NCBI GenBank assembly: GCA_013214065.1
Contig: JABSPK010000006.1
Location: forward strand, 62,001-126,000
DNA from: Flavobacteriaceae bacterium
GTDB taxonomy: Bacteria > Bacteroidota > Bacteroidia > Flavobacteriales > Flavobacteriaceae
DNA length: 64,000 nt
Direction: 5' to 3'
Positions 1 to 64,000 of the stretch are shown piece by piece (within the stretch, counting starts at the first letter, position 1; the number at the start of each line of letters is the position of its first letter). The notes beneath the pieces are model-generated. The model worked only from the letters and a program-made list of their open reading frames with translations. It was not told the origin of the DNA and made no database searches. The translations under genes were made by a program, and so were the position numbers.

Positions 1-253
1 AGGTCATGGCCGCTAGGTTCGCTTTGGGTACGAAAGCATAGGTGAAAGTCTTATCACTGTTGGGCCACGGGGTCGAAACACGCACTTCGGTAAACCCCTC
101 ACGCTCGATAAGTTGCAACCCGGTGGCATGTTGTAATGTGTAGTCGGTCGATGGTTGGGCAGGTGGTTCCGGTTTGTTTTTAGGGTTGCATTGCAGCATC
201 AAAACCGCCAAAAGGGCGAGCAAGAAAAGGCGTAGGTGGGGTCGTCGCATCAT
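1..253 (-). CDS. BtuF-like periplasmic cobalamin/metal-binding lipoprotein, 3' truncated by window edge
   Basis: Only the first 84 codons are inside the window. The product starts with an arginine-rich n-region, a hydrophobic segment and a lipobox-like LMLQC (Cys22), so it should be a lipoprotein. After a proline-rich linker comes a block with T-P-W-P-N-S-D-K-T-F-T-Y, which resembles the N-terminal strand of ABC-type helical-backbone metal or B12 receptors in Bacteroidetes. It is divergent from a cobalamin riboswitch and a BtuB-type receptor, which favours vitamin B12 capture in the periplasm. ATG codons at 253 and 250 are both possible. A TAnnTTTG element lies 5 nt upstream of the first. An iron-siderophore binding protein is the main alternative. 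Confidence 0.75.
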   Translation of the reverse strand, partial: MMRRPHLRLFLLALLAVLMLQCNPKNKPEPPAQPSTDYTLQHATGLQLIEREGFTEVRVSTPWPNSDKTFTYAFVPKANLAAMT

Positions 254-258
254 GACCT

Positions 259-266
259 CAAAAGTA
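259..266 (-). promoter_or_regulatory. TAnnTTTG -7 element for the BtuF-like gene
   Basis: The minus strand reads TACTTTTG, an exact match to the Bacteroidetes -7 consensus. Only 5 nt separate it from the ATG at 253, so the transcript probably begins at or within a few bases of the start codon. Confidence 0.5.
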
Positions 267-313
267 AGCTTATTTTCGAACTGAAAATGAAGTCGGAATT
301 GCTTACATTCGTC

Positions 314-512
314 GCGAATTTGGTTCGGGTCGTTTGTTGCGATCCGATTAAAAGGGAATTCGGTGTAAGACCGAAGCTGTTCCCGCAACTGTAAACCCTG
401 CCGCTGTCGCGGCACCCAGTTTGGGGCGTCTATTTCCGCAATGCCACTGTTTCGTTGAAATGGGAAGGCCGATAGACGTTGGTAAGCCAGGAGACCTGCC
501 TTATTCGAACAG
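314..512 (+). promoter_or_regulatory. Cobalamin (AdoCbl) riboswitch upstream of btuB
   Basis: The conserved core of the B12 riboswitch is readable in order. AAAGGGAAT with the flanking hairpin CGGTGTAAGACCG starts near 351, followed by TTCCCGCAACTGTAA. GCCACTG is at 443-449, GGGAAGGC at 462-469, and the B12 box AAGCCAGGAGACCTGCC at 484-500. Outer borders are approximate. It lies in the leader of the BtuB-type receptor on the same strand. By family knowledge, bound adenosylcobalamin would lower expression of the transporter. The divergent BtuF-like gene is not in cis to it. Confidence 0.95.
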
Positions 513-554
513 AATGTGAAACTTTCGGGATAGAAGTTTGCATATGGCACACAT

Positions 555-2447
555 ATGGCTTTTCCGAGCAAACAAAAACAAATGAAGAACAACCTTTGGG
601 GGTTTTGTACCCTAGCGCTTTTTAGCGCAACCGCAACGGCACAACAAGACACTGTGGCCGTGAAAAAATTGGACGAAGTGGTGGTCACCGACAGCCGTTT
701 TGCCTTAAAACGTGAAAATTCAGGGAAGACGGTCATCAAGATCGACAGCCTTGAGATCCAACGCAACCAGGGGAAGACCCTGGCCGAACTTTTGAACACC
801 CAGACCGGGTTCGAACTTAATGGAAGCCGGAGCAATGCCGGCCAGAACCTTGGCGTATTCAGTAGGGGAGGGAGCAATCGGCAAGTTTTGGTACTGATCG
901 ATGGCATTCAGGTATCGGATCCTTCCAGCCTTTCCGCTGAGTTCGATTTACGCCTTTTGAACCTGTCACAAATCCAATCGATTGAGATCATCAAGGGGGC
1001 GGCCTCTACCTTATACGGAAATGCGGCGGCCACTGCGGTAATCAACATTACGACCAAAAAAACTTCGGAACCGGGGTGGTCGGTGAACCTGACGTCGAGT
1101 GCTGGTACGAACCAATCGGCCGATGATCAGAATTTTGAGATCAACGATTTTTCGAACGCGGTCAATCTGGGGTATCGTGACGGGCAGTTGCGCGTAGATG
1201 GTTCTTTCAGCAACCAGAACACCAATGGCCTTTCGGCAGCGGTGGGTACCGAATCGGACCCCTTTAACCGAAACAACGCCAGTCTGGGCTTGGGCTATGC
1301 ATTCAGTTCGGCTTTTTCGGCCTCTTTCAAATTCTACTATGATGAATTGAATTTTGCGTTCGACAATGGTTTCCCCGTAGAAGATGCGGACAACAACTCG
1401 AAAAGTGAGCAGTTGCGCTACCAGTTAGGTTCGACCTATACCTATGGTAAAGGGAGTTTGCATTTCAATGCGGCCTTTAACAAGATCGATCGGCAGTTCT
1501 TTTCGGCCTTTCCATCCCAATTCGATTCGGAATCCTTCACCTTTGATCTGTTCCATAAATACATCATTGATTCGAAATGGCACACCATCGTGGGGATTAA
1601 TTTGATCGATCATAAGACGGAGTTCGAAAACGAGGAAACGACCACCTCTATCGACCCCTATGCCAACGTGGTCTATGTATCCGATTTCGGTTTGAACCTG
1701 AATGCCGGTGCCCGATTGAACAATCACAGCGAATACGGCAGCAATCTGGTGTATAACTTCAACCCTTCGTACCGCTTCAAAATACAAGAGGGCTATTTGA
1801 AGTTCTTTAGCTCGTACGCCACCTCCTTTATTGCGCCTAACCTTTCGCAATTGTTCGGGGCCTTTGGACCCAATCCTGATTTGGACCCCGAAGAGAACGC
1901 CACCTTTGAAATCGGGTTCGAATACCGACCGAACAATAACTTCCGGTTCTCTACCTTGTATTTTAACCGAAAGGAGGACAACAACATTGCCTTTGAATTG
2001 ATCGATCCCGACACCTTTGAATTTCAATATCGAAATGTGGATGATACCCTAGTTTTCCGAGGCGTAGAAGTGGAATTAGAGGCTACCTTATCAAAGTATG
2101 TACGATGGGTGGCCAATTATAGTTTTACGGAGAACAAAGAGTTCGAGCTAATTCGTTTGCCCAAGAACAAGGTCAACAGTAAGTTGGATTTTACCTTAAG
2201 CGAACGATGGCTGGCTTCGGTGAATTTCCAGCACAATTCAGGCCGTGAGGATACGGACTTCGGAATCGGCGAAGTGGTCAATTTCGATGCCTTTAATCTG
2301 TTCGGGCTCTATACTTCCTATAGATTCAATGCGCAGGTCAACGCCTTTTTGAACGTGGAGAACCTGTTCAACGAAGAATATTTCGAAGTTGTGGGTTTCA
2401 CCACCCGGGGCCGCAACCTTCGGTTGGGGGTACAGATTAATCTCTAA
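555..2447 (+). CDS. btuB: BtuB-type TonB-dependent vitamin B12 receptor
   Basis: 630 residues from 555, but the in-frame ATG at 582 gives a better signal peptide (MKNNLWGFCTLAL...ATAQQ), so the true start may be 582. A TonB box (DEVVVT) follows the signal peptide. Next comes a plug domain with RGGSNRQVLVLIDG and IEIIKGAASTLYGN, then a beta-barrel with repeated aromatic strands to the C-terminus. The size is that of BtuB (about 600 residues) rather than of SusC. The B12 riboswitch in its leader is strong context for cobalamin import across the outer membrane. A terminator follows directly. The exact corrinoid specificity cannot be read from sequence. Confidence 0.9.
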   Translation: MAFPSKQKQMKNNLWGFCTLALFSATATAQQDTVAVKKLDEVVVTDSRFALKRENSGKTVIKIDSLEIQRNQGKTLAELLNTQTGFELNGSRSNAGQNLGVFSRGGSNRQVLVLIDGIQVSDPSSLSAEFDLRLLNLSQIQSIEIIKGAASTLYGNAAATAVINITTKKTSEPGWSVNLTSSAGTNQSADDQNFEINDFSNAVNLGYRDGQLRVDGSFSNQNTNGLSAAVGTESDPFNRNNASLGLGYAFSSAFSASFKFYYDELNFAFDNGFPVEDADNNSKSEQLRYQLGSTYTYGKGSLHFNAAFNKIDRQFFSAFPSQFDSESFTFDLFHKYIIDSKWHTIVGINLIDHKTEFENEETTTSIDPYANVVYVSDFGLNLNAGARLNNHSEYGSNLVYNFNPSYRFKIQEGYLKFFSSYATSFIAPNLSQLFGAFGPNPDLDPEENATFEIGFEYRPNNNFRFSTLYFNRKEDNNIAFELIDPDTFEFQYRNVDDTLVFRGVEVELEATLSKYVRWVANYSFTENKEFELIRLPKNKVNSKLDFTLSERWLASVNFQHNSGREDTDFGIGEVVNFDAFNLFGLYTSYRFNAQVNAFLNVENLFNEEYFEVVGFTTRGRNLRLGVQINL

Positions 2448-2452
2448 GGGAA

Positions 2453-2480
2453 AGAGCGGCCTCGGCCGCTCTTTTTTTTT
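2453..2480 (+). terminator. Intrinsic terminator after btuB
   Basis: An 8-bp GC-rich hairpin (AGAGCGGC / GCCGCTCT) is followed by nine or ten T. It sits between the convergent btuB and S41 genes and overlaps the stop codon of the latter, so it may serve both directions. Confidence 0.85.
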
Positions 2481-3930
2481 ATTCGAATCGAATGTCTTTG
2501 TCCAACAACATCAAATCCCTGCCTGGGGTGACCAATTGGGGTCCTGCCGATAAACGGGGTATCTCCCGTTGTTGCCCTATCTTAGACGAAACGCCGGTGA
2601 TCTCTTCAATGGCCCGAGCCAACAAAGGTTCACTCACGTCACCCAACACACCGAGGTTTCCGAAATCCTCTTCCAAGTTAATGTCAGGTGCCAGCCCATC
2701 GGTATAATCAAAAAAGCCGTTGGCATTCTCGTTGCGACCGACCAAAGGCTGCAAGGCCCAGCTGTTGGTAGGGTTGATCTCATTTTCACGCGATTGGCTG
2801 TATACGTAATTGTTAGCCGCGTCATCGACCAAGGTAATCGAGAATTCATTCTTACCCCGGGTGGTTTCGCCGATCTGGATGATCTGTACATAAGGGTCCA
2901 AACCGTTCATGACCAACTCACTGGCCGAGGCCGTACGACCACTGGTCAGTACGTACACCCGGTTCAAGTTCAAGGTGTTCAAGGTCGACCCGTTCACCGA
3001 ACTGGCGAAATAATCTTCCAATTGGTTATCGCTTAGTTGGGCCTGTATCTTGGCATTCCAGCGTTGCCTGATGTAAAGGTCGTTGGTATTGGCCCCATAA
3101 ATCATACTGGCCAATAATCGCGATGAATTCACCGACCCGCCTGGGTTATAGCGGACATCCAATATCAAATCCGTCGCCCCATCGGCCACGAATTGCCCAA
3201 AGGCATTGTTGAGTTCGTCATCGAAATCGCGGGTAAACCCATTGTACATCAAATAGCCGATTTTTTGCCCGTTGACATCCAAGGTTTGGGCCACGAAGAC
3301 CGGATTTTCGACCAAACCTTCCAATTTGGTCAGGCTTACTTCTTCAGCCGTATCGGTAATGGTACCGTTGTCGATGGTTGCAAGCCCCAAGGTATAGGTG
3401 TCGTTATCACCGAACAACAACGAAATGTAATTGTCGGCATTCAACTGCTGCCCATCGACCCGGGTGAAAATGTCACCCCGTTCTATGTCTTTGGTAGCGG
3501 CATCGGATCCGGGCACGATATACCGCACATAACCGAAGATGTCGACATTGTTGTCAAAGAATACCAGGCCGAACTCCAGGCCGTTGCTTTTAGAGACCCC
3601 GTTCAAATTGTTGACCAGGGTAGTATAATCTTGGTTCGAAAAGCTGAACCGATCCTCGTTGAATTGGATGTTATCGTAAAAGGTTTGCGGATCGGGTGTG
3701 GCCGCCAAGAAATCGGTGTATTCTTGATCCGAGCCAAAACGATTATCGGCGAGGTCGGGAACTTCGGCTTGCCAGAAATACCAAAAGTTCATGGCTTGCC
3801 ACATAAAATTCTGTACCGTGACCTGATTATTGGTCGGGTCAGGGGTATCGCCGTTGGTCAAATCATCATCATTGTTGCAAGCCGAGAAGATCAAAGCCAA
3901 GGCCGCAAGGAGGGAAAAGTACTTTTTCAT
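2479..3930 (-). CDS. S41 family (C-terminal processing-like) peptidase lipoprotein
   Basis: 483 residues with a lipoprotein signal (lipobox IFSAC, Cys18) and an acidic linker. A PDZ-like region at about 125-170 includes GYVRYIVPGSDA and ERGDIFTRVDG. The S41 catalytic core has RYNPGG (260-265) and TSGRTASASE. Ser335 and Lys360 (in GETTRGK) are 25 residues apart, the same spacing as the Ser/Lys dyad of E. coli Prc. It is expected to be an envelope-anchored serine protease acting on periplasmic or imported protein. Its substrate is unknown. It is transcribed away from the ECF sigma operon and is probably a single gene. Confidence 0.88.
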   Translation of the reverse strand: MKKYFSLLAALALIFSACNNDDDLTNGDTPDPTNNQVTVQNFMWQAMNFWYFWQAEVPDLADNRFGSDQEYTDFLAATPDPQTFYDNIQFNEDRFSFSNQDYTTLVNNLNGVSKSNGLEFGLVFFDNNVDIFGYVRYIVPGSDAATKDIERGDIFTRVDGQQLNADNYISLLFGDNDTYTLGLATIDNGTITDTAEEVSLTKLEGLVENPVFVAQTLDVNGQKIGYLMYNGFTRDFDDELNNAFGQFVADGATDLILDVRYNPGGSVNSSRLLASMIYGANTNDLYIRQRWNAKIQAQLSDNQLEDYFASSVNGSTLNTLNLNRVYVLTSGRTASASELVMNGLDPYVQIIQIGETTRGKNEFSITLVDDAANNYVYSQSRENEINPTNSWALQPLVGRNENANGFFDYTDGLAPDINLEEDFGNLGVLGDVSEPLLARAIEEITGVSSKIGQQREIPRLSAGPQLVTPGRDLMLLDKDIRFE

Positions 3931-4055
3931 AGCGTGTTTTTAGTCGTTGCTGCAATTAGCGTTCCAAAATGGAAAGGGTTTACTATACCTATAACAATTT
4001 GTGCAACGAAAACCCTAAAATAGCGACATCTGAAAAGAATCCATAATTTTTGTAA

Positions 4056-4063
4056 CAAATTTA
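4056..4063 (-). promoter_or_regulatory. Candidate -7 element for the S41 peptidase gene
   Basis: The minus strand reads TAAATTTG, an exact TAnnTTTG match, about 125 nt upstream of the peptidase ATG. It would give a leader of about 120 nt. The region is AT-rich, so chance matches are possible. Confidence 0.3.
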
Positions 4064-4124
4064 GATTAGTGTCGTCATCATGTTGTAGGTCGCAAATTCG
4101 AACTACAAATAACAATACCAACCC

Positions 4125-4634
4125 ATGCAACAAAGCGAGTTTTTAAAAGTTGTAATGCCTTTTAAGGATAAGTTGTACCGATTGGCCAAAAGGTTGCTCG
4201 TCTCGCGTGAAGAAGCCGAAGACGCTACGCAGGAGATCCTGATGAAGCTGTGGTCGAAGAACGAATCGATCGAGCAGTATAAAAGTGTCGAAGCCTTTGC
4301 CATGACGATGACCAAGAACTTTTGTCTGGATCGATTGAAGTCGAAACAGGCCGGTAACCTAAAATTGGTACACAGCAACTATCGTGACGAAAACACCTCC
4401 TTGCAAAAACAATTGGAGGCTGAAGATAGTGTGGACTGGGTAGAGCGGATTATGGATGAACTGCCCGAACAACAAAAAATGGTACTGCAATTGCGCGATA
4501 TCGAAGATTATGATTTTGAGGAGATATCGGAAATGCTGGGCATGAAGCCCACTGCGGTAAGGGTTACCTTGTCAAGGGCCCGAAAGGCGGTACGTGAAAA
4601 ATTAATGGAAAAACACAGCTATGGAATCGGTTAA
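4125..4634 (+). CDS. ECF-type RNA polymerase sigma factor
   Basis: 169 residues with the two conserved ECF regions. Region 2 (about 10-75) contains the EEAEDATQEILMKLW core-binding signature. Region 4 (about 105-160) contains LPEQQKMVLQLRDIEDYDFEEISEMLGM, the helix-turn-helix that reads the -35 element. The next gene overlaps its 3' end by 14 nt and encodes a membrane protein in the anti-sigma position. It is therefore likely to direct transcription of this operon and perhaps itself. The inducing signal is not apparent. Confidence 0.92.
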   Translation: MQQSEFLKVVMPFKDKLYRLAKRLLVSREEAEDATQEILMKLWSKNESIEQYKSVEAFAMTMTKNFCLDRLKSKQAGNLKLVHSNYRDENTSLQKQLEAEDSVDWVERIMDELPEQQKMVLQLRDIEDYDFEEISEMLGMKPTAVRVTLSRARKAVREKLMEKHSYGIG

Positions 4635-5112
4635 AAACATAGAAAAATTATTGGAGAAATACTTTGAGGCCACGACGAGCGTCGCTGAAGAAACTACCCT
4701 AAGGGCCTATTTCGAGGGCGAGGAGGTAGCACCACAGTTCGAGCAATACCGTCCGATGTTCAATTATTTTTCCAATGCCAAAGAGGAACGCTACACCAAG
4801 CTACCAACCCTAACGGAGCCTGTAAAACCCAGAAAAAAGTTCAGCTATAGATGGGCTTCCGTAGCAGCCGCTGTCGTGTTGTCCTTTGGCGTCTATTTCG
4901 GTAATCAATATCGATTGCATTTACAAGAGGTCAGGGAAGCCGAATACGCTTACCAAGAGACCAAAAAGGCTTTGAACCTCCTTGCCGAAAATTTCGGAAA
5001 AGGCACTCAAAGTATCGCCTATCTGCAAGAATACGAAGCCACTAAAACCAAGATGGCCGGGTATCTGCAAGAGTTCGAAGCCGCGAAATCCAAAATTTAT
5101 AACGAAAATTAA
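4621..5112 (+). CDS. Single-pass membrane protein in anti-sigma position
   Basis: 163 residues. An acidic N-terminal cytoplasmic region (about 1-75) contains a helical segment resembling the short N-terminal domain of flavobacterial anti-sigma-like proteins. One membrane segment follows (about 78-95, WASVAAAVVLSFGVYFG), then a charged helical C-terminal domain (about 100-163) with the repeated phrase YLQE(Y/F)EA. It has no signal peptide. The 14-nt overlap with the sigma gene implies translational coupling. Function as the cognate anti-sigma factor is inferred from position and topology. A zinc-binding HxxxCxxC motif of the ZAS class is absent. Confidence 0.6.
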   Translation: MESVKNIEKLLEKYFEATTSVAEETTLRAYFEGEEVAPQFEQYRPMFNYFSNAKEERYTKLPTLTEPVKPRKKFSYRWASVAAAVVLSFGVYFGNQYRLHLQEVREAEYAYQETKKALNLLAENFGKGTQSIAYLQEYEATKTKMAGYLQEFEAAKSKIYNEN

Positions 5113-5129
5113 AATTAAAACGTAAAGAG

Positions 5130-5669
5130 ATGAGAAAGAATATCCTAATTCTATTGGTTGCTTTAGTACCACTATCCGGCTTTTCACAGTCGTTGTTCGA
5201 CAAATACGAAGAACTTGACGATGTGACTTCCGTAGTGGTCAACCAGAGCATGTTCAACCTGTTGGCCAAAATCGATGTGGAGGTCGATGATCCCGAAGCA
5301 CAAGATTTTATGGACATTGCCAAAAGCGTCAAGAGCTTGAAGGTGTTTACCACCGACAACGCCAGTATCGGTGCCGACATGAAGTCTTCGGTGAACAAAT
5401 ACCTCAAGGCTTCTTCCTTGACCGAATTAATGCGGGTAAAAGACAAAGATGCTAATGTCAAGTTCTACATCAAGGAAGGAAAAGACAGCGATCACGTCAG
5501 CGAGTTGTTGATGTTCGTCACCGGTTTGAAAGAAGTCGAAGCCGATGGTCGAAAGTTCGAGACGGTCTTGCTATCGTTAACGGGCAACATCGATTTGAAC
5601 AAAATCAATTCATTGACCAAGAAAATGAACCTGCCCGAAGAGTTGAACAAGGCAGGAAAACAAGAGTAG
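5130..5669 (+). CDS. DUF4252 family secreted protein, paralogue 1
   Basis: 179 residues with a cleavable signal peptide (MRKNILILLVALVPLSGFSQ). The mature part has the DUF4252 pattern: a start of SLFDKYEELDDVTSVVVNQSMF, a central DFMDIAKSVKSLKVFT, and a C-terminal DHVSELLMFVTG...VLLSLTGNIDLNKI. It lacks a lipobox and is probably periplasmic. It follows the anti-sigma-like gene by 17 nt and belongs to the same transcript. No biochemical role is established for this family as far as I know. The repeated pairing with an ECF sigma factor suggests an envelope-response output or modulator. Confidence 0.82.
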   Translation: MRKNILILLVALVPLSGFSQSLFDKYEELDDVTSVVVNQSMFNLLAKIDVEVDDPEAQDFMDIAKSVKSLKVFTTDNASIGADMKSSVNKYLKASSLTELMRVKDKDANVKFYIKEGKDSDHVSELLMFVTGLKEVEADGRKFETVLLSLTGNIDLNKINSLTKKMNLPEELNKAGKQE

Positions 5670-5684
5670 TTTAAGTTGATACCT

Positions 5685-5720
5685 AACAGTGTGCGGCCGG
5701 TAAGGGCCGCCACTGTTTTT
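5685..5720 (+). terminator. Intrinsic terminator between DUF4252 paralogues 1 and 2
   Basis: Arms AACAGTG-GCGGCC and GGCCGC-CACTGTT, with a single bulged T, close a GGTAA-type loop and end in a run of T. It may cut the sigma/anti-sigma/DUF4252-1 transcript or only reduce read-through to the next two genes. Confidence 0.7.
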
Positions 5721-5754
5721 CAAAACACCAAAATCACATCAATCACAACGAACA

Positions 5755-6300
5755 ATGCGACATCATACCATCAAATCACTGATTGCAGCCTTGATGCTGC
5801 TCCCTTCCATGCTCATGGCCCAATCGGTTTTCGATCGTTTCGAAAACGCGGATAATATCGGTTCGGTAACCGTAAACAAAGGAATGTTGGGCATCGTTGC
5901 CAGCATGTCTACCGATGATGCGGATCAAGACACCCGCGATTTCATCGATTTGGCCAAAAGCATCGATAATATCAAAGTCTTCGTTTCGGAAGACAAAAAA
6001 GCATCGGCCGACATGGCCGCTGCCATGAAGAAATACGTCAAATCCTCGACTTTGGAAGAATTGATGAAGATTAGGGACGGCGATACCAATGTGCGTTTCT
6101 ACGTCAAGACCGGAAAGGATGCCGATCATGTCTCTGAACTCTTGATGTTCGTCACCGGGGTCGATGGCAAAAAAGACAGGCCCCATTTCGAAACCGTCTT
6201 GATGACCATGACAGGCGATATCGACCTAAACAAGGTCGGTGCCTTGGTCAATAAGATGAACATGCCCAAACAATTGAAAAAGGTGGAAAAAAAGCGGTAA
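5755..6300 (+). CDS. DUF4252 family secreted protein, paralogue 2
   Basis: 181 residues with a signal peptide ending near LLPSMLMAQ. It is clearly a duplicate of the preceding protein. Shared blocks are SVFDRFENADNIGSVTVNKGM, DFIDLAKSIDNIKVFVSED, VRFYVKTGKDADHVSELLMFVTG and VLMTMTGDIDLNKVGALVNKMN. It lacks a lipobox and is expected to be periplasmic. A terminator-like hairpin separates it from paralogue 1, so part of its expression may depend on read-through or on an internal promoter. Confidence 0.82.
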   Translation: MRHHTIKSLIAALMLLPSMLMAQSVFDRFENADNIGSVTVNKGMLGIVASMSTDDADQDTRDFIDLAKSIDNIKVFVSEDKKASADMAAAMKKYVKSSTLEELMKIRDGDTNVRFYVKTGKDADHVSELLMFVTGVDGKKDRPHFETVLMTMTGDIDLNKVGALVNKMNMPKQLKKVEKKR

Positions 6301-6374
6301 AATCCACTCGATGAAACGTAACAAAACCCAGGTAATCACTACAAATCAATTAGAAATCAATCAATAACGCAGCA

Positions 6375-6914
6375 ATGAAATATTTAGTAAAAAGCCTTTT
6401 AGTGATCGTAGCCTTGGCCTTGGGATCTTGTGCCTCCCAACAGAGTCTACAGGAATATTACGTCGATAACCAAGAGAATCCGAATTTCATCTCCTTGGAC
6501 ATTCCGGCAAGCATCTTGAAAATGGACGAGGTCGACCTGACCGATACCCAAAAAGAAGCAGTCGAATCGCTCCGCAAATTCAACTTGTTGGCCTTTCGCA
6601 AGACGGAGACCAATGAAGCGGATTACAAAATGGAGAAATCGAAGATCAAGGAAATCTTGAAGAACGAGGACTTCGTTGAACTCATGAAGATCAATTCACA
6701 GTACGGCAAAGGGGTCATCAAGTATCTTGGTGACGAGAACGCTATCGATGAGGTCATCATCTATGGGGATAGTAAAGAACAAGGATTCGCCGTGGTGCGG
6801 GTCTTGGGTAAGGATATGAACCCAGCCCACATCGTGCAATTGATGCAGGCTATACAAAAGTCGGATTATGATGGCGCGGATTTGGGCGAAATCGGAAAGT
6901 TCTTAAAAGGATAA
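6375..6914 (+). CDS. DUF4252 family lipoprotein, paralogue 3
   Basis: 179 residues with a lipoprotein signal (ALGSCAS, Cys19), so it is membrane-anchored unlike the two preceding paralogues. The domain is more diverged: NPNFISLDIPASILKM near the N-terminus and VRVLGKDMNPAHIVQLMQAI at the C-terminus take the places of the paralogue blocks. It lies 74 nt after paralogue 2 and is closed by a strong terminator, making it the likely last gene of the sigma operon. Function unknown. A role as the anchored member of a periplasmic complex with the other two is speculation. Confidence 0.75.
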   Translation: MKYLVKSLLVIVALALGSCASQQSLQEYYVDNQENPNFISLDIPASILKMDEVDLTDTQKEAVESLRKFNLLAFRKTETNEADYKMEKSKIKEILKNEDFVELMKINSQYGKGVIKYLGDENAIDEVIIYGDSKEQGFAVVRVLGKDMNPAHIVQLMQAIQKSDYDGADLGEIGKFLKG

Positions 6915-6931
6915 CCAAAACCAACTGACCC

Positions 6932-6969
6932 AAAGATCCCGATCGGTTTTTCCGATCGGGATCTTTTTG
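6932..6969 (+). terminator. Strong intrinsic terminator after the DUF4252 operon
   Basis: A perfect 15-bp stem (AAAGATCCCGATCGG / CCGATCGGGATCTTT) closes a five-T loop and is followed by T-rich sequence. Confidence 0.9.
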
Positions 6970-7057
6970 TTTTAACCATTTGCTAAACCAAAAATGTGAC
7001 CTTCTTAGTACCTTAGTGTCTACCTAATGGAAACACTAACATCTAAACCACATTTTT

Positions 7058-7873
7058 ATGGAAAACGCAGAACTATGGATCAACAAAGGGGTTGACTTCA
7101 TTTCAGAATACGGACTCAAGGTCGTTGGGGCCATTGTCATCTTTATCATTGGGTCGTGGATCATTAAAAGGATCGTCGGTACCGCGCGAAAAGTGATGTC
7201 GAAGAGCAACTATGAGGAATCGTTGCAAAAATTCTTGTTGAACCTGGCTTCTTGGGCCCTGAAAGTGCTTTTGATCATTATCGTTATTTCGACTTTAGGG
7301 GTCGATGTGACCACCTTCGCAGCCGTTCTTGCCGCAGCTGGCCTTGCCGTTGGTATGGCCCTTCAAGGTTCGCTATCGAATTTCGCGGGCGGGGTGTTGC
7401 TGATGATCTTCAAGCCGTATAAGATCGGTGACCTGATCGAAGCCCAGGGCGAACTGGGCGTGGTGAAGGAAATCGAGGTCTTTACCACCAAATTGACCAC
7501 TCCTGAAAACAAATTGGCCATCATTCCGAATGGGGCCATGGCCAACGGAAATATCATCAATTATACCGCTGAAGGAAAGATCCGTGTCGACACCGTTATC
7601 GGGGTCGGTTATGGGGAGGATATCAAAAAGACGAAAGCGGTACTGCTCGAAGTATTGACCTCAAACGAATTGGTCTTGAAAGATCCTGCACCTTCGGTAA
7701 ACGTCTTGGAATTGGCTGACAGTTCCGTGAATTTTGCGGTACGTCCCTTCTGTAAACCGGAACATTATTGGGATGTATACTTTGCTACTTATGAAGGTGC
7801 CAAATTGGCGCTTGACAAAGCGGGTATCGAAATCCCATACCCACATCAAGTCGAAATCCACAAAGAAGGCTAG
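7058..7873 (+). CDS. MscS-family small mechanosensitive channel
   Basis: 271 residues, the length of classical E. coli-type MscS. Three membrane segments are visible at about 18-38, 60-85 and 88-110. The third is the pore helix with the Ala/Gly pattern FAAVLAAAGLAVGMALQGSLSNFAGG. The beta domain follows (FKPYKIGDLIEAQGELGVVKEI and the IPNGAMANGNIINYTA signature), then the alpha/beta C-terminal domain. It would open under membrane tension to release solutes during hypo-osmotic shock. It stands alone between two terminators. Confidence 0.93.
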   Translation: MENAELWINKGVDFISEYGLKVVGAIVIFIIGSWIIKRIVGTARKVMSKSNYEESLQKFLLNLASWALKVLLIIIVISTLGVDVTTFAAVLAAAGLAVGMALQGSLSNFAGGVLLMIFKPYKIGDLIEAQGELGVVKEIEVFTTKLTTPENKLAIIPNGAMANGNIINYTAEGKIRVDTVIGVGYGEDIKKTKAVLLEVLTSNELVLKDPAPSVNVLELADSSVNFAVRPFCKPEHYWDVYFATYEGAKLALDKAGIEIPYPHQVEIHKEG

Positions 7874-7893
7874 GACTTTGTGTTTGTTTTGTT

Positions 7894-9237
7894 CTAGACC
7901 CCGGTATACGTTGCCGGGGTTATTTGTTTCAGTTCGGCTTTGATGGTTTCGGAGACGTCTAGACCGTCGATGAATTCAGCAATGGTTTCTTGGGTGATCT
8001 TGGTGTTCGTACGGGTCAGTCCTTTCAGGGCTTCATACGGATTCGGATAGCCTTCGCGTCGCAAGATGGTCTGTATGGCCTCTGCTACAACGGCCCAATT
8101 CGCTTCGAGATCGGCTTCGAATTTGGCGGCGTTCAAGACCAACTTGCCCAATCCTTTCAAACTGGCCAGAAAAGCGACCATCGTATGGGCGAACGGTACG
8201 CCTACATTGCGCAAAACGGTGCTGTCGGTCAAATCGCGTTGCAGCCGTGAAATCGGAAGCTTGGCCGAAAGATGTTCGAAGAGGGCATTGGCGATGCCCA
8301 AGTTACCTTCCGAATTTTCGAAATCGATCGGGTTCACTTTATGGGGCATGGCCGAAGAACCGACTTCCCCTTTTTTAATCTTTTGTTTGAAATAATCCAT
8401 CGAGATATAGGTCCAGATATCCCGGTCCAAATCGATAATGATCGTATTGATCCTTTTCAGGCAGTCGAACAGGGCCGCCATATGGTCGTAGTGCTCGATC
8501 TGTGTGGTCGGAAACGAATGGTGCAGCCCCAATTTTTCTTGTACGAAGGTTTTTCCGAAGACCTTCCAATCCACATCGGGGTAGGCCACTTTATGGGCGT
8601 TGTAATTTCCCGTAGCCCCACCGAATTTCGCAGCACTCGGTATATCGTTCAACAAATCGAATTGCTGCCTCAACCGTTCGACATAGACTTCGATTTCCTT
8701 GCCCAGTCGGGTGGGAGAGGCCGGTTGACCATGGGTTCGCGCCAACATCGGAATATCGGCCCATTCGGTAGCCAAGGCCTGCAATTGCCCGAACAATTCG
8801 AAATATAGGGGCACATAACAATCGTTCATGGCCGCTTTGATCGAAAGCGGTATGGCCGTATTGTTGATATCTTGCGAAGTCAAGCCGAAGTGGATGAATT
8901 CCTTGTATTCCTCCAAACCTAAGGTGTCAAACGCTTTTTTGATGAAGTATTCGACCGCTTTTACATCGTGGTTGGTCGTTCGCTCGATGGTCTTGATGGC
9001 TTCAGCATCCGAAGCATCGAAGTCCTCGTAAATCGCCCTCAAGGCTTCGAACTTGGTGGAATCAAAACCCTTCAATTGCGGTAAAGGCAGTTCACAAAGG
9101 GCGATGAAGTATTCGATCTCGACCAGTACGCGGTATTTGATCAGCGCCTCTTCTGAAAAATAGGCACCCAGTTTTTCGGTTTTATTGCGGTATCGCCCGT
9201 CAATGGGAGAGATGGCATTCAGTTGGTTCAACGACAT
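7894..9237 (-). CDS. purB: Adenylosuccinate lyase
   Basis: 447 residues from the ATG at 9237. A longer reading from 9261 would run into the promoter, so I prefer 9237 (MSLNQLNAISPIDGRY). The sequence aligns by eye with E. coli PurB throughout: DARIKTIERTTNHDVKAVEYF-like block, THGQPASPTRLGKE, GNYNAHKVAYPDVDW, and the fumarase/ASL signature SSAMPHKVNPIDFENSEGN. It performs the two fumarate-releasing steps of purine synthesis (SAICAR to AICAR and adenylosuccinate to AMP). A helical protein of unknown role lies just upstream on the same strand. Confidence 0.96.
   Translation of the reverse strand: MSLNQLNAISPIDGRYRNKTEKLGAYFSEEALIKYRVLVEIEYFIALCELPLPQLKGFDSTKFEALRAIYEDFDASDAEAIKTIERTTNHDVKAVEYFIKKAFDTLGLEEYKEFIHFGLTSQDINNTAIPLSIKAAMNDCYVPLYFELFGQLQALATEWADIPMLARTHGQPASPTRLGKEIEVYVERLRQQFDLLNDIPSAAKFGGATGNYNAHKVAYPDVDWKVFGKTFVQEKLGLHHSFPTTQIEHYDHMAALFDCLKRINTIIIDLDRDIWTYISMDYFKQKIKKGEVGSSAMPHKVNPIDFENSEGNLGIANALFEHLSAKLPISRLQRDLTDSTVLRNVGVPFAHTMVAFLASLKGLGKLVLNAAKFEADLEANWAVVAEAIQTILRREGYPNPYEALKGLTRTNTKITQETIAEFIDGLDVSETIKAELKQITPATYTGV
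7898..7930 (+). terminator. Terminator-like hairpin at the 3' end of mscS/purB
   Basis: Arms ACCCCGG and CCGGGGT enclose nine bases and are followed by the T-rich TATTTGTTT on the plus strand. It lies inside the last codons of the convergent purB gene. Confidence 0.5.
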
Positions 9238-9258
9238 ATCGCGGGTGTTGGAAAGCTG

Positions 9259-9266
9259 CAAAGATA
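9259..9266 (-). promoter_or_regulatory. -7 element for purB
   Basis: The minus strand reads TATCTTTG, an exact TAnnTTTG, 21 nt before the purB ATG at 9237. Its location supports that start over the in-frame one at 9261. Confidence 0.5.
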
Positions 9267-9282
9267 CTCAAACCACTCAAGT

Positions 9283-9855
9283 TTAACGCCCCCATGCATG
9301 CAGTTGGTCCAATGTTTTTTTGGCCCTATGCTTGTACCCTGCCGTACCTTGGGCAATGGTCGCTTCCAGAACCGGGCGAAGTTCTGCATGGATCCAATCG
9401 AAGGCTTGACCCAAATGCAACAAGCTTGTCATGGCAAACACCTTGGCGGCGACCTTATGTGTGCCGATCAACCAATCGAAACACGTAGACGCCATGACCT
9501 CAAGATGGGTCTCGTTCATATGTTTTCGAACGTTTTCATCCTTCTTTTTGAAATAGGCCAAGACCAAGAGTTCACAACAATGGGCCATCGGGCGTATGCA
9601 GGATTCGGAAACCAGTGAAGGGATTATCTCTGTGAAGCGATCCAGGTGCGGTAATAGCGGATGCAGCCCTTTACGAACCGCATTATCGAACACCCAGCTG
9701 GCGTTGAAGGTGCCTTCTTGGTCTTCTAGGGCGATGAACTCCAACAATGGGCCGATGAGCTCAGGATGCGCCAAAACCACCTTGACCAAACGATCACGCC
9801 GCGCCATGGTCAGGCGGCCTGAATTTAATTCCCGTTGCAAAGTGGCTTTGGTCAT
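9283..9855 (-). CDS. Uncharacterised alpha-helical (HEAT-like) protein next to purB
   Basis: 190 residues with no signal peptide or membrane segment. It is almost wholly helical by composition, with repeated amphipathic units such as LVKVVLAHPELIGPLLEFI, GLHPLLPHLDRFTEIIPSLV and RPVLEATIAQGTAGYKHRAKKTLDQLHAW. This resembles HEAT/ARM-like stacking, but no known catalytic motif is visible. In flavobacterial genomes proteins at this position are sometimes labelled adenylosuccinate lyase by neighbour transfer, which the sequence does not support. It is probably cytoplasmic, and its function is not known. Confidence 0.7.
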   Translation of the reverse strand: MTKATLQRELNSGRLTMARRDRLVKVVLAHPELIGPLLEFIALEDQEGTFNASWVFDNAVRKGLHPLLPHLDRFTEIIPSLVSESCIRPMAHCCELLVLAYFKKKDENVRKHMNETHLEVMASTCFDWLIGTHKVAAKVFAMTSLLHLGQAFDWIHAELRPVLEATIAQGTAGYKHRAKKTLDQLHAWGR

Positions 9856-9888
9856 AAATGCCGTATTTTAGACGAAACGATCCGCCCA

Positions 9889-10356
9889 ATGAAAATAGCA
9901 AAAAAAATAGGCCTGGCCCTTTTAGTGGTCTTGGTCATCTTACAATTCTTCAAACCTGAAAAAAACCAGACCGAAGCCACCGACTACGTTGCTGCCTTCG
10001 AGACCGATACCCAACCGAATGCCGAAGTAAAGCAATTGTTGAAAACCGCTTGTTACGATTGCCACAGTGCCCATACGGAGTATCCTTGGTACAACCAATT
10101 CGCCCCTGTGGCCTTTTGGCTCGACCACCATGTTGAGGAAGGTAAAGAGCATTTGGACTTTTCATCTTGGGCGAGCTATTCCATCAAGAAGAGAGATCAT
10201 AAGCTGGATGAGCTTATCGAAGAGGTTGAAGAAGGGGAAATGCCCTTGAACGAATATACCTGGACCCATGCTGATGCACGTTTGAGCGATACTCAGATCC
10301 AAAGCCTGATCGCTTGGGCGAAGGAAGCTAGGGCGCGTTATGACATAGCCGAGTAA
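9889..10356 (+). CDS. Membrane-anchored haem-binding domain protein
   Basis: 155 residues from the ATG at 9889. An N-terminal membrane anchor (about 6-22, IGLALLVVLVILQFF) precedes a periplasmic domain with one c-type haem attachment motif CYDCHS (about 61-66). Further conserved-looking features are YPWYNQFAPVAFWLDHHVEEGKEHL and a C-terminal MPLNEYTWTHADARLSD. This layout matches the small Haem_bd family. It probably carries one covalent haem on the outer face of the inner membrane and takes part in electron transfer or redox sensing. The partner is not evident nearby. Its 3' end overlaps the convergent sirtuin gene. Confidence 0.85.
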   Translation: MKIAKKIGLALLVVLVILQFFKPEKNQTEATDYVAAFETDTQPNAEVKQLLKTACYDCHSAHTEYPWYNQFAPVAFWLDHHVEEGKEHLDFSSWASYSIKKRDHKLDELIEEVEEGEMPLNEYTWTHADARLSDTQIQSLIAWAKEARARYDIAE

Positions 10357-11026
10357 CCAAATCTGGCACCCCTTTGGTCGCCGGTTCGGCGATGACACGC
10401 AACTGGTCGAAAGCATGAGCGTCAACACTCGGTTTTGGATCGATAAAATACATTGGGATTCCGGCAGGGGCATAGTTTGCCAAACTGGCGGCAGGGTAAA
10501 CCTGCATCGAGGTACCGATAATAATCAGGATATCGGCCGTTTGGGTAATGGAAATGGCCTGTTCCAATAAAGGCACCATTTCACCGAACCATACGATATG
10601 CGGCCGCAACTGATGCCCGTTGGGGTCAAGGTCGCCCAAATGAAGGTCTTTTTCCCAATCAAGAACATACGATTCATCCACCGTACTCCGCACTTTCAAT
10701 AGTTCCCCATGGAGATGGAGCACCTTGCTGCTTCCGGCCTGCTCGTGTAGATTATCGACATTCTGGGTGATGATCTCAACCTCGAAATGGGTTTCCAGAT
10801 ACTTTAAGGCCAGATGACCGGCATTGGGGGAGACCTGCAGTAATTGCCGACGCCTTTGATTATAGAACTCCAATACCAAATCGGGGTCGTTCGCGAAACC
10901 TTGGGGTGATGCGACCTCCATGACGTCATGCCCTTCCCAAAGTCCGTTCGCGTCCCTAAAGGTCTTGAGCCCGCTTTCGGCACTCATGCCGGCCCCGGTC
11001 AATACGACGATGCGTTGTTTTGCCAT
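10328..11026 (-). CDS. cobB: Sir2-family NAD-dependent protein deacylase
   Basis: 232 residues from the ATG at 11026. Sirtuin motifs are in order: GAGMSAESGLKTFRD (NAD binding), ITQNVDNLHEQAGS with the catalytic His inside LHLHGEL, and a C-terminal IIIGTSMQVYPAA with the nicotinamide ribose pocket. The zinc cysteines of class III enzymes are missing between the HGEL and LRPHIVWFGE blocks. This is seen in some bacterial class III sirtuins, as is the tyrosine/arginine pair for succinyl removal. It should remove acyl groups from lysines using NAD. The last 29 nt overlap the convergent haem-protein gene. Confidence 0.9.
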   Translation of the reverse strand: MAKQRIVVLTGAGMSAESGLKTFRDANGLWEGHDVMEVASPQGFANDPDLVLEFYNQRRRQLLQVSPNAGHLALKYLETHFEVEIITQNVDNLHEQAGSSKVLHLHGELLKVRSTVDESYVLDWEKDLHLGDLDPNGHQLRPHIVWFGEMVPLLEQAISITQTADILIIIGTSMQVYPAASLANYAPAGIPMYFIDPKPSVDAHAFDQLRVIAEPATKGVPDLVTRLCHNAP

Positions 11027-11031
11027 AGTTC

Positions 11032-11039
11032 CAAAAATA
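11032..11039 (-). promoter_or_regulatory. -7 element directly before the sirtuin start
   Basis: The minus strand reads TATTTTTG, an exact TAnnTTTG, with five bases between it and the ATG at 11026. The expected transcription start is at or next to the start codon. Confidence 0.45.
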
Positions 11040-11069
11040 AGCTTTTCGATTTTTGTTATCTTGTTTGTT

Positions 11070-11723
11070 ATGGATACCGATCTTTTGGCGTATTTGGAGG
11101 CTGATTTTCTCACCGAAGCGCGCCGACAGCGCTTTATTGAGGTGCTGTCGCGACGCACGAAGCTATTGACCGTGGCCATTGAGGATGTCTTTCAATTGCA
11201 CAACACCAGTGCGATTATCCGGAGCTGTGACGCCTTTGGTATCCAAGAAGTACATGTAGTCGAAGATCGTTTCGAAGATCGCTTGGACAAGAACATTGCG
11301 ATGGGGTCTGAGCAATGGGTCGATGTCACCCGATATGCTGATTCCGCCAGCTGTTTGGATGCCTTGAAACGGAAAGGGTATCGCATTGTGGCCACGGTAC
11401 CCTACAATGGTTCGGTCTCCATGGATGCCTTTCAGATCGATGCCCCGACCGCCTTGTTCTTCGGTACGGAAAAGGAAGGCCTGAGTGCGGCTGTTTTAGA
11501 AAGGGCCGATACGTTTTTGACCATACCTATGGTGGGTTTTCCCGAAAGCCTGAACGTTTCCGTTTCAGCAGCGATCCTTATTCAAAGGCTCAGTAGCCAA
11601 CTGCGTGACTCGAACCTGCCCTGGCAGCTACATCCCGAAGAAATCCTCGAAAAACGACTGGAATGGACTAAAAAGTCGATCAAGAATGTGGAAGGGATTA
11701 TCGAACGTTACCATTCAAAATAG
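11070..11723 (+). CDS. trmH: TrmH-type tRNA 2'-O-ribose methyltransferase (SpoU family)
   Basis: 217 residues from the ATG at 11070. The SPOUT knot motifs are visible: HNTSAIIRSCDAFGIQEVHVVED (motif 1), LFFGTEKEGLS (motif 2) and IPMVGFPESLNVSVSAAI (motif 3). The C-terminal tail EEILEKRLEWTKKSI is also typical of TrmH. The expected reaction is SAM-dependent 2'-O-methylation of G18 in tRNA. It is divergent from the sirtuin gene with only 43 nt between the two starts. Confidence 0.92.
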   Translation: MDTDLLAYLEADFLTEARRQRFIEVLSRRTKLLTVAIEDVFQLHNTSAIIRSCDAFGIQEVHVVEDRFEDRLDKNIAMGSEQWVDVTRYADSASCLDALKRKGYRIVATVPYNGSVSMDAFQIDAPTALFFGTEKEGLSAAVLERADTFLTIPMVGFPESLNVSVSAAILIQRLSSQLRDSNLPWQLHPEEILEKRLEWTKKSIKNVEGIIERYHSK

Positions 11724-11765
11724 GCTTTTTTGTACATTTAAGGGTAACCACTAAATCAAACGAAC

Positions 11766-12293
11766 ATGATTACCGCACTCTATATTGTCGGCGCGATCGT
11801 ACTTTTGGTCCTTTTTTTGGCCCTGATCGCCCCCAAGACCTATGATGTTTCACGATCCATCACCATCAATCGACCCAAACAACAGGTTTTTGATGTTTTG
11901 AAATCCTTAAAGCGGCAAGATGAGTGGTCGCCCTGGGCCAAAAAAGACCCCAACATGCACAAAGAATTTCGGGGAACCGATGGAGAGGTAGGTTCGGTCA
12001 GCTATTGGAACGGGAACAAGGAAGTTGGCGAAGGCGAACAAGAAATCACCAAGATCATGGATGGTGAACGGATAGAAGGGGAGCTCCGTTTCTTGAAACC
12101 TTGGAAATCGGAATCGGATTGCTATTTCATTACTGAAGCTCCTGAAGAGGGACAGACCAAGGTGACTTGGGGCTTCTCGGGCAAAAACAAGTTTCCGTTC
12201 AGCATCATGATGCTTTTTATGAGTATGGATAAAATGGTGGGAAAGGACTTTGAAGAGGGATTGGATTCCTTGAAGGCCCTAATGGAAAACTAA
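11766..12293 (+). CDS. Membrane-anchored SRPBCC (polyketide cyclase-like) protein
   Basis: 175 residues. An N-terminal hydrophobic helix (about 3-22) anchors a START/SRPBCC fold domain. That domain opens with YDVSRSITINRPKQQVFDVLKSLKRQDEWSPWAKKDPN and contains GEGEQEITKIMDGERIEGELRF and TKVTWGFSGKN, all typical of the polyketide cyclase/dehydrase-like superfamily. The ligand cannot be inferred. It is followed after 13 nt by a VOC-fold protein, so the two probably share a transcript. Confidence 0.82.
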   Translation: MITALYIVGAIVLLVLFLALIAPKTYDVSRSITINRPKQQVFDVLKSLKRQDEWSPWAKKDPNMHKEFRGTDGEVGSVSYWNGNKEVGEGEQEITKIMDGERIEGELRFLKPWKSESDCYFITEAPEEGQTKVTWGFSGKNKFPFSIMMLFMSMDKMVGKDFEEGLDSLKALMEN

Positions 12294-12306
12294 ATCAAGT
12301 TGAGGT

Positions 12307-12687
12307 ATGGAAATGAATAGCGTAAGCTGGTTTGAAATTCCGGTAACGGACATGCAACGGGCCAAAAAGTTCTATGAAACGGTTTTGGATATTGAGATCG
12401 CGGTGCACGATTTCAATGGTACCTTGATGGGATGGTTCCCATTTGCCCAAGGCAAACCAGGAGCTTCAGGTTCTTTGATCCAACATCCTGAATGGTATAA
12501 ACCCAGCAGTTCGGATGGGGTGCTGATCTACCTTTCGAGTTCGGATGTACAGCAAGAACTGGATCGTGTCGAAGCGGCCGGCGGCCAAGTACTAAAACCC
12601 AAGACCATGATCAGTGAATCGGTCGGCTACATGGGGGTTTTCTTGGATTCCGAAGGCAATCGAATGGCTTTACATTCGCATCAATGA
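12307..12687 (+). CDS. VOC (glyoxalase/bleomycin-resistance fold) family protein
   Basis: 126 residues covering one full VOC domain. The N-terminal half (SVSWFEIPVTDMQRAKKFYETVLDI) and the C-terminal half (YMGVFLDSEGNRMALHSHQ) are the paired beta-alpha-beta units. The metal-ligand positions are only partly conserved, so it may not be a true glyoxalase. The substrate is unknown. It lies in a two-gene unit with the SRPBCC protein and converges on the amylase gene. Confidence 0.85.
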   Translation: MEMNSVSWFEIPVTDMQRAKKFYETVLDIEIAVHDFNGTLMGWFPFAQGKPGASGSLIQHPEWYKPSSSDGVLIYLSSSDVQQELDRVEAAGGQVLKPKTMISESVGYMGVFLDSEGNRMALHSHQ

Positions 12688-12688
12688 C

Positions 12689-14374
12689 CTACTCTAAAAG
12701 TTCCAAAAGGGCAATATCGTAATCGTTCTCTAGGGTCACTTTTCCGTTTTTGACCACCACTTGGGTATCCGAATAGGTATCGTACAGGGTCGTGCCGTCA
12801 CCGAAGAAGCCTTTGACCCAAAGTGATTTTTTACCTTTTGGCAGGTCGAGTCCCACAACGACTTTGTCTTTGTAATCACCGTTGACATACGTACGTGAAA
12901 ACACATAGGGCTTGCTGGCCAGGCGTTTGTGTTTGCCCGCACCAACCGCGGGGTGGTTGGCCCTAAAACGGCCCAATTTCTGCCAGTGCGCGTGAATGTC
13001 CTGCACGGCAGGGACAGAATCAAGGTCTTCCCAATTCATAAACGAACGGAGTGTAGCGTCACCTTCGGTACCTTCGATGATCAAGGGTCTTGAGGTCTCG
13101 TCGCCATAATATACCTGTGATGCTCCAGGGGTCAACAACAACACGTTCGCCGCCCGATAGGGCTTGGCGCGTTCCTTGTCATACGGACTCCCATCATCAT
13201 GCGAAGTGAGGTAGTTCAAGACACTTTTGCCTTTCAATTTGGTGTTCAGTAGCCCGTTGTATTTTTTGAAGATCTCTTCATAGGGTTTGTCCCCATCGGT
13301 CTTCAACTCGAAATTGATCAAGCTGGTGAAGCCGTTATCGTAATAGTCGACCTCTTTGTCACCGAAATCATAAAGGCGACCGGTTGAGATGCCATAGTTG
13401 TAAACCTCACCGACCATATAAAAGGGGAGTTCGTCCAACACCCGGTCCGGATTCTTTTTCTTCCAGGTTAGAAAGGCGTATTCGGCTTCTTTCCGCAATT
13501 CGCCCCAAGCATTTTCATTGACGTGCTTCACGGTATCGAACCGAAAGCCGTCAACCCCGAAATCATTGATGTAGTCGGTCAACCATTTGATGATGTAAAA
13601 GCGTGGCGCCCTAGGGTAGCCGGTGCGCTCGAAAAACAACTGCAGTTCGTCCAATTCTTGGCTCAATCGGCCTTCGTCTTTCCATTTGGCCAAAAGGGCA
13701 TCAGGCAATTCTACAGGCTCATCCGATTCGGTGAGGATATCGGGAAGGTTTTTGACCAAGGTACATGCCGTGGTGTTCTTATAGGTCGTAAACTCACAGG
13801 CCGGTTCGGTACGTACCCAATCTTCAGGCCAGACCGGGTCTATATCGGTGACGGGTCCTGTGTGGTTGAGTACCACATCAAGCAAGACCCGAATGCCTTT
13901 GGCGTGGGCGGCTTTGACCAGGTTTTCCAATTCTTTTTTAGTGCCGAAGTTCGGATCGATGGCCGTCCAATCCTTGGCCCAATAACCATGGTAGCCATAC
14001 GTATTGCCCGTGCCTTCATTGGTGGCACCGTGGATCTGTTCCACAATAGGGGTAAACCAAATGGCATTGATCCCAAGGTTTGTAAAGTAATCTTCCTCAA
14101 TTTTTTTGGTGATACCCAAGATGTCACCGCCTTCGAATCCGCGTAAGACCGCGGTCGAGTCGGTGCGCTCGAAATTAACGTCGTTTTCCGTTTTTCCGTT
14201 ATTGAACCGATCGGTCAATAAAAAGTACACGTTGGCACCTTCCCAAACGAAAGGCGCTGTAGGTATGGGCGATACGTCTTCTTGTACTACGGTTTCTTTG
14301 GGGGTATCCTTCTTGACTTTGTTACATCCGAACAGGAATGACACTATCGACATAGCGATAAGTAGTTTTTTCAT
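12689..14374 (-). CDS. GH13 alpha-amylase family lipoprotein
   Basis: 561 residues with a lipoprotein signal (FLFGCN, Cys17). The four GH13 regions are present: DVVLNH (I), GFRFDTVKHV with the nucleophile Asp (II), MVGEVYNYG with the acid/base Glu (III) and YLTSHDDG with the transition-state Asp (IV). A C-terminal beta domain ends in DYDIALLELLE. It should hydrolyse alpha-1,4-glucans at the envelope. SusD/SusC partners, which define a starch-utilisation locus, are absent on both sides, so its role is more likely periplasmic maltodextrin or glycogen trimming. Exact bond specificity is not readable. Confidence 0.9.
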   Translation of the reverse strand: MKKLLIAMSIVSFLFGCNKVKKDTPKETVVQEDVSPIPTAPFVWEGANVYFLLTDRFNNGKTENDVNFERTDSTAVLRGFEGGDILGITKKIEEDYFTNLGINAIWFTPIVEQIHGATNEGTGNTYGYHGYWAKDWTAIDPNFGTKKELENLVKAAHAKGIRVLLDVVLNHTGPVTDIDPVWPEDWVRTEPACEFTTYKNTTACTLVKNLPDILTESDEPVELPDALLAKWKDEGRLSQELDELQLFFERTGYPRAPRFYIIKWLTDYINDFGVDGFRFDTVKHVNENAWGELRKEAEYAFLTWKKKNPDRVLDELPFYMVGEVYNYGISTGRLYDFGDKEVDYYDNGFTSLINFELKTDGDKPYEEIFKKYNGLLNTKLKGKSVLNYLTSHDDGSPYDKERAKPYRAANVLLLTPGASQVYYGDETSRPLIIEGTEGDATLRSFMNWEDLDSVPAVQDIHAHWQKLGRFRANHPAVGAGKHKRLASKPYVFSRTYVNGDYKDKVVVGLDLPKGKKSLWVKGFFGDGTTLYDTYSDTQVVVKNGKVTLENDYDIALLELLE

Positions 14375-14450
14375 TATTGAGGAATTTGCCTAAAACTATA
14401 AAATGCTTCCCGAAATCTAAAATTTATTTGGACTGGTAGGAGGTAAAAGA

Positions 14451-15221
14451 CTAGCCTCGGTTCAAGACCTTGTACTCCTCGTAGCAACTGCTAATGGCAT
14501 CGAGTATCTGCAGGTCGTTGGCATTTTGGATAAAGGACTTGGAATAGCTGCAGTTGTTCAGGATATCCTCGATATCGACTTTCTCGATCTGGAGCAATTG
14601 CGTTAGGGTTTCACGATCGAACTTGGAAGCCAATAGGTTGCGGATTTCATCATCCTCCTTCATTTGACGGAGCTTGCGCATTTGCTTGGGTTTTTTACCG
14701 AACAGATTGCGCAACAAATCGGCCGGATTAAGTATCGCACCGAGCACTTTGGTTACGGCACTGGGATTTTTGTTTCCTGCTTCATAACTTTTGTTCAGAC
14801 CAGAGATGCTGTATTGATAGGCATTATTGACCGGAAGGTTCTTCACATCGATTTCAAGATAGCCCGTCAGTTGATAGGGGCGAACGATAACCTCTTCCAA
14901 AGCATAGGCCAATTCGGTCATGGCGATCTTTGTATCCTCGAATTTGAACATGTCGTTCGTCACCCGTACTTTTTGTGATTTAAAACCTAAAAACGTCAAG
15001 TACAAGGTATCATTGACCGAAGCGTTGATGGTGAACTTACCATTGGGGTCGGTAATTGCACCGATGACCTTGTTCAAGTTGATGATGTGCACGCTTTCCA
15101 ACGGAAATTCGGTCTGCGCATTTACCACGGTCGCCGTGAGTTCTTGTGAGGGTAGTTTGGCCTCTTGCGCTTTGGCAAGAACGAAAACCAAGAAAAAGGC
15201 AAGGGGTAAAAGTTTCTTCAT
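14451..15221 (-). CDS. Secreted carboxypeptidase-regulatory-like domain protein
   Basis: 256 residues with a signal peptide (MKKLLPLAFFLVFVLAKAQ). Residues about 28-110 form a CarbopepD_reg-like beta-sandwich: VVNAQTEFPLESVHIINLNKVIGAITDPNGKFTI and LYLTFLGFKSQKVRV. In Bacteroidetes this domain often precedes TonB receptors, but here no plug or barrel follows. The remaining part is helical and charged (LLRNLFGKKPKQMRKLRQMKEDDEIRNLL). It is probably a periplasmic or outer-membrane-associated stand-alone protein with unknown function. Confidence 0.78.
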   Translation of the reverse strand: MKKLLPLAFFLVFVLAKAQEAKLPSQELTATVVNAQTEFPLESVHIINLNKVIGAITDPNGKFTINASVNDTLYLTFLGFKSQKVRVTNDMFKFEDTKIAMTELAYALEEVIVRPYQLTGYLEIDVKNLPVNNAYQYSISGLNKSYEAGNKNPSAVTKVLGAILNPADLLRNLFGKKPKQMRKLRQMKEDDEIRNLLASKFDRETLTQLLQIEKVDIEDILNNCSYSKSFIQNANDLQILDAISSCYEEYKVLNRG

Positions 15222-15294
15222 GCAGCAATTTGAACACTAAGGTACAAAACAAACAAAATCTGCCGGTTTGCGCAGCTTTTTAAGACGCAATTAA

Positions 15295-17037
15295 CTAAAC
15301 GAAGCCCTTGTTGCGCTTGCCACGATGCGATCCACCGCCTTTTTTAGGACCGCCGAAAGATCCTTTTTGTTTGCGGCCTCCACGAAAACGGTCGCGTTTC
15401 CGTTTTCCGCCACTGCGTCCCGGATTTTTTGATACTTCGACGTTGATGAACCGACCATCGACTTTGAAATCCGTAAAGGTTTCCATGACCAGTGGGGTCA
15501 GTTTCCCATCCGTGTTGAAAAAGGAGAACGAGTCTTTGGTGTCTACTTTGTAGATATCGTCTTTGTCCAAACCAAGGGCATCCCTTAAAAAGTCTTTCAA
15601 CGACATCCAATCAAAACCATCGCGTTCGCCGACATTGATGAAATACCGGACCGATCCGTCACTGGCTTCATGTGAGCCGCCGTCACCCTTTTCACGCCTT
15701 TCTTTGCGCTCTTCGTTTTGGTTGAGATCACGGGTCTTGCTGTAATAGGAGAAAAAGCGGGTAAACTCTACCGAAACGATTTTCTTGATAAGCTCTTCGC
15801 GATCCACCCCGTTCAATACATCGTGAATGGCCGGCAAATACCCTTCGATTTCATCATTGACTTCGGTGTCTTTGATTTTATTGGCCAAGTGATACAGCTG
15901 TATTTCGCAGATTTCAATGCCGGTAGGGATTTTCTTTTCGATGAATGACTGCTTGATGATCTTTTCGACGGCCTTGATCTTACGCAATTCGCTACGCGTA
16001 ACGATGACCATCGAAATCCCTGATTTTCCTGCACGACCGGTTCGACCGCTTCGGTGGGTATAGGTTTCAATCTCATCGGGCAGCTGGTAATTGATCACGT
16101 GGGTGATATCATCGACATCGATACCCCGGGCCGCCACATCGGTGGCAACCAACATCTGCACTTGCTTTTTTCGGAAGGCGTTCATGACCAAATCACGCTG
16201 GTTCTGGCTTAAATCGCCATGTAATGCCCCGGCGTTGTATCCGTCTTCGATGAGTTTTTCAGCTACCCTTTGGGTATCCCGTTTGGTACGGCAGAACACC
16301 ACGGAGAAAATTCCCGGATTGGCATCGGCCAATCGCTTCAAGGCGGCGTACCGATCCCGGCCTCCGACCAAATAATATTCATGCTGCACGGTTGTCGCCC
16401 CCGCATTTTTAGCACCTACGGTGATTTCTTGGGGTTGGTACATGAATTTCTTGGCGATGGTTGCTACTTCCTTCGGCATGGTGGCCGAGAACAACCAGGT
16501 CGATTTCTCTTCAGGGGTATTCGATAGAATATCCTTGATGTCTTCATAGAAGCCCATGTTAAGCATCTCATCCGCCTCGTCGAGAATGCAGTAGTCGATT
16601 TTCGAGATATCGACGATGCCCCGTTTGATCATGTCTTTCATACGGCCTGGGGTGGCCACGACGATCTGCGCCCCTTTCTTGATCTGTTTCGCCTGTTCGG
16701 TAATGCTTGCCCCACCATAAATGGCCACCACATTCAGTCCTTTCTCGTATTTCGAATACGATTGTAGCTCATTAGTGATCTGCAAACACAGTTCACGGGT
16801 AGGGGAAAGGATCAACCCTTGTGTGGTGCGGCTTTCGACCTGTATTTTTTGGATCAACGGAAAGCCGAAGGCGGCTGTTTTTCCGGTTCCGGTCTGTGCC
16901 AAGGCGACCAAATCGGTTTCACTTTCCAATAGGATGGGAATGGCTTTTTCCTGTACTTCGGAAGGGGTTTCAAAACCCATATCGGCAATAGCCGACAAAA
17001 GGGACTCTTGGAGCCCTAATTTTTCAAATGCTGTCAT
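15295..17037 (-). CDS. DEAD-box ATP-dependent RNA helicase (DeaD/CsdA-like)
   Basis: 580 residues. Helicase motifs in order: Q motif region GFETPSEVQEKAIP, AQTGTGKTAAF (I), PTRELCLQ (Ia), TPGRM (Ib), DEADEML (II), SATMP (III), DVAARGID (V) and HRSGRTGRAGKSG (VI). A DbpA/CsdA-type RNA-binding domain follows (about 465-545, with RYFINVGERDGFDW), and the tail is basic and Gly/Arg/Lys-rich. It should unwind structured RNA in ribosome assembly or cold adaptation. The leader before the ATG is about 95 nt long, see the promoter entry. Confidence 0.95.
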   Translation of the reverse strand: MTAFEKLGLQESLLSAIADMGFETPSEVQEKAIPILLESETDLVALAQTGTGKTAAFGFPLIQKIQVESRTTQGLILSPTRELCLQITNELQSYSKYEKGLNVVAIYGGASITEQAKQIKKGAQIVVATPGRMKDMIKRGIVDISKIDYCILDEADEMLNMGFYEDIKDILSNTPEEKSTWLFSATMPKEVATIAKKFMYQPQEITVGAKNAGATTVQHEYYLVGGRDRYAALKRLADANPGIFSVVFCRTKRDTQRVAEKLIEDGYNAGALHGDLSQNQRDLVMNAFRKKQVQMLVATDVAARGIDVDDITHVINYQLPDEIETYTHRSGRTGRAGKSGISMVIVTRSELRKIKAVEKIIKQSFIEKKIPTGIEICEIQLYHLANKIKDTEVNDEIEGYLPAIHDVLNGVDREELIKKIVSVEFTRFFSYYSKTRDLNQNEERKERREKGDGGSHEASDGSVRYFINVGERDGFDWMSLKDFLRDALGLDKDDIYKVDTKDSFSFFNTDGKLTPLVMETFTDFKVDGRFINVEVSKNPGRSGGKRKRDRFRGGRKQKGSFGGPKKGGGSHRGKRNKGFV

Positions 17038-17139
17038 TACGGTTGTTTTTTCGCAAATAGGTGTGTTACAGAGTGCGAGGATTTCAACCTAACGACTGCA
17101 CAGCGCAACACCTGCCATACCGGCGGCTTAATTCGGCGG

Positions 17140-17147
17140 CAAAGGTA
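17140..17147 (-). promoter_or_regulatory. -7 element giving a long leader for the DEAD-box gene
   Basis: The minus strand reads TACCTTTG, an exact TAnnTTTG. It lies 102 nt before the helicase ATG, so the 5' leader would be about 95 nt with GC-rich potential hairpins near its start. No other strong -7 match is closer. Confidence 0.4.
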
Positions 17148-17185
17148 CTGCTATTTTACTGACTGGCACAGCTTTGCCCGATAAT

Positions 17186-17773
17186 TCATTGGCCAAGGTC
17201 CAATTCGCTTAAAAATGCGATCAGTTTCTCAATGGCCTTTCCGCGGTGGCTGATGCGGTTCTTTTCATCCATGCTGAGTTCGGCGAAAGTGCGGCCGAAC
17301 CCGTTGGGCATGAATATGGGGTCGTATCCGAATCCCTGGTCTCCGTGTTTATCTTTGGTGATTCGGCCTTGTACCTGTCCGACGAATAGATACGACCTGT
17401 TGTGGATATTCAAAGCAATGGCCGTTTCGAAACGAGCACTCCGATCAGCTTTACCTTCTAGTTCATCAAGTAATTTGGCCATGTTCGCTCCAGCGTTTTT
17501 TTCTGGTCCTGCATATCGGGCCGAATACACCCCGGGTGCCCCATCGAGGGTGTCGACCAATAAACCGGTGTCGTCTGAAAAGCAGGCCATACCGTAATGT
17601 TTGGTGACATGATCGGCCTTGATTCGAGCGTTTTCGGCCAGGGTGCTCCCAGTTTCGGCTATTTCTTCGTGACAACCGATGTGGTCGAGCGATTGCAGTT
17701 CGATGCCCGGCGGGAGCAACTGCTTGACTTCTTCGAATTTGTTCTGGTTGTGCGTGGCAAAAACCAATTTCAT
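17186..17773 (-). CDS. rdgB: Non-canonical purine NTP pyrophosphatase (RdgB/HAM1)
   Basis: 195 residues, the standard length. The family start MKLVFATHNQNKFEEVKQLL is followed by ETGSTLAENARIKADHVTKHYGMACFSDDTGL and LDGAPGVYSARYAG. Next are the GQVQGRI strand, GDQGFGYDPIFMP and the C-terminal SMDEKNRISHRGKA. It removes ITP, dITP and XTP from the nucleotide pool. It lies 148 nt upstream of the DEAD-box gene on the same strand, and the helicase seems to have its own promoter. Confidence 0.95.
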   Translation of the reverse strand: MKLVFATHNQNKFEEVKQLLPPGIELQSLDHIGCHEEIAETGSTLAENARIKADHVTKHYGMACFSDDTGLLVDTLDGAPGVYSARYAGPEKNAGANMAKLLDELEGKADRSARFETAIALNIHNRSYLFVGQVQGRITKDKHGDQGFGYDPIFMPNGFGRTFAELSMDEKNRISHRGKAIEKLIAFLSELDLGQ

Positions 17774-17817
17774 GGAACACGGATTTTATTGATCGCTAAA
17801 GTAGTATTTTAGCGCTG

Positions 17818-18270
17818 ATGAAATTGCGTATTATCCCTCCTTTGGTCATGGTGTTGTTCGGGCTGTTGATGTACCTTTTAGATCGGGTATTGCCTGTGGG
17901 GGAATTCGATTTCTTCGGTCGGCGCACCTTGACCCTCTTCTTGATGGGGGTGGCGTTATTGATCATGGCATCGGCCCTGTTCCAGTTTTCACGGCACAAG
18001 ACCACCACGGATCCCTTAGACCCCGAAAAAGCCAGTACCTTGGTGACCTCCGGTATTTATCGCTTTACGCGTAACCCCATGTATTTGGCAATGTTGGTGC
18101 TGTTGATCGTTTGGGGACTGCGATTGGGCAATGCCTTCAACACCTTGATAGCGGCAGGTTTCGTATACTACATGAACCATTTTCAGATCAAGCAGGAAGA
18201 GGAAGCTTTATTGCGACTTTTCGGTAAACCCTATCGAACCTATTGCAAGGCCGTTCGGCGATGGTTCTAA
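17818..18270 (+). CDS. Isoprenylcysteine methyltransferase-like integral membrane protein
   Basis: 150 residues with four hydrophobic segments (about 5-20, 35-55, 90-108, 112-125). The ICMT/PEMT-like motif is present: TSGIYRFTRNPMYLAMLVLLI, then a C-terminal EEEALLRLFGKPYRTYCKAVRRW. It is a probable SAM-dependent membrane methyltransferase. Bacterial homologues are common and mostly without known substrate, and prenylated proteins need not be involved. A TATTTTAG (one mismatch from TAnnTTTG) ends 4 nt before the ATG. Confidence 0.85.
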   Translation: MKLRIIPPLVMVLFGLLMYLLDRVLPVGEFDFFGRRTLTLFLMGVALLIMASALFQFSRHKTTTDPLDPEKASTLVTSGIYRFTRNPMYLAMLVLLIVWGLRLGNAFNTLIAAGFVYYMNHFQIKQEEEALLRLFGKPYRTYCKAVRRWF

Positions 18271-18416
18271 AATTATCGGATTCTTAATTTTCACTAGGAT
18301 GTTCCGTTGATTTTTCAACGAATATGCCCAACTTCTGCATGCAAGTTCTTTTTTTCAAACATCTAGTGCGCCAGTAGGATAAATTTTTACTTTTATGGCT
18401 TAAAATTTTTTGAGCA

Positions 18417-20309
18417 ATGGTAGCAACTACCCGCAAATACGTTTTCGATTTTGACAGTACCTTGACCCGTGTCGAGGCTTTGGACGTATTGGCCGAAATG
18501 ACCCTTCAAGACAATCCTAAAAAAAAGGAGGTACTCGACGAAATACAAAGGATCACCAATCTAGGTATCGATGGTGATATTTCATTTACCGAGTCGTTGG
18601 AACGTAGGATCCGCTTGCTCAAAGCACACAAAGACCACCTACAACCCCTTGTTGAGGAACTGCGCCAGAAAATTTCAAAGTCGATTGAAGAGAACAAGGA
18701 GTTTTTCGGAAAATACGGAGAGGATATCTACGTTATCTCTTGTGGTTTCAAGGAATTCATCGACCCCATTGTAGCCGACTACAACATACCGGCCGATCGG
18801 GTTTATGCCAATACCTTCACCTTTGATGGAGACGGGAATATCGTTGGTTTTGATGAAGACAATGTCTTATCTTCCCACAACGGGAAGATCGAATGCCTGA
18901 AAAACCTGAATTTGGAAGGTGAAGTCCAGGTCATCGGAGACGGCTACAGTGATTATGTCATGCGCGAAGCCGGTATTGCCGATAAGTTCTTCGCCTACAC
19001 GGAGAACGTACACCGTGAAAAAGCCACGAACAATGCAGATCACGTGGCACCTAACCTGAATGAATTTTTATTCGTGAACGATTTACCAAGAAAAATATCC
19101 TATCCCAAGAACCGGATCAAGATCTTATTGCTCGAGAACGTGCATGTAAATGCTTTTGAGAACCTTTCGGCCGATGGGTTTTCCGTCGAACTGATCAAGC
19201 ATAGCCTGCCCGAAGAAGAATTGATCGAACGGATCAAAGGAGTGCATGTTTTGGGCATCCGCTCGAAAACCCAAGTGACCCAAAAGGTGTTGGAGGCTGC
19301 TGACAGGTTATTGGTCGTCGGTGCGTTTTGTATCGGAACCACCCAAATCGATTTGGAAGCCGCTAAAAAGAAAGGGGTCGTCGTTTTCAATGCCCCTTAC
19401 AGCAATACCCGGTCCGTGGTCGAATTGGCCATTGGGCAAATCATCATGTTGATGCGTAACGTGGTCACACGCAGCGCTGAAATGCATGCCGGAAAATGGT
19501 TTAAGACCGCGTTGAATTCCAATGAGGTCCGAGGGAAGAATTTGGGTATCGTCGGCTATGGCAATATCGGCAAGCAACTTTCGGTTTTGGCTGAAGCGAT
19601 CGGAATGCGGGTCTATTATTATGACGTTGCCGATCAATTGGCCTTGGGTAACGCCATCAAATGCAATACGCTCGAAGACCTGCTATCGGTCAGTGATGTG
19701 GTAACCCTTCATATCGATGACAATAAGGCCAATCAAAATTTTATGGGCGAGCGCGAGTTGGCCCAGATGCGCGATGGGGCCATGTTGATCAACCTTTCAC
19801 GGGGGTTCGTGGTCGATATCGAAGCCTTGGTGGCTGCCTTGAAAACCAAGAAATTAGGGGGCGCTGCCATTGACGTTTATCCGACCGAGCCCAGAAGCAA
19901 CGGGGACTTCGTGACCGAACTACAAGGGCTCGAAAACGTCATCCTGACCCCGCACGTCGGGGGCAGTACCCAAGAGGCCCAACAAGATATCGCTGATTTC
20001 GTACCCAATAAGATCATGGATTACATCAATTCGGGCAATACCGTCGACGCGGTGAACTTTCCGAACATCCGCCTACCGAAACAAAACAATGCCCACCGCT
20101 TTTTACATATCCATAAAAACGTACCAGGGGTCATGGCGAAAATCAATGAAGTACTGGCCAAGTACGAGATGAACATCACGGGTCAATTCCTTTCGACCGA
20201 TCCAGAGGTAGGATATGTGATATCCGATTTGGATAAGGAGTATAATAAAGAAGTGGTCAAAGCCTTGAGAGAGGTGGAACATACCATTAAGTTCAGGGTA
20301 CTTTATTAG
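18417..20309 (+). CDS. serA: Phosphoserine phosphatase-like HAD domain fused to D-3-phosphoglycerate dehydrogenase
   Basis: 630 residues with three parts. Residues 1-215 form a SerB-like HAD domain: DFDST (Asp11, Asp13), VISCG (Ser108), Lys157 and GDGYSD (Asp175, Asp179), so the catalytic set is intact. Residues about 230-545 form SerA: the NAD fold GYGNIG (380-385) and catalytic Arg462, Glu491 and His513, with spacing close to E. coli SerA. Residues about 560-630 form an ACT domain, usually the serine feedback site. One polypeptide may carry the first and last steps of serine synthesis. SerC is not in the window. HAD-domain substrate is inferred. Confidence 0.9.
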   Translation: MVATTRKYVFDFDSTLTRVEALDVLAEMTLQDNPKKKEVLDEIQRITNLGIDGDISFTESLERRIRLLKAHKDHLQPLVEELRQKISKSIEENKEFFGKYGEDIYVISCGFKEFIDPIVADYNIPADRVYANTFTFDGDGNIVGFDEDNVLSSHNGKIECLKNLNLEGEVQVIGDGYSDYVMREAGIADKFFAYTENVHREKATNNADHVAPNLNEFLFVNDLPRKISYPKNRIKILLLENVHVNAFENLSADGFSVELIKHSLPEEELIERIKGVHVLGIRSKTQVTQKVLEAADRLLVVGAFCIGTTQIDLEAAKKKGVVVFNAPYSNTRSVVELAIGQIIMLMRNVVTRSAEMHAGKWFKTALNSNEVRGKNLGIVGYGNIGKQLSVLAEAIGMRVYYYDVADQLALGNAIKCNTLEDLLSVSDVVTLHIDDNKANQNFMGERELAQMRDGAMLINLSRGFVVDIEALVAALKTKKLGGAAIDVYPTEPRSNGDFVTELQGLENVILTPHVGGSTQEAQQDIADFVPNKIMDYINSGNTVDAVNFPNIRLPKQNNAHRFLHIHKNVPGVMAKINEVLAKYEMNITGQFLSTDPEVGYVISDLDKEYNKEVVKALREVEHTIKFRVLY

Positions 20310-20426
20310 CGTTCTTTTCGCAGCAATCCGGCTTTCACCCGCATATTGCGGCCTTTCACAACATTTTTGGTTTTTTAAGGCATTTTCAATTTAAATTGTG
20401 CGTAAATTCTTATAAAAACGCAACCA

Positions 20427-21359
20427 TTGAAAATTAGAAAATTCGAAAGCGGTAGGAAGGGGTTCCGGGCATATTATCTTTTGGTCGTTTCGATCATCGT
20501 CTTGACCATTGCCATCCAATCGATCATACAATACTCGTTGAGCAAACAGCGGGCGACGGCCATGGTAGTCAACTTGGCGGGGCGGCAACGCATGCTCAGC
20601 CAACGTTTGTTGAACGAGGTGTATTCGTGTCGCTATCACAATTGTGATTTCGCGGAGTTGAAACTTAGTTTGAACAAACTGTACCAAATGAACGGCATAC
20701 TGCAGAATGGGAGTGAATCCTTGGGGATTCCCGCATTGGCGAATGAAGAAATCATGACCAATTTCCGACGGTTGCAGCCCCATGTCGATTGGTTCAATTC
20801 AAATTTGGGCGATGTGCAGCAGATCGACGGTGTTTCGTTCACCGATATCCGCTATCGGGCGGATCGGTTCTTGGCCATTATGGATATGATTGTTTTGCAG
20901 TTCCAGAAGAAATCGGAGGAGGACATCAAGGCGATGCGCATCATCGAAATGGAATTGGCGATTTTCTCGGTATTGATCGTACTTTTTGAAATCTTTTTCA
21001 TCGTCAATCCGATCATCAGCCGTATCATGAACCAAAAAAAGAAACTTGCCGAAATCGCCTGGCACCAATCCCATGTCTTCGGGTCGCACATGAAGAACAT
21101 CCGTGACTTGCAGTATGTGCTCAAAGCGGAGAAAAAACCAGAGCGCCAAGCGGAAATCTATAAATTCATTTCTGAAGAACTGGATCAGCTCGGCGAGGTT
21201 TCGGATAAGATGGTCAAGGCCATTAAGAACAACGATCAAAACGTTGCCATGGCCCATCATATGGTTCTCAAAAAAGTGGAAGACTTTTTAGAGAAATACC
21301 AATTGATGCCCTCTGAGGAAATCACCGATGATGATAGGGTTCGTTCTTTAGGATCGTAA
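20427..21359 (+). CDS. PilJ-type sensor-domain membrane protein without an obvious output domain, TTG start
   Basis: 310 residues. The only start placed well before the first membrane helix is TTG at 20427, since the next Met is about residue 46, inside the sensor. Layout: TM1 about 13-33, then a periplasmic PilJ domain with the hallmark NLAGRQRMLSQRLLNEVY and a second half around ADRFLAIMDMIVLQFQ. TM2 is about 176-197. The cytoplasmic part (about 200-310) is helical and contains HQSHVFGSHMKNIRDLQ, reminiscent of a histidine-kinase dimerisation helix but with no ATPase domain and no MCP hairpin. It may be a sensor acting through a partner. Its 3' end overlaps rlmH. Confidence 0.78.
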   Translation: MKIRKFESGRKGFRAYYLLVVSIIVLTIAIQSIIQYSLSKQRATAMVVNLAGRQRMLSQRLLNEVYSCRYHNCDFAELKLSLNKLYQMNGILQNGSESLGIPALANEEIMTNFRRLQPHVDWFNSNLGDVQQIDGVSFTDIRYRADRFLAIMDMIVLQFQKKSEEDIKAMRIIEMELAIFSVLIVLFEIFFIVNPIISRIMNQKKKLAEIAWHQSHVFGSHMKNIRDLQYVLKAEKKPERQAEIYKFISEELDQLGEVSDKMVKAIKNNDQNVAMAHHMVLKKVEDFLEKYQLMPSEEITDDDRVRSLGS

Positions 21360-21795
21360 AAGCCCGATACAGCTGTTCAACGAAGAATAGCCGCACCATT
21401 TGATGCGAGAAGGTCATGGCCGAAAGGCTCAGTTTCTGTTGTGCGCGGGCTACGATCTGCTCAGCAAACCCGTAGGGACCCCCGATGATGAACACCAAAC
21501 GTTTTTTGCCACTGTTCATATGTTTTTGCAGAAAGGTTGAGAAACCGACCGAACTATATGAGGTGCCGTGTTCATCCAACAAAACAATGTGGTCGGTCGG
21601 ATCGATGGCCTTCAGGATCAATTCGGCTTCTTTCTCCTTTTGTTGGTTTTCACTCAGGCTTTTGGTGTTTTTGATATCGGGCAGCTCCATAAGGTCGTAC
21701 TTCACGTAATGCCCCAATCTTTTTCCATAAAAAGCGATGAGCGATTTCAATTCGGCCTTGTCCGTAGCCCCGATGCATAAAAGGGTAATTCGCAT
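21322..21795 (-). CDS. rlmH: 23S rRNA pseudouridine-1915 N3-methyltransferase (RlmH)
   Basis: 157 residues, the typical length. SPOUT-fold features: MRITLLCIGATDKAELKSLIAFYGKRL at the start, HIVLLDEHGTSYSSVGFSTFLQ, FIIGGPYGFAEQIVARAQ with the SAM-binding knot, and LSLSAMTFSHQMVRLFFVEQLYRAF at the end. It methylates pseudouridine 1915 in helix 69 of the 23S rRNA. Its last 38 nt overlap the convergent PilJ-domain gene. Confidence 0.95.
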   Translation of the reverse strand: MRITLLCIGATDKAELKSLIAFYGKRLGHYVKYDLMELPDIKNTKSLSENQQKEKEAELILKAIDPTDHIVLLDEHGTSYSSVGFSTFLQKHMNSGKKRLVFIIGGPYGFAEQIVARAQQKLSLSAMTFSHQMVRLFFVEQLYRAFTILKNEPYHHR

Positions 21796-21811
21796 AATCG
21801 TTAGAAAGGAC

Positions 21812-21819
21812 CAAATTTA
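21812..21819 (-). promoter_or_regulatory. -7 element for rlmH
   Basis: The minus strand reads TAAATTTG, exact TAnnTTTG, 16 nt before the rlmH ATG at 21795. Confidence 0.4.
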
Positions 21820-21879
21820 ACGAATCGCCGGTAGCGCTAACCCACGATTTCTTAATTTAGCCCAAACTGCGATGGGTTT

Positions 21880-22737
21880 ATGATAAGCGAACAGCAATTC
21901 CAGCATGAAATCGAATTGATCATTGCCAATGCCATTCGGGAAGATGTAGGCGATGGTGATCATAGTTCTTTGGCCTGTATTCCTTCAACGGCAAAAGGAA
22001 AGGCCAAGCTTCTGGTGAAAGACACCGGTATTCTAGCAGGGGTGGGTTTCGCCGAAAAGGTATTCGCCTATGTAGATCCCGGACTTGAGATCGAGGTGTT
22101 GCTAGAAGATGGTGCACGCGTCGACCATGGCGATATTGCCTTTTACGTTAGTGGCCGTTCTCAAAGTATCCTAAAAGCCGAACGTTTGGTGTTGAATGCC
22201 ATGCAACGTATGAGCGCGATCGCCACCAAGGCAAGGTATTATGCCGATCTACTTGATGGTACGAACACCAAGATTTTAGATACACGAAAAACAACCCCTG
22301 GTATCAGGGCGTTGGAAAAATGGGCCGTTCGGATCGGAGGTGGTGAAAACCATCGATTCGCGCTTTATGATATGATCATGCTCAAAGACAACCATATCGA
22401 TTTCGCTGGGGGCATCGCCAAGGCGATCGAGAAGACCAAACACTACCTTCAAAGCAACGGGCGTGACCTCAAGATCATCGTCGAGGCGCGCGATTTGGAT
22501 GAAGTGGCCGAAATCTTGAATTCAGGCGGGGTATACCGCATCCTTTTGGATAATTTCAATTATGGGGATACGCGAAAGGCGGTGGCACTGATCGGTGATC
22601 AATGCCTGACCGAATCGTCAGGGGGTATCAACGAACAGACCTTACGGGCGTATGCCGAATGTGGGGTCGATTACATCTCTTCAGGTGCATTGACCCATTC
22701 GGTGCATAACCTGGATCTAAGTCTAAAAGCCGTCTGA
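21880..22737 (+). CDS. nadC: Nicotinate-nucleotide pyrophosphorylase (quinolinate phosphoribosyltransferase)
   Basis: 285 residues. Characteristic blocks: IREDVGDGDHSSLACIPS (N-terminal domain), LVLNAMQRMSAIATKARYYADLLDGT, ILDTRKTTPGIRALEKWAVRIGGGENHRFAL, MLKDNHIDFAGG, VEARDLDEV and CGVDYISSGALTHSVHNLDLSLK. It converts quinolinate and PRPP to nicotinate mononucleotide in NAD synthesis. NadA and NadB are not in this window. The yihY gene starts on the base after its stop codon, so the two are co-transcribed. TAATTTAG at 21853-21860 is a one-mismatch promoter element. Confidence 0.96.
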   Translation: MISEQQFQHEIELIIANAIREDVGDGDHSSLACIPSTAKGKAKLLVKDTGILAGVGFAEKVFAYVDPGLEIEVLLEDGARVDHGDIAFYVSGRSQSILKAERLVLNAMQRMSAIATKARYYADLLDGTNTKILDTRKTTPGIRALEKWAVRIGGGENHRFALYDMIMLKDNHIDFAGGIAKAIEKTKHYLQSNGRDLKIIVEARDLDEVAEILNSGGVYRILLDNFNYGDTRKAVALIGDQCLTESSGGINEQTLRAYAECGVDYISSGALTHSVHNLDLSLKAV

Positions 22738-23724
22738 ATGTCAAAAGAGATTGAAGAACGTTTGGAGCGGATTCCACTGGTTCGATGGGTGGTCGAGCTG
22801 TTGAAAAAATTAAGATTACCGGGTTTTGAAGGCCTATCCGTTTACGATCTTATTGAAATCTATGTGGTCGGGATCGTTCAGGGGGCCTTGTCAAGTAGGG
22901 CAGGGGCCATTGCCTTCAGTCTCTTTATGGCCTTGTTTCCACTACTCATTTTTTTGGTGACCCTGATCCCGTTCCTTATTCCCTATGTGCGGGTGGGTAA
23001 TGAAGATTTCGATATCCAGTTTCTGCTGTTCCTCGAATCGTTTTTGCCTTCGGCCACTGGCGATTATTTTGGTGATATTTACCAACAGATCAAAGATCAA
23101 AAGCGGGGCGGCCTGTTATCATCCGCATTTTTGATCTCTATTTTCTTGGTCGCCAATGGGGTGAACGCCATTTTCAGTGCCTTTGAGAATTCGTACCATA
23201 TCGAGCTTACCAGAAACTTCTTCCGACAGTATGCCTATGCGCTGATGGTGGGTCTTATCTTGTCGATTTTGTTGATCGTCGGTGCTGTACTTTTCGTTTA
23301 TTTTGAATTTTATATTGTCGAATATACCAGTGAATATTTGGGCAAAACGCTGGGTTATAGCATTGAACGTGGAGATACTATCGGGTATCAACTGACCAAG
23401 GTGTTGTTCTTCATGTTACTTTCTTATTTGACTACCGCCATATTGTATTATTTTGGAACGGTGGAAGGGCGCAAAGTCCGGTTTTTTTCGGTTGGAGCCT
23501 TGATGACCACCCTTTTGTTCGTGGTGACATCCTATCTGTTCGGGATTTATGTGGAAAAATTCGCCCGATACAATGAATTGTACGGGGCCTTGGGGGGCTT
23601 GTTGATATTAATGGTTTTCATTTGGCTGAATTCGAACATCCTATTGTTGGGTTTTGAATTGAACGCCACCTTGAATTCCTTGAAAAAAAGTGTATTGAGA
23701 AATAAGAACAATGAAGAAAAGTAG
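22738..23724 (+). CDS. YihY/UPF0761 family inner-membrane protein
   Basis: 328 residues with about six membrane segments. The typical opening VVGIVQGALSSRAGAIAFSLFMALFPLLIFLVTLIPF holds the family pattern in which small residues precede TM1. Later segments include ISIFLVANGVNAIFSAFENSY, a central LILSILLIVGAVLFVYFEF, and the C-terminal GALGGLLILMVFIWLNSNILLLGFELNA. The old name ribonuclease BN is not justified for this family, and its function is unsettled. It directly follows nadC with no gap and overlaps the DUF2147 gene by 14 nt. Confidence 0.9.
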   Translation: MSKEIEERLERIPLVRWVVELLKKLRLPGFEGLSVYDLIEIYVVGIVQGALSSRAGAIAFSLFMALFPLLIFLVTLIPFLIPYVRVGNEDFDIQFLLFLESFLPSATGDYFGDIYQQIKDQKRGGLLSSAFLISIFLVANGVNAIFSAFENSYHIELTRNFFRQYAYALMVGLILSILLIVGAVLFVYFEFYIVEYTSEYLGKTLGYSIERGDTIGYQLTKVLFFMLLSYLTTAILYYFGTVEGRKVRFFSVGALMTTLLFVVTSYLFGIYVEKFARYNELYGALGGLLILMVFIWLNSNILLLGFELNATLNSLKKSVLRNKNNEEK

Positions 23725-24148
23725 TTTCGAGCTCTTGCTGCTGTGTTTCCTTCCCCTCTGTTGCTTCGCGCAATCGATAGAAGGCATGTGGCGCACCATA
23801 GACGATCGGAATGGGAAACCCAAGGCCGAAGTCCAATTGTATATGGAAAATGGCCTCCTCTTTGCCAAGATCATCAAAATCTTGGAGAAAGGGAAGGAAG
23901 ATGCCCGTTGTATCAAATGCAAGGGCGACCTCAAAGACAAACCGGTTTTGGGCATGAAGATCATCGACGGCTTTAAGGGCGATGGCAAAGGGGTCTTTAA
24001 AGGCAAACGCTTGTTCGACCCCGAACAAGGCATGACCTTTCGTGGTAAGGTCTGGTTGGATCCCGACGATTCCGATAAATTGAAGGTCAGGGGCTATTTG
24101 GCCTTCTTGTACCGCACCCAGACGTGGTTGCGGGTCGAAGAACAGTAA
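23711..24148 (+). CDS. DUF2147 family secreted protein
   Basis: 145 residues with a signal peptide (ELLLLCFLPLCCFAQS). The mature domain begins IEGMWRTIDDRNGKPKAEVQLY and contains a CIKCKGDL pair of cysteines, PVLGMKIIDGFK, FDPEQGMTFRGKVWL and LKVRGYLAFLYRTQTWLR. This is the DUF2147 lipocalin-like beta-barrel pattern. It is periplasmic, with no known ligand. It is translationally linked to yihY through a 14-nt overlap, and priA starts 5 nt after its stop, so nadC-yihY-DUF2147-priA looks like one operon. Confidence 0.86.
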   Translation: MKKSSFELLLLCFLPLCCFAQSIEGMWRTIDDRNGKPKAEVQLYMENGLLFAKIIKILEKGKEDARCIKCKGDLKDKPVLGMKIIDGFKGDGKGVFKGKRLFDPEQGMTFRGKVWLDPDDSDKLKVRGYLAFLYRTQTWLRVEEQ

Positions 24149-24153
24149 AGCGG

Positions 24154-26610
24154 ATGCAGTTTTTTTTGGATGTGGTCTTACCGATTCCTTTAGAGCGGCT
24201 GTTTACATACAAGCTCTCTGAAGACCAAGCGGCGCAATTGCGTCCAGGCATGCGCGTGGCCGTACCCTTCGGAAAAAGAAAGCTCTATACGGCACTAGCA
24301 CTTAACATCCATCAAAACGCCCCTTCGGCCTATGAAGCCAAGGAAATCGATCAAATTTTGGATACCGCCCCCTTGGTCCACCAAGTTCAATTCGAGCATT
24401 GGCAATGGATGGCGCAATACTACATGTGTACATTGGGCGAAGTGCTGCGAACCGCACTTCCGGGTTCCTTGCTGTTGGAAAGTTCCACAACGATATTGGC
24501 TGGGGAATGGGACGGGATTGACGAAACCGTATTAAGTGATGAGGAGTTTTTGATCTTGGAGGCTTTACGGCATCAAAAGGCCCTTAGTGTCGACGATGCC
24601 ATAGCCATTACCGGAAGAAAGCGGGTTTTGCCCCTTCTCAACGGTTTGGTCGCGCAGGGTGCGGTAGTGTTGCGCGAGTCGGTGCAACACCAATACAAAC
24701 CGAAACTGGTTAAATTCGTGAGTTTGGCCGATACCTATGTTGAGGAGGCCCGGCTCGAAGCATTACTCGAAGCCCTTCGCCGGGCACCCAAGCAGATTGA
24801 AGCCCTACTGCAACTTTTTCAATTGAAGGCAGGCCAGGCCAAACCCATCAAGCTTCTCGATTTTGAAAAAAGACCAGGTATTTCGAAAAGTGCCGTCAAG
24901 GCCCTGATCGATAAGGAAATCTTGCAGGTCGAGGTGCGCCAGATCGATCGCATTGCATTTGGAAACAACTCCAGGAAACCGGAAGATATCGTACTCAATT
25001 CGGATCAAGAAGCAGCTTACGCTGCTATTACCAGTAGTTTTGCTGCAGGCAAAGTATGTTTATTGCATGGGGTGACCGCATCGGGAAAGACCGAAATCTA
25101 TATCAAAAAAATCGCGGAAACCTTGGCCAAAGGACAACAAGCCTTGTATTTGTTGCCCGAGATCGCCCTGACCGCTCAGTTGATCCATCGTTTGCAATCC
25201 TATTTTGGCAACCAAGTGGCGGTCTACCATTCGAAATACAGTCTTAACGAACGGGTCGAGGTCTGGAACAATGTGCTGGCCCAGACCGATAAGGCCCAAA
25301 TCGTTTTGGGGGCCCGATCCGCCCTTTTTCTTCCATTTTCCAATTTGGGTCTGGTCATTGTCGATGAGGAACACGAAAGTTCCTTCAAGCAATTCGATCC
25401 GGCGCCCCGCTATCATGGTAGGGATGCGGCCATTGTTTTGGCAACCATGCACAAGGCCGATTGCTTGTTGGGTTCGGCTACGCCAAGCATCGAGACCTAT
25501 AAGAATGCCCTCAGTGGAAAATACGGTTTAGCGACTATTGATAAGCGCTATGGAGAGGTGCTGTTGCCCGATATCCAATTAGTCGATATCAAAGAAGCCA
25601 GTCGCAAAAAACGAATGAAAGGGCACTTTTCGGATACCTTGTTCGAAGCCATACAAGATAGTTTGGAAGATGGTGAACAGATCATCCTGTTTCAAAACCG
25701 TAGGGGATTTTCACCCGTAATCGAGTGCACCACCTGTGGCCATGTCGCCCAATGTCCGAATTGTGATGTCAGTTTGACCTATCACAAATACCGCAACCAA
25801 TTACGCTGCCATTACTGTGGTTATCACATGGCCGTGCAACAGAGCTGTCAAGCATGCGGCAACAGTACCTTAGATCAAAAAGGCTTCGGCACCGAACAGG
25901 TGGAGGAGGAGTTGCGACAATTGTTGCCCGATCATACTGTGGCACGAATGGATCTGGATACCACACGTGGTAAATATGCTTATGAACGGATCATTGAGCG
26001 TTTCGAGCAGCATGAGATCGATATTTTGGTGGGTACCCAAATGATAACCAAGGGACTTGATTTCCGGAATGTCGGTTTGGTCGGGATCATGAACGCCGAC
26101 ACCTTGTTGAATTTCCCTGACTATCGGGCCCACGAACGAAGTTTTCAATTGCTGACCCAAGTAGCCGGCCGCGCCGGTAGGACCAAGAAACGGGGAAAGG
26201 TCCTCATCCAGACGTACAATCCGTTTCACCAGATCTTACAACAGGTGACGACCAATTCGTATGCGAAAATGTATGCAGAGCAAGTATATGAACGGGAACA
26301 GTATCGGTATCCACCGAATTGCAAGATCATCAAGATAACGCTGAAGTCAAGGGACTTCAACGGTTTGAATGAGGCTTCCGATTGGTTTTCCGCTTCCTTG
26401 CGCAATATCAGGGGCATCACGGTTTTGGGACCGGAGCAGCCCGTCATTGGAAAGATCCGAAACGAGTACTTGAAAAACATCCTGATCAAATTCGATCAGC
26501 GGTTGTCACAGAAACAACTAAAAAATGGCATCAAAAGAATTCAAGCTTCTTTTCATGCCATTTCGAAATATCGGAGTATCAAGTTGGTCTACAACGTAGA
26601 CCATATCTGA
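24154..26610 (+). CDS. priA: Primosomal protein N' (PriA helicase)
   Basis: 818 residues from the ATG at 24154; an in-frame GTG at 24124 would overlap the upstream gene and is less likely. The N-terminal 3'-DNA-end binding domain starts FFLDVVLPIPLERLFTYKL. The helicase core has GVTASGKTEIY (Walker A), VIVDEEHESSFKQ (II) and LLGSATPS (III). A zinc module follows with CTTCGHVAQCPNCD and CHYCGYHMAVQQSCQACG. Motifs V and VI are GTQMITKGLDF and QVAGRAGR. It restarts stalled replication forks. Its stop abuts the convergent LytTR gene with no gap. Confidence 0.96.
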   Translation: MQFFLDVVLPIPLERLFTYKLSEDQAAQLRPGMRVAVPFGKRKLYTALALNIHQNAPSAYEAKEIDQILDTAPLVHQVQFEHWQWMAQYYMCTLGEVLRTALPGSLLLESSTTILAGEWDGIDETVLSDEEFLILEALRHQKALSVDDAIAITGRKRVLPLLNGLVAQGAVVLRESVQHQYKPKLVKFVSLADTYVEEARLEALLEALRRAPKQIEALLQLFQLKAGQAKPIKLLDFEKRPGISKSAVKALIDKEILQVEVRQIDRIAFGNNSRKPEDIVLNSDQEAAYAAITSSFAAGKVCLLHGVTASGKTEIYIKKIAETLAKGQQALYLLPEIALTAQLIHRLQSYFGNQVAVYHSKYSLNERVEVWNNVLAQTDKAQIVLGARSALFLPFSNLGLVIVDEEHESSFKQFDPAPRYHGRDAAIVLATMHKADCLLGSATPSIETYKNALSGKYGLATIDKRYGEVLLPDIQLVDIKEASRKKRMKGHFSDTLFEAIQDSLEDGEQIILFQNRRGFSPVIECTTCGHVAQCPNCDVSLTYHKYRNQLRCHYCGYHMAVQQSCQACGNSTLDQKGFGTEQVEEELRQLLPDHTVARMDLDTTRGKYAYERIIERFEQHEIDILVGTQMITKGLDFRNVGLVGIMNADTLLNFPDYRAHERSFQLLTQVAGRAGRTKKRGKVLIQTYNPFHQILQQVTTNSYAKMYAEQVYEREQYRYPPNCKIIKITLKSRDFNGLNEASDWFSASLRNIRGITVLGPEQPVIGKIRNEYLKNILIKFDQRLSQKQLKNGIKRIQASFHAISKYRSIKLVYNVDHI

Positions 26611-27303
26611 TTAGACGTTGGCCAATGCTTCGGCCAGTTCCGTCTTCTTGTTTCTACTTAAAGGAATTTGTCTACCGGCTACTTCAACATTTTTACTGTT
26701 GAACTTTTCGATCTTCTCGAGATTCACGATGTAGGATTTGTGGATCCGCAAGAACTTTTCGGCAGGCAATTGCTTTTCGAATGATTTCATGGTTGATAAG
26801 ATGACGATGTTGGCTTCGTCGGTCACCAATTTGATGTAGTCACCCAAGGCTTCTACCCATTTGATATCATTAAGGATAACCTTACGTTTTTTAAGGTTAC
26901 TCTTCACAAAGATGTGCTCTTCATCCTCATCGACACGATGCATTTGCTCGTATTTGGCTACCGCCCTTTTGACCGATGCCTCGAAACGGGCCAAGGTAAT
27001 CGGTTTGTGAAGGTAATCGGTAACATCGTAATCGAAGGCCTTTAGGGCATAATCAGGTTTCCCGGTAATCAAGATGACCTGTGGTGGGTTTTCAAGCGCC
27101 TCCAAAAGGTCAAAGCCACTAATAATAGGCATTTCGACGTCAAGGAAGATCAAATCGACTTCGTGGTTCTTCAAGCCGTTCTTCGCTTCAATCGCGTTGC
27201 TGTACTCAGCGACCAGGGCAAGATGTGGGTGATTGTTGACCAACTTGGCCACCGCCATTCGCTGCATGGACGAGTCGTCAACAATTATACTTTTAAGTTT
27301 CAT
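26611..27303 (-). CDS. LytTR-type response regulator
   Basis: 230 residues. The receiver domain (1-120) has DD at 9-10, phosphoacceptor Asp in FLDVEMP, a switch Thr in ILITGKP and Lys in LHKPI. The LytTR DNA-binding domain (about 135-228) has IFVKSNLKKRKVILNDIKWVEALGDYIKL and FLRIHKSYIVNL. LytTR regulators bind direct repeats upstream of targets. No histidine kinase lies next to it, so it is an orphan regulator here. It converges on priA and is divergent from the rpsF operon, with 236 nt between the starts. Confidence 0.93.
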   Translation of the reverse strand: MKLKSIIVDDSSMQRMAVAKLVNNHPHLALVAEYSNAIEAKNGLKNHEVDLIFLDVEMPIISGFDLLEALENPPQVILITGKPDYALKAFDYDVTDYLHKPITLARFEASVKRAVAKYEQMHRVDEDEEHIFVKSNLKKRKVILNDIKWVEALGDYIKLVTDEANIVILSTMKSFEKQLPAEKFLRIHKSYIVNLEKIEKFNSKNVEVAGRQIPLSRNKKTELAEALANV

Positions 27304-27509
27304 AGATAGGGGTGATTTGTGGGGTTAAATCATCGGCAAATTACATAAAATACTCGGTAAAGCGCAACAAAAGATGTAAACATGGCCTATTGTGTTGTGT
27401 ATTCGGTAATATGTACGATGTAGCGTTTGTTTTGGTTTTTCTTGTTAATAACTTATTAAAGGAATAACGAACATTTCACAAAATTCTTGTGGGTGGTCTG
27501 TTTATTGTT

Positions 27510-27517
27510 TACTTTTG
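27510..27517 (+). promoter_or_regulatory. Promoter of the rpsF-rpsR-rplI operon
   Basis: TACTTTTG is an exact TAnnTTTG, with TTG at 27487-27489 and a 20-nt spacer, both as expected for the Bacteroidetes primary sigma factor. The rpsF ATG lies 22 nt downstream. Confidence 0.65.
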
Positions 27518-27539
27518 CGCTCCTTTAAAAATTAGTTAT

Positions 27540-27878
27540 ATGAACCATTACGAAACTGTTTTCATTTTGAATCCCGTTCTATCTGATACCCAGATAGAGG
27601 AAACAGTTAAGAAATTTGAAAATTTCTTAATTAAGAATGGTGCCAAAATGGTATCCAAAGAAGATTGGGGGCTTAAGAAATTGGCCTACCCGATCCAAAA
27701 CAAGAAAAGTGGCTTTTACCACTTGTTCGAATTCACCGCTCCAGGAGAGGCTATCGGCCCTTACGAGCTTGAATTCAGAAGAGATGAACGCATTATGCGG
27801 TTTTTGACCGTAAAGCTTGACAAGCATGCCATTGCTTGGGCAGAGAAGAGGAGAACCAAACTAAAAACAAAAGCGTAA
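27540..27878 (+). CDS. rpsF: 30S ribosomal protein S6
   Basis: 112 residues from the ATG at 27540, which follows the mapped promoter element. An upstream in-frame start would lie before that element. Family features: MNHYETVFILNPVLSDTQIEETVKKF, WGLKKLAYPIQNKKSGFYHLFEF and RDERIMRFLTVKLDKHAI. S6 binds the central domain of 16S rRNA together with S18, encoded 3 nt downstream. A lysine-rich C-terminal tail ends the protein. Confidence 0.97.
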   Translation: MNHYETVFILNPVLSDTQIEETVKKFENFLIKNGAKMVSKEDWGLKKLAYPIQNKKSGFYHLFEFTAPGEAIGPYELEFRRDERIMRFLTVKLDKHAIAWAEKRRTKLKTKA

Positions 27879-27881
27879 GAC

Positions 27882-28178
27882 ATGTCATCTATAGAACAAC
27901 AGGCGAAAGCTAAGAAAGATGGGGAAATCAGGTACTTGACCCCCTTGAACATCGAAACCAATAAGCAAAAGAAATATTGCAGGTTCAAGAAATCAGGTAT
28001 CAAGTATATCGATTATAAGGATCCAGACTTTTTGATGAAGTTGGTCAACGAGCAAGGCAAGTTGTTGCCACGTCGATTGACGGGTACTTCATTAAAGTAT
28101 CAAAGAAAAGTGGCCCAAGCCGTAAAGCGGGCACGTCATTTGGCTTTGATGCCATACGTTGGTGATATGTTGAAATAA
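27882..28178 (+). CDS. rpsR: 30S ribosomal protein S18
   Basis: 98 residues. The S18 core is clear: [63 protein letters not shown]. There is a short N-terminal extension of about 25 residues, as in other Bacteroidetes. It forms a heterodimer with S6 on the small subunit. The gene lies between rpsF (3-nt gap) and rplI (13-nt gap). Confidence 0.98.
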
Positions 28179-28191
28179 AAAAAGAAGGAGC

Positions 28192-28644
28192 ATGGAACTT
28201 ATATTAAAATCAGACGTACAGGATTTAGGCTTCAAAGACGATATCGTTACCGTTAAGAACGGTTACGGAAGAAACTACCTTATTCCACAAGGGTTGGCCG
28301 CGTTGGCTACCCCAGCTGCGAAAAAGGTCTTGGCCGAGAATTTGAGACAACGCGCCCACAAAGAGAAGCAGATTATCGAGGATGCCCAAAAGGTAGCCGA
28401 GAGCTTGAAGGAAATGCAGATCAAGATCGCCGCTAAAGCGGGTGTAGGAGATAAATTGTTCGGTTCGGTTTCGAACATCGATTTGGCTGAGGCTATTGCC
28501 AAAGCCGGTCAGGATATCGATCGAAAATTCATCAACATCCAAGGGGGAACCGTCAAAAGGGTCGGTCCTTACAATGCGAAAGTACGATTGCACCGCGAGG
28601 TGATTGTCGATCTTCCATTTGAAGTGATCGCTGAAGCGAAATAA
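28192..28644 (+). CDS. rplI: 50S ribosomal protein L9
   Basis: 150 residues, the usual length. The N-terminal rRNA-binding domain reads MELILKSDVQDLGFKDDIVTVKNGYGRNYLIPQGLA. A long connecting helix (LAENLRQRAHKEKQIIEDAQKVAESLKEMQ) and the C-terminal domain with GVGDKLFGSVSNIDLAEAIA follow. L9 binds the L1-stalk base of the 23S rRNA. A terminator follows after 27 nt, closing the operon. Confidence 0.98.
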   Translation: MELILKSDVQDLGFKDDIVTVKNGYGRNYLIPQGLAALATPAAKKVLAENLRQRAHKEKQIIEDAQKVAESLKEMQIKIAAKAGVGDKLFGSVSNIDLAEAIAKAGQDIDRKFINIQGGTVKRVGPYNAKVRLHREVIVDLPFEVIAEAK

Positions 28645-28671
28645 ATACTACTTTTTCGTTAATAACTTGTA

Positions 28672-28700
28672 AAGAGCTATGCGTGCATAGCTCTTTTTTT
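28672..28700 (+). terminator. Intrinsic terminator of the rpsF operon
   Basis: A 10-bp stem (AAGAGCTATG / CATAGCTCTT) with a four-base loop is followed by seven T. Confidence 0.9.
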
Positions 28701-28745
28701 GTGCTATTTTAGTTCGTACTTCAAACGAACTTAATTGAACACAAC

Positions 28746-31700
28746 ATGATCAAAAAATTACTCTTTACGGTAATCGGACTATTGGTGGTTGCTACCACTG
28801 CAATGGCCCAGGTTACCACATCGAACATCAAGGGCTCGGTCGTTGATGATCAAGGGGCGCCTTTGTTCGGCGCCAATGTAGTCGCCGTGCATACCCCGAC
28901 CGGGACGCGATTCGGCGCCATCACGAACGAAACAGGGCGATTCAACCTGTTGAACCTTAGGGTCGGTGGCCCTTACGAGGTGACCATTTCTTACGTAGGT
29001 TTCAAAAGCGATGTCCGAAACGACATCTTCCTGTCTTTGGGTAAGACCTTTACCTATTCCGTCAGCATGGTACCTGATAGCCAGCAATTGGATGAAGTAG
29101 TGCTCGTATCGGACCAGTCAGGAACCTTTGGCAGCGATAGAACGGGAGCCGAAACCAGCGTGAGCCGTCGTGATTTGCAACGTTTGCCGACGATTTCAAG
29201 ATCGGCCAGTGATTTTATCCGATTAGAGCCCGCCGCTTCTTCAGGGGCATCGGGACTTTCCTTCGGTGGTCGAAACGATCAATACAACAACTTTTCTTTG
29301 GACGGCGCCATTTTCAACAACCCTTTTGGATTGGATGCGGCAACGCCAGGTGGCCAGGCCAACGCCCAGCCGATTTCCTTGGATGCCATCGATCAAATCG
29401 CGGTGACCACGGCACCCTATGACGTAACCCAATCCGGTTTTACCGGAGCCTCGGTCAATGCGGTCACGAAAAGTGGTACCAATGATTTCTATGCCACGGT
29501 GTATGGGTTCTTTAGAAACGATGACCTGACCGGAGGAAAGATCAATGGTGATGACGTCATCAAGACCGGATTGGAGCAAACCCAATACGGTGTGAGTGTG
29601 GGTGGACCTATCGTCAAAAACAAGCTTTTCTTCTTCGCCAATTTCGAGCGCGATGAGTTGACCTCTTTGGGTACCGATGGATTCGTTCCAGGGGGAACGG
29701 GTACCAATGGGATCAGTACTTCAAGGGTCACCCAATCCGACATGTTGTTGGTCGACAACATCCTTCGTCAAGTGGTGATCGGTCAAGACGGCCAAGGCAA
29801 CGATATTTTCTATGATCCCGGGGCAATTACCGGCTTCAATTTCGATCAAGAATCCACTAAAGGGATATTGAAATTGGATTGGAACATCAATGAGAACAAC
29901 CGTTTGGCGGTCATTTACAATTTCTTGAACGCGTCACGCGGTTTGCCTGCCAACAGAAATGCCATCACCTTCAGGGGGCCGAGTACACAGACCTTACAGT
30001 TTGAGAATGCCGGATACGAAATCAATAACAACATCCAATCCGTACAGCTCGAATTGAACAGTACCTTGGGTAATGATGCAACGAATAAACTGCAAGTCGG
30101 ATACACCCATTTCGACGATTTTAGGAATCCGTTTTCCACCCCGGCGCCGAGTATCACCTTGTTGGATGATACCGGTAGCTCGAATTATATCATCGCGGGC
30201 CATGAACCATTTTCGATAAACAACCGCTTGGACCAAAAAGTCTTTCAAGTGACCGATAACCTGAATTTCTTTGTTGGGGATCATACGGTAACCGTGGGCT
30301 TCTCCTATGAGAAGTTTGAATTCGACAATTCGTTCAACCTTGGGTTTTATGGTGCTAGAGGGGTTTTCTTCCCAACGGGATCCATTACTGACTTTAGGAA
30401 CCTCGATGCTGCGGGTGAAGCCGCCTTGGTGGCCGATTATCAAGCCCAATTCGATGCCGCTATCGCTACGGCGAACAACAACAACCAGTTTCCTGATGGT
30501 ACGCCGGGCGGATGGTCTTTGGCCGAAACCAACGTAGGGCAGCTTTCGTTTTATTTGCAGGATCAGTGGGATGCGACCGACAATTTCAAATTGACCTATG
30601 GGGTCCGATTCGATCGTCCGTTGTATTTCAATACGGCTGATTTGGTCGGTGAGAACATCGACCGTAAAGGAGGAACCTTGGCAGAAGGGGGTACCTATGC
30701 ACCTGACATCGCCTATTTCGATCCGGATACCAACGAACAGATCACCATCGATTCGGAGCAGTTACCCACCAACGATTGGTTGATTTCACCAAGGGTAGGT
30801 TTCAACTGGGATGTGAAAGGCGATCAAACCTTACAGATACGCGGGGGATCCGGGGTATTCACCGGAAGGTTCCCGTTCGTTTGGTTGGGCAACCAAGTAC
30901 AAGGCACCGACTTCTTTTTCTATCAAGTCGTCGATCCCGATTTCCAATGGCCGCAGGTATGGCGAACCAATGTGGGACTTGATAAACGTTTTGAAAACGG
31001 AATCATCCTAACCGCTGATTTGGCCTATACCAAAGACATCAATGCCGCTCATGTACAAAATTGGGGCTTGGGTGCACCATCGTTAACCTTGAACGGACCG
31101 GATAACCGCGCCATCTATGCCAATGAAGATAAATCGCAATTGTTCGGAGGGCCTACCAACGCCTATGTGTTTACCAATTCCGATCAAGGCCGAATTTGGA
31201 ATGCCACCTTGAAGTTGCAAAAGACGTTCGAAGATGGCCTGTATACGCAGTTGGCCTATAACTATCTCGATGCCCGTGAGGTGAACTCCATCGACGCGGA
31301 GATTACCGGCGATGCCTTTGCAGGCAATGCCATTGTAGGCAATGCGAATACCGATGTTTTGGCCTTTTCGAGATACGGTGACAAACACAGGATCATCGGT
31401 ATCGTGTCCAAAGCGTTTAAGACAGGAACAACCGTTTCTACCTTTTTCGAATATGCGCAAAGCGGTCGTTTCAATTACATCTATGGTGGCGACATCAACA
31501 ATGATGGTTCTGCCATCAACGATTTGATCTACATTCCGACCTCAAGTGAGCTCCAACAGATGAATTTCAGCGGTACCGGACAAGCCGAAGCTTTTGAAGC
31601 CTTCATCCAACAAGACGACTACTTGAGTGGTCGCAGAGGCCAGTATGCGGAGCGCTATGGCGCCTTGGCGCCTTGGCGTGGTCGTTGGGACATTAAGGTC

Positions 31701-31955
31701 TTGCAAGACATTAAGATCAACGAGGGCAACCGTTTTCAGTTGAGCTTGGATATCTTGAACTTCGGCAATTTGATCAACTCCAATTGGGGCGTTGTTGAAC
31801 AACAAGATTTCGATCAGCTGCTCGGGGTAACCGTCGATGATACGAATACACCGACCTTTACCTTCAATCCTGATCGTACCAACACCTTCTCGGCCGATAC
31901 GCGTTTGCGTTCAAGATGGCAAGCACAAGTTGGGGTACGTTACATATTTGATTAA
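28746..31955 (+). CDS. Oar-like TonB-dependent outer-membrane receptor with carboxypeptidase-regulatory domain
   Basis: 1069 residues. A signal peptide (about 1-21) precedes a CarbopepD_reg domain (about 25-112: NIKGSVVDDQGAPLFGANVVAV, TNETGRFNLLNLRVGGPYEVTISYVGF). A TonB-box-like LDEVVLVSD and a plug domain (about 125-245) follow. The plug lacks the usual RG box but has SFGGRNDQYNNFSLDGAIFNNPFG. The barrel ends in RWQAQVGVRYIFD with a terminal aromatic-acidic pair. The layout matches the Oar family, implicated in uptake or export of protein or peptide. No SusD partner is adjacent, so it stands alone. TATTTTAG at 28705-28712 is a one-mismatch promoter element. Confidence 0.88.
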   Translation: MIKKLLFTVIGLLVVATTAMAQVTTSNIKGSVVDDQGAPLFGANVVAVHTPTGTRFGAITNETGRFNLLNLRVGGPYEVTISYVGFKSDVRNDIFLSLGKTFTYSVSMVPDSQQLDEVVLVSDQSGTFGSDRTGAETSVSRRDLQRLPTISRSASDFIRLEPAASSGASGLSFGGRNDQYNNFSLDGAIFNNPFGLDAATPGGQANAQPISLDAIDQIAVTTAPYDVTQSGFTGASVNAVTKSGTNDFYATVYGFFRNDDLTGGKINGDDVIKTGLEQTQYGVSVGGPIVKNKLFFFANFERDELTSLGTDGFVPGGTGTNGISTSRVTQSDMLLVDNILRQVVIGQDGQGNDIFYDPGAITGFNFDQESTKGILKLDWNINENNRLAVIYNFLNASRGLPANRNAITFRGPSTQTLQFENAGYEINNNIQSVQLELNSTLGNDATNKLQVGYTHFDDFRNPFSTPAPSITLLDDTGSSNYIIAGHEPFSINNRLDQKVFQVTDNLNFFVGDHTVTVGFSYEKFEFDNSFNLGFYGARGVFFPTGSITDFRNLDAAGEAALVADYQAQFDAAIATANNNNQFPDGTPGGWSLAETNVGQLSFYLQDQWDATDNFKLTYGVRFDRPLYFNTADLVGENIDRKGGTLAEGGTYAPDIAYFDPDTNEQITIDSEQLPTNDWLISPRVGFNWDVKGDQTLQIRGGSGVFTGRFPFVWLGNQVQGTDFFFYQVVDPDFQWPQVWRTNVGLDKRFENGIILTADLAYTKDINAAHVQNWGLGAPSLTLNGPDNRAIYANEDKSQLFGGPTNAYVFTNSDQGRIWNATLKLQKTFEDGLYTQLAYNYLDAREVNSIDAEITGDAFAGNAIVGNANTDVLAFSRYGDKHRIIGIVSKAFKTGTTVSTFFEYAQSGRFNYIYGGDINNDGSAINDLIYIPTSSELQQMNFSGTGQAEAFEAFIQQDDYLSGRRGQYAERYGALAPWRGRWDIKVLQDIKINEGNRFQLSLDILNFGNLINSNWGVVEQQDFDQLLGVTVDDTNTPTFTFNPDRTNTFSADTRLRSRWQAQVGVRYIFD

Positions 31956-31975
31956 AAGAACCAAAACCAAAATTC

Positions 31976-32003
31976 AAACCCTGGCCTTTGGCCGGGGTTT
32001 TCT
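31976..32003 (+). terminator. Intrinsic terminator after the Oar-like receptor
   Basis: Arms AAACCCTGGCC and GGCCGGGGTTT pair with one T-G wobble and close a three-base loop. TTTTCTATT follows. The hairpin ends about 10 nt before the next start codon. Confidence 0.7.
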
Positions 32004-32011
32004 ATTATCCT

Positions 32012-32485
32012 ATGAAGTACACACGACTGAGCAAAGAGCAGCTAGAGGAGCTACACCAAGAGTTCATCAACTTTTTGGCGACCCAATCCATTACGGCCGA
32101 AGAATGGCAGAAAATCAAGTCGGATACCCCCGCAGTGGCCGAACAGGAGTTGGATGTATTCAGCGATTTGATTTGGGAAGGAGTGCTTTCGAAGGTCAAA
32201 TACCTCGAAAACGTTTCCGAACGACACATGCATCTCTTCGAGCTGAACGAAAAGGAAATGAAACTGATTTCAGTAAAGGTGCTCAATCCGCATATCGATT
32301 TACGCACGGCTGAAGGATTTGGGTGGTTCAAACGCAATTTCCAATCCGACTTTGTCGAATACCTCACCGCCGCCAAAAGTTACAGTGCGGATAAGAACAA
32401 AGACAAGTTCGATCTGATCCAACAGGGTGGTGTGATTACCAAAGGCGAATTGTACCAATGGTTTGACCAGATCATTGAAAACTGA
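32012..32485 (+). CDS. Conserved flavobacterial cytoplasmic protein (DUF6495-like)
   Basis: 157 residues from the ATG at 32012; the longer reading from 31988 would start inside the terminator hairpin. It is acidic and helical with no signal peptide or membrane segment. The opening MKYTRLSKEQLEELHQEFINFLATQSITAEEW and the FGWFKRNFQSDFVEYLTAAKSYSADK block are what I associate with the flavobacterial DUF6495 family, though I cannot confirm the assignment by search. Function unknown. It lies just upstream of hisS on the same strand with a 72-nt gap. Confidence 0.7.
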   Translation: MKYTRLSKEQLEELHQEFINFLATQSITAEEWQKIKSDTPAVAEQELDVFSDLIWEGVLSKVKYLENVSERHMHLFELNEKEMKLISVKVLNPHIDLRTAEGFGWFKRNFQSDFVEYLTAAKSYSADKNKDKFDLIQQGGVITKGELYQWFDQIIEN

Positions 32486-32557
32486 GGTGAAAGTGTGATA
32501 TTTGTGCAAATTCCAGGGTAAGGGCCCCCAAGGCCTGCCTACCCTAAATACGATTCC

Positions 32558-33934
32558 ATGCCGCAAAAACCAAGCATACCCAAAGGGACCAGGGATTTTA
32601 ATCCTGCTACCGTTGCCAAACGCAACCACATCATCAACACCATTAAAAGACAGTTCGAACTGTTCGGGTTTCAGCCGATCGAAACCCCGAGTTTCGAAAA
32701 TTCGGAGACCTTATTGGGAAAGTATGGGGAAGAAGGGGATCGTTTGATCTTCAAGATCTTGAATTCAGGGGATTTCATTTCGAAGGTAGACGACATTACC
32801 TACAGTTCAAAAAACTCGGCTTCTTTGGCACCCAAGATTTCTGAGAAAGCCCTTCGATATGATTTGACCGTTCCTTTTGCACGCTATGTGGTCATGCACC
32901 AAAATGAGATCGATTTCCCGTTCAAACGCTACCAAATACAACCCGTATGGCGGGCCGACCGACCCCAAAAGGGTCGTTTCCGTGAATTTTACCAATGCGA
33001 TGCCGACGTGGTCGGGGCGAATTCCATCTTGCAAGAAGTGGAGTTCATACAATTGTACGATGCGGTGTTTAGCCAATTGGGCTTGCAAGGGGTGACCATC
33101 AAGTTGAACAATAGGAAGATCCTTTCGGGTATTGCCGAAGTGATCGGCGCCAAGCATCTCTTGGTCGATTTTACCGTAGCCCTTGATAAACTGGACAAGA
33201 TCGGCGAAGAAAAAGTCAAGGCCGAAATGCGTGCCAAGGGCCTTAGCGACCATGCGATCACAAAGGCGGAGCCCTTATTTTCGATGACGGGTAGTTCTAC
33301 TGAGCAACTGCAACGCCTCAAGACCCTTTTGGCCGATTCGGACATCGGAATGCAAGGGGTTGGCGAATTGGAGGAAATCGTGGATTTCATCGAGCATACT
33401 GAGCTTTTGGCGAGTCGGCTGCAGATCGATGTTACCCTTGCGCGTGGATTGAATTATTACACTGGTGCCATCGTTGAGGTCGCGGCCCCTGAGTCTGTGG
33501 CCATCGGATCGATCGGTGGGGGAGGTCGTTACGATGACCTGACCGGAATTTTTGGTTTAAAGGATGTCAGTGGGGTCGGCATTTCTTTTGGATTGGACCG
33601 TATCTATATGGTCTTGGAAGAACTGGATCTTTTTCCTGAGGCTATCAATCGGCAAGTCGATGTATTGATCTTGAATTTCGGCGGCGAAGAGGGTAAAGAA
33701 GCCTTTAAACTTCTCGGCAGGATCAGAAAGGAAGGTATCCGGGCCGATATGTATCCAGCGGCCACCAAGGTACAGAAACAATTGAAGTATGCCCATAAAA
33801 GAGGCATTCCGATCGTGTTGTTCTTAGGGAAGGAGGAATTGGCCAAGGGCGAGTTCATTGTGAAGAATATGGCCGACGGGCAACAAGTAACCCATCCAAT
33901 AGATATCGAACGCTTCAGCTCATGGGAGTTCTAA
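32558..33934 (+). CDS. hisS: Histidyl-tRNA synthetase
   Basis: 458 residues. Class II motifs: KGTRDFNPATVAKRNHI at the start, LRYDLTVPFARYVVMH (motif 1 neighbourhood), QPVWRADRPQKGRFREFYQCDADVVG (motif 2), the HisA box ARGLNYYTGAIVEV, and GGGRYDDLTGIFG...SFGLDRIY (motif 3). A C-terminal anticodon-binding domain starts at about 365. It charges tRNA-His. Its 3' end overlaps the convergent NUDIX gene by 15 nt. Confidence 0.97.
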   Translation: MPQKPSIPKGTRDFNPATVAKRNHIINTIKRQFELFGFQPIETPSFENSETLLGKYGEEGDRLIFKILNSGDFISKVDDITYSSKNSASLAPKISEKALRYDLTVPFARYVVMHQNEIDFPFKRYQIQPVWRADRPQKGRFREFYQCDADVVGANSILQEVEFIQLYDAVFSQLGLQGVTIKLNNRKILSGIAEVIGAKHLLVDFTVALDKLDKIGEEKVKAEMRAKGLSDHAITKAEPLFSMTGSSTEQLQRLKTLLADSDIGMQGVGELEEIVDFIEHTELLASRLQIDVTLARGLNYYTGAIVEVAAPESVAIGSIGGGGRYDDLTGIFGLKDVSGVGISFGLDRIYMVLEELDLFPEAINRQVDVLILNFGGEEGKEAFKLLGRIRKEGIRADMYPAATKVQKQLKYAHKRGIPIVLFLGKEELAKGEFIVKNMADGQQVTHPIDIERFSSWEF

Positions 33935-34468
33935 GCGCTTTTTAATGGCACTGATGATCATTTGATAACGACCTTCCGAATCCGGTACCAGGTCAAGGCT
34001 GTTGTTTTCGATATGCGATTCGAACGCAGGAATAGCCATCCATTGCAATGCTTCCACTTCGGTTTGCTGTGGGGTCAGTTCCACTTGGGTATCGATTTCA
34101 CACAAGAACATATGGTTGAATTCCCGATCAATGAAATCGGCGGCGTGACGGTGTTCCGTTTTTAGGATTTCCAGAGGGATCAACTGCGGGCTTTCGATCC
34201 GAATCCCGATTTCTTCGGCTACTTCACGCAGGGCGGCTTTTTCAATCGATTCCCCAGCCGAGACATGACCGGCAACCGATACATCCCATAATAGGGGGAA
34301 GGTCTTTTTGTCCTTTCCGCGTTGTTGTAAAAGAATCTTTCCCGACTTGGAATAACACCAAACATGTACCGTGGCGTGGAAATGTCCCAAGCGATGTGCT
34401 TCCTTTTTCAGTAAGGTCGACTGGGTTGGCCGACCGTTTTCATCCAAGATATCAACGTATTCTTCCAT
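33920..34468 (-). CDS. NUDIX hydrolase (isopentenyl-diphosphate isomerase-like subgroup)
   Basis: 182 residues from the ATG at 34468; a TTG at 34483 overlapping the upstream stop is a weaker option. MEEYVDILDENGRPTQSTLLKKEAHRLGHFHATVHVW is typical of the Idi-like NUDIX subgroup. The NUDIX box is intact: GHVSAGESIEKAALREVAEEIGI. It should cleave a nucleoside-diphosphate-type substrate with Mg2+. The Idi cysteine/glutamate pair cannot be assigned with confidence, so true isomerase activity is uncertain. It is co-directional with the M42 peptidase 11 nt upstream. Confidence 0.88.
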   Translation of the reverse strand: MEEYVDILDENGRPTQSTLLKKEAHRLGHFHATVHVWCYSKSGKILLQQRGKDKKTFPLLWDVSVAGHVSAGESIEKAALREVAEEIGIRIESPQLIPLEILKTEHRHAADFIDREFNHMFLCEIDTQVELTPQQTEVEALQWMAIPAFESHIENNSLDLVPDSEGRYQMIISAIKKRLELP

Positions 34469-34479
34469 ACGTCGTCCGG

Positions 34480-35568
34480 TCAATCAAAATAGCTGAAGGT
34501 CTCTCCGGCTTTAATGGTCAATAAGGTCTCATAGATCAAACGGATCACGTTCTCAACATCCTCTCGGTGTACGGTCTCGACCGTGGTGTGCATATACCGC
34601 AACGGCAAAGAGATCAAAGCGGACGCTACCCCGCCATTACTATAGGCAAAGGCGTCGGTATCAGTGCCTGTAAATCGGGATGAGGCCGCTCTTTGAAAGG
34701 GTATCTTTTTGGCTTCGGCGGTTTCGATGATCCGTTCGCGCAGTTTTTGCTGAACGGCAGGCGCATAGGAAATTACCGGGCCTTTACCGATGGCCGCTTC
34801 CCCTTGCACTTTTTTGTCGATCATCGGGGTCGTGGTATCGTGGGTCACATCGGTCACGATAGCGACGTTGGGCTTGATGGTCTGGGTGATCATTTCGGCA
34901 CCACGTAGACCGATTTCCTCTTGTACCGAATTGGTGATGTACAGTCCGAATGGGAGTGTATTGCCGTTTTCATGTAACAGTCGAGCTACTTCGGCGATCA
35001 TAAAACCACCCGCCCGATTATCGAGCGCACGGCAAACGAATTTATCCTTGTTCAAGATTTGGAACTCGTCCGGATAGGTGATTACGCAGCCTACGTGAAC
35101 GCCCATCTTTTCGACTTCCTCTTTGTCTTTGGCGCCGATATCGATAAAGATATTGTCGAGCTTCGGAGGTTCTTCTTTTCCGGATTTACGCGTATGAATC
35201 GCAGGCCATCCGAACACGCCCTTCACGATGCCCTTTTTGGTATGGATGTTCACCCATTTCGACGGGGCGATTTGATGGTCGCTACCCCCGTTCCGGATGA
35301 CGTAGAGAAGTCCGTTGTCTGTGATATAGTTGACATACCAAGAGATTTCATCGGAATGCCCTTCGATGACCACACGGTATTCCGCTTCCGGATTGATCAC
35401 CGCTACGGCGGTACCGTAGGTGTCGGTGATAAAGTCATCAACATAGGGCTTGAGATAGTCCATCCAGATCTTTTGTCCTTCCCATTCATACCCCGTGGGG
35501 GAGGCATTGTTCAAATATTTTTCAAAAAATTCCAGTGATTTTTCGTTGATGATGGCCATAGACGTCAT
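34480..35568 (-). CDS. M42 family metallo-aminopeptidase (glutamyl aminopeptidase/endoglucanase-like)
   Basis: 362 residues; ATGs at 35568 and 35559 are both possible. Di-metal ligands are in the usual places: VIEGHSDEISWYV (His-x-Asp), ALDNRAGG (Asp), VQEEIGLRGAE (catalytic Glu plus ligand Glu), VTDVTHDTTTP (Asp) and the C-terminal PLRYMHTTVETVHREDV (His). The fold and length fit cytosolic tetrahedral aminopeptidases (TET-like). It is likely to trim peptides. A NUDIX hydrolase lies downstream on the same transcript. Confidence 0.92.
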   Translation of the reverse strand: MTSMAIINEKSLEFFEKYLNNASPTGYEWEGQKIWMDYLKPYVDDFITDTYGTAVAVINPEAEYRVVIEGHSDEISWYVNYITDNGLLYVIRNGGSDHQIAPSKWVNIHTKKGIVKGVFGWPAIHTRKSGKEEPPKLDNIFIDIGAKDKEEVEKMGVHVGCVITYPDEFQILNKDKFVCRALDNRAGGFMIAEVARLLHENGNTLPFGLYITNSVQEEIGLRGAEMITQTIKPNVAIVTDVTHDTTTPMIDKKVQGEAAIGKGPVISYAPAVQQKLRERIIETAEAKKIPFQRAASSRFTGTDTDAFAYSNGGVASALISLPLRYMHTTVETVHREDVENVIRLIYETLLTIKAGETFSYFD

Positions 35569-35584
35569 TAAGTGTTTTATACAT

Positions 35585-35592
35585 CAAACTTA
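35585..35592 (-). promoter_or_regulatory. -7 element for the M42 peptidase
   Basis: The minus strand reads TAAGTTTG, exact TAnnTTTG, 16 nt before the ATG at 35568. Confidence 0.45.
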
Positions 35593-35636
35593 GTAATATT
35601 CACGTTTATTTAATAATATGCGCGGGGCAATATCGT

Positions 35637-35644
35637 TACTTTTG
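35637..35644 (+). promoter_or_regulatory. -7 element for the DUF4294 gene
   Basis: TACTTTTG is an exact TAnnTTTG. The expected transcription start near 35650 rules out the in-frame GTG at 35647 and leaves the ATGs at 35662 or 35671. Confidence 0.5.
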
Positions 35645-35661
35645 GTGTGATTCTTGGTCGT

Positions 35662-36348
35662 ATGTCCACTATGGGGAAGTATCTTTTTTTCATTCCGTTC
35701 TTTTTCGTTTGCTCGCTGTTCGCCCAAACCAAGGAAATCCCGATCGATACCTCGGCCTATTTGGTTCGGATGGAAGGGGATTCTTCCTGGATCAAAGCCA
35801 TTGCCTTGGAGGACGTTTACATCTTCGGCAAACTGGAATTCGATGACCGGAAGGAGAAACTCCGCTATTACATTCTGCGCCGAAAGACCCTTAAGGTTTA
35901 CCCTTATGCCAAGCTGGCCGCTGAACGGCTGGTCGAATTGAACGACAGCTTGCAGCACATCACCAAAAAACGCCACAAGAAACGCTACACGAAAAAAGTA
36001 CAGAAATATATCGAGGGTGAATTCGCCGAAGAACTGAAAAAACTCACGCGCACCGAAGGGCAGATCTTGGTAAAACTCATCCACCGACAGACTGGGTCGA
36101 CAGCTTTCGATTTGGTAAAAAACTTACGTAGCGGTTGGCGCGCCTTCTGGTATCAGACTACGGCCAAAGCGTTCAAGATCAATTTGAAACGCGAGTTCAT
36201 CCCAACCGAGGTGCATGAAGACTACCTCATGGAAGATATTTTACAACGGGCCTTCGCCTCAGGGCGTTTGGCGCGACAACGATCTGTTTTGGATTACGAT
36301 TATGCTTCACTGAGTAACAAATGGAAGAAGCCCCCTAATCCCAAATGA
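35662..36348 (+). CDS. DUF4294 family secreted protein
   Basis: 228 residues from the ATG at 35662 (35671 is also possible). A signal peptide runs to about residue 20 (FFIPFFFVCSLFAQ). The domain contains LEDVYIFGKLEFDDRKEKLRYYILRRKTLKVYPYAKLAAERL. A very basic helical stretch KKRHKKRYTKKVQKYI and RTEGQILVKLIHRQTG follow. These match DUF4294, a Bacteroidetes family without assigned function. It is monocistronic by context and converges on a small membrane-protein gene. Confidence 0.85.
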   Translation: MSTMGKYLFFIPFFFVCSLFAQTKEIPIDTSAYLVRMEGDSSWIKAIALEDVYIFGKLEFDDRKEKLRYYILRRKTLKVYPYAKLAAERLVELNDSLQHITKKRHKKRYTKKVQKYIEGEFAEELKKLTRTEGQILVKLIHRQTGSTAFDLVKNLRSGWRAFWYQTTAKAFKINLKREFIPTEVHEDYLMEDILQRAFASGRLARQRSVLDYDYASLSNKWKKPPNPK

Positions 36349-36585
36349 TCAGCGTTTTTCCTTCTTTCCGAACACGGCTTCCATAACAATACGAAGCGAT
36401 CGAAACCCCAAATAAATGGCCAGACCGGCCAATACCAAACCGACGATCAATACGGGCCAGAACAAGAGGTTCTCTTGATTTTTGAAGGCTTGATAGATCA
36501 AAATCGGTGCGAGGAACATCGTTAGGGCCGTCATCATGAAGGAGCGGATGCCCTTGACCAATAAATCCTTGTCGGTTCTGCGCAT
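36349..36585 (-). CDS. Small two-helix membrane protein (DUF6095-like)
   Basis: 78 residues from the ATG at 36585; longer readings upstream would begin before the promoter element at 36600-36607. The opening MRRTDKDLLVKGIRSF is followed by two membrane segments (about 17-34 and 40-60) with a short loop YQAFKNQENLLFWP between them, then a basic tail. This resembles the flavobacterial DUF6095 family, by memory only. It is an inner-membrane protein of unknown function. Its stop directly follows the convergent DUF4294 stop. Confidence 0.75.
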   Translation of the reverse strand: MRRTDKDLLVKGIRSFMMTALTMFLAPILIYQAFKNQENLLFWPVLIVGLVLAGLAIYLGFRSLRIVMEAVFGKKEKR

Positions 36586-36599
36586 GCTGCAAGTTTGTT

Positions 36600-36607
36600 C
36601 AAAAGTA
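36600..36607 (-). promoter_or_regulatory. -7 element for the small membrane protein gene
   Basis: The minus strand reads TACTTTTG, exact TAnnTTTG, 14 nt before the ATG at 36585, supporting that start. Confidence 0.45.
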
Positions 36608-36668
36608 CACAATACGGTAGATTGCTGTGGTATCCCCATTTGAAATTGCGCCATTCGAGAATTATCCC

Positions 36669-36676
36669 TAATTTTC
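36669..36676 (+). promoter_or_regulatory. Candidate promoter of the symporter-phosphorylase operon
   Basis: TAATTTTC differs at one base from TAnnTTTG and is preceded by TTG at 36646-36648 with a 20-nt spacer. The symporter ATG is 32 nt downstream. No operator repeat was noticed. Confidence 0.4.
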
Positions 36677-36707
36677 TTCTTCACTGCAACCAACTGAACC
36701 GCTCTCC

Positions 36708-38312
36708 ATGAATTGGCTTGATTATACCATTATCGTCGTTTACTTATTGGGATTTCTCGGACTGGGTTATCTCTTCAAGGAAAACAAGAATTCAGGCGAT
36801 TATTTCTTGGGTGGACGAAGCATGGGATGGATTCCCCTCAGCCTTTCGACCATGGCGACCCAATTGTCGGCCATCAGCTTTATTTCGGCCCCGGCCTTCG
36901 TCGGTATCAAAGAAGGAGGTGGTCTGCAATGGCTGACCTACGAGTTCGGGGTACCTTTGGCCATGGCATTTTTATTGATCGCCCTGATTCCATCCTTGTA
37001 CAAAGCGGGCATCGTCAGTGTTTATGAATACCTCGAACGGCGATTCGATGCATCTTCGCGGCTGTTGATCAGTTTTGTTTTTCAGATTAGCCGTTCCGTG
37101 GCGACCGGGGTCATGGTCTATACCATGGCGTTGATCTTGCAAGCCACCACGGGTATCGAATTTTGGGTATCGGTCTTACTCATCGGGGCCATTACCCTGG
37201 TCTATTCCTTTCAAGGGGGAATGAAAGCCGTGATTTGGGGTGATGTGATCCAAATGTTGATTTTGTTTTTGGGGATTGTCATCTGTTTGGCATTTGGCAT
37301 TAGCGAATTGGGTGGATTCGATAATTTTCTGACCCAGGTCGATACGGATCGTTTGACAGCCGTCGATTTCTCGAAATGGGGCTTCGACAATGCCGATAAG
37401 AACGATGAATTCGGATTTTGGCCCATGGTCATCGGTGGTTTTTTCCTCTATGCCTCGTATTATGGTACCGATCAGACCCAAACCCAACGGATGCTTTCGG
37501 CCAAAGGGCTGCCCACCATTAAAAACTTGCTCTTGGCGAACGGCTTGTTCCGGTTTCCGGTCACCTTGACCTATTGTATCATGGGCTTGGTGTTGGGGAC
37601 TTTGTTGATGACCGATCTCGGTTTTCAAGACCAAATCGCAGAAGTGTATGCAGCCAATATCGATAGTTTGGAAGGAAAAAAAGCCGACCTGATGGTGCCG
37701 GTCTTTATCATAAAATATTTACCCAACGGGGTCATCGGGATTCTTTTGGTCGCTATCATGTCAGCGGCCATGTCCTCTTTGAGCTCAACGGTAAACTCCT
37801 TGTCAGCGGTTACCATTGAAGATTTCGTGAAGCGGTTCAAAGGGGATCTTTCAGACGACCAATATGTTAGGTATTCGCGTTTGCTCTCGGTATTCTGGGG
37901 CTTGGTTTGCCTGTTTTTCGCCTTTTTCGCCGGTAACATTGAAGGAACCGTCATCGAGGTGATCAATAAGGTGAGTTCCATTTTTTATGGTCCGATATTA
38001 GCGGCCTTTATTTTAGCCTTGTTGACGAAACGCACCCATGCCCTGGGCGCCAACATCGGAATCGTCATCGGCGTACTCCTCAACATGTACCTTTGGTTAT
38101 ACGTGCCCGAGGTATTCTGGTTCTGGTGGAATGCCATCGGTTGTGTGGTAACCATGCTCGTGGCGTATTCGATAAGCCGTTTGATTCCTAGAACGGCCAA
38201 AAAGGGAATTGCGGTCGAGTACTATGTGGCGAAAAAAGAATTGATCCTGCTCTTGGCTTATTTCGTGATCATCGTGTTGATCGCATTATCCTTAAAAAAC
38301 ATTTTAGCATAA
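36708..38312 (+). CDS. Sodium:solute symporter (SSS family), first gene of the glycerate/phosphorylase operon
   Basis: 534 residues with about 13-14 membrane segments, as in SGLT-like symporters. It starts WLDYTIIVVYLLGFLGLGYLFKENKNSGDYFLGGRSMGWIPLSLSTMATQLSAISFI, the standard SSS opening with the sodium-site serines. Later it has GGMKAVIWGDVIQ and IMSAAMSSLSSTVNSLSAVTIEDF, the sodium-binding TM8 motif. It probably imports a sugar or sugar-like solute with sodium. The phosphorylase starts 9 nt after its stop, so the imported solute may be the phosphorylase substrate. Confidence 0.92.
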   Translation: MNWLDYTIIVVYLLGFLGLGYLFKENKNSGDYFLGGRSMGWIPLSLSTMATQLSAISFISAPAFVGIKEGGGLQWLTYEFGVPLAMAFLLIALIPSLYKAGIVSVYEYLERRFDASSRLLISFVFQISRSVATGVMVYTMALILQATTGIEFWVSVLLIGAITLVYSFQGGMKAVIWGDVIQMLILFLGIVICLAFGISELGGFDNFLTQVDTDRLTAVDFSKWGFDNADKNDEFGFWPMVIGGFFLYASYYGTDQTQTQRMLSAKGLPTIKNLLLANGLFRFPVTLTYCIMGLVLGTLLMTDLGFQDQIAEVYAANIDSLEGKKADLMVPVFIIKYLPNGVIGILLVAIMSAAMSSLSSTVNSLSAVTIEDFVKRFKGDLSDDQYVRYSRLLSVFWGLVCLFFAFFAGNIEGTVIEVINKVSSIFYGPILAAFILALLTKRTHALGANIGIVIGVLLNMYLWLYVPEVFWFWWNAIGCVVTMLVAYSISRLIPRTAKKGIAVEYYVAKKELILLLAYFVIIVLIALSLKNILA

Positions 38313-38321
38313 GTACAGCAT

Positions 38322-39971
38322 ATGCGGCATTTAATTGAACGACTTTATCCCGATGCGGTCGATGAAGTGATGGCCGGAATTTCGGCCTTGAAGAATAGCT
38401 ATGATGGCCATCAAAACGAACGGCCCCTAGATCATACCGATAGCATCCTGATTACCTATGGTGATAGTTTCATTCGCGCTGGTCAAGCACCTTTGGTCAC
38501 CTTGCGGGAAGTAGCTGACGCTTATCTGCAACCTTTAAGTGCCATCCATCTACTGCCATGTTTTCCGTACTCATCGGATGATGGTTTCAGTGTCATCGAT
38601 TATTACCAGATCAACCCGGAATTGGGCGATTGGGGGCATATCGAAGACTTGGCAAAAGATCGTGACCTCATGTTCGATGCGGTCGTGAACCATATGTCTA
38701 AAGAATCAAAGTGGTTTCAAGGTTTTTTAAATGGGGATCCGCGTTTCAGTGACTATTTTATCGAAGCCGACCCTAGTATGGATTATTCGGCAGTGGTCCG
38801 GCCACGTGCTTTACCGCTCTTGCATGTTTTCGAAAAAGAAGGCACTCCTGTTTCGGTTTGGACCACGTTCAGCGAAGATCAGGTCGACTTGAACTACCGC
38901 AGTCCGAAAGTACTTCTACAGGTGCTCGACATTCTCTTGTATTATGCCAGCAAAGGGGCGCGATACGTACGATTGGATGCGATTGCCTTCCTTTGGAAGG
39001 AATTGGGGACCCCTTGTATCCATCTCGACCAGACCCATGAAGTGATCCAAGTCTATCGAAAGGTCATCGAGGATATGGGCAAGCAAATCGTATTGATCAC
39101 CGAGACCAATGTACCCCATGAGGAAAACATCAGCTATTTCGGAAACGGAACGAACGAGGCCCATATGGTCTATAATTTCACCTTACCTCCTTTGTTGGCC
39201 CATTCGCTTCGCACCCAAGATGTTGCTGAATTGACCGATTGGGCCGGAACACTGGAACTTCAAGGGGGAACTTGTTTTTTCAATTTTACCGCAAGCCATG
39301 ATGGGGTAGGGGTCAGGCCTTTACAGGGTATCATTGCCACGGATCAAATCGAGGCCCTGGCCGATACCGCTATTGCCCATGGTGGGTTCGTTTCGTACAA
39401 AGACAATGGCGACGGTACCAAATCGCCCTATGAGTTGAATTGCAATTATATGGATTTGCTCACCCACCCCGAACGACCGGATGCGGAACGGATCGACCGC
39501 TTTTTACTGACCCAATCGGTACTATTATGCATGCCGGGGGTCCCTGGAATTTATTACCACTCCATATTCGGCTCGGAAAATGATCGTGCGGCTGCGCTCT
39601 CTTCCGGAATCAATCGAAGGATCAACCGTTCCAAGTTGGATGCCGGGGAACTTCACGCGGCACTATCGAATCCGGATTCGTTCCGGGCCAAGGTGTATCG
39701 GGCCTATATGGCCTTGCTCGAAGTACGTACCTCCGAACCGCTGTTCAATCCTTATGGTCAGGCAGGCTATAAGCGTATTGGATCGGTGTTCGTCATCACC
39801 CGTAAACAGCAAAGCGAATCCTTTTTTGGCCTGCACAATTTTTCGGATGCCGCAGTGGATCTTAAGGCTTTCGCGCCTGACGCGGTTGACCTATTGACCG
39901 GAAAGAAAATGGATGAAGCTACATGGCAATTGCCCCCGTTCGGAATTTTATGGATAAAAACCAAAGGATGA
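38322..39971 (+). CDS. GH13_18 sugar phosphorylase, probable glucosylglycerate phosphorylase
   Basis: 549 residues. The alpha-amylase-type barrel is complete: DAVVNH (119-124), YVRLDA with the nucleophile Asp219, LITETNVPHEEN with acid/base Glu261, and TASHDGVGVRP with the stabilising Asp327. The overall pattern resembles YcjM-like sucrose/glucosylglycerate phosphorylases more than bifidobacterial sucrose phosphorylase. The reaction would be glycosyl-acceptor + phosphate to alpha-glucose-1-phosphate + acceptor. Its stop overlaps the start of a glycerate kinase (ATGA), which points to D-glycerate as the released acceptor. Sucrose or sucrose-6-phosphate remains possible. Confidence 0.85.
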   Translation: MRHLIERLYPDAVDEVMAGISALKNSYDGHQNERPLDHTDSILITYGDSFIRAGQAPLVTLREVADAYLQPLSAIHLLPCFPYSSDDGFSVIDYYQINPELGDWGHIEDLAKDRDLMFDAVVNHMSKESKWFQGFLNGDPRFSDYFIEADPSMDYSAVVRPRALPLLHVFEKEGTPVSVWTTFSEDQVDLNYRSPKVLLQVLDILLYYASKGARYVRLDAIAFLWKELGTPCIHLDQTHEVIQVYRKVIEDMGKQIVLITETNVPHEENISYFGNGTNEAHMVYNFTLPPLLAHSLRTQDVAELTDWAGTLELQGGTCFFNFTASHDGVGVRPLQGIIATDQIEALADTAIAHGGFVSYKDNGDGTKSPYELNCNYMDLLTHPERPDAERIDRFLLTQSVLLCMPGVPGIYYHSIFGSENDRAAALSSGINRRINRSKLDAGELHAALSNPDSFRAKVYRAYMALLEVRTSEPLFNPYGQAGYKRIGSVFVITRKQQSESFFGLHNFSDAAVDLKAFAPDAVDLLTGKKMDEATWQLPPFGILWIKTKG

Positions 39972-41095
39972 ATATCGTTGTCGTACCGGATAAATTCAAG
40001 GGGTCCTTGACGGCCGAACAGGTAATCGAGATCTGTTCGGAGACCTTACGGGAGTTGTACCCTGGGGTAGGTATCAAGGCTGCCCTCCTTTCTGATGGTG
40101 GCGATGGATTTTTGTCCTCGGTCGCCCAGTATTCGAAGACGAATGAAGTGATGGTCGATACCGTCGATGGCTTGATGCGACCGATCCAAGCTCCGTTTCT
40201 GTATGATTCGACACAACGGACCGCCTATGTTGAATTGGCAACGACGGCCGGTTTGGTGCTATTGGATCCTAGCGAGCGAAACCCGATGCATACGTCGACC
40301 TACGGTGTGGGTCTTCAAATACGGCATGCGATCGCTATGGGTGCCAAATCCATTTATTTGGGTATTGGAGGCAGTGCGACCAACGATGGGGCAATCGGGA
40401 TCGCCCAAGCCCTTGGCTATCGATTTATGGACGAATCCGGTGAAACTTTAGCACCGATCGGAGCGAATTTGGAGGCCATTGCTACGATTGCAGGGCAATC
40501 GGACTTGGAAGGGGTTTCCTTTTTTGCCATTAACGATGTCAACAATCCGTTGTATGGTCCTGATGGTGCCGCTTTTGTCTACGCCCCACAAAAAGGAGCG
40601 GATTCGGAACAGGTCAAACTTCTTGATCAAGGGTTGCGGCATTTAGCGGAAACCGTAAAGGGGGACTTACAGCGCGATGAAGCGCAAACACCGGGTTCGG
40701 GTTCGGCCGGAGGAACGGGCTATGGCCTGAAGGTATTTTGCGGAGCGACCTATGTCAGTGGCATCGACTTTCTTTTACAGCTTTCAGGAATCGCGTCCTA
40801 TTTGGAATCCCATCCTGTGGATTTGATCTTGACCGGGGAAGGGAAAATCGATGGCCAGACCTTACATGGAAAGTTGATCAGCGGCGTCATAGGATTGGCC
40901 AAAAAACATGGGATACCGACCTTGGGAATATGCGGCATGGCCGATTTAACCGAGGCCGAGCGACAAAAATTAGGGTTGGATGAACTCGTGGTCATCGCCG
41001 ACCCCAATGAATCAGTAGCCTATAATATGGAACGGGCCGAACCCTTATTGAGAACCGCTTTGAAAACCCATTTTAAATCGAAAACATGGAATTGA
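39968..41095 (+). CDS. Glycerate 2-kinase (GarK/GlxK family)
   Basis: 375 residues from the ATG at 39968, which overlaps the phosphorylase stop. Family signatures: MNIVVVPDKFKGSLTAEQV at the start, LLSDGGDGFLSSV, STYGVGLQIRHAIAMGAKSIYLGIGGSATNDGAIGIAQALGYRF, PGSGSAGGTGYGLKVF, and LILTGEGKIDGQTLHGKLISGV. These enzymes phosphorylate D-glycerate to 2-phosphoglycerate, which enters lower glycolysis. The gene overlaps the downstream GntP permease by 10 nt, so phosphorylase, kinase and permease are translationally linked. Confidence 0.94.
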   Translation: MNIVVVPDKFKGSLTAEQVIEICSETLRELYPGVGIKAALLSDGGDGFLSSVAQYSKTNEVMVDTVDGLMRPIQAPFLYDSTQRTAYVELATTAGLVLLDPSERNPMHTSTYGVGLQIRHAIAMGAKSIYLGIGGSATNDGAIGIAQALGYRFMDESGETLAPIGANLEAIATIAGQSDLEGVSFFAINDVNNPLYGPDGAAFVYAPQKGADSEQVKLLDQGLRHLAETVKGDLQRDEAQTPGSGSAGGTGYGLKVFCGATYVSGIDFLLQLSGIASYLESHPVDLILTGEGKIDGQTLHGKLISGVIGLAKKHGIPTLGICGMADLTEAERQKLGLDELVVIADPNESVAYNMERAEPLLRTALKTHFKSKTWN

Positions 41096-42408
41096 TCGTT
41101 TTGTTCGGGGCCATCGCCTTTATCATTTTTACCACCATACGGTTCAAAATGCATCCCGTTTTTTCATTGACCCTGACGGCCTTATTGACCGGCTTTTTTT
41201 TGGGAATGTCGCCCGAGTCCATCATCAAGGCCATGACCGAAGGCTTTGGAAAGACCTTATCCGGAATCGGATTGGTGATCGCATTCGGTACAGTGATCGG
41301 TACCTATCTTGAAAAAAGTGGGGCCACCACGGTACTGGCCAATGTTTTTTTAAAGGCTATCGGTCTCAAACGCTCCCCATTGGCTTTGAATTTAGCCGGG
41401 TATGTGATATCGATACCGGTCTTTTGTGATTCAGGTTTCATTATACTGTCTTCGTTGAACAAAGCCCTCAGCAAGAAAACCGGATTGCCCATGCTGGTTT
41501 TTGCGGTTTCTTTGGCGACGGGCCTCTATGCCGCCCATGTGTTCGTTCCGCCCACACCGGGTCCTTTGGCCGCCGCCGCCATGCTAGATGCCGATTTGGG
41601 GACGGTCTTGCTCTTGGGGTTGGCCGTATCCTTACCCGTTTCATTGACCGGGTATATTTGGGCACGACTTGTTGGGAAATCACTGAAATCCGACTCCGAA
41701 GTCCCGGAACAGGATGTTCTTGAACAGCCCCAAAGCCCAAAACCAACTGCTTTTCATGCTTTTTTGCCGCTATTAAGCCCTGTGGTGTTGATTGCCTTGA
41801 AGTCCATCGCGAACTACCCGACCCATCCCTTCGGACAAGAAGCTTTTTTTAAGGCGATCGACTTTCTCGGCAACCCGATAATCGCCTTGTTGGTCGGGGT
41901 GTTATTTGCTTTTCTTTTAGGGAGGAAGATAGTCGATGATTCCAAAAAAACGTGGGTTCCCTTAGCTTTGAAGCAAGCCGGATTGATCATTTTGATCACC
42001 GGGGCTGGTGGGGCTTTCGGAGCCATCTTACGAACGATCGATTTGGCCGGATTGTTGGCGTTGGAATCGGGCACCGGGATCAGCGGACTCTTGATTGCCT
42101 TTGCGATTGCCGCCTTATTGAAAACGGCACAAGGGTCGTCAACGGTCGCCATAATTACCACAGCTGCGATTTTCGCACCTTTGTTGACCGCCTTCTCGTT
42201 GACCGATACCGTTGAGGTTGCCCTAACCGTTTTGGCTATTGGTGCCGGGGCGATGACCGTATCACATATCAACGACAGCTACTTTTGGGTCGTATCACAG
42301 TTTTCAGGGATGGATGTGAAAACCGCCTTGAAAGGACACAGTTTGGCAACTTTGTTTCAAGGATTGGTCGGCATTGGCATGATCCTGTTCCTATATCTGC
42401 TGTTGTGA
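41086..42408 (+). CDS. GntP family permease (gluconate/glycerate-type proton symporter)
   Basis: 440 residues with about 12 membrane segments. GntP features: TGFFLGMSPESIIKAMTEGFGKTLSGIGLVIAFGTVIGTYLEKSG, ISIPVFCDSGFIILSSLNKALSK, GLYAAHVFVPPTPGPLAAAAML, and MTVSHINDSYFWVVSQFSGM near the C-terminus. The family imports gluconate, and some members D-glycerate-like hydroxy acids, with protons. Encoded right after a glycerate kinase, it is a good candidate for a D-glycerate permease or, less likely, for glucosylglycerate. Its stop abuts the convergent DUF4249 gene. Confidence 0.92.
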   Translation: MELIVLFGAIAFIIFTTIRFKMHPVFSLTLTALLTGFFLGMSPESIIKAMTEGFGKTLSGIGLVIAFGTVIGTYLEKSGATTVLANVFLKAIGLKRSPLALNLAGYVISIPVFCDSGFIILSSLNKALSKKTGLPMLVFAVSLATGLYAAHVFVPPTPGPLAAAAMLDADLGTVLLLGLAVSLPVSLTGYIWARLVGKSLKSDSEVPEQDVLEQPQSPKPTAFHAFLPLLSPVVLIALKSIANYPTHPFGQEAFFKAIDFLGNPIIALLVGVLFAFLLGRKIVDDSKKTWVPLALKQAGLIILITGAGGAFGAILRTIDLAGLLALESGTGISGLLIAFAIAALLKTAQGSSTVAIITTAAIFAPLLTAFSLTDTVEVALTVLAIGAGAMTVSHINDSYFWVVSQFSGMDVKTALKGHSLATLFQGLVGIGMILFLYLLL

Positions 42409-43248
42409 TTATTCAACCGTGATGGTCTGGGTGTATTCTTGCACCACGGCAAAATACCCAAGGGCGAATTCATCGGGGATCAATACATTGTCGAAAAAGT
42501 CGATATTATCCAATTCGGTCACATCGAAGATGTTGCCCCGAACAGTGCCGGCAGGTGTTTCGAATACCCCAAAAGTGTCTTCCGATTGTTCGATCAGCTG
42601 GTTCATGTAGTTGTAAAAGTTCAAGTCGGCCCCTAAAATGCTGACCGTCAATTCTTGCCCTGGTTCGAATTGTTGGTCGTAGAAATACGAAAATGAAAAT
42701 TGTTGTCCCTGAATGAATTGATCTTCAACGGTGGTGAAATTACCGAACCCCAGATCAAAGACATAAAAGTCGTTACGATCTCCAGGATCGGTGAAGGTGA
42801 TGATGATTTCGGTGTCGTCTTCGTCGAACAAGGTTTCGGTGCCCAATTCGATACGGTCCATAGGTACGGTCTCGACATAGGGGGTTCTGGCGAAATACAA
42901 GCGATCTTCCCAATCGATCTGTAAAATCATCTCTTGGCCCGGCTCCAAACTCGATAATGTTCCGCGTTGTCGGTACACCCCGGATCCAGGGTCATCGTAA
43001 TCTACCAAAATCAATCCTCCAATCGCGATTTGCTGCAAATTGGTCACTGGGATCTCACCGAAGAACGAATCGGTCAAACTGACTTTGACCTCGTAATCGA
43101 CGATTTGCGAATCAGGGTCGATCCGAATCAAGGCATTGACGATCAGCCGGGGTTCTTCTTCGGGTACGTTGACCTCAATAACATCTTCGCAGCCTAACAA
43201 GAGTATAAGTAAGCCACTATACAGCCCGAAGATGCGAAGACGTACCAT
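42409..43248 (-). CDS. DUF4249 lipoprotein, second copy
   Basis: 279 residues with a lipoprotein signal (LILLLGCED, Cys20). The mature start EDVIEVNVPEEEPRLIVNALIRID is the DUF4249 hallmark, followed by beta-rich repeats (VSLTDSFFGEIPVTNLQ, YRQRGTLSSLEPGQEMILQIDW). The end GNIFDVTELDNIDFF...LGYFAVVQEYTQTITVE is nearly the same as in the upstream copy, so the two genes are tandem duplicates 3 nt apart. It is probably on the outer membrane, working with the TonB receptor of the same operon. Ligand unknown. Confidence 0.88.
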   Translation of the reverse strand: MVRLRIFGLYSGLLILLLGCEDVIEVNVPEEEPRLIVNALIRIDPDSQIVDYEVKVSLTDSFFGEIPVTNLQQIAIGGLILVDYDDPGSGVYRQRGTLSSLEPGQEMILQIDWEDRLYFARTPYVETVPMDRIELGTETLFDEDDTEIIITFTDPGDRNDFYVFDLGFGNFTTVEDQFIQGQQFSFSYFYDQQFEPGQELTVSILGADLNFYNYMNQLIEQSEDTFGVFETPAGTVRGNIFDVTELDNIDFFDNVLIPDEFALGYFAVVQEYTQTITVE

Positions 43249-43251
43249 GGC

Positions 43252-44115
43252 TTATTGAATCGTAATGGTACGCCTGTATTCTTGAACAACGGCGAAATAA
43301 CCCAAAGGAAAGACATCAGGTTGACCGACATTGTCGAACAAATCGATGTTATCAAGATCGGTGACATCGAAAATGTTGCCCCGAACGGTAGCGACGGGGG
43401 TTTGGAAGACCCCGGCATCGTCTTCGGTCTGTTCGATCAACAGGTCGATATAGTTGAAGAAGGCCTCATCGGCCCCCATCAAGGTAACCGTGAGTTCGTC
43501 ACCAGGTTGCAAGTCGCGCTCTACGAAATAGGAGAATTCGAACTCCTCCCCATCGAAGAATTGATCTTCCAAAGCGAAAAACTCCCCATCCCCGAAATCA
43601 AGGATGTAAAAATCATTGGTGCCCGGGTTATCGGTGATGGTCAACTTGATCTCGGTATCATCATCATCGAACAAGGTTTCATCGCCCTGTTCCAAATTGT
43701 CGATAGGAACGCTTCGCTGGTAGAAGGTGCGGGCGAAATACAACCGCCCTTCGTGGGTGAGTTGCAATAAAAGTTCGCCATCTTCAAAAAAACGAAGTCC
43801 GATCGGGTCGTCATCTTGGTACATGCCGGAACCTGGTGCGGTTTCCAACAAGGTGACCGCATTGCCTCCACCGTCGGTGGGCAGGCTTAAATTCGTAATG
43901 GTGATATCTCGCAATCCCGTAAGGGGAATCGTTCCGAAAAACGAACTGGTCAGCGATACTTTGATGATGGGTCTGAAGAATTCCTCGCTTTCGTCAATGC
44001 GGATCAAGGCCTCGACGATCAAACGGGGATCTTCGGAAGGGACATCCACCTCAATAACATCCTCACACGAGAACAACAATAGGATTCCTAAAAGTGCGAT
44101 AAAGAACTTTTTCAT
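43252..44115 (-). CDS. DUF4249 lipoprotein, first copy
   Basis: 287 residues with a lipoprotein signal (GILLLFSCED, Cys17). It shares blocks with the next gene: CEDVIEVDVPSEDPRLIVEALIRID, VSLTSSFFGTIPLTGLRDITI, GDELTVTLMGAD and GNIFDVTDLDNIDLFDN...GYFAVVQEYRRTITIQ. In Bacteroidetes DUF4249 proteins are regularly encoded next to a TonB-dependent receptor, as here (2-nt gap). A surface or periplasmic-face accessory lipoprotein that binds the cargo or caps the barrel is the likely role. The cargo is not identifiable. Confidence 0.88.
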   Translation of the reverse strand: MKKFFIALLGILLLFSCEDVIEVDVPSEDPRLIVEALIRIDESEEFFRPIIKVSLTSSFFGTIPLTGLRDITITNLSLPTDGGGNAVTLLETAPGSGMYQDDDPIGLRFFEDGELLLQLTHEGRLYFARTFYQRSVPIDNLEQGDETLFDDDDTEIKLTITDNPGTNDFYILDFGDGEFFALEDQFFDGEEFEFSYFVERDLQPGDELTVTLMGADEAFFNYIDLLIEQTEDDAGVFQTPVATVRGNIFDVTDLDNIDLFDNVGQPDVFPLGYFAVVQEYRRTITIQ

Positions 44116-44117
44116 AG

Positions 44118-46517
44118 CTAAAACTTAAAGTTGTAGGTGACTGCTGGGACGATACCGAAGATCGAAGTTCGGATGGCCTCGTTTCTTCCGGTGTCTTGGT
44201 TCTGTCTGAAATTGATCGAAGCCGCGTTCATGCGGTTGTACAGGTTATAAACACTAAAGACCCATTCAGACTGTAGTTTCCTTGTTTTGTTTTTCCTTGA
44301 TTTCAAGGTCGCCGAGATATCCAGACGATGGTAATCGGGCAAGCGCTCCTGGTTTCGCAAACCGAAATACGGTACGACCAAGCCCTCGAATTCGAACTGG
44401 CCGATTGGATAGTTCGTTGGTTGACCGGTTTGGTAAATGAAATTGGCGTTGAAACTCCATTTGTCATTCAGCTCATAATTCCCATATAGGGCGATATCAT
44501 GGGTTTTATCGAACGGGGTATTATACCATTCACCGAAATTGATCCCGGTTTCCATGTTCGAGCGCCCGTTGTCAAAGGCCGGTTCACGGCCCGGGGTGCG
44601 TTGTTCCGATTTGGAAAGCGTATACGCCAACCACCCTTGCAATCTCCCGGTATTCTTTCGCAATAAGAACTCCAGTCCGTACGCGCGCGCCTCCCCATTT
44701 AGGATTACTTGCTCGATCGCATTGTTCGCGATCAAGTCGGCCCCATCGATATAATCGATCCGGTTTTGAATATCCTTGTAAAACGCTTCCGTTTCAAGCG
44801 AATAGGCCCCATTATCGATATCCTTGAAAAAGCCGATCGCGTATTGGTCCAGCAATTGGGGTTCGACAAACGGACCACTTGGTGTCCAAACATCCAAGGG
44901 GGTGGGGGAACTGGTATTCGACAGGAGGTGCAGGTACTGGGCAAGGCGGGTGTAGCTCACCTTGATCGAACTGTTGTTCGAAAAACTGTAGGCCAAAGAA
45001 GCACGGGGTTCGAAATTGAAGAACTTCTTCAAAGTACCACTCCGCCCGGGATTGATCGTATCGATCGGTTCGGCCTCTTGATAGACCAAGGTGAACGGAT
45101 CGAAAATCACGGGACTGTCGTTTTCGTAGACGAAAAACTCATCTTGTCCGAGGCGATTGAATTGGCTTACCCGCAAGCCGTAGCCGACACTGAGCCGATC
45201 GGAAATCTCGTGCTCTACATCTACATAGAGTGCATTTTCGTTGGCATATTTCTTGGTCAGTTGTTCTTCAACGATTCCCGAATCCTCACTGTTGGGGCGG
45301 ATTTTGCCGGGGTTGAAGACATAATAGGTGTTGTTTAAGCCGTAATTGATCTGCAGTTTATCGCTGACGTAATGCTTCAAATCGTACTTGACATTGAAGT
45401 TTTGAATGCCCGAATCCCATTCAAATCCGACGAAATCAAGTTCCAACCCATAAAAATAGTCGGAGTAGATCAGGGAGAGGTTCGAAAATAACTTATCTGA
45501 AAAGAGATGGTTCCACCTAAAATTTCCGACGGCGTTGCCATAGGTATTCACGAAACTATCATTGATACTGAACAGGTCACGCCCAAAATAACCCGAGAGG
45601 TAGATGCTGTTCCGCTCGTTGATCTTATGGCTGATCTTGGCGTTGACATCATAAAAGTAGGCGCGGTTATCGACATCGAACAAGGGTAAAAACAAGTGCG
45701 CGTAGGAGGCCCTGCCACCGGCCAAGAACGCCGTGCGGTCTTTGGTGATAGGCCCTTCGATCAATAGCCTACTTGCCACGGCACCGATACCGCCATTGAC
45801 CTTGGTTTCCTTACTGTTTCCTTCACGCTGGAAAATTTCAAGGACCGAGGATACCCGTCCTCCATAGCGGGCAGGAATTCCCCCTTTATATAATTTGATA
45901 TCCTTGATCGCATCCGGATTGAATACGGAAAAGAACCCGAAAAGGTGGGAGGAGTTGAAAATGGTGGCCTCATCCAACAAGATCAGGTTTTGATCAGCGG
46001 CGCCCCCACGCACGTTGAAGCCCGAAGAGGCTTCACCCGCATTGGTTACCCCAGGAAGTAGTAATAGTGATTTGATGACATCGGCCTCACCCAAGACCAC
46101 GGGTATTTTCTTAATGGTCTGTACTGCCAAGGTGTTGACACTCATTTGCGGTGCCCTAATGTTCAATTGTTCCGCTTTTTCCGTTACGACGACCTCATCC
46201 AACTGTTCGGCTTCGGCCTCCATACGGAAGTTGATTTTGGTGTCACCGTTCAAATCGATGTTCCGAACGATATCCTGAAATCCCAAATAACTGATGACGA
46301 GGTTGTACTCGCCTTCGGGTAAGGTAATCGAATAAAATCCGTATTCATTGGTGGTGGTGCCCGTTCGTAGTTCGGTTATCCCGATGGTGACCCCGATCAT
46401 GGTCTCGTTGCTAGCGGCTTCTGAAATCGTGCCGCTAATGGTATATCGTTGTTGGGAAAAGATCAGTTGGGATAAAAACAAGAGTGCCGGTAAAAGCACT
46501 TTGAATTTGTTCAGCAT
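44118..46517 (-). CDS. TonB-dependent receptor partnered with DUF4249 lipoproteins
   Basis: 799 residues. A signal peptide ends at about 22 (LLFLSQLIFSQQ). The CarbopepD_reg domain runs about 25-105 (ISGTISEAASNETMIGVTIGI, TTNEYGFYSITLPEGEYNLVISYLGFQDI). A TonB box EQLDEVVVTEK and a plug with KKIPVVLGEADVIKSLLLLPGVTNAGEASSGFNVRGGAADQNLILLDEATIFNSSHLFG follow, and then the barrel to residue 799. This matches the receptor subtype that is followed by DUF4249. It leads the operon. TATATTTA near 46534-46541 on the minus strand is a weak promoter candidate. Confidence 0.92.
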   Translation of the reverse strand: MLNKFKVLLPALLFLSQLIFSQQRYTISGTISEAASNETMIGVTIGITELRTGTTTNEYGFYSITLPEGEYNLVISYLGFQDIVRNIDLNGDTKINFRMEAEAEQLDEVVVTEKAEQLNIRAPQMSVNTLAVQTIKKIPVVLGEADVIKSLLLLPGVTNAGEASSGFNVRGGAADQNLILLDEATIFNSSHLFGFFSVFNPDAIKDIKLYKGGIPARYGGRVSSVLEIFQREGNSKETKVNGGIGAVASRLLIEGPITKDRTAFLAGGRASYAHLFLPLFDVDNRAYFYDVNAKISHKINERNSIYLSGYFGRDLFSINDSFVNTYGNAVGNFRWNHLFSDKLFSNLSLIYSDYFYGLELDFVGFEWDSGIQNFNVKYDLKHYVSDKLQINYGLNNTYYVFNPGKIRPNSEDSGIVEEQLTKKYANENALYVDVEHEISDRLSVGYGLRVSQFNRLGQDEFFVYENDSPVIFDPFTLVYQEAEPIDTINPGRSGTLKKFFNFEPRASLAYSFSNNSSIKVSYTRLAQYLHLLSNTSSPTPLDVWTPSGPFVEPQLLDQYAIGFFKDIDNGAYSLETEAFYKDIQNRIDYIDGADLIANNAIEQVILNGEARAYGLEFLLRKNTGRLQGWLAYTLSKSEQRTPGREPAFDNGRSNMETGINFGEWYNTPFDKTHDIALYGNYELNDKWSFNANFIYQTGQPTNYPIGQFEFEGLVVPYFGLRNQERLPDYHRLDISATLKSRKNKTRKLQSEWVFSVYNLYNRMNAASINFRQNQDTGRNEAIRTSIFGIVPAVTYNFKF

Positions 46518-46657
46518 TTTTTTTTGGTTTCCTTAAATATAGGGGCCGCGCCGATTTTTTTAAAAAAATTTAACGTTCTCTTGGCGAAATTTTAAAGGTA
46601 TAACGATGTAGTTCCCTATAGGGGAAGAAAAACGCCGTCTACGTAAAAGGAATTGAA

Positions 46658-48916
<2,259 letters not shown>

Positions 48917-48961
48917 TTACAGTGGGGAAGTCTCTCTGGGAGCTTGCTTTTTGGAAAGAAT

Positions 48962-49347
48962 CAAAAAGATAAAAGCCATATCATCGTACGAGTACACTGA
49001 TATGGCTTTTGAGAAACCTTGCATGGACTTCAAATGGGTGTTGCCACTCATCTCGGCCGAAACCTTATCCATCGCAGGTTACAACGTTTGGGATTCTGTT
49101 CCTTTTTAATTTTTCAACTAAACAATTCACAGGCCCTCTTTGTCGTTCTGTCGTTTCGTCAGAATCGAAAATCGCTCTTCGATTCGCACACGAAGCGGTT
49201 ATGGTCCCTTCAGATTACCGAGGTATTCCTCCGTTCCCATTTTTTATTTTTGATTAGTAGTGTTACCAACTAAAAATAAGTGAACTACATTTTAAAGAAC
49301 GTCAACTTTAAAAGAACGCTGATTCCGTTTGCACTTCCTCATTTGTT
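48962..49347 (-). ncRNA. Candidate unannotated structured RNA in the rplS-icd intergenic region
   Basis: No convincing coding sequence fills 48912-49446. On the minus strand a promoter-like pair (TTG at 49385-49383, 21-nt spacer, TACTTTTA at 49361-49354) and a terminator-like hairpin with a T-rich tail (48969-49010) bracket about 340-380 nt. Inside are a perfect 8-bp hairpin (GAATCGAA / TTCGATTC, 49162-49185) and a shorter one at 49218-49235. I find no tmRNA, RNase P or SRP core motif. Borders are approximate and the RNA itself is an inference. Confidence 0.35.
48969..49010 (-). terminator. Perfect 13-bp hairpin with T-rich tail on the minus strand
   Basis: Arms AAAAGCCATATCA (48971-48983) and TGATATGGCTTTT (48998-49010) pair without mismatch around a 14-base loop. 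On the minus strand TTTTATCTTTTTG follows, but on the plus strand there is no T run beyond the arm. It would end a minus-strand transcript that has no annotated gene. Confidence 0.6.
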
Positions 49348-49353
49348 CTTTGA

Positions 49354-49361
49354 TAAAAGTA
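49354..49361 (-). promoter_or_regulatory. Candidate promoter of the intergenic RNA
   Basis: The minus strand reads TACTTTTA (one mismatch to TAnnTTTG) with TTG 21 nt upstream at 49385-49383. Confidence 0.3.
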
Positions 49362-49423
49362 GCATAATTTGCTTACGAACGGCAATTTCTAACCCTTTTA
49401 AAATCAACAACTTATAAACTAGG

Positions 49424-49445
49424 GTTATTAACAATTGTTGATAAC
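49424..49445. other. 22-bp near-perfect palindrome with DnaA-box-like halves
   Basis: The core is TTATTAACAATTGTTGATAA, two inverted 9-mers: TTATTAACA and, on the other strand, TTATCAACA. The latter differs from the DnaA box TTATCCACA at one base. It sits between the icd-side non-coding region and the rplS terminator. It could be a DnaA site or a regulator operator. Confidence 0.35.
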
Positions 49446-49474
49446 GAAAAAAGCCTGCACAAGGCAGGCTTTTC
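49445..49474 (-). terminator. Intrinsic terminator of rplS
   Basis: Arms AAGCCTGC and GCAGGCTT close a five-base loop. The minus strand continues with a T run (TTTTTTCG), 19 nt after the rplS stop codon. The hairpin is also usable from the plus strand. Confidence 0.85.
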
Positions 49475-49492
49475 ATTGGTATGTGTTCCGGC

Positions 49493-49843
49493 TTAGGAGC
49501 GTACCTCTTTGATACGTGCTTTCTTACCGGTCAATTTTCTAAAGTAGAAGATACGGGCCCTGCGGACCTTTCCTTTCTTATTGACCTCGATTTTCTGCAA
49601 GGCCGGCATGTTGATCGGGAAAATACGCTCAACGCCTACGGTACCCGACATTTTTCTGATGGTAAAGGTTTCGGTGGCTCCGCTTCCCCTACGTTGGATC
49701 ACAACGCCTTTGAAGAACTGGGTACGGGTTTTTTCACCTTCCTTGATTTCGTAATACACCGTTACGGTGTCACCGGAAGAAAAATCCGGAAATTCTTTTT
49801 TTGGTACAAATTCGTTTTCTACAAAACTGATCAACGATTCCAT
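49493..49843 (-). CDS. rplS: 50S ribosomal protein L19
   Basis: 116 residues. Typical L19 blocks: FSSGDTVTVYYEIKEGEKTRTQFFKGVVIQRRGSGATETFTIRKMSGTVGVERIFPINMPALQKIEVNKKGKVRRARIFYFRKLTGKKARI. It lies at the 30S-50S interface. TrmD, its usual operon partner, lies 109 nt upstream on the same strand, and a consensus promoter sits in that gap. Confidence 0.97.
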   Translation of the reverse strand: MESLISFVENEFVPKKEFPDFSSGDTVTVYYEIKEGEKTRTQFFKGVVIQRRGSGATETFTIRKMSGTVGVERIFPINMPALQKIEVNKKGKVRRARIFYFRKLTGKKARIKEVRS

Positions 49844-49913
49844 GGTCTCATTTTATGGATGATGTCGGAACAAACATTCGTGACCATCACCAGAGGTTTA
49901 TCCTAACGGACTG

Positions 49914-49921
49914 CAAAATTA
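49914..49921 (-). promoter_or_regulatory. Consensus promoter of rplS
   Basis: The minus strand reads TAATTTTG, exact TAnnTTTG, with TTG at 49943-49941 and a 19-nt spacer. The rplS leader would be about 65 nt. Confidence 0.6.
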
Positions 49922-49952
49922 GTGCTTATTTTCGGATGCGCAACAGTGTAGC

Positions 49953-50648
49953 TCATTTTTTTGGTGGATTCGGGCCATCCAAAAGATCAGGCCGGCGTTC
50001 CTCTGTGCGTTTCAGGGCCTGTTCTTCGCGCCAAGCTTCGATCTTGGCGAAATTTCCACTGGTCAACACCTCGGGTACCGACATGCCTTTGTATTCCGCT
50101 GGCCGTGTATAGACCGGTGGGGCCAATAAGCCGTCTTGGAAGGTATCGGTCAGCGCCGAGGTTTCATCGTTCAGCACTCCCGGAAGCAAACGGATCAAGG
50201 CATCCGAAACCACAGCCGCGGCTAATTCGCCGCCTGATAATACGTAATCGCCGATAGAAAGTTCGCGAGTCACCCAACGGTCCCTAACGCGTTGGTCGAC
50301 CCCTTTGTAATGCCCGCAGAGCAAGATCAGGTTGTCTTTTAAAGACAGCGCATTCGCGATCCCTTGGTCGAAGCGCTCTCCATCGGGGGTCATGTAAATG
50401 ATTTCATCGTAATCACGGGCGTCTTGCAGTTGGGTGATGCACCTATCGATGGGTTCGGCCATGAGCACCATACCCGCACCCCCGCCGAATTGGTAATCGT
50501 CGACTTGTTTGTAATTGCCGATGCCAAAGGTCCTGAGGTCGTGCAAGTGCACTGAGACCAACCCCTTGTCGATGGCCCGTTTTAAAATGGACGCTTCAAA
50601 CGGACTTCGTAACAATTCGGGCAAGACGGTGATGATGTCAATGCGCAT
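49953..50648 (-). CDS. trmD: tRNA (guanine-37-N1)-methyltransferase
   Basis: 231 residues from the ATG at 50648 ([17 protein letters not shown]); an upstream reading to 50774 would overlap the next gene. SPOUT knot features: [80 protein letters not shown] and [31 protein letters not shown]. It methylates G37 of tRNAs reading CNN codons. The C-terminus is proline/lysine-rich. Confidence 0.97.
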
Positions 50649-50682
50649 ACGCTCACAATTTGAGGCTAAAAGTACGGGTTTC

Positions 50683-51138
50683 TCAGGTTTTGGGTGCCGT
50701 CCAGAAGTAGTGAAGGAATTCGGTGTCTTTTTTCCACCCCAACCGTTCGTACAATTTTTGGGCGGGATTGTCATTTGCGGTTTCCAAGGCCAATCCTTTC
50801 ATGCCGTTTTGGGAGGCGAAAGCCTGTGCCGCTTCCAACAAGAGGGCACCGATCCCTTTTTTTCGATGGTCTGGATGCACGAAAAGATCGTTCAAGATGT
50901 AAAAGGCTTGCATCGAAACCGAAGAATAAGTGGGGTACAATTGGGTGAATCCTACCGCCGTACTACCCGACCATGCCATGAAGATGACCCCGTCTTCTTT
51001 TGACAATCGGTCGTTTACGAACGCCTTGGCCGCAATTAAGTCTTTGGATTGCCCGTAGAATACGCGGTAGGCATCAAAAAGGGTCGCCAACGCATCCAAA
51101 TCGGAAAGGCCGGCCCGGGCGACACGGATCGAAGCCAT
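50683..51138 (-). CDS. GNAT family N-acetyltransferase
   Basis: 151 residues with a complete GNAT fold. [25 protein letters not shown] opens the protein, [28 protein letters not shown] carries the acetyl-CoA pyrophosphate loop, and [24 protein letters not shown] is the C-terminal strand-helix. The acceptor is unknown. It lies upstream of trmD on the same strand with a 34-nt gap and may be in its operon. Confidence 0.9.
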
Positions 51139-51142
51139 GGGG

Positions 51143-51748
51143 TCAAGCGCCTTTTTTGTTCTTGTTCAATTCGTCTTGCAACTGTCGGCTGACTTTTTGC
51201 TCGCGCTCCAAAGCCCTTCTTCGATGTTGTTCGAATTCCTCCTCCAGATCATTCAAGGCCAACTTGGCTTGTTTGGTCAGGTAATTGCTGTTCCTGAATT
51301 TGTAAATGAACAACACCAACGAAATCAGAAGCGCGAAGATGATGCCCCAAACGATGAGTTTATAGGTCCCTTTCGAGACCATGGCCCCGAAAAAAGACAT
51401 GCTGTCCTTTTCTTGGGTCAACTGATTGAGGTTTGTAGTCGTTTCACTGAGTTTGGCGTTCAGCGAACTTAGGGCAGTTTCATTTTCGGCAATGGTGGCT
51501 TTCAGTTCACCAATGGTTTTATTGGCCGTGCCCACCGAATCCGAAATACTTTGTTGCAGGGCGTTCAATTCTATCAAACGAACGACTTCATAGCGTCGTC
51601 CGTCTTGCCGGTAATTGCCCGATTTTCGGATCAGTTCCTCAAACTGGCCTTTAATGGTGGTGTCTTTCTGATCGGTGGTGTTCTCTTGCGCGTTGGTCGA
51701 TACCAAGACACCGAGACAAACTGTAAAAAACAGCAGTGCTTTCTTCAT
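51143..51748 (-). CDS. Secreted/membrane coiled-coil protein of unknown function
   Basis: 201 residues. A signal peptide (MKKALLFFTVCLGVLVSTNAQ) precedes a periplasmic part (about 22-120) with a predicted coiled coil (IGELKATIAENETALSSLNAKLSETTTNLNQL). One membrane helix (about 130-150, LIVWGIIFALLISLVLFIY) follows, then a charged helical cytoplasmic tail (DLEEEFEQHRRRALEREQKVSRQLQDELNK). Proteins of this type near trmD are sometimes annotated as tRNA methyltransferases, but no SPOUT or Rossmann motif is present here. A structural or signalling role across the inner membrane is possible. Confidence 0.75.
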   Translation of the reverse strand: MKKALLFFTVCLGVLVSTNAQENTTDQKDTTIKGQFEELIRKSGNYRQDGRRYEVVRLIELNALQQSISDSVGTANKTIGELKATIAENETALSSLNAKLSETTTNLNQLTQEKDSMSFFGAMVSKGTYKLIVWGIIFALLISLVLFIYKFRNSNYLTKQAKLALNDLEEEFEQHRRRALEREQKVSRQLQDELNKNKKGA

Positions 51749-51833
51749 AGGTATAATTCTTAACTACTTGACTTAGGGTAGGACGAAATTAAACCAATAT
51801 TGGAAACCACCAAAGTCAATACCGAAATTCGGT

Positions 51834-53282
51834 CTAATAGTAAGTGAATCGTCTGACTTTGGCTATATACTTGGCCAAACGGATTACCTGGTGTGAATAT
51901 CCATATTCGTTGTCGTACCATACATAAAGTACGATGTTTTTGCCGTCAGCGGATACAATGGTGGCCTTACTATCGTAAATAGAGGGTGCCGAAGCCCCTA
52001 CGATATCCGAAGAAACCAGTTCGTTACTCAAGGAATACTTGATCTGTTCGACCAAATCGCCCTCTAAGGCATACTTTTTCAAAATGGTATTCACCGCTTC
52101 GATCGAGGTTTTGTTCTCGACTTCCAAGTTCAAGATCGCCAAGGAGCCGTTGGGCACGGGCACCCGAATGGCGTTCGAGGTCAACTTTCCGTCTAAGGCC
52201 GGAAGGGCCTTTGCGACGGCTTTGCCCGCACCGGTTTCGGTGATGACCATGTTCAAACCGGCCGCTCGGCCACGACGGTATTTCTTATGCATGTTGTCGA
52301 CCAAATTCTGATCGTTGGTGTAGGCATGGATGGTCTCCAAATGGCCTTTGTTGATGCCCAACGAATCGTCGATAACCTTCAATACCGGGGTAATGGCATT
52401 GGTCGTGCAGGAAGCGGCTGAAAATATTTTCGTTTTATCCGGATTGTATTCCGAATGGTTGACCCCATGTACGATATTCGGCACCTCTTTACCCGGTGCG
52501 GTCAATAATACCCGGCTTGCCCCTTTGGCCACCAAGTGGCGTGATAGGGCGTTCTTATCGCGAAATGCCCCGGTATTATCGATGATCAAGGCGTTCAATA
52601 TACCATATTGGGTATAGTCGATGTCTTCAGGTTGATCGGCACTGATAAAATAAACCGTTGTCCCATTGATCTGCAAGGCATTGTTCGCGGTATCGATTTC
52701 GACCGTGCCGCTGAATTGCCCGTGAACGGAATCGGTGCGCAACAAGGCGGCCCTCTTTTCCAGGATTTCAGCGGTTATCGCCCCACGGGTTACGACCGCT
52801 CGCAGTCGCAACTGGTTGCCCTTTCCGGTTTTTGCCATGAGTTCACGGGCCAATAGGCGACCGATACGACCGAAGCCATAGAGTACCACGTCCTTGGGTT
52901 TGATCGATTTGGTGGTCTGGGCGTCTTTCAACTTGTCTAGAACGAACGCCTTCACATTCAAATGACCACTATCCTGCGAATGGTATTCGTAGGTCAGTTT
53001 TCCGATATCAAGTTTCGCCGGCGGAAGGTTGATGTCGTTCACCGCCCTTAGGATTTCAACGGAATCGAAAATGGAAATCGGTTTTTGGACGAACTCGCCG
53101 GCGTATTCGTGCAAATTGATGATGTCACTGACGTTGCGATCGATGACTTGGTTTTTGAACAAGACAACTTCGATGGCTTTATCGTACCATAAGTCACTGA
53201 TGATCTTGATGAATTCGGTCGTGGCTTTTCTTCGGTCTGCTTGAAAAGCAAGTTCTTTTTCGTAGGCGTTGGTATCGCTCAT
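51834..53282 (-). CDS. gap: Glyceraldehyde-3-phosphate dehydrogenase with long N-terminal extension
   Basis: 482 residues, about 150 longer than classical GAPDH. The first 130 residues (starting MSDTNAYEKELAFQADRRKATTEFIKIISDLWYDKAIEV) are helical and unrelated to the catalytic core. The NAD domain begins VLYGFGRIGRLLARELM (about 135). The active-site Cys is in FSAASCTTNAITP (about 292), and the usual KYRRGRAAGLNMVITETGAGKAVAKALP and YDNEYGYSHQVIRLAKYI follow. This extended class is known from Bacteroidetes and some Proteobacteria. The extension probably changes oligomerisation or regulation. An exact -7 element is 31 nt upstream. Confidence 0.94.
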   Translation of the reverse strand: MSDTNAYEKELAFQADRRKATTEFIKIISDLWYDKAIEVVLFKNQVIDRNVSDIINLHEYAGEFVQKPISIFDSVEILRAVNDINLPPAKLDIGKLTYEYHSQDSGHLNVKAFVLDKLKDAQTTKSIKPKDVVLYGFGRIGRLLARELMAKTGKGNQLRLRAVVTRGAITAEILEKRAALLRTDSVHGQFSGTVEIDTANNALQINGTTVYFISADQPEDIDYTQYGILNALIIDNTGAFRDKNALSRHLVAKGASRVLLTAPGKEVPNIVHGVNHSEYNPDKTKIFSAASCTTNAITPVLKVIDDSLGINKGHLETIHAYTNDQNLVDNMHKKYRRGRAAGLNMVITETGAGKAVAKALPALDGKLTSNAIRVPVPNGSLAILNLEVENKTSIEAVNTILKKYALEGDLVEQIKYSLSNELVSSDIVGASAPSIYDSKATIVSADGKNIVLYVWYDNEYGYSHQVIRLAKYIAKVRRFTYY

Positions 53283-53313
53283 AACTGGGTTGCAGGTTGT
53301 TTAAAATTTTGCG

Positions 53314-53321
53314 CAAAATTA
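53314..53321 (-). promoter_or_regulatory. -7 element for the GAPDH gene
   Basis: The minus strand reads TAATTTTG, exact TAnnTTTG, 31 nt before the ATG at 53282. Confidence 0.45.
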
Positions 53322-53354
53322 GATATTTCAAACGTTTTCGTAAAAGGTTTGCCA

Positions 53355-53382
53355 TAAAAAAACGCCCCGTTGTGGGGCGTTG
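53355..53382 (-). terminator. Intrinsic terminator of the DegP-like protease gene
   Basis: Arms AACGCCCC and GGGGCGTT close a five-base loop. The minus strand continues with seven T. It lies between the protease stop and the GAPDH promoter. Confidence 0.9.
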
Positions 53383-53399
53383 TTTCCTTTCGGTATTCC

Positions 53400-54797
53400 T
53401 TACTGGAAAATGAGGCGTTCCTTCTCGCCGTTTTTGTCGATCGTCGTAATACTGGTCGTGTCGTATCTCGAAATTTTCGAAAACACCTCATTGGCATCGT
53501 CAATGTTCTCGATTTCCTTACCGTCAACGGCAACGATGACCTTACCGACCATTCCATAGGAACGGTAAATCTCCGGTACCGCAATGATCTTGACCCCTTC
53601 ATCGACCCCAAAATCCTTTTGATCTTCTTTGGTCAGGTTCTTCACCCTAAGGTTCATGTTCGGAACATCGAGGCTCTGTATTTTTCGAAGTACCACGGGG
53701 AAAACCAAACGTTTCCCATCCCTTTCGATGCCTACTTCCACTTGGTTACCGGGTCGTTTCGAAGAGAGGTAACCGGTCAGTTCCGAGAATTTCCGGACAC
53801 TGATATTATCGATCTGTTTGATGATATCCCCTTCCAATAATCCGGCGTCATCGGCACCTGAGCCCTCTTCAACGGCAGCCACATAGACCCCTTCGATTTC
53901 ATCTAGGCCCAATTCCTTGGCTTCCCGAGAGCTGGTATTGGCCGCTGAGATACCCAAAATCCCTTTTTGTACGTTTCCGAATTCAAGCAGGTCATCGACC
54001 ACTTTCTTGGCAATATTACTCGGTACCGCGAAGGAGTATCCGACATAGGAGCCGGTCTGTGAGGTGATGGCCGTATTGATTCCGATCAGATCCCCATTGG
54101 TATTGACCAAGGCACCGCCACTGTTTCCGGGATTGACCGCTGCATCGGTTTGGATGAACGATTGGTTGCGACCCGGAGAGATCGAACGTGCCTTGGCACT
54201 GACGATTCCGGCGGTCACCGTTGAGGTGAGGTTGAACGGGTTGCCGACGGCCAAGACCCATTCCCCGATGCGGGCATTGTCCGAATCCCCAAAGGCCAAA
54301 TAGGGGAGGGCGCCATCCACATCGATTTTCAATAGGGCGATGTCGGAGGTCGGATCGGCCCCGACCACTTCGGCGTCATAACTCTTATTGTTGTTCAAGG
54401 TCACTTCAAGACTGTTCGCCTTGGCAATGACGTGGTTGTTGGTCACGATGAAGCCATCAGGGGAAATGATTACCCCGGACCCCGTTCCGATTTGGGGCCG
54501 CTGACTTCCTTCGGATCCATAGAAAAATTCGGCGATACTGTTCCTGCTGCGACTGTTGGTCACATTTTTCACGTGTACCACGGCGTTGACGGTCTTTTCC
54601 GCTGCCAAGGTGAAATCGACCTCATTGATTCCCGCTCCCGCCGCCGAGGCACTTCGATTGCTGGCGGTTAGGAAAGGGGTTTGGTCTTGTTGGGGAACAT
54701 AGGTGATGTTCTCTTTCTCGAAGAAGATCTTATAAGCACCGAGGGTGAATGCCCCCGCTAAAAGTGCTACGGCGAATACGCCTGCTGTTCGTTTCAT
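53400..54797 (-). CDS. DegP/DegQ-type periplasmic serine protease (HtrA family)
   Basis: 465 residues. An N-terminal hydrophobic segment (about 5-25, signal or anchor) precedes a trypsin-like domain with the full triad: His in VTNNHVIAKAN, Asp in TSDIALLKIDVD, Ser in NPGNSGGALVN. Two PDZ regions follow (about 290-375: ILGISAANTSSREAKELGLDEIEGVYVAAVEEGSGADDAGL; about 380-465, shorter). The family degrades or refolds damaged envelope proteins. It is divergent from dapF, and weak -7-like TACTTTTA elements occur in the intergenic gap. Confidence 0.93.
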   Translation of the reverse strand: MKRTAGVFAVALLAGAFTLGAYKIFFEKENITYVPQQDQTPFLTASNRSASAAGAGINEVDFTLAAEKTVNAVVHVKNVTNSRSRNSIAEFFYGSEGSQRPQIGTGSGVIISPDGFIVTNNHVIAKANSLEVTLNNNKSYDAEVVGADPTSDIALLKIDVDGALPYLAFGDSDNARIGEWVLAVGNPFNLTSTVTAGIVSAKARSISPGRNQSFIQTDAAVNPGNSGGALVNTNGDLIGINTAITSQTGSYVGYSFAVPSNIAKKVVDDLLEFGNVQKGILGISAANTSSREAKELGLDEIEGVYVAAVEEGSGADDAGLLEGDIIKQIDNISVRKFSELTGYLSSKRPGNQVEVGIERDGKRLVFPVVLRKIQSLDVPNMNLRVKNLTKEDQKDFGVDEGVKIIAVPEIYRSYGMVGKVIVAVDGKEIENIDDANEVFSKISRYDTTSITTIDKNGEKERLIFQ

Positions 54798-54907
54798 GTT
54801 CAGTTCAATTTTATTATCATTCAGCTACCTAAAAGTAGTCTTAAAAAAATTCTGATTTTAACAGTTTAACGCGTTTTTAACTGCAAAAGAATCCTTAAAG
54901 AATATGC

Positions 54908-54915
54908 TATCTTTG
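54908..54915 (+). promoter_or_regulatory. -7 element directly before dapF
   Basis: TATCTTTG, exact TAnnTTTG, ends 4 nt before the dapF ATG at 54920. No other start codon fits the protein, so the mRNA is probably leaderless. Confidence 0.55.
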
Positions 54916-54919
54916 ACGG

Positions 54920-55714
54920 ATGTCAAGGCCGCAAAACTTCCAATTTTATAAATACCAAGGTACGGGGAACGATTTTATCTTGATCGATAACCGGGATGGA
55001 CGCTTTCCCCATGATGACACCGCTACGGTCAAGGCCTTATGCGATCGTCGCTTTGGGATCGGTGCTGATGGATTGATCCTTTTGGAATCGGATGACGAGT
55101 CCGATTTCCATATGGTGTATTTCAATTCCGACGGCCATCAGAGTACGATGTGTGGTAATGGCGGGCGCTGCATCGTGGCCTTCGCGAACGACCTTGGGGT
55201 CATTTCCGGTGAAACCCGATTCAGGGCAATCGATGGCATGCATCATGCCTCGATTTCAGACCGGACCGTTACCTTGCAAATGATCGACGTTCTAGAAGTC
55301 AAAGAAAAAGGGAACTACTTCTTTTTGGATACCGGTTCACCGCATCATGTGCAGTTCGTCAAGGACCTCGAATCCATGGATGTGAAAAAAGAGGGGGCCC
55401 GATTGCGGTACGGCATGTACGGAAAAGCAGGCAGTAATATCAATTTCGTCAAAAGCCGATCGGACGATGCGTTTGCCATGCGTACTTATGAACGGGGCGT
55501 CGAAGACGAGACCTTGTCTTGCGGTACTGGGGTGACCGCAGTAGCCTTGGCCATGCACCACGCCAACCATACCGACGCGAATCGGGTGGCGATTGCGACC
55601 CAAGGCGGGGATTTGGAAGTTACTTTTCTCAAGAAGAACGGGGTCTACACCGACGTGCATTTGATCGGAAAAGCGGAATTCGTATTTAAAGGAGAGGTCA
55701 CATGCCCTTGCTGA
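54920..55714 (+). CDS. dapF: Diaminopimelate epimerase
   Basis: 264 residues. The opening FYKYQGTGNDFILIDNRDG holds the family Q-G-x-G-N-D-F signature. The first catalytic Cys is in TMCGNGGRC (about 77) and the second in ETLSCGTGVTAVALA (about 198). It interconverts LL- and meso-diaminopimelate for peptidoglycan cross-linking and lysine. It overlaps the next gene by 13 nt and opens a cluster of envelope genes (acetyltransferase, mltG, lysozyme-like protein). Confidence 0.97.
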   Translation: MSRPQNFQFYKYQGTGNDFILIDNRDGRFPHDDTATVKALCDRRFGIGADGLILLESDDESDFHMVYFNSDGHQSTMCGNGGRCIVAFANDLGVISGETRFRAIDGMHHASISDRTVTLQMIDVLEVKEKGNYFFLDTGSPHHVQFVKDLESMDVKKEGARLRYGMYGKAGSNINFVKSRSDDAFAMRTYERGVEDETLSCGTGVTAVALAMHHANHTDANRVAIATQGGDLEVTFLKKNGVYTDVHLIGKAEFVFKGEVTCPC

Positions 55715-56229
55715 ACGGAACATATTGCTTTCTTCGCGCTTTGGAACCCGCTGACCTCGATTTCCTGTATCAACTGGAAAACGACACTGCGATATGGGAA
55801 TTAAGTGGTACCCTAACCCCATATTCCAAAGGGGTGCTGCGAGAGTATCTAAAGCATGCCCATCGTGACATCTTCGAGGTCAAACAATTGCGTTTGGGTA
55901 TTTGTTCCAAAGAAAGCCGACTTATCGGTCTGATCGACCTCTTTGATTTCGACCCGAGAAACAAACGTGTCGGCTTGGGGATTGTGGTATTGGATGAAGC
56001 CCAACGGAACCAGGGAGTCGGAGGTGAAGCCATCGGTTTGGTAACGGACTATGCCTTTGAAGTTCTCGATATGAACCAGGTCTATGCGAATATCTTGGAA
56101 GACAATCCGCGCAGCTTGCATCTCTTCGCAAAAATGGGTTTCACCCATGGTGGAACCAAGAAAGCTTGGGTCCGGTCCGGTTCCGGTTTCAAGGATGAAT
56201 TATTGTATCAAAAATTTCGAAACGGATGA
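55702..56229 (+). CDS. GNAT family N-acetyltransferase in the dapF-mltG operon
   Basis: 175 residues of RimJ/RimL-like GNAT type: YCFLRALEPADLDFLYQLENDTAIWELSG at the start, RLGICSKESRLIGLIDLFDFDPRNKRVGLGIVVLDEAQRNQGVGGEAIGLV with the acyl-CoA loop, then VYANILEDNPRSLHLFAKMGFTHGG. The acceptor is unknown and could be a protein N-terminus or small amine. It overlaps dapF by 13 nt and mltG by 4 nt, so the three are one translational unit. Confidence 0.92.
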   Translation: MPLLNGTYCFLRALEPADLDFLYQLENDTAIWELSGTLTPYSKGVLREYLKHAHRDIFEVKQLRLGICSKESRLIGLIDLFDFDPRNKRVGLGIVVLDEAQRNQGVGGEAIGLVTDYAFEVLDMNQVYANILEDNPRSLHLFAKMGFTHGGTKKAWVRSGSGFKDELLYQKFRNG

Positions 56230-57269
56230 ATTTAAAACGAGTGGTTTGGGCGACGGCCCTATTGGGTTTGCTGGTATGTGCTTTTATCGCCTTTAAGATC
56301 TATTCGGCCATTTTCACGCCGAATACCGCGTTTTCAAATGAGGAAGCCTTCTTGTTTATTCCTTCGGATGCCGATTTCAATGAAGTCAAATCACAATTGG
56401 AGCCATTGATTACCGATTGGGATACCTTCGAAGCGGTTGCCCAGCGCAAAGGATATATCGATAATATCAAAGGAGGGAAATTCCGTATCACGAAGGATAT
56501 GAACAACAACGAACTGGTGAACGCACTTCGAAGCGGCAATGTACCGGTAAAGGTTTCGTTCAACAACCAAACCAACATCTATGACCTCGCTGGTCGTATT
56601 GCTTCTCAAATCGAGGCGGATAGCTCTAGCTTGGTCAATGCCTTTTCCGATGTAGGATTTCTCGAAGCGAACGGATTTAATACCGATTCGCAACTGGCCA
56701 TGTACCTTCCGAACACTTATGAGCTTTTCTGGAACACCGATGCCGATGGTTTTCGTGATAGAATGCTCAAAGAATACCAACGGTATTGGAACCCTGAGAG
56801 GAAGGAAAAAGCCCAAAGCGCTGGACTTTCGCCGGTTGAAGTATCGGCACTTGCGGCCATCGTACAAAAAGAAACGGCCAAAGTCGATGAGCGCCCACGG
56901 GTAGCGGGCGTCTATTTGAACCGCATCCGAAAGGGGATGTTGTTGCAAGCGGACCCTACGGTCATCTTTGCGATCAAAAGGGAAACGGGTAACTATGATA
57001 CCATTATAAAAAGGGTTTTGTACCGCGATTTGGAAATCGATTCCCCTTTCAATACCTATAAGTATAAGGGGGTTCCCCCAGGGCCGATTACTATGCCGGA
57101 TATTTCTTCATTGAATGCGGTACTCAATGCGGAAAAACACGATTATTTGTACTTCGTTGTGGATGTAACCAACTTCGGTTACCACAAGTTCGCGGCCACC
57201 AATGAGCAGCACAACCGAAATAAAGTACCATACATCCGATGGCTTAATCAGCAGAAAATCAAGCGATAA
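56226..57269 (+). CDS. mltG: Endolytic peptidoglycan transglycosylase MltG
   Basis: 347 residues, start overlapping the upstream stop (ATGA). One N-terminal membrane anchor (about 8-26) precedes a LysM-like subdomain (FLFIPSDADFNEVKSQLEPLITDWDTFEAVAQRKGY). The YceG catalytic domain has LPNTYELFWNTDADGF, AAIVQKETAKVDERPRVAGVYLNRI (catalytic Glu in QKETA) and LLQADPTVIFAI. The end SLNAVLNAEKHDYLYFVVD...GYHKFAATNEQHN is typical. It cuts nascent glycan strands at the inner membrane and sets chain length. It fits with DapF in wall synthesis. Confidence 0.95.
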   Translation: MNLKRVVWATALLGLLVCAFIAFKIYSAIFTPNTAFSNEEAFLFIPSDADFNEVKSQLEPLITDWDTFEAVAQRKGYIDNIKGGKFRITKDMNNNELVNALRSGNVPVKVSFNNQTNIYDLAGRIASQIEADSSSLVNAFSDVGFLEANGFNTDSQLAMYLPNTYELFWNTDADGFRDRMLKEYQRYWNPERKEKAQSAGLSPVEVSALAAIVQKETAKVDERPRVAGVYLNRIRKGMLLQADPTVIFAIKRETGNYDTIIKRVLYRDLEIDSPFNTYKYKGVPPGPITMPDISSLNAVLNAEKHDYLYFVVDVTNFGYHKFAATNEQHNRNKVPYIRWLNQQKIKR

Positions 57270-57366
57270 GGTGCGTTCATCCTCTTTTTCACCCCGTTTG
57301 ACGGATTTTTACACACAATTGTGAAAATCTTAGGATTTTTATAGTCACCAATAACAAATCCCCCAC

Positions 57367-57374
57367 TATATTTG
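57367..57374 (+). promoter_or_regulatory. -7 element for the lysozyme-like protein gene
   Basis: TATATTTG, exact TAnnTTTG. The leader to the ATG at 57426 would be about 48 nt and contains a 7-bp hairpin with two wobble pairs near 57388-57410. Confidence 0.5.
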
Positions 57375-57425
57375 CGCGCTGAAATTTGGGTCGGCTTTAA
57401 AACCGGTCCCTAAAATTTTCAACTT

Positions 57426-58067
57426 ATGAAAAGGTGGATTAGTTTTTTAAGTCATCTGGTCATATTAACCGTTTTGACAAGTTTTAGTACGGTGGGATTC
57501 CGCTCTAAGCCGATTCCCGTTCCAGAAGGGTTCAAGGTAGACTATACCGTTGGTGCCATCACCACGGTTCCTGAACAATGGAAGGACACCCGTACCGATT
57601 TCCATTCAATTTTTCTAACCAACGATTATATTGGATTCAAAGAGGCCTTAGCCTTTAAGGAGTCACAAGGGCGTTATCAGGTCGTCAATACTTTGGGCTA
57701 CTTGGGCAAATATCAATTTGGGGCGGGTACGCTGCGATTGATGGGCGTTCGTGATACGGATCATTTTTTAGCTGATGCCCAGTTACAGGAGCGCGTCTTT
57801 GAATTGAACGTTTCACGAAATAAGTGGATTTTACGCCGCGATATCAAACGATTCGTAGGTAAGAAGATCAACGGCGTAAAGATTTCCGAAGCGGGCATCG
57901 TAGCGGCCGCACATTTGGCCGGCGCAGGTAACGTAAAAAAATACCTTCGTTCTTATGGTAAGACCAATGTGGCGGATGCTTATGGTAGTACGATTCAGTA
58001 TTACATGAAAAAGTTCTCCAATTACGATATTTCAACGATCGAAGCGATCCACAATCCTAAGGTCTAA
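57426..58067 (+). CDS. Secreted lysozyme-like (transglycosylase fold) protein
   Basis: 213 residues with an N-terminal signal or anchor (about 4-22). The domain has IGFKEALAFKESQGRYQVVNTLGYLGKYQFGAGTLRLMGV. The Glu in FKESQG followed by GKYQFG is the arrangement seen in lysozyme-like transglycosylase domains. ISEAGIVAAAHLAGAGNVKKYL follows. It may cleave glycan strands in the periplasm. In flavobacterial genomes such proteins are often named peptidoglycan-binding protein LysM, though no LysM repeat is seen here. It follows mltG but has its own promoter. Confidence 0.8.
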   Translation: MKRWISFLSHLVILTVLTSFSTVGFRSKPIPVPEGFKVDYTVGAITTVPEQWKDTRTDFHSIFLTNDYIGFKEALAFKESQGRYQVVNTLGYLGKYQFGAGTLRLMGVRDTDHFLADAQLQERVFELNVSRNKWILRRDIKRFVGKKINGVKISEAGIVAAAHLAGAGNVKKYLRSYGKTNVADAYGSTIQYYMKKFSNYDISTIEAIHNPKV

Positions 58068-58087
58068 GCTTTTCTTGGCTTAGCGCT

Positions 58088-58813
58088 TTAGGCTTGGATG
58101 ATGTACACCGTTGGTCGTTTGTGTAGTTCCAATTCGATCTGCTTCCATTCAGCAACGGGTTTACTGGCAATGGTTTCGCTCACCTGGGTGATATCGGTCG
58201 CTACACAAAGGCGGGTATAGGGTTGCAGACTGCTTTTCAGTTCATTGAACAATTTGTCATTGCGATAAGGGGTTTCCATAAAAATCTGGGATTGCCCTGT
58301 TTCTTTCGATAGTTTTTCCAAGCGCTTGATAGTTTTTTTCCGATCGACCGTGTCAATGGGCAAATACCCATTAAAAGCGAAATTTTGACCGTTCATACCA
58401 CTGGCCATCATAGCCATTAGGATGGAAGAAGGCCCAACCAAGGGTACTACCTGTATCCTTTTTTCGTGGGCAATACGGATGACATCGGCCCCTGGATCGG
58501 CAATTCCCGGGCAACCCGCTTCCGACATGAGTCCAATAGGATGGCCATGGATGCATGGATCGAGATAAGAAGGAAGTTCGGCCTGATCGGTGAATTTGTT
58601 CAACAACTTGATGTCCAGTTCGGGTTGGGGTTTCGAGGCGCTGACTTTCTTGATGAACCTGCGGGCCGTTTTCTCGTTTTCGACAATATAGTGATCAATG
58701 CCTTCAATGGCACGTTTGATGGATATGGGAAGGACTTCCAAAGGGGCGTTGTCCCCAAGTGCGGTTGGGATGAGGTAAAGTTTGCCGACGACTAATCCTG
58801 GTTTTTCTTCCAT
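58088..58813 (-). CDS. RsmI-like tetrapyrrole-methylase family SAM methyltransferase
   Basis: 241 residues from the ATG at 58813; a GTG at 58843 would overlap the phosphatase gene by 26 nt. KLYLIPTALGDNAPLEVLP replaces the classical VGTPIGN. Further features are YIVENEKTARRFIKK, LMSEAGCPGIADPGADVIRIAHEK and VVPLVGPSSILMAMMASGMNGQNFAFNGYLP. It resembles RsmI (2'-O-methylation of C1402 of 16S rRNA) but is diverged, so the target may differ. It is transcribed after the LMW phosphatase in the dnaA direction. Confidence 0.85.
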   Translation of the reverse strand: MEEKPGLVVGKLYLIPTALGDNAPLEVLPISIKRAIEGIDHYIVENEKTARRFIKKVSASKPQPELDIKLLNKFTDQAELPSYLDPCIHGHPIGLMSEAGCPGIADPGADVIRIAHEKRIQVVPLVGPSSILMAMMASGMNGQNFAFNGYLPIDTVDRKKTIKRLEKLSKETGQSQIFMETPYRNDKLFNELKSSLQPYTRLCVATDITQVSETIASKPVAEWKQIELELHKRPTVYIIQA

Positions 58814-58817
58814 GGGT

Positions 58818-59264
58818 TCAAATTTTACGGGCAATCGATTCACAGGCCTCGTCGATCATGTGGTACACCTTTTCAAAACCCGTTACCCCGCCGTAATAGG
58901 GGTCGGGAACTTCCTTGCTTCCATTTTGGTTGGAATCAAGGAGTAAGCTGATCTTGTTCCGTTGTTCACTGGTATGGGCCAAAGCTTGGGTATCGGCCAG
59001 ATTACTTCGATCCATAACGAAGATATGATCGAATTCCTCTAAATCCTTTGCGAGCAGTTTGCGACTGCGCTGGGCCGAAATATCGATTCCGTGCTGCAAC
59101 GCTGTTGCGATCGACCGCGGGTCGGGCGGGTTTCCGGCATGGTAACCGGTGGTACCCGCTGAATCGACCTGTACTTTGGTGGTATCGACTTTCGATTTCA
59201 AAATACCCTCCGCCAATGGGGACCTACATATGTTTCCGAGGCACACCATTAAAACTTTGGTCAT
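58818..59264 (-). CDS. Low-molecular-weight protein-tyrosine phosphatase
   Basis: 148 residues. The P-loop signature VCLGNICRSPLAEG contains the catalytic Cys and Arg. HAGNPPDPRSIATALQHGIDIS and the general acid Asp in EVPDPYYGG complete the family pattern. It dephosphorylates tyrosine residues or low-molecular-weight arginine/tyrosine phosphates. It lies 12 nt after dnaA and probably shares its transcript. Confidence 0.93.
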   Translation of the reverse strand: MTKVLMVCLGNICRSPLAEGILKSKVDTTKVQVDSAGTTGYHAGNPPDPRSIATALQHGIDISAQRSRKLLAKDLEEFDHIFVMDRSNLADTQALAHTSEQRNKISLLLDSNQNGSKEVPDPYYGGVTGFEKVYHMIDEACESIARKI

Positions 59265-59276
59265 AAATCCGGGTGA

Positions 59277-60701
59277 TTAGGTGAACTTTTTGTTGAGGTC
59301 CTCAATGTATTTTCGGAACTGCTTATCGGTTTCCGCTAAATTATCGACCGTCTTGCAAGCATGGAGTACCGTGGCGTGATCGCGCTTTCCGATTTGGGAG
59401 CCGATGCTGGCCAAAGAGGCTTTCGTGAATTTTTTGGCGAAGAACATGGCCAATTGCCGGGCTTGTACGATATGCCGCTTCCTCGTTTTCGATTGTAAGG
59501 TGGCCACATCCATTTCGAAGTAATCGGAAACCACTTTTTGGATGTAGTCAATCGATACTTCGCGTTTGGTATTCTTGACGAATTTTTCAACGACTTGCTG
59601 GGCCAGTTCCAAAGTAACCTCACGTTTATTGAAAGACGATTGGGCGATCAAGGAGATAATGGCCCCTTCCAATTCACGGATGTTGGTCTTGATATGTTTG
59701 GCGACATGATCTACGATCTCATTGGGCATTTCAACCCCATCGCGATAAAGTTTGTTCTTTAATATGGAGACCCGGGTCTCGTAATCGGGACTTTGTAATT
59801 CTGCCGAAAGGCCCCACTTGAATCGTGAAAGCAAGCGCTGTTCGATATCCTGCATGTCGACAGGAGCTTTATCGGAAGTCAAAATAACCTGTTTGCCGTT
59901 TTGGTGCAAATGGTTGAAAATGTGGAAGAAAACATCCTGGGTTCCCGATTTTCCGGATAGGAACTGGACATCATCGATGATGAGTACGTCGATCAGTTGA
60001 TAGAAATGGATGAAGTCGTTTCGGGTATTCTTTTTTACCGATTCGATATACTGCTGGGTGAATTTCTCCGCAGAGATATACAAAACAGTGCGTTCCGGGT
60101 ATTTATCCTTTATCTCAACACCGATGGCATGGGCCAAATGCGTTTTTCCCAAACCAACACCCCCAAAGATCAATAAGGGATTGAAAGAGGTACCTCCGGG
60201 TTTATTCGCGACTGCCATTCCTGCAGATCGTGCGAGACGGTTGGAATCGCCTTCCAGGAAATTTTCGAAATTGTAATTCGGATTGAGTTGCGACTCGATC
60301 TTGATGTTCCGGATGCCCGGGATCACGAACGGATTTTTGAGCTCCGGATTCTTGGAGGTGACAGGCACATCCAATTCTTGCGGGGCCATGGCCGAACGGT
60401 TCGAACTCGGTATTTTTTCAGTGTACGGTTCGCTGTTCCCGTACTTGTTCTCCATTTTGATGATATAGACCAATTTGGCATTGTTCCCCAATTCCTTCCG
60501 CAAGGCGACCTTGAGCAATTTTACATAATGCTCTTCCAACCATTCGTAGAAAAATTTACTGGGGACTTCGATGCTCAACGCATTGTCTGTCAATCTGATA
60601 GGCTTAATAGGGACAAACCAGGTCTTGAATGCTTGCGGCTGGATGTTGTCTTCTATGAAAGACAAACAGTTGTTCCAAACGGATGCAGCAGTAACACTCA
60701 T
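59277..60701 (-). CDS. dnaA: Chromosomal replication initiator DnaA
   Basis: 474 residues with the four DnaA domains. Domain I (1-85) starts WNNCLSFIEDNIQPQAFKTWFVPIKPIRL. A linker (about 86-130) precedes the AAA+ core with FGGVGLGKTHLAHAIG (Walker A), LIIDDVQFLSGK (Walker B) and the LLSRFKWGLSAELQSPDYETR sensor region. Domain IV (about 375-474) contains the DNA-binding signature GKRDHATVLHACKTV. It melts the origin and also acts as a transcription factor. The next genes are a phosphatase and a methyltransferase rather than dnaN. Confidence 0.97.
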   Translation of the reverse strand: MSVTAASVWNNCLSFIEDNIQPQAFKTWFVPIKPIRLTDNALSIEVPSKFFYEWLEEHYVKLLKVALRKELGNNAKLVYIIKMENKYGNSEPYTEKIPSSNRSAMAPQELDVPVTSKNPELKNPFVIPGIRNIKIESQLNPNYNFENFLEGDSNRLARSAGMAVANKPGGTSFNPLLIFGGVGLGKTHLAHAIGVEIKDKYPERTVLYISAEKFTQQYIESVKKNTRNDFIHFYQLIDVLIIDDVQFLSGKSGTQDVFFHIFNHLHQNGKQVILTSDKAPVDMQDIEQRLLSRFKWGLSAELQSPDYETRVSILKNKLYRDGVEMPNEIVDHVAKHIKTNIRELEGAIISLIAQSSFNKREVTLELAQQVVEKFVKNTKREVSIDYIQKVVSDYFEMDVATLQSKTRKRHIVQARQLAMFFAKKFTKASLASIGSQIGKRDHATVLHACKTVDNLAETDKQFRKYIEDLNKKFT

Positions 60702-60908
60702 AAGAAGGTAATCTCGTTTTGTTGGTTAGTTTGAATTAAGCGTTCTAGGTTATCTTTTTAAGGGGAATTCCCTATGCTCTGGATGCGACAAATATGTGAA
60801 CAAAAAACCTAAAAAAAAATCATTTAGCCGTTGAAATTTTACTTTTTTTTTCGCATGTTTTGCTCCGAAAAACCAAGCCTATAAATATATACTTTTTCAT
60901 GAAATTAT

Positions 60909-61301
60909 ATGAATTTTAACAAATTTTCTTTCCGGGTCAGATATGGCGAAACAGACCAGATGGGCGTGGTGTATCACGGCAATTATGCCCAGTATTTGGA
61001 ACTGGGTCGGGTCGAGTGGTTAAGGGAGATGGGAATCACCTATAGGAGTATGGAGGAAAATGGAATAATGTTACCGGTAATTTCCTTACAAATCGAATAC
61101 AAAAAATCTGCATTGTACGACGACTTGATCACGGTCGCGACCCGCTTGGTGAAAAAGCCCATGGTCAAGATCGCTTTTGAATACCGATTGACCAATGAAA
61201 AGAACGAGTTGTTGGCCACCGCACATACCGTTTTGGCATTTATGGACAAACGAACGGGCAAACCGGTCCAATGTCCCCAATATATATTGGATAAGCTATA
61301 A
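60909..61301 (+). CDS. YbgC/FadM-like acyl-CoA thioesterase (hotdog fold)
   Basis: 130 residues: the full-length hotdog domain. FSFRVRYGETDQMGVVYHGNYAQYLELGRVEWLREMGITY carries the catalytic Asp of the 4HBT type. Then come LQIEYKKSALYDDLITVATRL and FEYRLTNEKNELLATAHTVLAFMD. It hydrolyses acyl-CoA or acyl-ACP, substrate not defined. It is divergent from dnaA, and the 207-nt gap between them is AT-rich with no clear DnaA-box cluster. Its 3' end nearly touches the convergent yigZ gene. Confidence 0.92.
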   Translation: MNFNKFSFRVRYGETDQMGVVYHGNYAQYLELGRVEWLREMGITYRSMEENGIMLPVISLQIEYKKSALYDDLITVATRLVKKPMVKIAFEYRLTNEKNELLATAHTVLAFMDKRTGKPVQCPQYILDKL

Positions 61302-61303
61302 AC

Positions 61304-61909
61304 TTATTCCAATCGGATCCATTCCAATTCCGGGATCTGTGCGAAAGCTTCCTCGACCCTTTCGATTTTGGATTGGGGGCAACCCAAGATAAGGGTACAG
61401 TCGAGTGCGAGGTCCTGTTCTTGGATATCAAGGTCTTGTTGCTTGACCACGCGCATGATCCGATCCATTGACGCATAGGTAAATTTCAACCGGAATCGAT
61501 TTGAAGGATCGACGATGACCAGATTGCAAGATGCCAGCGCCATTTGGGCCGCAGCCTTGTAGGCTTGGATGAGTCCTCCAACACCCAATTTGACCCCACC
61601 GAAAATCCGCACAACGGCCACCAGAACATTGGTTACCTCGAAAGCTTGTATTTGGCCATAAATGGGTTTTCCTGCTGAATTATTGGGTTCGCCATCGTCA
61701 CTCGCACGATACGTCGGTTGGGTCAGGCCGATTTTCCAAGCATGACAGACATGATTGGCCATAGGATGTTCTTTACGCAATCGGGCCACCAGATGTTTGG
61801 CATCATCTTCATTTTGAATTGGGAAGGCATACCCATAGAACTTGCTTTTGCGCTCTTTGAGCAAAACGGGTTCACAAGCTTCCGAAAGGGTCTTCAATTT
61901 CAATTCCAT
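61304..61909 (-). CDS. YigZ/IMPACT family protein
   Basis: 201 residues from the ATG at 61909; a longer upstream reading overlaps the EamA gene. The UPF0029 N-terminal domain contains KERKSKFYGYAFPIQNEDDAKHLVARLRKEHPMANHVCHAWKIG, and DDGEPNNSAGKPIYGQIQAFEVTNVLVAVVRIFGGVKLGVGGLIQAYKAAAQMAL is the IMPACT signature. The C-terminal DUF1949-like domain begins about 130. It is proposed in the literature to affect translation regulation, with no defined activity. Its start codon shares a base with the stop of the upstream EamA gene. Confidence 0.93.
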   Translation of the reverse strand: MELKLKTLSEACEPVLLKERKSKFYGYAFPIQNEDDAKHLVARLRKEHPMANHVCHAWKIGLTQPTYRASDDGEPNNSAGKPIYGQIQAFEVTNVLVAVVRIFGGVKLGVGGLIQAYKAAAQMALASCNLVIVDPSNRFRLKFTYASMDRIMRVVKQQDLDIQEQDLALDCTLILGCPQSKIERVEEAFAQIPELEWIRLE

Positions 61910-62772
61910 TAGAATAGGGCCACCAAGATAATACTGATTACGGCCAACACGATCCCGATCCAATTGCTTTTTATCATACGTTCTTTGAACAGCACGATAC
62001 CCAACAAGGTCGAACACATGACAATGGCCACATTGTTCAAAGTGAAAATCGCGGCACTGGGCCAGCGGTCGTTTTGCAATGCCCGCAACAAGAAGAATAT
62101 GGAAAAGTAATTCGGTACCCCCAATGCGATACCTCCCAAAATGTTTTTACCATTGAACTTGAGCGGTTGTTGGACTGCCCTAATCATAATGAACACCAAG
62201 CCGGTGCAAGCAGCGGCCGCGAAAACCGTGGCCGAAAATAAGGGAAACTCCGCTTCCGATAAATGCCCTTGCTGAAAATACTTGATGGCCGTATCGATCG
62301 CACCAGATCCCAAAAAGACCAAAACGGGCAAGACGAGGGTCGCTTTTGAAAAGGTGGGACTACCTTCTTTGACGGAAGCGAAATAGACGGCTGCCAAGGC
62401 CATAAGAATACCGCAGACCTTGAAGAACGATAGCTGTTCACCATAAATGAAAACCCCGAACAAAACCGGGAGCACCAGCGACATTTTGGTGGCAACGGAG
62501 GCAACGGAAACACCCGCCTGTTGGGAAGTTTTCGCCATGATATTGAATACCAAGATGAACAATACCCCAAGCCCCAAAGTACCTAGAAACCATGACGAAT
62601 CCGTGATGCCGTCGAAGGGGATGGGTGCTGCATAGAACAAGACTCCCGTCAAACAGGCCACCATGTAATTGACGATTATGGCATATAGGGTTTGGATGCG
62701 ATATACCTCGAACAATTTAAAAATGACGAAAATCAGGCTGGAACAAAGGACGCTGAGCGCTAAATCAAACAT
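61909..62772 (-). CDS. EamA/DMT-type transporter
   Basis: 287 residues with ten hydrophobic segments in two repeats, the drug/metabolite transporter layout. Repeat 1 includes VLFILVFNIMAKTSQQAGVSVASVATKMSLVLPVLFGVFIYGEQLSFFKVCGI. Repeat 2 includes GVPNYFSIFFLLRALQNDRWPSAAIFTLNNVAIVMCSTLLGIVLFKERM. It is an inner-membrane exporter or importer of a small metabolite, unidentified. It overlaps yigZ by 1 nt and the HAD hydrolase gene by 8 nt, so the three are co-transcribed. Confidence 0.92.
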   Translation of the reverse strand: MFDLALSVLCSSLIFVIFKLFEVYRIQTLYAIIVNYMVACLTGVLFYAAPIPFDGITDSSWFLGTLGLGVLFILVFNIMAKTSQQAGVSVASVATKMSLVLPVLFGVFIYGEQLSFFKVCGILMALAAVYFASVKEGSPTFSKATLVLPVLVFLGSGAIDTAIKYFQQGHLSEAEFPLFSATVFAAAACTGLVFIMIRAVQQPLKFNGKNILGGIALGVPNYFSIFFLLRALQNDRWPSAAIFTLNNVAIVMCSTLLGIVLFKERMIKSNWIGIVLAVISIILVALF

Positions 62773-63373
62773 CGAACCGCGCTTTAAGTTGGGTGACCTC
62801 TTCCTGTCCTACTTGAAGGTTCCACACCTGCAGGCCCAATTGCGAAGCCGTGTCCGTATTGTCTTTCGAATCATCAATGAACAGGGTTTCCTGCACCTCG
62901 AGCTGTTGCTCTTGCACAACGAATTCGAATATCTCGGCATCGGGTTTGCGCATGCCCATCTCATAGGAGAGGTAGAAAAATTCGAAACAATTCTTAAAGC
63001 GCTCGAATTTTGCCCTACCCATACGTTCTTTGACGCATTCGATATGGATGTCATTGGTATTGCTCAACAAAAACAGCCGATGTTGCCCGGCTTCGGCCAA
63101 GTCCACTATAAAATCGAGGCGATGATCCGGAAAGTCCTTTAAAATGGAGTTCCAGCCCGTAATCAGTTCCTCTTTGGTGGCGTTGGGGAAAAATCCATGC
63201 ATGCGCTCTAAGAACACCGCTGTTGATACCAAACCTTTTTCATAGGTATTGAACAAGTCCTGTTGGGCTGCCGTGGGGCTATCATACCCAAAATGCTTTA
63301 GCATGCGCAACGTTGCCGGTTTGTCTAAATCGATGAATATATCACCGAAATCAAAGATGATGTTCCTGATCAT
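62765..63373 (-). CDS. HAD superfamily hydrolase (YihX-like)
   Basis: 202 residues. Motif I is degenerate: FDFGDIFIDLD has Asp-x-Gly where most HAD hydrolases have Asp-x-Asp, as in the YihX-like subgroup. Motif II is FLLSNTND, the Lys is in YEMGMRKPDAEIF, and motif IV is LFIDDSKDN. A helical cap (about 15-80) is present. It is a probable phosphatase for a sugar phosphate such as alpha-glucose-1-phosphate. The gene overlaps ribD by 23 nt and EamA by 8 nt. Confidence 0.9.
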   Translation of the reverse strand: MIRNIIFDFGDIFIDLDKPATLRMLKHFGYDSPTAAQQDLFNTYEKGLVSTAVFLERMHGFFPNATKEELITGWNSILKDFPDHRLDFIVDLAEAGQHRLFLLSNTNDIHIECVKERMGRAKFERFKNCFEFFYLSYEMGMRKPDAEIFEFVVQEQQLEVQETLFIDDSKDNTDTASQLGLQVWNLQVGQEEVTQLKARFDV

Positions 63374-64000
63374 TGGTCAATACGGTTAGTCGGTCTTGTT
63401 TTAAGTCCGTTTCTACATGTACGGACCCTATAATTTTTGGGGAAGGCTTCCCGGAATGGAAAAGCACCGGACCCCTGAAAATCCGGGCTTCATCCCATAA
63501 ACCAAGCGAAAGGAAACTTTGAAGCGTACTTGCCCCGCCTTCTACGATGAGGCTATGCAGTTCCAGTTTCCAAAGTTCGGTACAAAGGTTGGGTATGAAT
63601 TCCGAATCGAAAGCCATTTTTTTGAATTGGGTACGGTCTGTCGAACGATCGGTTTGTTTTTCGGTGAAGATCAACGTACGGACTGAATCATCGAAAATAT
63701 GTGATGCCGTCGGCACCCGTAACTGGCGGTCTAAACCGATTCGAACGGGCGATTGCCCAGCTACATTGCGTACATCGAGCTTTGGGTCGTCATCGATTAA
63801 GGTCTGGGTACCCACCAAGATGGCTTGTTCTTCATGCCGCCATTGGTGCACCCATTGCCGAGACAAACTATTGGTAATCCAAATCGGGCGACGTTCCGTG
63901 TCCTTAAGGTTGCGATCGGGCACCAGAAAACCATCTTGGCTTTCGGCCCATTTTAGGATGATATAAGGACGTCTTTTTTCAAAAGCCGTCAGAAACCGCC
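63351..64000 (-). CDS. ribD: Riboflavin biosynthesis protein RibD, reductase domain, 5' part cut by window edge
   Basis: The reading frame is open to the window edge and covers about 215 C-terminal codons. The internal GTG at 63923 is not a real start. Visible motifs: RPYIILKWAESQDGFL (entry to the reductase domain), ITNSLSRQWVHQWRHEEQAILVGTQTLIDDDPKLDVR, the NADPH-site SPVRIGLDRQLRVP, and SLIVEGGASTLQSFLSLGLWDEARIF. This is the 5-amino-6-(5-phosphoribosylamino)uracil reductase half. The cytidine-deaminase half lies beyond position 64000. It overlaps the HAD hydrolase gene by 23 nt. Confidence 0.92.
   Translation of the reverse strand, partial: RFLTAFEKRRPYIILKWAESQDGFLVPDRNLKDTERRPIWITNSLSRQWVHQWRHEEQAILVGTQTLIDDDPKLDVRNVAGQSPVRIGLDRQLRVPTASHIFDDSVRTLIFTEKQTDRSTDRTQFKKMAFDSEFIPNLCTELWKLELHSLIVEGGASTLQSFLSLGLWDEARIFRGPVLFHSGKPSPKIIGSVHVETDLKQDRLTVLTNDQEHHL

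Follow-up and report, generated by a model that had tools for sequence, protein, structure and literature searches.

A probable operon for the uptake and phosphorolysis of glucosylglycerate in a Flavobacteriaceae bacterium

Four closely packed genes in the genome of a Flavobacteriaceae bacterium very likely constitute a catabolic operon for the environmental compatible solute 2-O-alpha-D-glucosyl-D-glycerate, in which import would be followed by phosphorolysis and then by phosphorylation of the glycerate released. Judging from these genes, the flavobacterium very probably takes up this salt-protecting compound and splits it with phosphate, not water, thereby saving energy. The four open reading frames lie on the + strand within positions 36708-42408 of the window, the whole stretch of 64,000 nucleotides analysed here (table 1). 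Gene order, protein families, catalytic and signature residues, the place of the enzyme in the tree and the constant company of the symporter with enzymes that cleave glycosylglycerates can be read directly from the DNA; the transport substrate, the direction of flux, the role of the GntP permease and co-transcription are what we infer.

Table 1. Genes of the putative glucosylglycerate operon and an upstream pattern match
Feature	Position	Strand	Remarks
SSS symporter (SSF, PF00474)	36708..38312	+	534 aa; Pfam SSF 3e-48
GH13_18 glucosylglycerate phosphorylase (GGaP), predicted	38322..39971	+	549 aa; Pfam Alpha-amylase 7.1e-25
Glycerate kinase (GK), PF02595	39968..41095	+	Pfam Gly_kinase 1.1e-110
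GntP-family permease	41086..42408	+	440 aa; Pfam GntP_permease 6.7e-101
Weak promoter-like match, TTG-N20-TAATTTTC	36646..36676	+	upstream of operon; relaxed pattern

The genes, in the order symporter, phosphorylase, kinase and GntP, are separated by 9, -4 and -10 nt, in agreement with an earlier note on this DNA. The longest reading frame of the kinase starts at 39923, but its Gly_kinase match begins only at residue 18, so that the ATG at 39968 is the sensible start; this ATG lies in an ATGA, a 4-nt overlap with the phosphorylase stop that the note had already described. The promoter-like match follows a relaxed form of a Bacteroidetes consensus; it was found in one of the eight upstream regions compared, being absent from those of seven relatives, and was discarded as a shared promoter, since it does not in itself indicate function. 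With recent foreign origin in mind, we note that the GC content of the phosphorylase gene (49.0%) is ordinary for the window, while at 52.4% its GC3 lies some 2 SD below the level of 32 mechanically called reading frames.

In the proposed pathway, the SSS protein would import 2-O-alpha-glucosylglycerate, and perhaps mannosylglycerate too, in a Na-coupled fashion. The GH13_18 enzyme would then convert glucosylglycerate and phosphate to alpha-glucose 1-phosphate and D-glycerate by a retaining mechanism, with Asp219 as nucleophile and Glu261 as acid/base, after which the kinase would phosphorylate D-glycerate to phosphoglycerate for entry into glycolysis. GntP would transport free D-glycerate, most likely inward. 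The GH63 hydrolase encoded by the commoner operon of the family would release free glucose; phosphorolysis spares the ATP otherwise needed to activate it.

The identity of the phosphorylase is indicated first by its residues. Asp219, Glu261 and Asp327, the active site that the earlier note had considered intact, occupy conserved catalytic positions in 93/93 aligned rows and in both outgroups, a count that is partly circular in that one search peptide fetching the 80 named relatives contains the loop-A Glu. The sequence TETN at 260-263, at the tip of beta-strand 5, corresponds to the published (T/S)ETN motif of GGaPs, and Glu371 in loop A, in place of Gln, is their second signature (PMC7178133). 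The two gtfA-annotated outgroups have His at the position of Asn263 and Gln at that of Glu371, and the glucosylglycerol phosphorylase 7xdq, aligned as a PDB match, likewise shows Gln in loop A. Over residues 31-549 the protein of the present operon shares 45% identity with E. coli YcjM. Phylogenetically, 93 GGaP-like rows including YcjM split from the two gtfA-annotated sucrose phosphorylases with 100% SH-aLRT, in a quick tree without bootstraps in which YcjM is the sole characterised GGaP (no Allomeiothermus or Spirochaeta thermophila enzyme was recognised among the loci used), its place inside the 93 is not settled, and sucrose 6F-phosphate and glucosylglycerol enzymes are not represented. 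Left out of this tree were L060, L063, L074 and L078 (same contigs as L039-L042), L101, L108, L113 and L137 (gene not returned by the ORF caller) and L086 and L090 (below the length limit), leaving the 93 rows plus two outgroups. Clustering with sucrose phosphorylases, the check set beforehand in the note, did not occur; the enzyme has both GGaP motifs and lies on the side of YcjM.

It is extremely unlikely, then, that we are dealing with an operon for a sucrose, sucrose 6F-phosphate or glucosylglycerol phosphorylase accompanied by an unrelated glycerate kinase. In favour of such an operon, the best NCBIfam model is that of sucrose phosphorylase (TIGR03852), albeit at 174.8 bits vs a cut-off of 334.4, and the best PDB matches are called sucrose and glucosylglycerol phosphorylases; none of the curated NCBIfam models names the protein GGaP. 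Against it stand the lack of the loop-A Gln described for such enzymes, the presence of TETN and Glu371, and the separation from the two sucrose phosphorylases used in the tree. A second activity of the enzyme is possible, since XpGP is reported as a GH13_18 protein active on both sucrose and glycerate (PMC11009771). In the group whose signatures our enzyme carries, those of M. silvanus, S. thermophila and E. coli have been called strict glucosylglycerate phosphorylases (PMC7178133).

Independent support for the substrate comes from the symporter. Its full-length match to the SSS family is clear (PF00474, 165.1 bits vs 22.8; TIGR00813, 253.9 vs 184), and the solved structures nearest in sequence are Na/iodide, multivitamin and monocarboxylate symporters. 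Relatives at E <= 1e-150 occur in at least 58 of 397 genomes of the same family (our family and phylum searches scored up to three candidates per genome, two for the TonB receptor, and positives are therefore lower bounds), and all 58 loci were inspected, with neighbours labelled by BLAST to one reference protein each, verified by Pfam or NCBIfam. In 54 of them, the symporter gene has within 1 kb and in the same orientation a gene resembling GH63 glucosylglycerate/mannosylglycerate hydrolases, in one case with GGaP alongside; the remaining four, present genome included, have GGaP without GH63. All eight active-site residues checked, among them the two catalytic acids and the Arg and Tyr that bind glycerate, are kept in 54/54 of the GH63-like proteins when scored column-wise in the alignment from the residue list of PMC6608630; stricter regular-expression patterns matched fewer (Asp motif 38/54, Glu motif 24/54, Arg motif 36/54). 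Both proteins were used to search 37 family genomes: the hydrolase is present in seven of the eight having the symporter, the eighth being the present genome, and in 0/29 of the others. Because its relatives adjoin either a GH63 hydrolase-like gene or GGaP, we take the SSS protein to be, most likely, an importer of glycosylglycerates, with GGaP filling the place of the hydrolase in this operon. This company (54/58 GH63, 4/58 GGaP), the GGaP motifs, the tree and the single PF02595 kinase all favour the glucosylglycerate catabolic operon that the earlier note had predicted.

What the symporter carries could nevertheless be broader. There is some chance, though we consider it doubtful, that mannosylglycerate or mannosylglucosylglycerate served as well as, or instead of, glucosylglycerate, with a general glycosylglycerate importer and a GGaP dealing only with the glucosyl part. 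The sole GH63 neighbour scanned, that of L042, scores 316.8, below the cut-off of 550 for NCBIfam glucosylglycerate hydrolase, and the M. hassiacum GH63 hydrolase, a relative of the partner enzyme, cleaves mannosylglycerate in addition to glucosylglycerate (PMC6608630); hence the symporter may carry either compound. Moreover, in five loci (L066, L067, L068, L070 and L073) SSS and GGaP are accompanied by a GH38 protein. That of L066 finds its best model in mannosylglycerate hydrolase, though under the cut-off (487.7 vs 1138), and those of the other four are 73-83% identical to it. A glycosyltransferase resembling the one in L066 is present in four of the five as well; the best fit of the L066 protein is mannosylglucosylglycerate synthase, again below cut-off (437.4 vs 640). 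However, the operon described here has neither GH38 nor GH63, its GH13_18 protein bears the signatures of the group called strict glucosylglycerate phosphorylases (PMC7178133), and its symporter is just 52-55% identical to the GH38-associated ones.

Two further readings would reverse or internalise the pathway. The cell might make its own glucosylglycerate, the phosphorylase merely recycling it: in L043-L046, four of at least nine family genomes with GGaP (E <= 1e-100), the gene lies beside a GpgS-like synthase, a phosphatase and a MOFRL-type kinase, and GGaP in a synthesis-gene context of such kind is in print (PMC7178133). We regard this as improbable here, since the operon encodes two permeases but nothing for synthesis, and the GpgS-like proteins of L043 and L046 match nothing in this genome, whereas 4/4 control genomes match in the same search, which covered the GpgS-like type. 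Even less probable is that GntP imports glycerate from which the phosphorylase builds glucosylglycerate as an osmolyte, using glucose 1-phosphate. The GGaP reaction is reversible (PMC11009771) and the operon does contain a candidate glycerate permease; yet the kinase gene overlapping that of the phosphorylase would drain glycerate, and the symporter's partner is hydrolase-like in 54/58 genomes, and inside the cell a hydrolase would not run towards synthesis.

Uptake and catabolism remain the preferred reading. The kinase exceeds its curated cut-offs over its full length (PF02595, 370.6 bits vs 23.3; TIGR00045, 330.5 vs 168.45), its two PDB matches (3cwc and 1to6) each bear the name glycerate kinase, and it is the sole PF02595 match in the genome. 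GntP, above the cut-off of TIGR00791, is proposed as a candidate D-glycerate permease that would either take up free glycerate or export a surplus of it; a precedent is GrtP of Shewanella, a predicted D-glycerate permease homologous to gluconate permeases and encoded in an operon with garK (PMC2996990). No regulator adjoins the operon and, as had been noticed before, LacI is absent, though a LacI-like gene (labelled by similarity to E. coli YcjW, and Pfam-verified for L041 only) lies beside 29/54 of the hydrolase versions; matches to the L041 protein elsewhere in the genome are only 32-34% identical and no orthologue is claimed. Nor does the operon adjoin a TonB receptor of the type that accompanies 28/54 hydrolase versions. 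Genes for a TonB receptor and a DUF4249 protein lie downstream (42409-46517) and follow the operon in 6/7 other loci of the SSS clade, as drawn from a quick tree without bootstraps and with one very long branch (L085), the exception being L059, a locus cut by a contig end. As a specific outer-membrane partner this pair was rejected, because the receptor has a match at E <= 1e-180 in at least 329 of 397 family genomes.

The arrangement is not due to chance, since other genera also have SSS-GH13_18-GK and two closely related genomes (L065 and L087) repeat the exact four-gene order. L061 has the same set minus the kinase, with a kinase elsewhere in its genome. GntP holds the same position in these three and in L189, where hydrolase, SSS and GntP occupy the same chromosomal site between DUF4294 and DUF4249/TonB genes. 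L059 has hydrolase, SSS and GGaP all together, a plausible intermediate between the two versions. The link of SSS with GGaP is not general, because outside the family matches to SSS, GK or GntP are absent from the roughly 4.5 kb examined in 20/20 phylum loci, and 58/80 named GGaP loci have no SSS counted within two genes (in four of the 58, GGaP was missed by the ORF caller).

Among known systems, the characterised GGaPs (EC 2.4.1.352) of Meiothermus/Allomeiothermus silvanus, Spirochaeta thermophila and E. coli (YcjM) share the catalytic residues, (T/S)ETN and loop-A Glu, and a glycerate kinase is their frequent neighbour (PMC7178133), as here; none was found near YcjM in the 20 kb inspected. 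The neighbours of YcjM are genes for an ABC transporter and for the repressor YcjW, whereas the transport genes of the present operon are those for SSS and GntP. The GH63 operons of the same family (54 loci), of the same inferred substrate, have symporters 51-82% identical to ours and a PF02595-type glycerate kinase nearby in 47/54, and differ in their hydrolase-like gene. Comparable by description are the recycling genes of Prochlorococcus with an adjacent putative transporter, for which use of the compound from outside the cell has been suggested, although there glucosylglycerate is a major compatible solute (PMC11631117). The Shewanella grtP-garK operon for D-glycerate resembles our GntP and GK in combining a gluconate-permease homologue with a GarK-type kinase, while its published description, in the portion available, mentions neither phosphorylase nor SSS (PMC2996990). 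The GH13_18 enzyme is of a kind already known, and its pairing with SSS appears little described. The earlier note did not recognise the four-gene set as described. The set is not unique, L065 and L087 sharing it, and GGaP with GK is in print (PMC7178133); the SSS importer and the exchange of hydrolase and phosphorylase were not found in the literature searchable here.

Plenty of organisms not thought to accumulate glucosylglycerate carry putative GGaPs, and a review of the enzyme family has called for study of their role (PMC7178133). The present operon offers a testable answer, namely feeding on the glucosylglycerate of others via a specific importer. With somewhat less assurance than for the operon itself, we think it probable that this SSS lineage is a dedicated Na-driven glycosylglycerate importer across many genera of the family, around which hydrolase and phosphorylase have been swapped more than once, the phosphorylase form being an energy-saving scavenger of an osmolyte of marine cyanobacteria and other microbes. 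If true, this would point to the probable carrier of a marine osmolyte and reveal a hydrolase-to-phosphorylase exchange at one chromosomal site, which would help to predict the bacteria that recycle this carbon.

The four open reading frames (ORFs) of the operon were found at the positions that the earlier note had assigned to them (window G000:C21:62001-126000, in a genome of 3.48 Mb and 24 contigs), and their families, motifs, gene order and neighbours are direct observations. The kinase ORF has its earliest possible start at 39923, with the family match running from residue 18 of that ORF, and its likely start is the ATG at 39968, inside an ATGA with the phosphorylase stop; this start gives spacings of 9, -4 and -10 nt between the genes, exactly as had been claimed.

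Coordinates of the features discussed (window positions unless a locus of a relative is named)
Feature	Position	Strand	Pfam match or remark
SSS symporter	36708-38312	+	SSF
GH13_18 phosphorylase	38322-39971	+	Alpha-amylase
Glycerate kinase (GK)	39968-41095	+	Gly_kinase
GntP permease	41086-42408	+	GntP_permease
Two DUF4249 genes and TonB receptor	42409-46517		convergent with the operon
Second alpha-amylase-family gene	12689-14374	-	
SSS gene adjoining the phosphorylase gene	L072:481-2004		read as two ORFs, through a true break or an assembly error
L066-like glycosyltransferase	L066:6647-7993		
L066-like glycosyltransferase	L068:6659-8005		
L066-like glycosyltransferase	L070:6651-7979		
L066-like glycosyltransferase	L075:5280-6623		

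According to the available sections of PMC7178133, glucosylglycerate phosphorylase (GGaP) differs from other GH13_18 enzymes in having (T/S)ETN at β-strand 5 and in replacing the loop-A Gln by Glu, the Glu being given also in the accessible part of PMC6720575. The alignment places both signatures in the window enzyme (TETN 260-263 and Glu371) and in all 93 aligned GGaP-like rows, the window's own counted, a figure to be read with the caveat that the 80 named relatives were fetched with six search peptides, one of which contains the loop-A Glu. In contrast, two sucrose phosphorylases annotated as gtfA (Agrobacterium and Enterococcus plasmids) have His at the position of Asn263 and Gln at that of Glu371, and the same signature contrast emerges from a PDB alignment of the window enzyme with glucosylglycerol phosphorylase. 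In agreement with the role that the earlier note proposed for the enzyme, a quick tree sets the two sucrose phosphorylases apart from the 93 rows, with 100% SH-aLRT and long branches. Escherichia coli YcjM, annotated as GGaP and 45% identical to the window enzyme, falls within these rows, its position among them being left open by the quick tree, and the window phosphorylase belongs to a set of 10 rows (99%) comprising Flavobacteriaceae or same-family rows, one Saprospiraceae and one Planctomycetota. Its best NCBIfam model is sucrose phosphorylase, far below the cut-off.

Relatives of the SSS symporter at E ≤ 1e-150 were found in 58 of 397 genomes of the same family (positives of our family and phylum searches being lower bounds), and all 58 loci were inspected: in 54, a GH63 gene resembling glucosylglycerate/mannosylglycerate hydrolases lies on the same strand within 1 kb of SSS, one of these loci (G180) also carrying GGaP, and the remaining four, this genome included, have GGaP only. 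The 54 hydrolase loci further show a nearby glycerate kinase gene (47), a divergent LacI-like gene (29) and a TonB receptor of the kind found in the Bacteroidota locus L066 (28). The GH63-like protein of L042, a reference locus of hydrolase type, scores 316.8 with the NCBIfam glucosylglycerate hydrolase model, below its cut-off of 550, and matches PDB 2z07 (9e-88), which we take to be a Thermus protein, as well as 6g3n (5e-61), called a mycobacterial hydrolase. Thirteen hydrolase residues are named in the part of PMC6608630 available, and the equivalents of the eight that were checked (Tyr36, Trp40, Trp42, Asp43, Asp182, Arg216, Tyr222 and Glu419) are kept in 54/54 GH63-like proteins. A reciprocal search of 60 genomes returned the hydrolase in seven, every one an SSS genome, and among the 37 genomes common to both searches the present one is the sole SSS genome without hydrolase. 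No L042-like hydrolase was found in it at E ≤ 1e-80, and the family members that a GH63 search did return were all weaker (109 bits at best).

Where the window holds SSS-GGaP-GK-GntP, the hydrolase locus L189 (genome G349) has GH63-SSS-GntP, within the order HisS-NUDIX-M42-DUF4294-(GH63-SSS-GntP)-DUF4249-DUF4249-TonB; a small DUF6095 gene ahead of SSS is present only in the window. The proteins flanking the two sites share 75-94% identity, apart from NUDIX (51%) and DUF4249 (48%). As identity between the two SSS proteins is just 53%, the whole cassette, SSS included, seems to have been exchanged between the L189 type and the window type. A plausible intermediate between the hydrolase and phosphorylase versions is L059 of Eudoraea, in which TonB receptor, GH63, SSS (86%) and GGaP occur together. 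In a quick tree, the window SSS and those of seven further GGaP loci make up a single clade (100% SH-aLRT) beside hydrolase-linked SSS (82%). Other GGaP-linked SSS (L066-L068, L070 and L073; L069 with L079) are placed in other parts of the tree among hydrolase-linked SSS, so that SSS and GGaP seem to have been paired on more than one occasion.

Compared with the Croceivirga loci L087 and L061, the window shows 88-89% identity in SSS, 56-61% in the phosphorylase, 53% in the kinase (L087) and 62-63% in GntP, with 79-93% in the flanking M42 and DUF4294 proteins; the operon enzymes either diverge much faster or have been replaced. The TonB receptor beyond the operon has a match in 329/397 family genomes and is also present no more than six ORFs from the operon in 14/54 hydrolase loci.

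GGaP-like genes at E ≤ 1e-100 occur in at least nine of the 397 family genomes, up to three candidates having been scored per genome. Five of them (this genome, G210, G101, G102 and G180) have the SSS-GGaP-GK array; in G382, G002, G227 and G179, GGaP is preceded by genes for a HAD phosphatase, a MOFRL-type kinase and a GpgS-like synthase, and the setting is biosynthetic. The SSS-GGaP-GK array is also carried by the named strain Poritiphilus flavus R33 (L060). As seen in loci L043, L044, L045 and L046, this second family setting is a make-and-recycle cluster, its MOFRL-type glycerate kinase coming from a different family. Within two genes of GGaP on the same strand, the 80 named loci have an SSS homologue in 22 cases, a PF02595-type kinase in 18 and GntP in three, counts that are affected by four loci in which the ORF caller missed GGaP; the 22 are Bacteroidota by title or tree label, bar one Calditrichota. 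The phylum sample of 395 genomes yielded a GGaP-like gene at E ≤ 1e-80 in at least 22, two being this genome and G180; no SSS, GK or GntP match was found in about 4.5 kb at the other 20 loci, nor in longer flanks at 12 of these, so that there is no general tie between GGaP and SSS. Two other loci, L065 and L087, repeat the exact order of all four genes, and the tree places their phosphorylases as near neighbours; L061 has this order minus the kinase, which is encoded at another place in its genome.

The window kinase, the only PF02595 match of this genome, falls with the L065 and L087 kinases (97/83), and a 94/90 set unites it with kinases from further GGaP loci, two Planctomycetota and one hydrolase locus. 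Two Planctomycetota loci, L064 and L086, have a GGaP-glycerate kinase pair near that of the window (57 and 59%, 48 and 49% identity); no SSS lies beside the pair in L064, and L086 starts at a contig end, its upstream side being off the contig. In Shewanella, the predicted D-glycerate permease GrtP is a homologue of gluconate permeases whose gene shares an operon with garK (PMC2996990, in the portion available); the window GntP, a candidate D-glycerate permease, fits this pattern in adjoining a PF02595 kinase gene. The sole GntP near hydrolase loci is that of L189, at the same site (1/54), so that GntP is an occasional part of the system. GpgS-like queries from L043 and L046 had no match in this genome, the L046 query being positive in 4/4 control genomes.

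The earlier note had not recognised this gene set as described. The pairing of GGaP with an adjoining glycerate kinase is already published, as the accessible text of PMC7178133 reports, and in Prochlorococcus a transporter is reported to adjoin the glucosylglycerate operon (available part of PMC11631117). Neither an SSS importer nor a hydrolase/phosphorylase exchange was met among the matches listed from the open literature, which is weak evidence of absence. We infer transport substrate, flux and expression of the window operon: SSS would import the substrate, GGaP would split it by phosphorolysis into glucose 1-phosphate and D-glycerate, and the kinase would phosphorylate the glycerate. Hydrolysis costs ATP that phosphorolysis spares.

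Five Bacteroidota loci (L066, L067, L068, L070 and L073) have GH38 added; the best model for the L066 protein is mannosylglycerate hydrolase, under cut-off, and the other four share 73-83% identity with that protein. A glycosyltransferase is also present in four of the five, that of L066 best fitting mannosylglucosylglycerate synthase, again under cut-off. A synthase inside seemingly catabolic glycosylglycerate operons is odd. From these GH38 and glycosyltransferase variants, the system as a whole seems to serve 2-O-glycosylglycerates, and the window operon is its version with the phosphorylase alone.
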